The notes beneath the pieces were generated by a model. The model made no database searches, had not been told where the DNA came from, and saw only the letters and a list, made by a program, of their open reading frames with translations. The translations under genes were made by a program, and so were the position numbers. 24,246 nucleotides of DNA from a virus: the IMG/VR virus record IMGVR_UViG_3300045020_000058, positions 1-24,246 of that record; one strand, written 5' to 3'. Each line of letters opens with the position of its first letter. Position 1 is the first letter of the stretch. This document shows positions 1 through 24,246 of this stretch, one piece after another.

Positions 1-530
1 TCCGGCTGCGGCTCTGGTTCAGGCTCTGGTTCAGGCTCTGGTTCAGGCTCTGGTTCAGGCTCTGGTTTTCGATACCCTTTTGGAACGGTATCGAAAGGGT
101 TCGGGAAGGGTTTGAATTCGGCCAACTTATCCACAGAAAAACGAGGTTCGAACTCGGCTATAACGCCCGCCAGTATTGCCTTCACGTTGCTGCTGCCCGG
201 AATTTGAGCAAAGAGCTTTTCGGAGGCGCGCACCACATTGGGGTTCTCGGGCTGGTTCCACTTCAAAAACTTATGGATAACTACCCATTCTGAACCCTTA
301 TCGAACGTTAGCCATACCCTTTGGGTAAGCTTTTCGAACCCTTCGAGAACCCTTTCCAAAGGCCACTTAAGGTCATCGGAAACGTAGGCCAAAGGCACGC
401 GAAAACATCCCAGCATGTTCGAATGTGGGCTCGTCAAAAGATAAGCCGCGAGCGTTCGACCGTCTTCGCCGGCATCCCGAATATCCTGGCTTGTCCAGAA
501 TGACGAGTGGATCTTGCCGTACTCACGCAT
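1..530 (-). CDS. Phage replication initiation protein (winged-helix, O-like), 3' end off window
   Basis: Translating the minus strand from the ATG at 530-528 gives 176 open codons to the window edge, so the C-terminus is missing. The N-terminal ~110 residues (starting MREYGKIHSSFW, then LAAYLLTSPHSNMLGCFRVP at 28-47 and FLKWNQPENPN at 88-98) match in style a common phage family of helix-turn-helix replication proteins, the functional counterpart of lambda O. A linker follows, then a strict Pro-Glu run (nine PE pairs, residues 156-173). The start is supported by a GAGG seven bases upstream. It lies third in a leftward operon behind a Cro-like regulator, as O lies behind cro and cII in lambda. 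The DNA is visibly more A+T-rich than the rest of the window and carries origin-like repeats. The family is recognised from memory, without a search; replication initiation is inferred from it and from the context. Confidence 0.75.
   Translation of the reverse strand, partial: MREYGKIHSSFWTSQDIRDAGEDGRTLAAYLLTSPHSNMLGCFRVPLAYVSDDLKWPLERVLEGFEKLTQRVWLTFDKGSEWVVIHKFLKWNQPENPNVVRASEKLFAQIPGSSNVKAILAGVIAEFEPRFSVDKLAEFKPFPNPFDTVPKGYRKPEPEPEPEPEPEPEPEPEPQP
10..67. repeat. 12-bp tandem repeat encoding a Pro-Glu run
   Basis: The unit GGCTCTGGTTCA occurs four times in full (10-21, 22-33, 34-45, 46-57) and then a 10-base partial copy. Read on the minus strand in the replication-protein frame it encodes alternating Pro and Glu. 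Such a run makes a stiff, acidic inter-domain linker, and its length can change by replication slippage. Confidence 0.9.
67..96. repeat. 10-bp perfect inverted repeat inside the replication gene
   Basis: TTTCGATACC at 67-76 is exactly complementary to GGTATCGAAA at 87-96, with a 10-base spacer. The centres of the two arms are 20 bp apart, so both lie on nearly the same face of the helix. No T-run follows, so it does not look like an intrinsic terminator. It lies among the (A/T)ACCCTT repeats and may be an initiator-binding dyad; the function is inferred. Confidence 0.7.
73..112. repeat. Left cluster of phased 7-bp repeats (candidate origin iterons)
   Basis: TACCCTT at 73-79 and its inverted form AAGGGTT at 95-101 and 106-112 begin 22 and 11 bp apart. 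The spacing therefore follows whole helical turns. A degraded copy (AACGGTA, 84-90) sits in the missing slot. Confidence 0.6.
127..135 (+). other. Perfect DnaA box
   Basis: TTATCCACA is identical to the high-affinity DnaA box of E. coli oriC. It lies inside the replication-protein gene, between two clusters of phased repeats. One such 9-mer could occur by chance, but the setting favours a real site. A one-mismatch copy lies at 272-280 on the other strand. Confidence 0.6.
272..280 (-). other. Near-consensus DnaA box
   Basis: Read on the minus strand this is TTATCCATA, one base from the TTATCCACA consensus. It lies just before the right-hand cluster of phased repeats. Alone it would be weak; with the perfect box at 127-135 it adds to the case for an origin. 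Confidence 0.4.
282..354. repeat. Right cluster of phased 7-bp repeats (candidate origin iterons)
   Basis: AACCCTT at 293-299, TACCCTT at 315-321, AACCCTT at 337-343 and AACCCTT at 348-354 begin 22, 22 and 11 bp apart. A one-mismatch copy, TACCCAT, is at 282-288, again 11 bp away, and a more degraded copy (AACGTTA) is at 304-310. All are in the same orientation. Phased, same-face repeats in an initiator gene resemble the iterons in lambda O. That they bind the encoded protein is inferred. Confidence 0.6.
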
Positions 531-539
531 CGCCTTACC

Positions 540-614
540 TCACGCACCGCGAACAATGCCGACCGCGCAAAGCACGATCAGGCCGAGCATCCAGCATGCG
601 ATGAACAGGCTCAT
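540..614 (-). CDS. 24-aa single-span membrane peptide
   Basis: The ATG at 614-612 overlaps the stop of the upstream regulator as ATGA, so translation is probably coupled. The peptide begins MSLFIACWMLG and is almost entirely hydrophobic from residue 3 to 20, then ends with a single Arg, Gly and Ala. This is the pattern of a one-span inner-membrane peptide with a short cytoplasmic end. The replication gene follows 9 bp after its stop. No family is recognised. It resembles four other tiny coupled membrane ORFs here (1935-2120, 2662-2745, 2978-3079, 6977-7054). Support is the coupling, composition and tight fit between two genes; expression is unproven. Confidence 0.55.
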   Translation of the reverse strand: MSLFIACWMLGLIVLCAVGIVRGA

Positions 615-829
615 GCTGCCTCCGAGGCTTCTTTGCGCGCGTCAAGCCAATCTTGGGGCCTAACCTGGCCGCGCGTCAATTTCTGGATTTCAACGGCCGC
701 TGACAATGGAATCGGAAAGCGACCATGGATCCAGTTATTGAACGTGGGGCGCGTCGGGGGGTTCGACATTTTCTTCAGGAACGCGACCTGAGTGTAACGG
801 TTGGCTTCAAGCCAGTCCTTGAGCTGCAT
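611..829 (-). CDS. YdaS/Cro-like helix-turn-helix regulator, 72 aa
   Basis: The start at 829 is chosen over an upstream in-frame ATG because AGGAGA lies about six bases before it. The protein (MQLKDWLEANRYTQ...) has the pattern of YdaS/Cro-type one-domain repressors: an N-terminal helix, a helix-turn-helix at about residues 13-50 with the sequence FNNWIHGR in the recognition region, and an ending PQDWLDARKEA, typical of YdaS-like proteins. It is the first gene of the leftward operon and lies next to the divergent promoter region, where a lambda-type cro would be. It probably binds operators within 830-982 to control one or both operons. A CII-like activator cannot be excluded from sequence alone. 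Confidence 0.7.
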   Translation of the reverse strand: MQLKDWLEANRYTQVAFLKKMSNPPTRPTFNNWIHGRFPIPLSAAVEIQKLTRGQVRPQDWLDARKEASEAA

Positions 830-855
830 TGCGATCTCCTGTATCAATGGAATGG

Positions 856-883
856 ACTATACACCATGTTCAGCCACGTGCAA
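856..883 (-). promoter_or_regulatory. Candidate leftward early promoter (pR-like)
   Basis: On the minus strand TATAGT (-10, 856-861) is one base from the TATAAT consensus. It is preceded after 16 bp by TTGCAC (878-883), a weak -35. Transcription would start about 20 bp before the regulator's ATG at 829, giving a short leader with the AGGAGA ribosome site. Confidence 0.5.
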
Positions 884-915
884 GACGCATCGAACAAAAA
901 ATTTATCGAACGTGC

Positions 916-944
916 TTGCAAAGCTTATCAATTTTGTCTACAGT
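916..944 (+). promoter_or_regulatory. Candidate rightward early promoter (pL-like)
   Basis: TTGCAA (916-921) and TACAGT (939-944) are separated by 17 bp, and each matches the sigma-70 consensus at four of six bases. Transcription would start near 950, about 30 bp before the first rightward gene at 983. The match is moderate. Confidence 0.4.
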
Positions 945-982
945 TCATCCCATCGCAGCACCAAACAACCAGTGAGGCCGAA

Positions 983-1366
983 ATGTCCACCGTCATTCAC
1001 CCCGATCCAAAGCAGCTTCTCGCGATGGCTGCGCACACAGTCGAGCCAGTCACCGAAGTGCGCGCCGAGTCTCGCGACGCGATGGTCAAGCGAATCGCCA
1101 CAGCGCGCCTTAAATCGATGCTGACGGATGTGGCGCCGATCGACATCATCAATGGTTTGCATGCCGTCATCGGTCCGAAGCACGGCGCAGCGTTACGCGC
1201 GGCGTGGCTCGAATCACCTGAGGCCTTCGGCGATCTGCTCATGAGCATCTGTGTGCGCGAGATGGAGATCCAGGCCGAGATCGACGCGCAGCAAATTGTT
1301 GAGCGTATGCGCGGTGCTGAATTGAGCCGCACGCCGCGCGTGTTTCGGATCGTGGGGGATGTATGA
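983..1366 (+). CDS. First gene of the rightward early operon, unknown, 127 aa
   Basis: The ATG at 983 is chosen because GAGG stands six bases before it and because upstream in-frame starts would run through the regulator gene and the control region. The protein (MSTVIHPDPKQLL...) looks like a soluble helical protein, with charged helices at about 30-50 and 85-110, and no membrane segment. It is first in the operon, where lambda has the antiterminator N, but it lacks N's arginine-rich N-terminus, so that role is not supported. The next gene overlaps its stop by ATGA. No family is recognised. Confidence 0.7.
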   Translation: MSTVIHPDPKQLLAMAAHTVEPVTEVRAESRDAMVKRIATARLKSMLTDVAPIDIINGLHAVIGPKHGAALRAAWLESPEAFGDLLMSICVREMEIQAEIDAQQIVERMRGAELSRTPRVFRIVGDV

Positions 1367-1710
1367 GCGAGATCAAGCACAGCGATGGCCCGTGGGGCAT
1401 CAGCTCGGAGTCGCCGCGGATCATCAAGCAGTTCGACAGTCTGGGCGAATCAAACGTGATTATCGGATCAGCAAGCGGCTACACGGGCAGTGGATTCTTT
1501 CCGAGCGACGAGGAAGCGATTGTGAACGCCCGGATCATGGCCGCGTCGCTTGACCTGCTTGAGGCGCTAAAAGATTTGAAGGTCCGATATGAAGCTCTTT
1601 TCAATATTTATGCTGCGAGAGCCTACTGTCCTTCAAACGATTCCAGTTCCGATCTGGACCTTGCGCTCATCATGTGTAATCGAGCAATCGCTAAAGCGAC
1701 TGGAGCCTGA
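1363..1710 (+). CDS. Small phage accessory protein, 115 aa
   Basis: The ATG overlaps the previous stop by ATGA. The segment around residues 46-70 (DEEAIVNARIMAASLDLLEA) resembles a motif shared by many small hypothetical phage proteins (usually close to NARLIAAAPELLEAL), which occur in early accessory regions of temperate phages. The N-terminal half is polar and probably forms a small beta domain, as in that group, and the C-terminal half is helical. No enzymatic motif is visible. Function is unknown; the family link rests on recalled motif similarity. Confidence 0.7.
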   Translation: MSEIKHSDGPWGISSESPRIIKQFDSLGESNVIIGSASGYTGSGFFPSDEEAIVNARIMAASLDLLEALKDLKVRYEALFNIYAARAYCPSNDSSSDLDLALIMCNRAIAKATGA

Positions 1711-1711
1711 C

Positions 1712-1933
1712 ATGCCCACCTTCCAGCGCATGGTGCGCATCACCATCGAGCAGATGGACGAGCCGAAAGACGTGATGCTCGGCCAGCTCGAAGTCCCTTC
1801 GTTTCTCGTCGTCGGCGATCTGACCGGCGAGGTCGAAGCTTATTTCGCTATCGCGTTCGGTGCGCACATCCAGTTGCCGATCAACGAACACGAACTCGAA
1901 TCATATTTCAAGGCGCAACGCGCGGAGGTTTAA
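1712..1933 (+). CDS. Unknown small phage protein, 73 aa
   Basis: The ATG at 1712 lies directly behind the previous stop, with TGGAG six bases upstream, which selects it over in-frame starts inside the preceding gene. The protein (MPTFQRMVRITIEQ...) appears to alternate strands and a helix, with acidic stretches, and has no cysteine or membrane segment. No family is recognised. It is followed by a small membrane-protein gene one base after its stop. Confidence 0.6.
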   Translation: MPTFQRMVRITIEQMDEPKDVMLGQLEVPSFLVVGDLTGEVEAYFAIAFGAHIQLPINEHELESYFKAQRAEV

Positions 1934-1934
1934 G

Positions 1935-2120
1935 ATGCGTACCTATTTCTTCCACCGCCTACTCCGCCGTTTCGTAGGCGAAGCGCGCACGCCGGTCAGA
2001 GATTTGACCGAGCGTGAGTGCCGCGCGATCGACTTCGCTTATGGTGCGCTCGCGGCCCTGTCGATGGTCTGCGCGTTTGCTGTGATTTTCCTGCTACTGA
2101 CCTGGAGGCCGGAATGCTGA
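1935..2120 (+). CDS. Single-span membrane protein, 61 aa
   Basis: The ATG at 1935 follows the previous stop closely, and the end of that gene supplies a GGAGG. The N-terminal ~35 residues are basic (MRTYFFHRLLRRFVGE...), and residues 35-57 form one strongly hydrophobic segment (GALAALSMVCAFAVIFLLL) ending in TWRPEC. Positive residues before the span suggest that the N-terminus stays in the cytoplasm. The following gene starts at 2114, inside its last codons. No family is recognised. It could act at the inner membrane, for instance in host takeover or exclusion, but nothing in the sequence decides this. Confidence 0.6.
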   Translation: MRTYFFHRLLRRFVGEARTPVRDLTERECRAIDFAYGALAALSMVCAFAVIFLLLTWRPEC

Positions 2121-2665
2121 AGAAAAAACAAATCATCGAGACGCGCCCAGTCTATGAATTCCGGCCACTGCCAGATGTTTTCAAGACGGCTTGGGGCGAA
2201 GTGCGTCGATACGCAAATGGGGAATGGATTCCTGACGATGGTGAATACGACATTGCCTTCATCGGTAGGGAACCCGCGCCAATCTGCCTACACGTTGAAC
2301 ACTCATACCAACGTAACATCATCGCCGGCTGGTGTACGGGGCACTGGGGAGCATTCGAAAAAGCTCACCCACGCGGAAATGCATGGCACTACGCATTGCG
2401 TGACGGCGAAACTGAATGGGGTGGGGACTGGGGTCGGGAGCGCAACCTCAACTACCAGGCGGGGCGCAGTGGAATGGACAAGATGTGCTCTGAGTACGGT
2501 TGTTCGAACGGTCGACATATCGACCTGAATAAGCCCGACGATCCCCATATCTCAGCCGGTTTGCTACGCGATCGAGAGACTAAGGAAATTTTCGTGTTTC
2601 CTTCGCAGCTCATCTGCATGTACTGCGAAGCGAGGTTTGAGCAGTCCACCGGAGAACCGTCATGA
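2114..2665 (+). CDS. Cysteine-containing phage protein of unknown function, 183 aa
   Basis: The ATG at 2114 has GGAGG seven bases upstream and overlaps the end of the membrane-protein gene. The protein is rich in Trp, Tyr and His in the middle (residues 72-113) and has two cysteine pairs near the end: C125/C130 and C168/C171 (CMYC). These four could bind one zinc ion in a rubredoxin-like knuckle. No catalytic motif is recognised. Zinc binding is inferred from cysteine spacing only. Confidence 0.65.
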   Translation: MLKKKQIIETRPVYEFRPLPDVFKTAWGEVRRYANGEWIPDDGEYDIAFIGREPAPICLHVEHSYQRNIIAGWCTGHWGAFEKAHPRGNAWHYALRDGETEWGGDWGRERNLNYQAGRSGMDKMCSEYGCSNGRHIDLNKPDDPHISAGLLRDRETKEIFVFPSQLICMYCEARFEQSTGEPS

Positions 2666-2745
2666 GCCGCGTACTCGATTGGGCTATCGCGATCGGCTTC
2701 GGAATCTATCTGGCGTGGCTCGCTGCGGAGGGCATTGCGCGATGA
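2662..2745 (+). CDS. 27-aa single-span membrane peptide
   Basis: The ATG overlaps the previous stop as ATGA, and GGAG lies seven bases upstream. The peptide begins MSRVLDWAIAIGFG and is hydrophobic through residue 23, with one basic residue at each end. The next gene again overlaps its stop by ATGA, so it is locked between two genes by coupling at both ends. That makes a chance ORF less likely. No family is recognised. Confidence 0.55.
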   Translation: MSRVLDWAIAIGFGIYLAWLAAEGIAR

Positions 2746-2981
2746 AAGACTTCGGCCAATGGCTGCGCGATGCGCCAATCCTTGTAGAGCCGCCCATCAG
2801 TGATGCCGAGGCGCATATATTGGAGTTGGAGGAAGCTGGCGTTATCGATCTCATGCCGGACGGACGGTACATGGTGCGCTGCCGCATGTGCGGCGAAGAC
2901 GACGAACTACCGGTCGGCCCCGATGAGATCGATGTTGACTACCAACACTATTGCGGCGGATCGCCAAGGTGCTGTCCATGA
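2742..2981 (+). CDS. Small zinc-ribbon-like protein, 79 aa
   Basis: The ATG overlaps the previous stop by ATGA. Residues 1-40 are acidic and probably helical. The C-terminal half has CRMC (C47, C50) and then C71, C77 and C78, a spacing that fits a zinc ribbon or knuckle. Small zinc proteins of this kind are common in phage early operons and often bind nucleic acid or host protein partners; which applies here cannot be read from the sequence. Confidence 0.6.
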   Translation: MKDFGQWLRDAPILVEPPISDAEAHILELEEAGVIDLMPDGRYMVRCRMCGEDDELPVGPDEIDVDYQHYCGGSPRCCP

Positions 2982-3079
2982 AACGCCTCTTTCGTTGGCT
3001 CGACCATAACCCGCTCATTGCGATGGTTGCAGGCTCCGCCGTCGCTTTCCTGTTGATGTATTTCGTCACTATCACCTGA
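2978..3079 (+). CDS. 33-aa single-span membrane peptide
   Basis: The ATG overlaps the stop of the zinc-ribbon-like gene as ATGA. The peptide begins MKRLFRWLDHNPL, a basic amphipathic start, followed by a hydrophobic segment at about residues 12-31 (PLIAMVAGSAVAFLLMYFV). It ends nine bases before the bet start. The positive start favours a cytoplasmic N-terminus. It also resembles an uncleaved signal anchor. No family is recognised. Confidence 0.55.
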   Translation: MKRLFRWLDHNPLIAMVAGSAVAFLLMYFVTIT

Positions 3080-3088
3080 AGGAAAACC

Positions 3089-4027
3089 ATGTCGCAAGAC
3101 CTTACCACGCAGACGCGGCCCGGCCTCGTTGCGAAATTCGCCGACAAGTATTCGATCGATGCGAACAAGCTCATGGACACGCTCAAGTCGACTGCTTTCA
3201 AGCAGCAGGGCGACAAGGAAGTGTCCAATGAGCAGATGGCCGCGTTGCTGATCGTCGCCGACCAGTACGGCCTCAACCCGTTCACGAAGGAAATCTACGC
3301 CTTCCCGGACAAGGGCGGGATCGTGCCAGTGGTTGGCGTCGACGGCTGGGCGCGCATCGTCAACGAGCACCCCCAGTGCGACGGTTTCGAGTTCACCTAC
3401 GCTGGGGAAACGGTCGAATTCAGCAGCAAGCAGGTGCCGGTGTGGATGGAGGTTCGCATCTACCGTAAGGACCGCGCGCGGCCGGTGATCGTACGCGAGT
3501 ACTTCGACGAAGTCGTGCGCCGCAACATACAGCCGTGGCAGTCCCACCCGAATCGCATGCTGCGTCACAAGACGTTCGTCCAGGGCGCGCGCCTCGCGTT
3601 CGGCTTTGCCGGTGTGTTCGACGAGGACGAAGGCCAACGCATCGTCGAACGCGATATGGGCACGGCTCAGGAAATGCCACCGGTCGCGCAGCCGCAGTCA
3701 CGTAGCGCGCGTACTGCGGCACCCGCTATTCAGCAGGCGGATAGCGATGGCGTGATCGATATGCCCGTGCAACGCCAGGCCGAACCGGTGCAACAGGCGC
3801 AGCAGCAGACGCAACCGAAGTCACGCGCCGCACGCGCCCAGCAGGAACAGTTCGAAGATCCGCCGGCAACGCCCGTCAGCGACAGCGTTATGCGCGTGCT
3901 GCAGACGAAGATGGAGATGAACGGCATCAATGAATCGGACCTGAAGAAGAAGTTCGGTTTCGATCTCGATGGCGTGACGACTGCGAACTACAACGCCATC
4001 GTCGAATTCATCGAGAACCCGGTATGA
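3089..4027 (+). CDS. bet: Bet/RecT-type single-strand annealing recombinase, 312 aa
   Basis: Bet-type proteins bind single-stranded DNA and anneal complementary strands in phage recombination, working with a 5'-3' exonuclease. The core at residues 1-190 has the family pattern: an N-terminal helical part, then the conserved block beginning DQYGLNPFTKEIYAFP (near residue 58), VPVVGVDGWARIV, and the second block with WQSHPNRMLRHK and GFAGVFDEDE. At 312 residues it is longer than lambda Bet (about 261). The extra length is a Gln/Pro-rich linker and a helical C-terminal segment (265-312) that probably contacts partners such as SSB. GGAA precedes the ATG. The exonuclease gene overlaps its stop, the usual pairing. 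No Gam gene is seen nearby. Confidence 0.93.
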   Translation: MSQDLTTQTRPGLVAKFADKYSIDANKLMDTLKSTAFKQQGDKEVSNEQMAALLIVADQYGLNPFTKEIYAFPDKGGIVPVVGVDGWARIVNEHPQCDGFEFTYAGETVEFSSKQVPVWMEVRIYRKDRARPVIVREYFDEVVRRNIQPWQSHPNRMLRHKTFVQGARLAFGFAGVFDEDEGQRIVERDMGTAQEMPPVAQPQSRSARTAAPAIQQADSDGVIDMPVQRQAEPVQQAQQQTQPKSRAARAQQEQFEDPPATPVSDSVMRVLQTKMEMNGINESDLKKKFGFDLDGVTTANYNAIVEFIENPV

Positions 4028-4629
4028 CGCTGCTGTTCGATCCGGTCGAGCATGCCTACACGCTTGGTGAGAAGCGCCTGCCGAGCGTGACGCAGACCTT
4101 GGCTCCTCTCATCGACTATTCGCAGGTTCCGAAGGCAGTGCTTGAGCGCGCCCAGCAGCTCGGCACGGCAGTGCACCGCCTGACAGAACTCTATGATCTA
4201 GACGATCTGGACACCGAGAGCTTGTCGCAGGAGTTAATGCCCTACCTCACAGCGTGGATGCGTTTTCGCGCCGAGACGGGGTTTGTGCCTGAACTGATCG
4301 AACAGCGGTATCACCACCCGGCTCTGAACTTCGCCGGAACGCTTGACCGTACCGGCCTCATCGGCGGCCGCCGCGCTGTGATCGACATCAAGAAGATGCT
4401 GCGCCTCGGTCCGGTGATCGGCGTGCAGCTCGCTGCCTACAAAGAGCTTTGCATCAGGAACGGTGTGCAGATCGAAGACCGCTACGGCCTTGGTCTGCGC
4501 GCAGATAGAACCTACCGACTGGTTCCTTTTAAAGATAAAGGCGACTGGCCGGTGTTCCTGTCGCTGCTCACCATTCGAAACTTCAAGGACAAAAATGGAC
4601 TCGCAAACCCAATCGCAGCCGCTGGTTAA
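4024..4629 (+). CDS. PD-(D/E)XK exonuclease partner of Bet, 201 aa
   Basis: This is the likely 5'-3' exonuclease that produces single-stranded ends for Bet. The fold signature is that of the RecB/Cas4-like PD-(D/E)XK nucleases: GTAVH at 47-51 (H51), GTLD at 105-108 (D108 as metal ligand), DIK at 121-123 (K123 as the catalytic lysine, with Asp where many have Glu), and Q135-x3-Y139 after it. The ATG overlaps the bet stop by ATGA. At 201 residues it is shorter than lambda Exo (226) and near the size of compact Cas4-like phage nucleases. The next gene starts inside its last 35 bases. The active-site assignment is by motif spacing. Confidence 0.85.
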   Translation: MTLLFDPVEHAYTLGEKRLPSVTQTLAPLIDYSQVPKAVLERAQQLGTAVHRLTELYDLDDLDTESLSQELMPYLTAWMRFRAETGFVPELIEQRYHHPALNFAGTLDRTGLIGGRRAVIDIKKMLRLGPVIGVQLAAYKELCIRNGVQIEDRYGLGLRADRTYRLVPFKDKGDWPVFLSLLTIRNFKDKNGLANPIAAAG

Positions 4630-5413
4630 TCTGCAGGTGTCGCACCCGGACCAGGCGCTCTTCAAGTCAGCAATCAACGCGCTGAACACGGCCAAGGCCT
4701 ATGAGATCGATAGCGCCGACATGCGCGACCTCGCCGCTCGCGAGCTCACGAAGATCAAGACATTGCAGAAGGACGTCGATACGAAGCGCAAGGGCATCAC
4801 GGCGCCGATCGATGCAGCGAAGAAGGCGGTCATGGATCTGTTCCGCGCGCCGACCGAATACCTGGAACAGGCCGAGGTGCTACTCAAGGGCTCGATCCAG
4901 AGGTTTGATCGTGCCGAAGAGCAGCGGCGCATCGCCGAGCAGGCAGTACTCGAAGAGGCGGCGCGGCAGGAACGTGCGCGCCTTGAGCAGGAAGCCGCAG
5001 CGCGCGACGCAGCATCCCGCGCCGAGGCCGCCGAGATCCAGCGTAAGGCCGATGAAGCCGCAGCCGCCGGCAAAGCCGAAGACGCTGCGCGCCTCGCATC
5101 CGAAGCACAGAGCCGCGTCGAACAGGGCGCGGCCGAAGTCACGATGCTGCAGCAGACCGCGATGCTTGTCAGTGCGCCGGTGGCTGCCGCGCCGCGCGTG
5201 ACGGCGGGTGTGTCGACGCGCAAGGTCTGGAAGGCCGAGATCAGCGATAAGCTCGCGTTGATCCGCTACGTGGCCGAGCACCCGGAATACGTCGACCTGC
5301 TCGATGCCAACATGCCGGCCGTCAACAAGATCGTGCTTGCGCTGAAGGCGAACTGCCCACTCGCCGGTGTGCGCGTGTTCGAAGATGCCGTGATCGCTGC
5401 GAGAGCTGCATAA
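4595..5413 (+). CDS. Coiled-coil protein of the recombination cassette, 272 aa
   Basis: The ATG at 4595 follows AAGGA and lies within the last codons of the exonuclease. Longer in-frame starts would run back through that gene. Residues 25-100 are helical, and 105-185 form a long Ala/Glu/Arg-rich coiled coil. The C-terminal 65 residues carry a pattern (RKVWKAEISDK, LLDANMPAVNK, CPLAGVRVFED) that I recall from hypothetical proteins in phage recombination cassettes, where the end often reads PGVRVYE. There is no P-loop or nuclease motif. The position suggests a structural or loading partner of Bet and Exo; this is inferred from location. Confidence 0.8.
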   Translation: MDSQTQSQPLVNLQVSHPDQALFKSAINALNTAKAYEIDSADMRDLAARELTKIKTLQKDVDTKRKGITAPIDAAKKAVMDLFRAPTEYLEQAEVLLKGSIQRFDRAEEQRRIAEQAVLEEAARQERARLEQEAAARDAASRAEAAEIQRKADEAAAAGKAEDAARLASEAQSRVEQGAAEVTMLQQTAMLVSAPVAAAPRVTAGVSTRKVWKAEISDKLALIRYVAEHPEYVDLLDANMPAVNKIVLALKANCPLAGVRVFEDAVIAARAA

Positions 5414-5438
5414 CTTCGCGTAATGACAAAACCGCTGC

Positions 5439-5460
5439 AAATTATTCCCGAAATTATTCC
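5439..5460. repeat. Tandem 10-bp direct repeat upstream of the 5473 gene
   Basis: AAATTATTCC occurs twice (5439-5448 and 5451-5460), separated by CG, so the starts are 12 bp apart. It sits in the 59-bp gap before the GTG gene, right next to its AGGAG ribosome site. A+T-rich tandem repeats here could be an operator, a protein-binding leader or slippage remains; nothing decides between these. Confidence 0.6.
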
Positions 5461-5472
5461 AGGAGCCTCACC

Positions 5473-5886
5473 GTGAGCGAACAAAACATGCAGTTTCCCA
5501 TCCCCAATGCGATATTGGAGCCTTACATCAAGAGCGCTGTTGCAGCGGCTATTACCTCATCCTTGGGCAATGGAGCAAGGCTGGTTGAATTGGCCGTTCA
5601 CCAAGCCCTGACCGCAAAGGTCAATGCTCAAGGCATTATGAGCAATAGCAATTACGAGAACACGCACCTTCTTGCAGATGTGGTATCTCGCCAAGCTATT
5701 CAAAAAATTGCTCGTGAAACCATCTCTGAAATGGCCGAACAGATGCGTCCTAAAATCCGCGAACAAATCGAGAAGCAACTTAAAACCCAACATTCAAAAC
5801 TGGCGCAAGCACTCGTCGACGGCCTGATCGGTAGCCTAAAGTCGTCGTGGTCTGTGCGCGTCGACATCGACACCACGAAGTCCTAA
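5473..5886 (+). CDS. Unknown helical phage protein, 137 aa
   Basis: The GTG start at 5473 is set by AGGAG seven bases upstream. The protein is almost all helical. Residues 85-118 are rich in Lys, Glu and Gln (SEMAEQMRPKIREQIEKQLK), and the end is SVRVDIDTTKS. No signal peptide or catalytic motif is seen. Its codons are visibly less G+C-rich than those of the recombination genes on both sides, which suggests separate acquisition. It sits between the coiled-coil protein and the 5914 gene, so a role in recombination or replication is possible. No family is named. Confidence 0.65.
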   Translation: MSEQNMQFPIPNAILEPYIKSAVAAAITSSLGNGARLVELAVHQALTAKVNAQGIMSNSNYENTHLLADVVSRQAIQKIARETISEMAEQMRPKIREQIEKQLKTQHSKLAQALVDGLIGSLKSSWSVRVDIDTTKS

Positions 5887-5913
5887 CCGTCCCACTGCTC
5901 AGGAGCACACCAA

Positions 5914-6567
5914 ATGAAACAGTTCGAGATGGAACGTCGCCTCATCAAGATCGTGGCCGTGACTTCAGTGCCCGAGTTTAAGGGCGAAAAACGGGATTAT
6001 GGCTGCAGCGTCGTGTTCGAGATGATGTTCGATAACACGATTCTCGACGAGTTCGACAAGGACTTGCGGCCGGCGCTGTACAGGAAAGACACCGGTAAGA
6101 CCAAGACCGACGATGAAGGCCAGAGCGAACTCACGCTGCCAGTACCGGACGTGAAGCTCACCGCGCGCAAGTGCCCGTCCATCGAAATGCCGATCAAGCT
6201 GCGCAAGGATCTCGCTGGCTGGCAGATCGTATATCACCGCAGTGCAACCGAGGCATCCGATATCAAGGCTGGCGACGTCAGGTTCTCCGACTACCAACTA
6301 CGCGACGCATGCGAAGGCGGTTCGGTGCTGCTGCGCTTCAAGGCCTACCAGAAGTTTCCGCCTGAGGTGCAGGGGTATGTCGACCACATGGCTCAGACCG
6401 AAGTCGAGTGCACGTTCCGGGCGCCGGAGAAGAAACAGGAAGATCTCGTCGACCAGGCGAACAAGGGGCGCGGCAAGAAGAAAACGGCAGCCGAGAAGAT
6501 TGCGGCCGAAGGCGACCCGCTGGCCGGAAGCGACTTGGCACAGGACGATACGCGCATCAACGCATAA
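5914..6567 (+). CDS. Conserved-looking phage protein of the recombination cassette, 217 aa
   Basis: The ATG at 5914 has AGGAG upstream. The first ~165 residues look like a beta-rich domain (strands such as RLIKIVAVTSV, YGCSVVFEMMF and SVLLRFKAY). They are followed by a low-complexity, Lys-rich stretch (GRGKKKTAAEK) and an acidic end (DLAQDDTRINA). A beta domain with a flexible charged tail, placed beside Bet and Exo, is reminiscent of phage single-strand DNA-binding proteins. No OB-fold motif can be proved by eye and the tail lacks the classic SSB ending, so this is only a hypothesis. Confidence 0.7.
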   Translation: MKQFEMERRLIKIVAVTSVPEFKGEKRDYGCSVVFEMMFDNTILDEFDKDLRPALYRKDTGKTKTDDEGQSELTLPVPDVKLTARKCPSIEMPIKLRKDLAGWQIVYHRSATEASDIKAGDVRFSDYQLRDACEGGSVLLRFKAYQKFPPEVQGYVDHMAQTEVECTFRAPEKKQEDLVDQANKGRGKKKTAAEKIAAEGDPLAGSDLAQDDTRINA

Positions 6568-6582
6568 CCAGCCGTTGCAGGC

Positions 6583-6599
6583 CCTCGGATTGGCCGAGG
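6583..6599. other. Short hairpin in the gap before the HNH gene
   Basis: CCTCGG at 6583-6588 pairs perfectly with CCGAGG at 6594-6599 around a five-base loop. No T-run follows directly. It lies just ahead of the terminator-like hairpin at 6613-6638 and may be an RNA-processing or folding element. Confidence 0.3.
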
Positions 6600-6612
6600 T
6601 GCCGGCTTTCAA

Positions 6613-6638
6613 GGCCCGTTTATACAGGGCTGCTTTTT
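6613..6638 (+). terminator. Weak intrinsic-terminator-like hairpin
   Basis: GGCCC (6613-6617) pairs with GGGCT (6627-6631), with one G-U pair and a nine-base loop, and is followed by GC and five T. The short stem and single T-run make it weak. It may partly attenuate transcription between the recombination genes and the HNH gene. Confidence 0.3.
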
Positions 6639-6647
6639 GAGGTTCAT

Positions 6648-6980
6648 ATGCCCATTCGACCCGAGAACAAAGCACGCTATCCGGCAAACTGGAAATCGAT
6701 TGTCGAAGCAGTCCGACAGCGCTCAGGCAACCGCTGTGAAGGTTCCCCCGATTTTCCTGATTGCCGCGCTGCTAATGGCGAGCCGCATCCGGAGACAGGA
6801 AGTCGCGTCGTACTGACAACTGCGCATCTGGATCATCAGCCAGAAAATTGCGACCTATCGAACTTGCGCCATTGGTGCCAGCGCTGTCATCTGAACTACG
6901 ACGCCGAGCACCACGCGCAGACGCGATATGAATCACGCCGGGCCAACGCTGCAATAAGCGATCTATTCGGCGACCTATGA
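6648..6980 (+). CDS. HNH endonuclease-like protein, 110 aa
   Basis: The ATG at 6648 follows GAGG six bases upstream. The protein has the HNH layout: C30 and C39 as first zinc ligands, AHLDH at 59-63 for the central histidine, N72 in the middle, and WCQRCHLNYD with C77, C80 and H81. These residues form the beta-beta-alpha metal fold that cuts DNA. It is a stand-alone small HNH protein among early genes, not next to a terminase, so a packaging role is unlikely. It could be a homing-type or host-directed nuclease, or a repair factor. The specific target is unknown. Confidence 0.8.
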   Translation: MPIRPENKARYPANWKSIVEAVRQRSGNRCEGSPDFPDCRAANGEPHPETGSRVVLTTAHLDHQPENCDLSNLRHWCQRCHLNYDAEHHAQTRYESRRANAAISDLFGDL

Positions 6981-7054
6981 ACAGCAGCGACTGGGTATGC
7001 ATTGCGATAGCTCTGTTGTTCGGGTTCTGTGCGGTTGTCCACTTCATGCCATGA
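6977..7054 (+). CDS. 25-aa single-span membrane peptide
   Basis: The ATG overlaps the HNH stop as ATGA, and its own stop overlaps the next start as ATGA (7051-7054). The peptide starts MNSSDWVCIAIALLFG and is hydrophobic to its end at HFMP. It is the fifth tiny membrane ORF of the early operons built this way. No family is recognised; support is the double coupling and the composition. Confidence 0.5.
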   Translation: MNSSDWVCIAIALLFGFCAVVHFMP

Positions 7055-7275
7055 AACGATATTGCTTGGATTGCATACACAGTACTCGCGGCGAATATCC
7101 GAAGTGTCGGCATCCGAAAAATCTCCGCGCTGACCTATTTGGCGAATATCCGGTGTTTGTGTACTGCTTTGCCCATCGCGAGTTCGGTGGCGAGGATGAA
7201 CAGAGAATGCCATCGATCTGCGGCAAGTCCGGGCGGTGGTTCGATAATGGCGACGCGGACGATCGAGCCGCCTAA
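7051..7275 (+). CDS. Small cysteine-rich phage protein, 74 aa
   Basis: The ATG overlaps the preceding stop by ATGA. The protein starts MKRYCLDCIH and has cysteines at 5, 8, 19, 39 and 57, with an end CGKSGRWFDN. This matches in layout a widespread group of small phage and prophage proteins with a CxxC start and an ending near CGPxGxxF. They probably bind zinc; their function is not established. Confidence 0.7.
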   Translation: MKRYCLDCIHSTRGEYPKCRHPKNLRADLFGEYPVFVYCFAHREFGGEDEQRMPSICGKSGRWFDNGDADDRAA

Positions 7276-7311
7276 CCGCCCGCCCAACGCAGTGATATTT
7301 GAGGAGATGGA

Positions 7312-7968
7312 ATGACTACCCTGACTGATGAACAACGCGCCGCCCTCACTTGGGCTATCAGCGAAGCACGTCGAAAATCGATCATGGGAATAGCCGCTGA
7401 TCTGGAATCGCTTCTCGCCAATGCTGACCATTCTGGTGATGGGGGCGCGGTCGCAATTGTCACCGAAACGCATGAAACGCGTGGCAAGCCCAATCTGTAC
7501 ACCGTTTGCGCGAACAATCAATTGCGCATCGGTGATCGACTGGCCGTTACTTCCAAAGTCGCCGCCTTAAGTGTGGCCGCGAGCACTCCCATTGGCTGGG
7601 TAAATATGAGCCGCAAGGGGTTGCCAGACTCATTCGTGTGGAGCGCCGGAGACCCCGAGTTCAACATGCCGGTCTACTCCATCCCTCCCGCTCCAATAGC
7701 GTCAGCCGAGGAGGCGATGCCGATTGCCTGGACTGCGCATCAACTTTACGACGCCATCGAAGAAACGCTGCTGCATTATCGGATGAGTAATCTTCAGGAC
7801 GACCAGGGCGGCGGTTACCCGCTTGTCGACCACCTGACGACGCCCGGGGCAAGCGACATCGCTAGTGGGAATTTCGAAGTCCACTTGATCTGCGACGCGA
7901 TATATAACGAAGTGCTGACCAAATCCACCCATCCCGCAGCAAAGACAAGGAGCAATCGTGAACGATAA
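7312..7968 (+). CDS. Phage accessory protein, 218 aa
   Basis: The ATG at 7312 has GAGGAG upstream. The N-terminus (TDEQRAALTWAISEARR) is helical. The middle holds a short segment ending MPVYSIPPAP (about 127-136) that resembles a motif (PLYxxPPA) found in the middle of many hypothetical phage early proteins. Residues 147-215 form a second, largely helical region. The next gene starts 11 bases before its stop. Function is unknown. Confidence 0.7.
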   Translation: MTTLTDEQRAALTWAISEARRKSIMGIAADLESLLANADHSGDGGAVAIVTETHETRGKPNLYTVCANNQLRIGDRLAVTSKVAALSVAASTPIGWVNMSRKGLPDSFVWSAGDPEFNMPVYSIPPAPIASAEEAMPIAWTAHQLYDAIEETLLHYRMSNLQDDQGGGYPLVDHLTTPGASDIASGNFEVHLICDAIYNEVLTKSTHPAAKTRSNRER

Positions 7969-8488
7969 GGAAGTCGCCAAAAAAGCGCTCGCTGATCTGG
8001 ATTCGGCATACATCGACGTAACTATTCATGCGCAAGCCGCTTTCGCTCTCGTGCGTTACGTCAGGGATCTGGAAATGCAGCTAAGGGCGCTGCAAAAGCA
8101 AATCGCCGCAGCAGCGCAATCAGCGACGGCGGAAGTGCTGGACAAGCCCGCAAAGGTCGGATGCACTCGATTCGGCATTGGCGTGAAATGGAGCACCGTG
8201 ATCGGTGCGGCGCAACGCCATTACGAATACGAGGTGACGCCAGAGAAAGAGGCGGCGCGCATCGCAAATGCTAAGACCGTGATTGAAAGTATCCAGCGAG
8301 GCGATTATTCGACGCCGCCGGAACGCGCATTGACGGCGCAACTGAACGCGGCCTATGCCGCACTGGATGCCGTGACGGACTGGGCAAAGCAGGAAGACGA
8401 AAATAGCGAAACAGGATCTGGAACACGACTGCTTGCGCTGCTGTTGAGGCATGGCGTGCATCCTCGAGATAACGAGGACAAGCCATGA
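7958..8488 (+). CDS. Phage accessory protein, 176 aa
   Basis: The GTG at 7958 starts inside the previous gene; AAGGAG lies at a normal distance. Residues 1-58 form a helical, partly coiled-coil segment (DLEMQLRALQKQIAAAA). Residues 70-110 carry TRFGIGVKWSTVIGAAQR followed by YEYEVTPEKEAAR, a motif I recall from hypothetical proteins of phage accessory regions. The end is polar. No catalytic residues are apparent. It may be functionally linked to the 7312 protein, with which it is translationally coupled. Confidence 0.7.
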   Translation: MNDKEVAKKALADLDSAYIDVTIHAQAAFALVRYVRDLEMQLRALQKQIAAAAQSATAEVLDKPAKVGCTRFGIGVKWSTVIGAAQRHYEYEVTPEKEAARIANAKTVIESIQRGDYSTPPERALTAQLNAAYAALDAVTDWAKQEDENSETGSGTRLLALLLRHGVHPRDNEDKP

Positions 8489-9021
8489 GTGCCATCATCA
8501 GCCATTGCGGCACATATCGCTATCGCCTAGAGCGCGGGCCGTTCGACTCGGTGATGCAGCTTGAGTTGGCCGAAGATGGCGTCTACGAGTTTCGCGGCAA
8601 GATCATCGCTTTTTTCGGCGTCAACCCCAGTACTGCCGATGCCAGCCTGAACGACCATACAGTAACCAAATGGACCGGGTTCTGCCAGCGTTTGGGTGCT
8701 CAGCGCTTCATCGTCGGGAATGTTTCGGCCTATCGCGCGACGGACGTTACCGAACTCGCCAATGCAATCGTCTCGCCTGAGCAGTGGCGCGAGAACCTGG
8801 CGCATATTGAGCGGATAGTCGCTGAGGCCGACATCCTCGTCCCGTGCTGGGGAAATCGCTCGAAGGCTCCCCGCCATATGCGTAACGACTTCGACACCGT
8901 ACTCGCCCTTCTTCGATCAAGCGGCAAACCCGTGAAAACGTTCGGCCTCGCGGCGACAGGCGACCCTAAGCACCTGCTGATGCTCGGCTATAACACGACG
9001 CTTGTGGAGTTGAAACGATGA
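8485..9021 (+). CDS. DUF1643-family protein, 178 aa
   Basis: The ATG overlaps the previous stop by ATGA. The sequence has the DUF1643 pattern: an early GTYRYRLER, the core IIAFFGVNPSTADAS with a following ND-x-T (about residues 40-60), WTGFCQRLG, FIVGNVSAYRATD, then LVPCWGN and a C-terminal TGDPKHLLML. The family is found in bacteria and phages and its biochemical role is not established. The conserved NPSTAD and CWGN segments may form a pocket, which is speculative. It sits in the distal early operon among accessory genes, so host takeover or nucleotide/DNA metabolism are options. Confidence 0.85.
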   Translation: MSAIISHCGTYRYRLERGPFDSVMQLELAEDGVYEFRGKIIAFFGVNPSTADASLNDHTVTKWTGFCQRLGAQRFIVGNVSAYRATDVTELANAIVSPEQWRENLAHIERIVAEADILVPCWGNRSKAPRHMRNDFDTVLALLRSSGKPVKTFGLAATGDPKHLLMLGYNTTLVELKR

Positions 9022-9269
9022 CAGCAGATCAGATCAAGGCTCTGGTAGAGCGGCTGCGATATGGCACTTATGCCTACGCCGAATTAGATCAAGCGGCCAC
9101 AAAAGCTGCCGACGCCATCGAAGCCCTCTCGCTAGAAAACCAGCGGTTGAGGGTAGAAAGCCTCACGCGCAAGCAGATTGAGGATATCGCTGGCGCATGC
9201 CTGGAGACCCCTCGTTTCCACCTGTTTATGCAATACGTCGATCACGCGTTCAGCAAGGTGAAATCATGA
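9018..9269 (+). CDS. Small helical phage protein, 83 aa
   Basis: The ATG overlaps the DUF1643 stop by ATGA. The protein has helices with a heptad-like segment (KAADAIEALSLENQRLRVE, about residues 31-49). Small early phage proteins with a start like ALVERLR and a middle like AADAIEALxxEN are common. They may form dimers. The next gene overlaps by ATGA. Function is unknown. Confidence 0.65.
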   Translation: MTADQIKALVERLRYGTYAYAELDQAATKAADAIEALSLENQRLRVESLTRKQIEDIAGACLETPRFHLFMQYVDHAFSKVKS

Positions 9270-9604
9270 AAAACCGCACCATCACTCCCGACCAGATCCT
9301 CGACATGCTCCGCAGCGCTTCGATGGCATTGCGCGAGATGGTCCGGGAACTCCACGTCGATGAGGAAGCGCTGCATGCCCCTATCGCTGAGTTGCTATCC
9401 AAAGGCAAGATTCGCGTCGGCGGCGTGCGCGAGGTCAGATACATACTCGTGCGCGATTCGTCGAAGAAGAAGGCCAAGGAGCGGCTCATGACTTCCATCG
9501 CCGAGCCGCCAGCACCGCCGCCGCTGAAGGGCGAGATCACGGGCTATACGGCGCAGATGCGGCAGAGGGTTGAGCTGGCGATGTTAGGGCGCGGGCGGCA
9601 GTGA
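9266..9604 (+). CDS. Winged-helix-like small protein, 112 aa
   Basis: The ATG at 9266 overlaps the previous stop by ATGA; the longer in-frame start would lie inside the preceding gene. Residues 5-60 fit a winged helix-turn-helix: ITPDQILDMLRSASMALREM, then VDEEALHAPIAELLSKGKI, then a strand pair GGVREVRYILVR. After it come a basic segment, a Pro-rich linker and a helical tail. It may bind DNA and regulate phage or host transcription. The fold call is by pattern only. Confidence 0.6.
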   Translation: MKNRTITPDQILDMLRSASMALREMVRELHVDEEALHAPIAELLSKGKIRVGGVREVRYILVRDSSKKKAKERLMTSIAEPPAPPPLKGEITGYTAQMRQRVELAMLGRGRQ

Positions 9605-9828
9605 AACGGGCATGGGATCAGGTCCGCTTCCGTGTCTCGCATTGGGATGCAGATGCGCCGGAGAGTGGAGACGAGCTCGTTACCACGCGAGGCAAGCGGT
9701 ATCAGATTCTCGAAGTGAAGCGGCACGGCGAAGAGATCAAGGCGCTCGTGCTGCTGGTTTTGCCGAAGGATGCGCCGGTGCAAGGTCGCGTGTTTTTGTG
9801 GACGTGGGACAAAAGGAAGGCGAGATGA
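9601..9828 (+). CDS. Small beta-rich phage protein, 75 aa
   Basis: The GTG at 9601 overlaps the previous stop as GTGA. The protein is beta-rich (RFRVSHWD, KRYQILEVKR, IKALVLLVLP, GRVFLWTWDKRK). The arrangement GDELVTTRGKRYQIL and a Trp-rich end match small hypothetical phage proteins that I recall but cannot name. Function is unknown. Confidence 0.6.
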   Translation: MKRAWDQVRFRVSHWDADAPESGDELVTTRGKRYQILEVKRHGEEIKALVLLVLPKDAPVQGRVFLWTWDKRKAR

Positions 9829-10103
9829 AAAAGATATTCAAGTATCAACTTCCGTTCATGGAAGTCGCCAAGGTCGAATTGCCGGTCGGCGCGCGCATAA
9901 TCCGTATTGATGGCCTAGACGGCGCGCTATGGATATGGGCCATTGTCGATATTGAGGCGCAGGTTGAGTCGCGCATATTCCACCTGTTCAAAACAGGTGC
10001 GGCAATGCCCGATGATATCGACACATATTTCTATCGCGGCTGCGGAGCCATCTTTGTACAGATGGAACTCATGATGTACGTCTTCGAAAAGGTGCGCTCG
10101 TGA
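9825..10103 (+). CDS. Small phage protein, DUF7352-like, 92 aa
   Basis: The ATG at 9825 overlaps the previous stop by ATGA and has AAGGCGAG upstream. The start MKKIFKYQLPF, then ELPVGARIIRIDG, LWIWAIVD and RIFHLFKTG follow the layout of a very common small phage protein family (start IxKYxL, then MPxGAxIL, LWALVD, RxFxxxGTG), which I believe is DUF7352. The C-terminal third, rich in Tyr and Phe, is less typical. Its role is unknown, and the family name is from memory. Confidence 0.65.
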   Translation: MKKIFKYQLPFMEVAKVELPVGARIIRIDGLDGALWIWAIVDIEAQVESRIFHLFKTGAAMPDDIDTYFYRGCGAIFVQMELMMYVFEKVRS

Positions 10104-10705
10104 TCGTCGGTAACGAACCGCGCGTGATCGGGCGCTTCACGATCGCGCCGCCCGAGATGATGTTCGTACAATACATGCCAATCGCCATGCCAGGTTCAGA
10201 TTTCCGCATCCCAGAGAACCTTACATGTTTCAAACCTATCATCGCAGCGATCAGCTGGGCCGATGTCTGCCACGACGATTACATATACATGAGTGCAAAG
10301 CATCTGTATGTGGATCGGGACCGATGCTTTAACCGGCCCGGCTGGCACCTCGACGGATTCGGCACTGATGACCTGAATTACATCTGGACGAACCGCGCGC
10401 CGACGGAGTTTTGCATTCAGTCATTCGATATCAGCGACGATTGCGACGAATCGATAGCGCAGATGAACGCGCAGGCTCGACCGGAGAATATACGCACCTA
10501 TGGCGACAACATGCTGGTGCGATTGGATAACACGGTCGTTCACCAGCCGCCTGCGACGATTGAGCCCGGCTTCAGGACATTCCTGAAGATTTCCATTTCA
10601 CGCGATCGATACAACTTGGCCGGGAATGCCCGTAACTACCTTTTCGACTACGATTGGCCGATGGTACCACGCAGCGAGAAACGAAATCATCCGGCGGTGG
10701 CGTAA
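10100..10705 (+). CDS. Candidate 2OG-Fe(II) dioxygenase, 201 aa
   Basis: The GTG at 10100 overlaps the previous stop as GTGA. The protein has the residue order of the Fe(II)/2-oxoglutarate oxygenase double-stranded beta-helix: H83-x-D85 in PGWHLDGFG, a distal H148 in NTVVHQPP, and R159 eleven residues later in PGFRTFLKISIS, where these enzymes keep the arginine that binds 2-oxoglutarate. The length suits a minimal catalytic domain. Phages encode such enzymes, some acting on DNA bases and some on proteins; the substrate cannot be read here. It is the last gene of the rightward operon. The call rests on motif spacing only. Confidence 0.6.
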   Translation: MIVGNEPRVIGRFTIAPPEMMFVQYMPIAMPGSDFRIPENLTCFKPIIAAISWADVCHDDYIYMSAKHLYVDRDRCFNRPGWHLDGFGTDDLNYIWTNRAPTEFCIQSFDISDDCDESIAQMNAQARPENIRTYGDNMLVRLDNTVVHQPPATIEPGFRTFLKISISRDRYNLAGNARNYLFDYDWPMVPRSEKRNHPAVA

Positions 10706-10712
10706 GAGAAAT

Positions 10713-11147
10713 TCACTTTTTGCAATCGGCCCTCACCAGATCCGCCAGAGCGTTCGGGTCGAATCTCCATGGCTCCGCGATCCCGGCCGCATAACAGCAT
10801 GCCTCCGAGCAGAAATACTCGCCGGGATCGCCGGTCACAGGACGCCAGATAAAGCCGAATAGGCCGAGATAGTTGTATTTCGCGCCGGCATGCGCTGCGA
10901 ACCACTGGAGGGCTTGGGTTTCATTGCCCGGCCCTTCGAAAATATCCCATTGCTTCGGGCTCAGGATCTGATTGATCGCGATGCGCACGCCAGTGCCAGG
11001 TAGCGAAGAAGCGATGTCATAGAGGTCACCATTCTGCCCAAGGATGGCTTCGACATGCGAATAGGGACCATGCATCCATGTCCGCACGGCCCAATCGAAC
11101 AGGCCGCGCCAGCCGCTTTGTCGACCGCGATAGAAGGCATATTTCAT
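10713..11147 (-). CDS. Permuted papain-fold (NlpC/P60-like) hydrolase, 144 aa
   Basis: The ATG at 11147 overlaps the stop of the holin-like gene by ATGA. The catalytic order is permuted, with histidine before cysteine: YSHVE (H31, E33) near the start and YFCSEACCY (nucleophile candidate C113) near the end, as in YiiX/YaeF and LRAT-type proteins. A loop reading KYNYLGLFGFI lies between. There is no signal peptide. In this lysis block it may cut peptide or amide bonds of the cell wall or act on lipid-linked substrates. It is the last gene of the late operon. The fold is a motif-based inference. Confidence 0.75.
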   Translation of the reverse strand: MKYAFYRGRQSGWRGLFDWAVRTWMHGPYSHVEAILGQNGDLYDIASSLPGTGVRIAINQILSPKQWDIFEGPGNETQALQWFAAHAGAKYNYLGLFGFIWRPVTGDPGEYFCSEACCYAAGIAEPWRFDPNALADLVRADCKK

Positions 11148-11722
11148 TGCTTGCTCCCGGGTGACTGATTGGCCGGCGGTGTCGATTTCGCCAGCAGATC
11201 GTTGACCTGGGTGGTATCACTGGTGCTACCGAACCAAAAATGAACCACCACGAGCCACACGGTACCGAGCGTGCCGGTAGCCGAGTAGATGAGTGCCTTG
11301 CTGGCTTCCGGTACCGGCGCGCAGAAGAGGCCGATCAGCAGCCCGAAAAAGCCGACCGTAATCACGAACGTGAGCCACGCAGGTACAACCGACTTGTTCG
11401 TCGTCTGCATGGATCGAGCGCTAACCGTATCCTGCACCTTCAGACTCGCGAGCGTCTCGGTGTCCTTGAAGCCTGCTTGCGCCATGGCGACCGCATAATC
11501 CTGGTCTGCCTTGCGCATATCCGCGAGTTGCTGAGGTGTTGCGCCAGCAATGGCGGCGGCAATGCTATCCAGACGCTCTGAGGTGCTCGCTGCAGGCTTC
11601 GGAGTCAGTCCGAACAGATTCTCCAAGGCTGTCACGCCCGTGCCCGCCAGCGGGCCGCCAATCACACTGGCGATGGTCGGCGCCAGGTTCTCTACCACGC
11701 TTGCCACATCGCTCCAGCTCAT
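11144..11722 (-). CDS. Holin-like membrane protein, 192 aa
   Basis: The start at 11722 is set by GAGGT six bases upstream and overlaps the endolysin stop by ATGA; the longer ORF would run into that gene. Residues 1-38 are hydrophobic and Gly-rich (LAPTIASVIGGPLAG), 45-108 are soluble and helical, and two clear spans follow at about 113-133 (VVPAWLTFVITVGFFGLLIG) and 144-164. The layout resembles the three-span holins of phages and gene-transfer agents. It probably makes the inner-membrane lesion that releases the signal-less endolysin. The holin role is inferred from topology and position. Confidence 0.7.
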   Translation of the reverse strand: MSWSDVASVVENLAPTIASVIGGPLAGTGVTALENLFGLTPKPAASTSERLDSIAAAIAGATPQQLADMRKADQDYAVAMAQAGFKDTETLASLKVQDTVSARSMQTTNKSVVPAWLTFVITVGFFGLLIGLFCAPVPEASKALIYSATGTLGTVWLVVVHFWFGSTSDTTQVNDLLAKSTPPANQSPGSKQ

Positions 11723-12201
11723 GCTGCACCTCGAATCAGGTTTTCCGCGATACGCCGCGCCCATCCGCGACCGAATGGTGGCCAGTTGGAAAGAGACGCC
11801 ATGTATTCCAGCCGGCTCGCGTCGAATCGCATGATGATCTTCAGCGGATCGCTATTACGCACAGCCCCGATAGTTTGAGCGCCGATCACGCCGTCCGCAG
11901 TGACTCCAGCAGCCTGCTGCAACCACCGCGCCGGTTCCCCGCCGTTATAGGCCGCGTCGAACACCTGAAAGCCGATGCGCGGATCAAACTGATCGCATTG
12001 GTACGGGTCCCAGTACTCTGTCTTGGCGATCTGCCTGGCGAAGTCCTGCGGCAGTTCCCGCATATCTCCGGCGTAACCGTGCGCTCGAGCGACGCGTTCG
12101 GTGACGCCCCACATCGTTGCGCCTCCAGGATCGTTCGGATTGTCGACATAGCCGCCTTCGTTGCCAAGCAGCGCCTCAAATGCATCGTCAAAAGCGGACA
12201 T
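11719..12201 (-). CDS. Endolysin, glycoside hydrolase family 108, 160 aa
   Basis: This muramidase cuts the glycan chains of peptidoglycan at lysis. The ATG at 12201 is preceded by GGAGG at a good distance; an earlier in-frame start would overlap the upstream gene. The GH108 signature GNEGGYVDNPNDPGG carries the catalytic E15, and ATMWGVTE follows. Further blocks are YWDPYQCDQF, a peptidoglycan-binding segment GVTADGVIGAQTIGAV (99-114) and GWARR near the end. There is no signal peptide or anchor, so release should need a holin. Confidence 0.92.
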   Translation of the reverse strand: MSAFDDAFEALLGNEGGYVDNPNDPGGATMWGVTERVARAHGYAGDMRELPQDFARQIAKTEYWDPYQCDQFDPRIGFQVFDAAYNGGEPARWLQQAAGVTADGVIGAQTIGAVRNSDPLKIIMRFDASRLEYMASLSNWPPFGRGWARRIAENLIRGAA

Positions 12202-12209
12202 GTGACCTC

Positions 12210-12566
12210 CTAAACGATCCTGCAGGGAATGGGTGAATTCTCGTCGTGTAGATACACGGCACACACCCGATGCCATCCATCGGCCACTAGCAGCTTCTCA
12301 GGGGAGCGCACGAGCAGGATGGGCGAGAGCTTTTTGCCATCCTCGATCTTTTCGAGATCGTGCTCCACGTGGCTATTTCTTTCGGTCAGCGGCGAGAGAC
12401 CGCTTGCGCGCACGATATCTTTGGCCTTGTACTCGACCGTTTCCGCGAGCCTGAGCGCATGCACGAAGTCACCGGCCATGATGACCGGATAGTGCAGCGA
12501 CAGGTACGAAAGCGCGGCGGTGTAGTCGTGCTGCTCAGGCTCATCGAGCCATTCAATCTTCTTCAT
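12210..12566 (-). CDS. ParB/Srx-fold protein inside the lysis block, 118 aa
   Basis: The C-terminal third has the motif pattern of the ParB N-terminal/sulfiredoxin fold: KKLSPILLVRSPEKLLVADG, then HRVCAVYLHDE and IPCRIV, where DGxHR (96-100) is the phosphate- and nucleotide-binding signature. The first 70 residues are helical and unlike partition proteins, and no DNA-binding HTH domain follows. The family includes CTPases, nucleases and kinases of free serine, so the reaction is open. It overlaps the small membrane gene by 14 bases and precedes the endolysin by eight. Presence in a lysis block is unusual. Confidence 0.75.
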   Translation of the reverse strand: MKKIEWLDEPEQHDYTAALSYLSLHYPVIMAGDFVHALRLAETVEYKAKDIVRASGLSPLTERNSHVEHDLEKIEDGKKLSPILLVRSPEKLLVADGWHRVCAVYLHDENSPIPCRIV

Positions 12567-12726
12567 GCTTTCTCCGCCGCAACATGACCCATACGCCGAC
12601 CACGCAATATGCTATGGACGCGAACGAGGCCAGGTTCGAGATCGTCAGGTCGTTCGAAATATGCCCGATCACGATGCCGACCCAAGGTGGCAGCATCGAG
12701 AGGATTGTAGTGTGGTGATTTCCCAT
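12553..12726 (-). CDS. Small membrane protein of the lysis block (holin/antiholin candidate), 57 aa
   Basis: The ATG at 12726 is chosen because GGGGA stands five bases upstream, whereas the longer ORF runs back into the fibre gene. The protein (MGNHHTTILSMLPPWVGIVI...) has a hydrophobic stretch at about 8-22 and a clear span at about 30-48 (ASFASIAYCVVGVWVML), then a basic-acidic tail RRRKHEED. That composition matches class II type holins or antiholins. With the larger holin-like protein at 11144-11722 there are two candidates; which is the actual holin is not decided by sequence. Confidence 0.65.
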   Translation of the reverse strand: MGNHHTTILSMLPPWVGIVIGHISNDLTISNLASFASIAYCVVGVWVMLRRRKHEED

Positions 12727-12748
12727 GGCTTCCCCGTTTTTCTGTGTA

Positions 12749-13861
12749 TTAACGGCGCCGACGGCCGTAAATCCATCCGAATGCGGTGTTCGTCGAAACA
12801 GCGAAATTAGACTGAACAACCAGATATACCGTGGTGGTGGAGGCAAGTCTCTCTGTTACGCATCCTGCTGAGGACCCTACCGAGATTCCAGCGGCGACCG
12901 CATATGGGAGATTGACATATGTCGTGTTTGCGGTAAGTGCCGGAATCGTAGCTGAAGTCAGGCTTATGGCTGTCGCAAAGGCTGCTTGTGTAGTGGTACC
13001 CGCCGGGAGCGTAACAGTCTCTCCGCACACATCCCAGTCCCCAGCAGTCAACGAAATGGAGGTGACATTGGCCGGCACTGTGCTGGATATGCTGACGGCT
13101 GATCCGCCAGTGACGGTGCTTTGAATGATCTCGCCTACACTGCCTGCGGACGGCGCGTTATTCGTCGTTGTGCCAACAATACCTGCAGTTTGACTGGGCG
13201 TGATCGATCCTCCAGTCGTCAAATCCCCGCCATCGTCGACAGTGATTGTCGCGCCGCTTCCCGCATTGTTCAGGATGCGAAAGCTTCCATTGAAGACCTG
13301 AAGATATTTGTTGGGCGTCGTTGATCCGTTGCCCTCCAGCTCAATGGCGGCACCAGTAGACGTGTTGCTCGTGGCATTCACGATGATCGTGCTGCCTGAC
13401 GTCGCGGCATTCGTGATGCTCAGGACACCGCTCAGTCCATCCGTCAGGGTGACGGCGCCGGTCGAGTTCGAGACAGAAATTGGACTGTCGGTATAGGTTC
13501 CCGACACATAGCGAGATAGCTGGAATGTCGACGACGAAGAGGGATTCCCCCACGACCAGCGATTCGATCCATTCGACTGAAAATTCAGATTCGTCTGATT
13601 TGACCCGCTCGTGTCATTCAGCGTGAGCGCTGCATTGCTATAACTGACACTCACTGCGCCGGCGAATGTCGCTCCCGACAGCAATGCGCATCCTGAGCAT
13701 GCCGAAGGAACGCCCCAGCCCGGCGCGCTGGTTGGGCCAGTCGAAACTACTGCCTGACCGCTAGTCGAACCGGTTGGATTCAAAAGTTGTACCGGCAATT
13801 CGGTCGCGCCGAATGCGACCGATGCGCAGAGCGCGAGAAGCGAAGCAAGGAGGCGTTTCAT
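12749..13861 (-). CDS. Fibre-like protein with a Sec signal peptide, 370 aa
   Basis: The ATG at 13861 is preceded by GAGG. Residues 1-19 (MKRLLASLLALCASVAFGA) look like a cleavable Sec signal, with a basic start, a hydrophobic core and an AFGA cleavage box. There is no lipobox. The rest is Ser/Thr/Gly/Asn-rich beta sequence of the kind seen in tail fibres. A C-terminal domain (about 245-370) ends STTTVYLVVQSNFAVS and GWIYGRRRR, resembling the receptor-binding tips of Burkholderia-type phage fibres. It follows the tailspike gene by nine bases, so it is probably a second receptor-binding or accessory fibre. The export signal is odd for a virion part. Confidence 0.7.
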   Translation of the reverse strand: MKRLLASLLALCASVAFGATELPVQLLNPTGSTSGQAVVSTGPTSAPGWGVPSACSGCALLSGATFAGAVSVSYSNAALTLNDTSGSNQTNLNFQSNGSNRWSWGNPSSSSTFQLSRYVSGTYTDSPISVSNSTGAVTLTDGLSGVLSITNAATSGSTIIVNATSNTSTGAAIELEGNGSTTPNKYLQVFNGSFRILNNAGSGATITVDDGGDLTTGGSITPSQTAGIVGTTTNNAPSAGSVGEIIQSTVTGGSAVSISSTVPANVTSISLTAGDWDVCGETVTLPAGTTTQAAFATAISLTSATIPALTANTTYVNLPYAVAAGISVGSSAGCVTERLASTTTVYLVVQSNFAVSTNTAFGWIYGRRRR

Positions 13862-13870
13862 TTTTGATCC

Positions 13871-16075
13871 TCAGGTATTAAAGGAGATGGAAATATTTTG
13901 CGAATCGGTCGCTGTGCCAGCCTGATTCACGAGTGCAAACGAGAATGCGCTGGCCGTCTGACTCACGATTGTATAGCTGATCGAATCGTTTCCGGTGCGG
14001 TCCGGACTGATATGCGGCACGTAAGCGGCGCTCGGGAATGCCTGGTTAAACGTGACCGTATAAGCTCCGGTTCCTGTGCGCGCCAGTGTGCAGCCTTCCA
14101 GCACGATTGCGGAAAGCGTCGCGCCGTTGAACAATGCCTGCGCCTGTGCGCGGCCTGAGAAGAATGGCTGAGGCAGCGACGTTGTTTCGTTCCATGTGTT
14201 GCCGCCATTGTCGATGAAGCGAACCGCTGACGAACCGCCGACCCAGAATGGTCGCGCGGCGGACGGCACATAGCTGCCGGCCGAGAAGAACTGGTTGCCT
14301 TCGAGCAGCACCGTCACCGGGCCGCCGCCGCTCGATGTGACCGAAATATTGTTGTTCGTGTAGAACGAGCTCTGCGCCCGGATGAACAGACACCCGCGAA
14401 TCAGGACGGTGAGCGGCGAAGAAGTCGGATTGTCGATCGAGATATCGGCGATGCCTGCGTTCTCTTCGAAGTAGCAGTTATCGAAGACAATCGGCCCCGC
14501 ATTGCCATACGCGCTGACTTCGGCGACAACAGCGCCCGTTGCATTGTTTGCCTGCGTACCACAACTCTCGAACGTGCAATCACGAAACGAATTGTTCGAA
14601 CCAACCGCGATGCCATAGACGCCGGCTAGCGTGTTGTTCTGGAACGTGCACGCATCAAAGTTGATCGCATTGCATGCGCCCTGCGCGTTCGTCGTGAGCT
14701 GCACGCCATACTGGTTATATCCGAAGATGCACTTTGAGATCTTGCCCGTATAGCAGCTTTGCAGGTTCAGGCCGATGGTCATGTATTGGACATAAATATC
14801 CTCCAGCTTGAACCATGCCTTGTTCTGCATGTAAATGCCGCTGTTGATCGCCGGGTTATAGGCGTTATTCTGCAGCGTGAACTTCGAGAGGGTATCGAGC
14901 CCGAGCAGACCTTGTCCGGCGCCGGCCGTGCTACCACCAGTCATGGTGATGGCATAGCCAGTGCCCGAGTAACCGAGGATCGTATTGGCCTGACTTTCAC
15001 CGTAGACCGAAATGCGCTGCGACGGCGCGCCGGGGATCGGAAATCCCGATGCACTGTAGTTGACTGTGATGCCGGTCGCGAACAGATACTGGCCCACCGG
15101 CATCTTGTAGGCGTTCAGGCCATTACTCCAGATCAACTGGAGCGGCACAGAATCGTCCGTAGTGTTGTTCGCTGCGGCAGCGAAGTCCTTGGCATTCAAT
15201 GATCGCGAGAGGCGCGCCTGAAGCGATTCCGCCACGGCCCCAGTGATCGGCGCGGTGTAGGAAATCTTCGTGCTCTGGATTCCAGCGCCAGAGGCCACGG
15301 ATGCATCAGTGACCGTACCGACACCAGGTGTCCCAATCGTCGCCGTGGTGCCGCCCTTGACATAGACTTCCTGCACGCCCACCGGGATCGGCGCATTGAA
15401 CGTCAACGTGTAATTGTTCAGGCTGAACGTATCTTCGCCCTGCGCGGCCGAATCGAAATTCACCCACAGATTGGACTTCGCACCATAAAAGCCGACCAGC
15501 GTCAGGCTCGTGCTGAAGCCGGGAGCGAACTGATTAGTCCCTGTAGCTGCCATCGACTCGGCACCGACCGTCTGCGACGTGCTAACAGTCCACGAGGTAC
15601 CGGAGCCGGCCGTGATCGTCGTGCCGGTTGTCACGCCAGAGCCGAAGAGCGTCTGACCAATAGCAATCGCGCCTGTCACACCACTAACAGTCAGCGTTGT
15701 CCCGGTGATCGAGCCAGTAAAGGTCGGACCCGCCAGAAATGGCCCTTCGTCGGTCATCTGGCCGGTTGCTTCAGCGCCTTCGGCGGTGACGTTCTCCGCG
15801 ACCCAGATCTGGTTGCCATGCGAATCGGACAGCGTGATCGTGTAGGTCACACCGGTTTGCAGGAAAAGCTGGCTTGAGATGCCCGAAGAATTCGAAATTT
15901 CGCCGCGCGAGTTTAGCGGAATAGGGTTGGGCAGAGGCGTCGCGCCCATCGAGTCCTGAAAAGCCGGATAGTTGACGCCCCCTACCTGAGTCAGGAGACT
16001 GCCTCCCACGTTCATCTGGCCGGCATTATTCAGGAACTGAAGGATCAGCGGCGGCGCGAGCGCAACAGTGCTCAT
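13871..16075 (-). CDS. Tailspike with right-handed beta-helix, 734 aa
   Basis: The N-terminal ~95 residues are a particle-binding domain (NPIPLNSRGEI, then LFLQTGVTYTITLSDSHGN and IWVAENV). Residues 110-180 form a Gly/Thr-rich repeat domain (TGTTLTVSGVTGAIAIGQTL). Residues 187-241 form a module shared with the 22233-23036 protein. From about 295 (AKDFAAAANNTTDDSVPLQ) a pectate-lyase-like beta-helix runs to about 610, with many Asn/Cys-rich turns, and a smaller beta domain ends the protein. Such spikes bind and often cut host surface polysaccharide. The start overlaps the previous stop as TAATG. Enzyme activity is not decided by sequence. Confidence 0.88.
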   Translation of the reverse strand: MSTVALAPPLILQFLNNAGQMNVGGSLLTQVGGVNYPAFQDSMGATPLPNPIPLNSRGEISNSSGISSQLFLQTGVTYTITLSDSHGNQIWVAENVTAEGAEATGQMTDEGPFLAGPTFTGSITGTTLTVSGVTGAIAIGQTLFGSGVTTGTTITAGSGTSWTVSTSQTVGAESMAATGTNQFAPGFSTSLTLVGFYGAKSNLWVNFDSAAQGEDTFSLNNYTLTFNAPIPVGVQEVYVKGGTTATIGTPGVGTVTDASVASGAGIQSTKISYTAPITGAVAESLQARLSRSLNAKDFAAAANNTTDDSVPLQLIWSNGLNAYKMPVGQYLFATGITVNYSASGFPIPGAPSQRISVYGESQANTILGYSGTGYAITMTGGSTAGAGQGLLGLDTLSKFTLQNNAYNPAINSGIYMQNKAWFKLEDIYVQYMTIGLNLQSCYTGKISKCIFGYNQYGVQLTTNAQGACNAINFDACTFQNNTLAGVYGIAVGSNNSFRDCTFESCGTQANNATGAVVAEVSAYGNAGPIVFDNCYFEENAGIADISIDNPTSSPLTVLIRGCLFIRAQSSFYTNNNISVTSSGGGPVTVLLEGNQFFSAGSYVPSAARPFWVGGSSAVRFIDNGGNTWNETTSLPQPFFSGRAQAQALFNGATLSAIVLEGCTLARTGTGAYTVTFNQAFPSAAYVPHISPDRTGNDSISYTIVSQTASAFSFALVNQAGTATDSQNISISFNT
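15353..15517 (-). repeat. Protein module duplicated in the fibre at 22347-22511
   Basis: Residues 187-241 of the tailspike align without gaps with residues 176-230 of the protein at 22233-23036. I count 32 identical residues of 55, including TLTFNAPIPVG. The DNA is also related, for example around ATCGGCGC near the end of the module. Confidence 0.8.
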
Positions 16076-18705
16076 TATGGATTCCCCTTAGCGTTCTTCG
16101 TTAACTGGTTCAGCGGCACGCTTTTCAGGCCAGCGCCCAATTCGAGCGATTTGCCGACTTCTTTTGCGTTAGCGCGGCGCGCGAGGGCTTCGCGCGTCCA
16201 TGTGCCGACCGGCACGCCATGCGCTGCAACATTAGCCGCGCCTTCGGCTGCGGATTTGGCGGCATTGGCTGCTGAAGCGACAAACGTATTGCTGTTGTTC
16301 ACATAACTGCCGCGCGGCTGTTCCTGCGTGTAGCGCGCCACATTGCCCAGCTTCTCGACGGTTTGGGAAGCACCAGGACCAAGTACGATGCGCGTCTTGT
16401 CACCGAGGTTCTGGATGGCCTTGTTGAGCCCTGCCTGACTGATATTGCCGGTGCCGGTGCGCAGATCCACGCCGGCCTGCTGCCGGATGTGATCCATCAA
16501 TGCAGATGCCACCAGCTCCTGATTGACCGGGTCGTTGGACAGGTTCTGCATCATGTTCTGCACGTTCGCCGTCTTGCCCCCGGCGATGTACTTGCGCGCG
16601 AAGTCATCGGCTAGCGGAGAGGGCTCACCAACGGGCGTGATGTCGTTCACAGCGGCCTTGTATGCCGGGTCCGCATCCATCGCCTGGAAACGGGCGCGCG
16701 CGCTTGCCTGAGCCGTTTTGTAGGCCGAGAAGGCATCCGCGCCGGCGGCGGACGGATCGAGCTGCGAGTTGACGATGCTATCGCGCAGGGCGCCAATATC
16801 ATGGCGCACCGAACCATCCGTGGCGCTGCGCATCGCGCCCGAAAGCGTCTTGTCGATGTCCATCAGGTCGCCGACATTCATCGGGCGCACATTCGAGCCG
16901 TTGACCTCAAAGCCGGCCGGCAGGGACACCTGATTGGCGGCCGCGTCGCGAAAGATCTGTTGCACATTGGCCGGCAGCGCATTGAAGCGCGTCGGACCGA
17001 TCTGCGAGGCGAAATCCCGCATCTGCGGCGCCGCATTCACGATAGCAGGCGCGCCGTCCGCGCCGCGTGCGCGCGCATATTGCTCGGAAATCTGCTGCGT
17101 GATCGGCGCGTCCATCTGCTTGTAGGCGTCGACAAGCGCCTGCCCGGTCGGCGCACCGGATGGCACGTTGACATTGGGCGAAACCTGATCACGCAGCGCG
17201 GTAAGGTTGTCCGAGATCTGCCCGTTCTGGGCATTGAAGCGTGCGGCCAGTTCGGGATTTTTGCCGCGGGCATTCATTTCCTGCGAAAGCAGATTCACAT
17301 CGCCGCTTGCCTGGCCGGCGGTGAGTTCGACCGGAACCGGCAATGAACCGGCTTCAATGTGGCGGCCGGCCGCGACCGGATTAAGAGTGCCGGCCTGTTC
17401 CGCAGAGGCAATCTTCTGGACCAAGGAATCGGGAACGCCTTCGGCGGCAGCTTGCTGCGCGAACGAAGCACCTGCTGCACCTACGCTACCGCGCCCGACA
17501 TTGGCCGCAGCCGTTTGCGTCTGGGTAGCGGCAAGATTGGCTGCTGCCTGCTCTTCTGGCGTCCGCAGACCCGTCGCCACACTTACGGCACCACCAAAAT
17601 CGCTGGCGGTCTCGCCGGCCGCACGCGCCGCATTTCCAATGGCTCCGGCCGCGCCGCGCGCTGCACCCGCGACCGCCCCCGGAATCTGCGAAACGAGGTG
17701 CGCCGCGCCGGGAACCACAGCTTCGACTGCCTGCCCAGCGAGCGGGATACCGGCCTTGATCGCGCCGGATGAGGCCAGTGCCAGCGAGCCAGCCATGTTG
17801 CCAACGTCCTGCGCCGGCAGACCGGTTGCGCCAGCGACCGCGTTCACGCCCCTGTTGACGATGCCGCCAACGGCCTGTTGCGCGCGCTGCGTTATCTCGT
17901 TCTGATATTCGGGCGTGTTCGTCACGCCAAAGGCATTCCCGACAGGATGCACTGCGCCGCCGAACTGCGCGGCCTGCGCGCTAGCTTCCTCAGGCGTCAT
18001 GCCCGAGGCGCGCGCAAGTGCATACGTCCCTTGCTGTGCCACCGCGCCGGGAGCGCTGAGAACAGTGTCAGCCAGGCCAGCAACGGAACGGCCAAGGCCA
18101 GAGAGGAAGCCGCCGGCCGGCGCCTGCTGGCCGGGCTGTTGCGGCGGTGTCACAGCCGGCGTTTGAGTTGCGCCTTTTGCGCCCTGCTGAAGCGTCGAGA
18201 ACAGATCAGACATCGGCCCGGCGGGCGCCGCAGGTTGCGCACCAGCATTCGACTGCCCGGGCATCGTTGGTTCGGGCGGCACGCCATTCATTGCCTTGTT
18301 GATGTAGGCGGTAGGGTCAGCGGTCTTGAAGCCGCCATAGGCCTTGAGGGCGCCCTGGTAGGTGCCTCCGTTCTGCGTCTTGAGCTGCTGGATGTAGTAG
18401 TCCGCTGCCGCGCGCGACTGCTGCGGGTCGAATGGATCAAACTTCACGCCCTGGTTGCGCAGTGCGGCGACGGTAGATGGCAGGAACTGATATGGTCCCA
18501 TCGCGCCGGTCTTCGGATTCACAGCGGTCGGGCTGCCTGCGTCTTCGATGCCGTGCAGGTTATCCAGTAGTTGCGGCGGCGTCCCATAGCTCTTCGTCGG
18601 ATCGAAACCGCTGCTCGGAGCGGACGCGGCAGACTGCGGCGCAGCGACGGCGGCCGGCGGCGCGTTCGGGTTTGCGCTCTGAATCGTCGAGAGCAGATCG
18701 TCCAT
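16075..18705 (-). CDS. Large ejection protein with lytic transglycosylase domain, 876 aa
   Basis: It corresponds in place to P22 gp16, the last of three ejection proteins that enter the host with the DNA. Residues 37-128 carry a transglycosylase-like domain: HGIEDAG (E54 as the general acid), GAMGPYQFLPST, and ALKAYGGF. The domain would open peptidoglycan for DNA entry. The rest is long, Ala/Gly-rich and helical, including TLSAPGAVAQQ-like and GAVAGAARGAAGAIG segments that suit membrane insertion. The start overlaps the previous stop as TAATG, and the tailspike overlaps its stop in the same way. Enzyme residues are called by motif only. Confidence 0.85.
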   Translation of the reverse strand: MDDLLSTIQSANPNAPPAAVAAPQSAASAPSSGFDPTKSYGTPPQLLDNLHGIEDAGSPTAVNPKTGAMGPYQFLPSTVAALRNQGVKFDPFDPQQSRAAADYYIQQLKTQNGGTYQGALKAYGGFKTADPTAYINKAMNGVPPEPTMPGQSNAGAQPAAPAGPMSDLFSTLQQGAKGATQTPAVTPPQQPGQQAPAGGFLSGLGRSVAGLADTVLSAPGAVAQQGTYALARASGMTPEEASAQAAQFGGAVHPVGNAFGVTNTPEYQNEITQRAQQAVGGIVNRGVNAVAGATGLPAQDVGNMAGSLALASSGAIKAGIPLAGQAVEAVVPGAAHLVSQIPGAVAGAARGAAGAIGNAARAAGETASDFGGAVSVATGLRTPEEQAAANLAATQTQTAAANVGRGSVGAAGASFAQQAAAEGVPDSLVQKIASAEQAGTLNPVAAGRHIEAGSLPVPVELTAGQASGDVNLLSQEMNARGKNPELAARFNAQNGQISDNLTALRDQVSPNVNVPSGAPTGQALVDAYKQMDAPITQQISEQYARARGADGAPAIVNAAPQMRDFASQIGPTRFNALPANVQQIFRDAAANQVSLPAGFEVNGSNVRPMNVGDLMDIDKTLSGAMRSATDGSVRHDIGALRDSIVNSQLDPSAAGADAFSAYKTAQASARARFQAMDADPAYKAAVNDITPVGEPSPLADDFARKYIAGGKTANVQNMMQNLSNDPVNQELVASALMDHIRQQAGVDLRTGTGNISQAGLNKAIQNLGDKTRIVLGPGASQTVEKLGNVARYTQEQPRGSYVNNSNTFVASAANAAKSAAEGAANVAAHGVPVGTWTREALARRANAKEVGKSLELGAGLKSVPLNQLTKNAKGNP

Positions 18706-20225
18706 TACTGGACACTCCCGGTATTCGAGAGTTGCTGGAGCGCCTGCGCCTTCTTCATCATCGCGTTATAGCCGGGCGAGTTCAGGCCGCCTAGCTGCTT
18801 GACGATAGCCTGTTGCTCCGTTGAATCGCCCGACTTGATCGCGTTGTAATACTTGAAGATGTTCGGGTCGAAATTCGCGCCCCACTGCTGGTCGAACTGA
18901 CGCTTGGCAAAGATGCCAGCGGCAGCATTTGCGGCAATCGCTCGCTCAAGACCAGGTTGGTAAGACTGCACACCGGTAGTCAGGGCGTCATTGAGTTTCG
19001 TGACTTCCTTGATGGCATCAGGCGTGTAATGCAGGGAACCATTAGCTTTGATTTGCGCATCGAGACCAGCATTCGTGTTCGGGCCCATGGACTGCGCGGC
19101 CTGCAATGCGGAGCGTTCGAGACCTTTGCCGACCAGATCATATGCAGTCGCCGCGTCCACACCGGGGCCGATATTCAGACCCAAGGCACTCGCGATGTTG
19201 CGCAGCGGCGCGCCGGCCGTTCCTGTCGCTGCGACATTATCGATATTTTGCAAGACAAGTTGATTATTGGCATGCGCGACACCCGCGTTCAAATAAGCAT
19301 CTTGTGCCGCCTGCCGCTGCGCAACAAGCGCCGGTTTCTGCTCCAGATCGCCGGGAGATGGATTGTAGACGTTCTGCGTGGGCGGGTTCGTGACACCTGT
19401 AATCTGCCCATTGCCGCCGCGATTGACCACGGCGAGGCCGCCCGATACGGGATTCGTCGTGAGTTGAGAGCGCTCACCGAGCGGAATGCCTTGCGCGATT
19501 TCAGGGCCAACCGGTCCCACTGGAGTGGCCGATAACGGGTTGATATTCGACACCTGCACGCCGCCATTGGGCCCGGTCGAAGTGATCAACTGGTTCCCTT
19601 GTTGCGCGGCCGTAGTCGCGGCCGGCTGCAAAGCCTGCACACCTTTGCGAAGAATCTGGTTGCGCTGGTCCGGCGACGCGTTGGGGGGAATCGAGTCTAC
19701 CGATTGCTTCGTGCTGTTGACGAAGGGCGCCAGATCGGGATTCTGTTGCGCGAGCGTATCAAGGCGCGACATTACGCCTGATGTGTCCGGCTCGCCAATA
19801 CCGGACGCCAGCACGCCGCTCACTGCCGCGCGCTGATCGTTCGTGAGCTTCAATGCGTCTGAATGATAGTTGTTGGCGTTATCCAGCGTCTGGATGATGC
19901 CTTGCTGCACAGCCTGCCCGGTGATCGGCAAATATTTGTTGGCGAACTTGCTCACCGCCGGATAGTTCAGCGTGCCATCAGGATTCTTGATCGGGTTTCC
20001 ATCCGGGTCTTTACCGGACGATAGCGCGCTCTGATAAAGCTGCCGCTCGTCGAGCTGCTGCTGTGCGCTTTGCGCGGTGCCGGCGCCAACCTGCAACTGC
20101 TGCTGTCCAAGCTGCAACTGCTGCTGCGCATTGGCTATGCCGAGAATGCCCGACAGACTCTGGATGGTCTGGTTGGGATTGGGCGGAGTGATCTGGTCCG
20201 CAACGGGATTTCCGAAGTCCGGCAT
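18705..20225 (-). CDS. Ejection protein (P22 gp20-like position), 506 aa
   Basis: The protein is soluble, Gln/Asn/Ala-rich and mostly helical. Residues 30-60 hold a Gln-rich repeat (AQQQLQLGQQQLQVG), coded by a 15-base repeat. The region at 330-420 resembles internal virion proteins of P22-like phages (GLERSALQAAQSMGPNTN, GSLHYTPDAIKEV). It is the second of three ejection-type genes, between a Gly-rich hydrophobic-start protein and the transglycosylase protein, as in the P22 order 7-20-16. The ATG at 20225 follows the previous stop by two bases. The assignment is by order and composition. Confidence 0.75.
   Translation of the reverse strand: MPDFGNPVADQITPPNPNQTIQSLSGILGIANAQQQLQLGQQQLQVGAGTAQSAQQQLDERQLYQSALSSGKDPDGNPIKNPDGTLNYPAVSKFANKYLPITGQAVQQGIIQTLDNANNYHSDALKLTNDQRAAVSGVLASGIGEPDTSGVMSRLDTLAQQNPDLAPFVNSTKQSVDSIPPNASPDQRNQILRKGVQALQPAATTAAQQGNQLITSTGPNGGVQVSNINPLSATPVGPVGPEIAQGIPLGERSQLTTNPVSGGLAVVNRGGNGQITGVTNPPTQNVYNPSPGDLEQKPALVAQRQAAQDAYLNAGVAHANNQLVLQNIDNVAATGTAGAPLRNIASALGLNIGPGVDAATAYDLVGKGLERSALQAAQSMGPNTNAGLDAQIKANGSLHYTPDAIKEVTKLNDALTTGVQSYQPGLERAIAANAAAGIFAKRQFDQQWGANFDPNIFKYYNAIKSGDSTEQQAIVKQLGGLNSPGYNAMMKKAQALQQLSNTGSVQ
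20091..20126. repeat. Short repeat coding for a Gln-rich segment
   Basis: CTGCAACTGCTGCTG occurs at 20091-20105 and 20112-20126, a period of 21 bases. On the minus strand it encodes a QQQLQ unit twice in the ejection protein. Slippage or internal duplication is likely. Confidence 0.7.
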
Positions 20226-20227
20226 TT

Positions 20228-21064
20228 CTAGCTCCCCGCCGCAAGCAGCCCATTCGTGCCCGGGGCAGTACCGTTGAATTCACTTCCGCTGGCAAGCCCG
20301 CTGGAAGCCGAGTTGGCGTTCAGGATGCTGCTGAGCGCGATCGAATTGCCCACGCCGCTAATGCCACCGCTCAGGGCGTTCGCGGAGCCGATCGTACCGG
20401 CCGCCTGCGACGCGCCCGCACCGGCAATCGCCTGCGCAGTGCCCGTGCCGAGTGTTGCACCCGCAGAGCCAGTGTTGCTCGCTGCGTTCTGGCCGAGACC
20501 GGCGATTGCGGAGAGGCGCCCAAAAATACCCTGCTGCTGCGATTCGAGCGAGTTGAGGTTGGTGCTGTATTGGCTCTGCGCCTGATTGAAGTAGTTGTTG
20601 TAGTACTGCTCGGCATTGCCGGTGGCATAGTTCGTCAGCGCCTGCAGCGCAGGACCGGACAACGCACCAACATTCGGCGCGATTGCATTCTGCGTCTGCT
20701 GCAGACCCTGGCTCTGCGAGAACTGATAGCCCGGCGAGCTAGTAATGCTTGATGGATTGAACGAAAACGGCCCGAGTGTCTGGTTCAGATAGCCGCTCGG
20801 CAAGCCATTCACGCCGGGCCCGGGCGTCAAGCCAAGCAAGTCAGATAACGCGCCAGTCGCATTCACGCCAGCCGTCATGAACGGTTGTTCCTGCTGCGTG
20901 ATGGTATTGAACTCGTTTTGCTGGATCTGGGCAGCTTCTTCCTGCGCTCCAGCCTGAGTATTGGCTGCGCTCGTCGCGGCGTTCGAGCTGATCAGCGAAC
21001 TGCCGACCGAGGCTGCGGCCCCGGCAATCCCAATGATGGCTCCTGCGGAAAGACCTGCGCTCAT
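20228..21064 (-). CDS. Ejection / DNA-transfer protein (P22 gp7-like position), 278 aa
   Basis: The N-terminus is a Gly/Ala-rich hydrophobic helix (SAGAIIGIAGAAASVGSS, residues 3-22), the usual start of phage DNA-transfer proteins. Next come a helical Gln/Asn-rich stretch (EEAAQIQQNEFNTI) with TTQQEQPFM-type sequence, and then the pattern LPSGYLNQTLGPFSFNP, which I recall from Burkholderia and Pseudomonas phage injection proteins. The rest is low-complexity Gly/Ala/Ser. The ATG overlaps the stop of the SET gene by ATGA. It probably lies inside the capsid and enters the host envelope during DNA entry. Confidence 0.8.
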   Translation of the reverse strand: MSAGLSAGAIIGIAGAAASVGSSLISSNAATSAANTQAGAQEEAAQIQQNEFNTITQQEQPFMTAGVNATGALSDLLGLTPGPGVNGLPSGYLNQTLGPFSFNPSSITSSPGYQFSQSQGLQQTQNAIAPNVGALSGPALQALTNYATGNAEQYYNNYFNQAQSQYSTNLNSLESQQQGIFGRLSAIAGLGQNAASNTGSAGATLGTGTAQAIAGAGASQAAGTIGSANALSGGISGVGNSIALSSILNANSASSGLASGSEFNGTAPGTNGLLAAGS

Positions 21065-21891
21065 GATGCCTCCTTGACCGGTTTGAATCCCGCGCCATTC
21101 ACGCTCATGGCCTGTCGATAATCCACGGTCAGTTCTTCGCCGCAGCGGATCACGCGTAGCGCGCGCGCATCCAGGTCGTCATTGTCGCGGAGCACAAATT
21201 CAACATTGGGACGGCATGAATGATTAATGAAGCGTGCGGCCGGCGTGCGCTTTCCATCGATCCTGACCGGCGCAAAGTCATCGGATTGATCGATCGTCTT
21301 GCGCGCAAACATGCCGAGGCCAGCGATTGCCGAATCGCGGACTTCTACCGCCTCAACCCATTCCGGGAACGGCGCCCGATCGGCTTCGTTTTCCACAAGC
21401 CGCATGACGAATCCTTCCGTCAGGCCATATTCGGTCAGGAAACGCTGATAGTCGTCGCGCGCAAGCTGCGCGAGCATCTGGACGTTCTGTGCTCCGCCGA
21501 TCAGTTCTGCGCTGGTCGACTCGGTGATTTCTTCGATGAGTTGGTCAATATCCGTGACATTCGTGACGTGATAGGTGGTCCAGACCGTTTCCTCGATCGC
21601 ATAGCCAACGCGCTTGGCGCCAGCCTTGGAGACGATCGTACAAGGCGCGGCAAGCTCGCGCATGCCATCATCGGTCGAGACAACAATGCGGCCCTTCGAG
21701 ACCGTACATAGATGCTCATGGCGGTGCACGGCGCCAGTGATCACCACGCCCGCCGGGATGGTCATCTCGCGTGCGGCCATGCCGGGAGCGAAATAATGGC
21801 GCACAGAACAATCGACCTGCGGCAGTTTCTGGATTTCGCGTTCAAGCCGCTCAACAGCCTCGCGATCGACACTTTTCGCTACGGCATTCAT
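21061..21891 (-). CDS. Cupin-SET domain fusion protein, 276 aa
   Basis: The ATG at 21891 overlaps the previous stop by ATGA, which sets the start. Residues 28-112 look like a cupin barrel: an upstream Pro/Gly turn, HRHEH (H56, H58 and E59/H60 as metal ligands), KGRI, and a late H108 in TTYHVT. Residues 180-262 look like a SET domain: SAIAGLGMFARKTID, then RFINHSCRPNV (N223, H224, S225, C226), then GEELTVDY (251-258, with Y258 at the catalytic tyrosine position). SET enzymes methylate lysine in proteins using S-adenosylmethionine. The SET-I insert is very short and no post-SET cysteines are seen. The place between tail and ejection genes suggests modification of virion or host proteins. Confidence 0.85.
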   Translation of the reverse strand: MNAVAKSVDREAVERLEREIQKLPQVDCSVRHYFAPGMAAREMTIPAGVVITGAVHRHEHLCTVSKGRIVVSTDDGMRELAAPCTIVSKAGAKRVGYAIEETVWTTYHVTNVTDIDQLIEEITESTSAELIGGAQNVQMLAQLARDDYQRFLTEYGLTEGFVMRLVENEADRAPFPEWVEAVEVRDSAIAGLGMFARKTIDQSDDFAPVRIDGKRTPAARFINHSCRPNVEFVLRDNDDLDARALRVIRCGEELTVDYRQAMSVNGAGFKPVKEAS

Positions 21892-22223
21892 TGAATCACC
21901 ACGCCGGAAACGGTGAGCGTAACGGAGCCTGCGACGCTGGCGAAAGCATGAAGCTGATAACCGGTGGGAATAACGAGGCCCGCGAGTTCTGGCGAAACGT
22001 AGGTTTCGCCCGGGGCAAGAGTGCGCGCATTGATCATGGTCAGAACTCCGAGTGCTCCGCCGGAAGTGATGCCGGCAGTAATAGTGATTGCACTCGCTGC
22101 GGTGTTGCAGAACACCGCACGTCCGATTTGCCCAGACGTGTTCGTACCCGGAGAATACACGTTCGCATCTGCCGCGCCAAGTTCCACGGTCAAAAGCAGC
22201 AAGGCGGGTGTAATTGTGGTCAT
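21888..22223 (-). CDS. Small beta-rich virion-type protein, 111 aa
   Basis: The ATG at 22223 is preceded by GAGGA. Its stop overlaps the SET start by ATGA. The protein has repeated hydrophobic strands separated by Gly/Thr/Asn turns (ALLLLTVELGAADANVY, SAITITAGITSGGALG, GSVTLTVSGVVIQ), a beta-sandwich-like composition. It has no signal peptide (the N-terminal TPALLLLTV lacks a basic start). It may be a decoration or tail accessory protein. No family is recognised. Confidence 0.65.
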   Translation of the reverse strand: MTTITPALLLLTVELGAADANVYSPGTNTSGQIGRAVFCNTAASAITITAGITSGGALGVLTMINARTLAPGETYVSPELAGLVIPTGYQLHAFASVAGSVTLTVSGVVIQ

Positions 22224-22232
22224 CGCAATTCC

Positions 22233-23036
22233 TCACGAAGGAAGGAACGCGACTGTCGGCGCGCTCGAATAAGTGATCTGGACCTGATCCAGGCGGCGCA
22301 GCGGGACCAGCCCGCCGCTGGTTGATCCGGCCACCGCGCCGCTCGCGCCTTTCACGAAGACATTCATGGTGCCAACAGGAATCGGCGCGTTGAATGTCAG
22401 CGTTGTGCCACTGAGGGTGTAGGTGTTTGCGCCCTGCTCTCCGGCATCGAATGCTACCCAGAGATCGGCCGCGCTGCCGTAGGACTGTGACAGTGTCAGA
22501 GATGTCGATACGCCATCCGTGAAATCGACGCCCGCCACGAAGCCCGGTTGGCCGCCAGAACCCTTCTCATCGGTGAAAGTCGAGATCGCGGTGGTGCTGC
22601 CGGAAGTAATGCCGGTGGCAACCGAAACGCCCTGCCGGATGATCGTTACCGCCGAAACAGTGCCGCCCGTGACCGATAGCACGCCATTCGCGAGCGCGGT
22701 ATAGGTGAAAGGCGATGCCCCGGGCGTGACAGACTGCACAGGCTGCGCGGCCGGAACAGGATCCTGAAGTGGCGTATTGGCTAGCAGCGCGCTCAGGTTC
22801 TCGATCTTGCGAAAGGCCTGCGAAATGTCTGCCGTCTGCGCGAACAGATTGTTTGCGTCGAGAGAATCGTAAGGGGATGCTGGCGTTCCGCCGCCCGATT
22901 GCCCGGTCCCGAGAACCGCCTTCGAAATGTTGTATGCCCACAGATACCAGTTGATATCCATGTACTGGGGCTTGTTTCCCGGGTTCGCAATGAGCGGTAC
23001 GCTCTGCTGAGGAATCAGGTCGGGAAGGCCGCTCAT
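22233..23036 (-). CDS. Head/tail-junction fibre-like protein, 267 aa
   Basis: The ATG at 23036 overlaps the stop of the gp10-like gene by ATGA. It has the position of P22 gene 26, the tail needle, but looks like a fibre. Residues 1-45 have NKPQYMDINWYLWAYNI, 60-90 a helical NLFAQTADISQAFRKIENL stretch seen in phage fibre N-termini, and 100-232 a beta-rich part. The 176-230 segment is closely related to a module in the tailspike. It may attach to the tail hub. The role as needle versus fibre is open. Confidence 0.7.
   Translation of the reverse strand: MSGLPDLIPQQSVPLIANPGNKPQYMDINWYLWAYNISKAVLGTGQSGGGTPASPYDSLDANNLFAQTADISQAFRKIENLSALLANTPLQDPVPAAQPVQSVTPGASPFTYTALANGVLSVTGGTVSAVTIIRQGVSVATGITSGSTTAISTFTDEKGSGGQPGFVAGVDFTDGVSTSLTLSQSYGSAADLWVAFDAGEQGANTYTLSGTTLTFNAPIPVGTMNVFVKGASGAVAGSTSGGLVPLRRLDQVQITYSSAPTVAFLPS
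22347..22511 (-). repeat. Protein module duplicated in the tailspike at 15353-15517
   Basis: Residues 176-230 of the 267-aa protein match the tailspike module (32 of 55 identical, no gaps). Both end in TLTFNAPIPVG followed by a VKG strand. The shared module may be a common attachment domain. Confidence 0.8.
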
Positions 23037-24246
23037 GCTGCGCTGAACGCCTTGAGAGTGGCCCCGACCAGATCGCGGTTCACTGGGTCGATGACCTCGA
23101 TATCCACCACATTATCCCGGCCCCACCCGAGCTTTCGCCACATCGTGCGCGTGCGGTATTGACCAATCTGACCCATCGGCGCATAGAGCGGATCGCCGAA
23201 TGTATGGCCGCCGTCGCGCGAGAGATGCAACTTGCACTGCGGGTTCGAGCCCATGCCACTCGCCGGCGCCTGTCCGACATTGAAGTCGAGCTGCAGGCTC
23301 TGCATGAAAACGCGACCGCGCTGTCCCTTATCCCACACGTGAGGCGCGCGGCGCTTGGCAAGCAGCGGCCACCCTGCGTCGGTATAGGAGTCACGCGTGA
23401 GCCAGTAAATGGCGCCGTTCTCATAGTCGCCGGTAATCCGCATCCCAGCGAAGTTCATGTAACAGTTCGAGCGCTCGCGATGAAATGTCTTGGCATAGGG
23501 ATCGTAGGACGCGCGCTTGTGCAGGAGATCCGATTGCCCGTCATATACCCACGTGACATCTGCGGTTGGAAAGGTCAGCACATAGAACTCGTGCGTGTCT
23601 TCCTGATAGGTGTAAGCGATGGCGTCGTCGGTGACCGGATAGGTCGCCACCTCTTTGCCAAACGATGGCGTCGAGACCACTGTGTCCTGGAATCCCTGCG
23701 TCAGGATGATGACATTCTCGCCGCGCTCGGACCGTCCGAACCACATCAGGCCTTCCTGCCCCTGCGTGCCGAAGCGCGAGACCGAGTGCTTTGCCTTGCA
23801 GCCCGCCTGAATGAGCGTGCCAACAATGCGCTGAAACGCGAACGTGGCGCCCACCCCACCCGGCGCGCCGCCCGCGTTGTACCAGATCTCCGTGGTCTTG
23901 TCGCCAATCAGCCAGAGCAGTTCCTTGTTCTCCATCACGGCCACAAGATTGTCGCTCGCGGCATCCTTCAATGCGAAAAAGAGCGCGCTGAAGGTCAGGC
24001 CATACTCTTCCGCATTGGAGTAGAACTCCTGCGTACCGGGCTTGTTGAAGATCCACCAGCCGTCGATATAGGCAACCGTATCGGCTCCGAGGAAGCTGGG
24101 ATCGGTGATCTGTGCTAATTTCTGCGTCGAGATGGTGTAGTAGTAACCGTAGGGGCCGTCCACGATAACCGCAGTGTTCCCCTGATTGTTGTCGCGGATG
24201 CATACCGGCCCGCTACTCGTCAGGAGCGTGCCTACCGCCTTCAGCG
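23033..24246 (-). CDS. P22 gp10-like packaged-DNA stabilisation / tail protein, 5' end off window
   Basis: The open frame continues to the right edge (the GTG at 24163 is an internal codon; 27 further codons upstream read in frame), so the start is missing. The visible 404 residues match in style the P22 gp10 family: GPYGYYYTISTQKL, AYIDGWWIFNKPGTQEFY, then LWLIGDKTTEIWYNAGG, and near the end LHLSRDGGHTFG and RTRTMWRKLGWGRDNV, typical for the tail hub that closes the portal channel. A full protein is usually about 470 residues, so about 65 are lost. It is the first late gene visible in the window. Confidence 0.9.
   Translation of the reverse strand, partial: LKAVGTLLTSSGPVCIRDNNQGNTAVIVDGPYGYYYTISTQKLAQITDPSFLGADTVAYIDGWWIFNKPGTQEFYSNAEEYGLTFSALFFALKDAASDNLVAVMENKELLWLIGDKTTEIWYNAGGAPGGVGATFAFQRIVGTLIQAGCKAKHSVSRFGTQGQEGLMWFGRSERGENVIILTQGFQDTVVSTPSFGKEVATYPVTDDAIAYTYQEDTHEFYVLTFPTADVTWVYDGQSDLLHKRASYDPYAKTFHRERSNCYMNFAGMRITGDYENGAIYWLTRDSYTDAGWPLLAKRRAPHVWDKGQRGRVFMQSLQLDFNVGQAPASGMGSNPQCKLHLSRDGGHTFGDPLYAPMGQIGQYRTRTMWRKLGWGRDNVVDIEVIDPVNRDLVGATLKAFSAA

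Follow-up and report, generated by a model that had tools for sequence, protein, structure and literature searches.

Why would a phage keep, among its virion genes, a protein that joins a cupin to a SET domain, known from eukaryotes as a protein-methylating enzyme domain, and which protein would that domain modify? The window, meaning the whole 24,246-nucleotide stretch analysed here (IMG/VR record IMGVR_UViG_3300045020_000058, positions 1 to 24,246), contains such a gene on its minus strand at 21061..21891. It starts with ATG, encodes 276 residues and was defined from the open reading frame list, a match to phrog_34170 (E=8e-59) and an AF2 model; a Pfam search of the whole 24.2-kb virus record found one SET only.

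A 2026 study reported, as a new finding, that phage proteins are methylated on lysine and arginine in infected cells and in free virions, for phages without known methyltransferases (PMC13288928). An ORF of Stenotrophomonas phage Ps15 is called 'SET domain protein' in passing (PMC9025141), and single database entries already label such proteins (A0A6J5PTS6 as SET-containing, MW202744 as methyltransferase-like). In the open-access papers searched, a collection without most subscription journals, we found no description of the cupin-SET fusion, its family or its context.

The fusion gene is coupled to its neighbours in a virion operon

All genes of the operon lie on the minus strand. Its first gene encodes the head closure Hc3 / packaged-DNA stabilisation protein (23033..24246; phrog_578, E=1e-78) and is cut by the contig end. 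It is followed by a gene for a 267-aa protein with no Pfam or PHROG family match (22233..23036), a small gene for 111 residues taken from the open reading frame list (21888..22223), the cupin-SET gene and a gene for a gp14-like DNA ejection protein of 278 residues (20228..21064; phrog_598, E=3e-25). Further downstream lie a putative gp15-like ejection protein gene, assigned by gene order (18705..20225), and a putative gp16-like ejection protein gene with an SLT transglycosylase domain (16075..18705; PF01464, E=2e-8).

A sequence-only reading had placed the fusion inside a virion operon with ATGA coupling on both sides. Both overlaps could be read in the sequence (21888-21891 and 21061-21064), and Hc3 at the operon start together with the phrog_598 ejection gene downstream bears out the placement. 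In a 40.7-kb relative, an 11-kb segment of the virion operon is 93% identical at the DNA level and the cupin-SET protein 98% identical. The two ATGA-coupled neighbours, of 278 and 111 residues, contain zero lysines, and the remaining operon proteins contain 1.9-4.0%. Elsewhere in the window, the early region carries a DUF1643 gene (8485-9021, E=9e-22) and RecT (3089-4027), and an ORF at 3-530 on the minus strand has a long C-terminal Pro-Glu dipeptide repeat that continues past the contig end.

This arrangement recurs among relatives. In all 98 readable loci, the downstream gene starts between -38 and +9 nt from the stop of the cupin or cupin-SET gene, most commonly at -4, and in 86 of the 98 its product matches one ejection-protein family by profile. 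The non-matching downstream genes nearly all share a small-residue, MS-type N-terminus; in one locus (L003), the downstream gene was read in the wrong overlapping frame. In nearly every readable locus, the gp14-like ejection gene immediately follows the cupin gene. The exception in order is Bordetella phage BPP-1 (bbp24-bbp23, L264:6483-7402), which reads GNAT-cupin-small gene-portal, with no ejection gene adjoining the cupin. There, the GNAT acetyltransferase gene precedes the SET-less cupin with a 4-nt overlap and is perhaps a second modifying enzyme paired with the cupin.

The C-terminal half is a compact SET domain

The SET domain, located by Pfam, a family profile, the AF2 model and structure matches, spans residues 174-259 (21115..21372, minus strand). 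It is preceded by a helical lead-in (DYQRFLTEYGLT..., residues 137-173, 21373..21483, minus strand), whose pattern Y..FL...GLT accompanies the SET module across copies and in either fusion order. PF00856 matched residues 206-258 with 44.7 bits against a cut-off of 22.4 (E=2e-11), and a profile of the phage SET family matched MLL/KMT2A (E 5.6e-13), with both SET halves collinear and ~34 residues between them skipped. The SET half modelled alone (AF2 pLDDT 93.1, pTM 0.86) superposes on SAH-bound MLL1 with Z 11.2 and 1.6 Å over 80 residues at 38% identity; the C-terminal part of the full-protein model (pLDDT 90.9) matches the MLL1 SET with Z 10.4.

The RFINHSCRPN and GEELTVDY motifs picked out by the sequence-only reading are both present, along with a GLG at residues 191-193. 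Across 52 representatives (<85% identity), S187, G191, G193, F195, R215, T216, N223, H224, E253 and Y258 are invariant. These include both glycines of the GxG motif in the cofactor loop (G191-L-G193, 21313..21321), the first two residues of N223-H224-S225 (21217..21225) and two residues of EELTVDY (E252-Y258, 21118..21138), all on the minus strand. Nine SET columns stay invariant once the reversed and stand-alone copies described below join the alignment. The predicted fold is that of a SET, and NHS and E..T.DY are retained in homologues, so that both conditions named beforehand as refuting the SET reading fail to refute it, although rare natural variants lack a motif residue (NQS in L110, NCY in L004). 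Compared with the 98%-identical relative, dN/dS is ~0.12 for the SET half and 0.03 for the cupin.

The domain is smaller than its bacterial counterparts. GxG and NHS lie 32 residues apart in 52 of 53 phage copies, as against 59-70 in bacterial SETs, where five shorter spacings arise from chance hits of the search pattern; hence neither SET-I nor the YxG motif (motif II) is present. In known enzymes, these two elements contribute to the lysine channel and substrate groove. The description of a minimal variant missing the post-SET cysteines thus holds, but calling its SET-I 'short' understated the reduction, as SET-I is essentially absent along with YxG. Many copies outside the window carry a GCxGG insert ahead of GEE, and some a Cys-containing tail (e.g. 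L057, L043, L080), a possible local site that the window protein does not have. Judged from motifs and models, the SET half is probably an active SAM-dependent protein methyltransferase.

The cupin half is the constant partner

Residues 1-135 (21487..21891, minus strand) belong to phrog_12032, 'short tail fiber protein' (PHROG E=6e-59; structure Z up to 12.2). In the AF2 model, residues ~26-111 adopt a double-stranded beta-helix, the best match, to a cupin structure, having Z 12.2 and 2.3 Å over 86 residues. The window protein does not reach the Pfam cut-off for Cupin_2 (PF07883; 12.1 vs 27.2 bits, E=0.17), and a sequence search for a solved structure of the family gave E=0.44 at best. The profile search proposed earlier for both domains hence succeeded for SET and fell below threshold for the cupin, whose predicted fold is nonetheless clear; as modelled, this half is recognisable as a cupin from structure only.

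The HRHEH block with a late histidine, also noted from the letters, is present in the window and in its own subclade, but it is not a family feature. Among the 52 representatives, 24 have His and 27 have Gln at position 56, H58 is His in 13 and the late H108 in 12; H60 is the sole histidine of the block that is retained (48 of 52). Canonical metal-ligand positions are replaced, the first His of HxH by A54, the Glu by H60 and the motif-2 His by R94 (Lys/Arg in the family). A role of the cupin as a metal-dependent enzyme half is not supported because its ligands are not conserved, and we rejected it on that ground.

Phages of Vibrio, Shewanella, Variovorax, Sphaerotilus and Dickeya, among others, carry SET-less relatives of this cupin, as does Bordetella phage BPP-1. 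The cupin half is a core protein widespread in podophages, and SET is an optional module. While the family is named after a tail fibre, its gene slot is as suggestive of assembly or ejection as of a fibre; the genome papers of VvAW1 and X14 gave no mass spectrometry of virions that shows the cupin.

The SET module is optional and recurs in other virion-operon settings

We collected 199 cupin ORFs, of which 113 carry SET and 86 end 3-33 residues past the cupin, counts that are not natural frequencies, as the set contains some contigs more than once and the queries were SET-biased. None of the 199 has a C-terminal extension other than SET. On the best tree of the cupin domain, which rests on few columns and leaves many forks unresolved, SET presence switches at least 7 times, and well-supported branches force at least 2 switches. 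From this tree, the module appears to have been gained or lost repeatedly. The window clade sits among SET-less cupins (99% SH-aLRT) and its SET falls within the phage SETs, a pattern consistent with transfer of the module to a different cupin.

The module also occurs in other arrangements. Reversed SET-cupin fusions are intact in L237 (5632-6426) and L310 (4695-5801); a third (L256, 4890-5667) has its SET part split by a frame change, either real or an assembly error. Settings without a cupin are few, and every one is in a virion operon. In L305 (5001-5648), the SET module has another C-terminal part and lies between the genes for an SU10 portal and a scaffold; in L303 (5001-5372), a SET of 123 aa stands by itself close to terminase and portal genes; and in L335 (4950-10037), SET forms the N-terminus of a 1695-aa protein encoded after the gene for a giant virion structural protein.

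Profile scans found at least 367 relatives in IMG/VR. The SET half matched eight of 50,697 named phage records, about six distinct phages, plasmids carried cupin-only relatives and none with SET, and NCBIfam gave zero matches even at E=10. SET-bearing prophage relatives are found in Paraburkholderia (L104, L105, L108), suggesting that the window phage may infect Burkholderiaceae. Some fusion-bearing phage contigs were binned to MAGs of distant phyla, namely Bathyarchaeota (L106), Anaerolineae (L110), Lentisphaera (L112) and Bacillota (L115); these labels are probably binning errors and not hosts.

The adjoining ejection protein is an unlikely lysine substrate

The sequence-only reading had suggested methylation of a virion protein, such as an ejected one, or of a host chromatin or ribosomal protein. 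A protein methyltransferase remains plausible, but its closest ejected neighbour fits poorly: the gp14-like protein is devoid of lysine in the window and in five other loci, two of them duplicates of a single near-identical relative, and every lysine column stays at or below 28% in the 90 SET-bearing loci compared. We therefore rejected it as a likely lysine substrate.

Among SET-bearing close relatives, no lysine is conserved in at least 80% of sequences in Hc3, the two genes upstream of the fusion, the gp14-like or the gp16-like protein. K492 of the gp15-like protein occurs in 5 of 5 sequences with SET and 1 of 7 without, but was discarded as a methylation site, since the tail of L200, a phage without SET, closely resembles theirs. 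Near-identical gp15-like tails are likewise shared by SET-bearing and SET-less phages (L043/L035 vs L197/L208), so the gp15-like protein cannot generally require methylation. No lysine in the operon proteins convincingly tracks SET presence. The gp15-like and gp16-like proteins, portal or tail proteins or the cupin itself may be the substrate instead. Methylation of histidine is reported for SETD3 (PMC6289574).

A candidate morphogenesis enzyme with two modules

Our preferred reading, to which we assign a probability of roughly 45%, is a two-module morphogenesis enzyme. The cupin would belong to the conserved assembly or tail-vertex proteins of podophages; produced in step with the gp14-like protein, it would act as a dock. 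It would hold the compact, SAM-dependent SET at the portal-tail-ejection complex, where SET would methylate at least one virion or assembly protein. The tight spacing to the ejection gene, the portal, terminase and giant-protein settings of the SET module in L305, L303 and L335 and the existence of fusions in both orders speak for a link to assembly, and the reported methylation of phage proteins (PMC13288928) is a precedent. The lack of a conserved lysine in the operon proteins named above, the shared gp15-like tails and the missing motif II and SET-I speak against the reading.

We favour an assembly-linked substrate over a host target, which we consider unlikely though the strongest of the alternatives. 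Here, the fusion would be packaged with the ejection proteins, enter the host and methylate one of its proteins, in counter-defence or takeover. Its gene adjoins the ejection genes, its SET is patchy on an otherwise constant cupin, like accessory host-interaction functions, and in L335 the SET forms the N-terminus of a giant protein of the virion operon; host protein methylation is also raised in phage-infected cells (PMC13288928). The portal-SET-scaffold order of L305, however, is an assembly context, and Paraburkholderia hosts already encode full-length SETs themselves.

As another alternative, the SET module would serve for binding or structure and have no methyltransferase activity. The missing YxG motif and SET-I, and the rare motif losses in L110 and L004, are compatible with such a pseudoenzyme, but the ten motif residues invariant in 52 representatives, and the nine columns that stay so with the reversed and stand-alone copies, are not easily explained by binding alone, and the model closely fits SAH-bound MLL1; we regard this as improbable. 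A fusion of two enzymes, the cupin being a metal-dependent hydroxylase or demethylase, for example, is highly improbable despite the cupin fold and the histidines of the window subclade, given the lost canonical ligands (A54, H60 at Glu, R94 at His, Gln at 56 in 27 of 52).

Returning to the morphogenesis enzyme, a cupin-SET fusion in virion operons suggests that phages methylate proteins during particle building or delivery. More broadly, and tentatively, tailed phages may have a compact SET class of their own, acting on virion proteins or on a host target reached by ejection, which would amount to phage-encoded protein methylation with lysine binding rebuilt without SET-I and motif II. Candidate methyltransferases of this family lie in the virion operons of hundreds of podophages from environmental data. 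Two of these phages (P26218 and PH1) have named hosts, so it becomes directly testable whether a phage methylates its own particle or its host.

Comparison with known systems

The window gene occupies a slot equivalent to that of T7 gene 13, which is flanked by tail protein gene 12 and ejection gene 14; in T7, gp14, gp15 and gp16 make up the DNA ejectosome (PMC8954989). No homology to T7 gp13 was found: gp13 matches PF11090/phrog_308 only and the window protein does not, so the slot alone is shared. Closest in design are members of phrog_34170, including Rhodoferax phage P26218 gp30 and Pseudoalteromonas phage PH1 gp49, which have the same cupin-SET architecture, motifs and slot before a DNA ejection gene at about 32-36% identity to the window protein; they are annotated as hypothetical or tail fibre, with SET unnamed. 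The same cupin family makes up phrog_12032 and phrog_24280 ('short tail fiber protein / adhesin', including BPP-1 bbp23), whose members lack SET and end 3-33 residues past the cupin. The members examined other than BPP-1 precede an ejection or internal virion gene, whereas the BPP-1 cupin follows a GNAT gene, two genes ahead of portal.

With KMT2/MLL-type lysine methyltransferases, the phage SET has GxG, RFINHSC.PN and GEELT.DY in common (core Z 11.2, 38% identity to MLL1), but it lacks ~34 residues of MLL1 comprising motif II and SET-I as well as the post-SET zinc site. PBCV-1 vSET is likewise a compact viral SET, which the phage model matches with Z 9.6 and 2.1 Å over 80 residues. Whereas the vSET of the algal virus stands alone (119 aa chain), the phage SET core is shorter (~85 residues) and resides in virion operons, making it useful for asking what the SET fold minimally needs.
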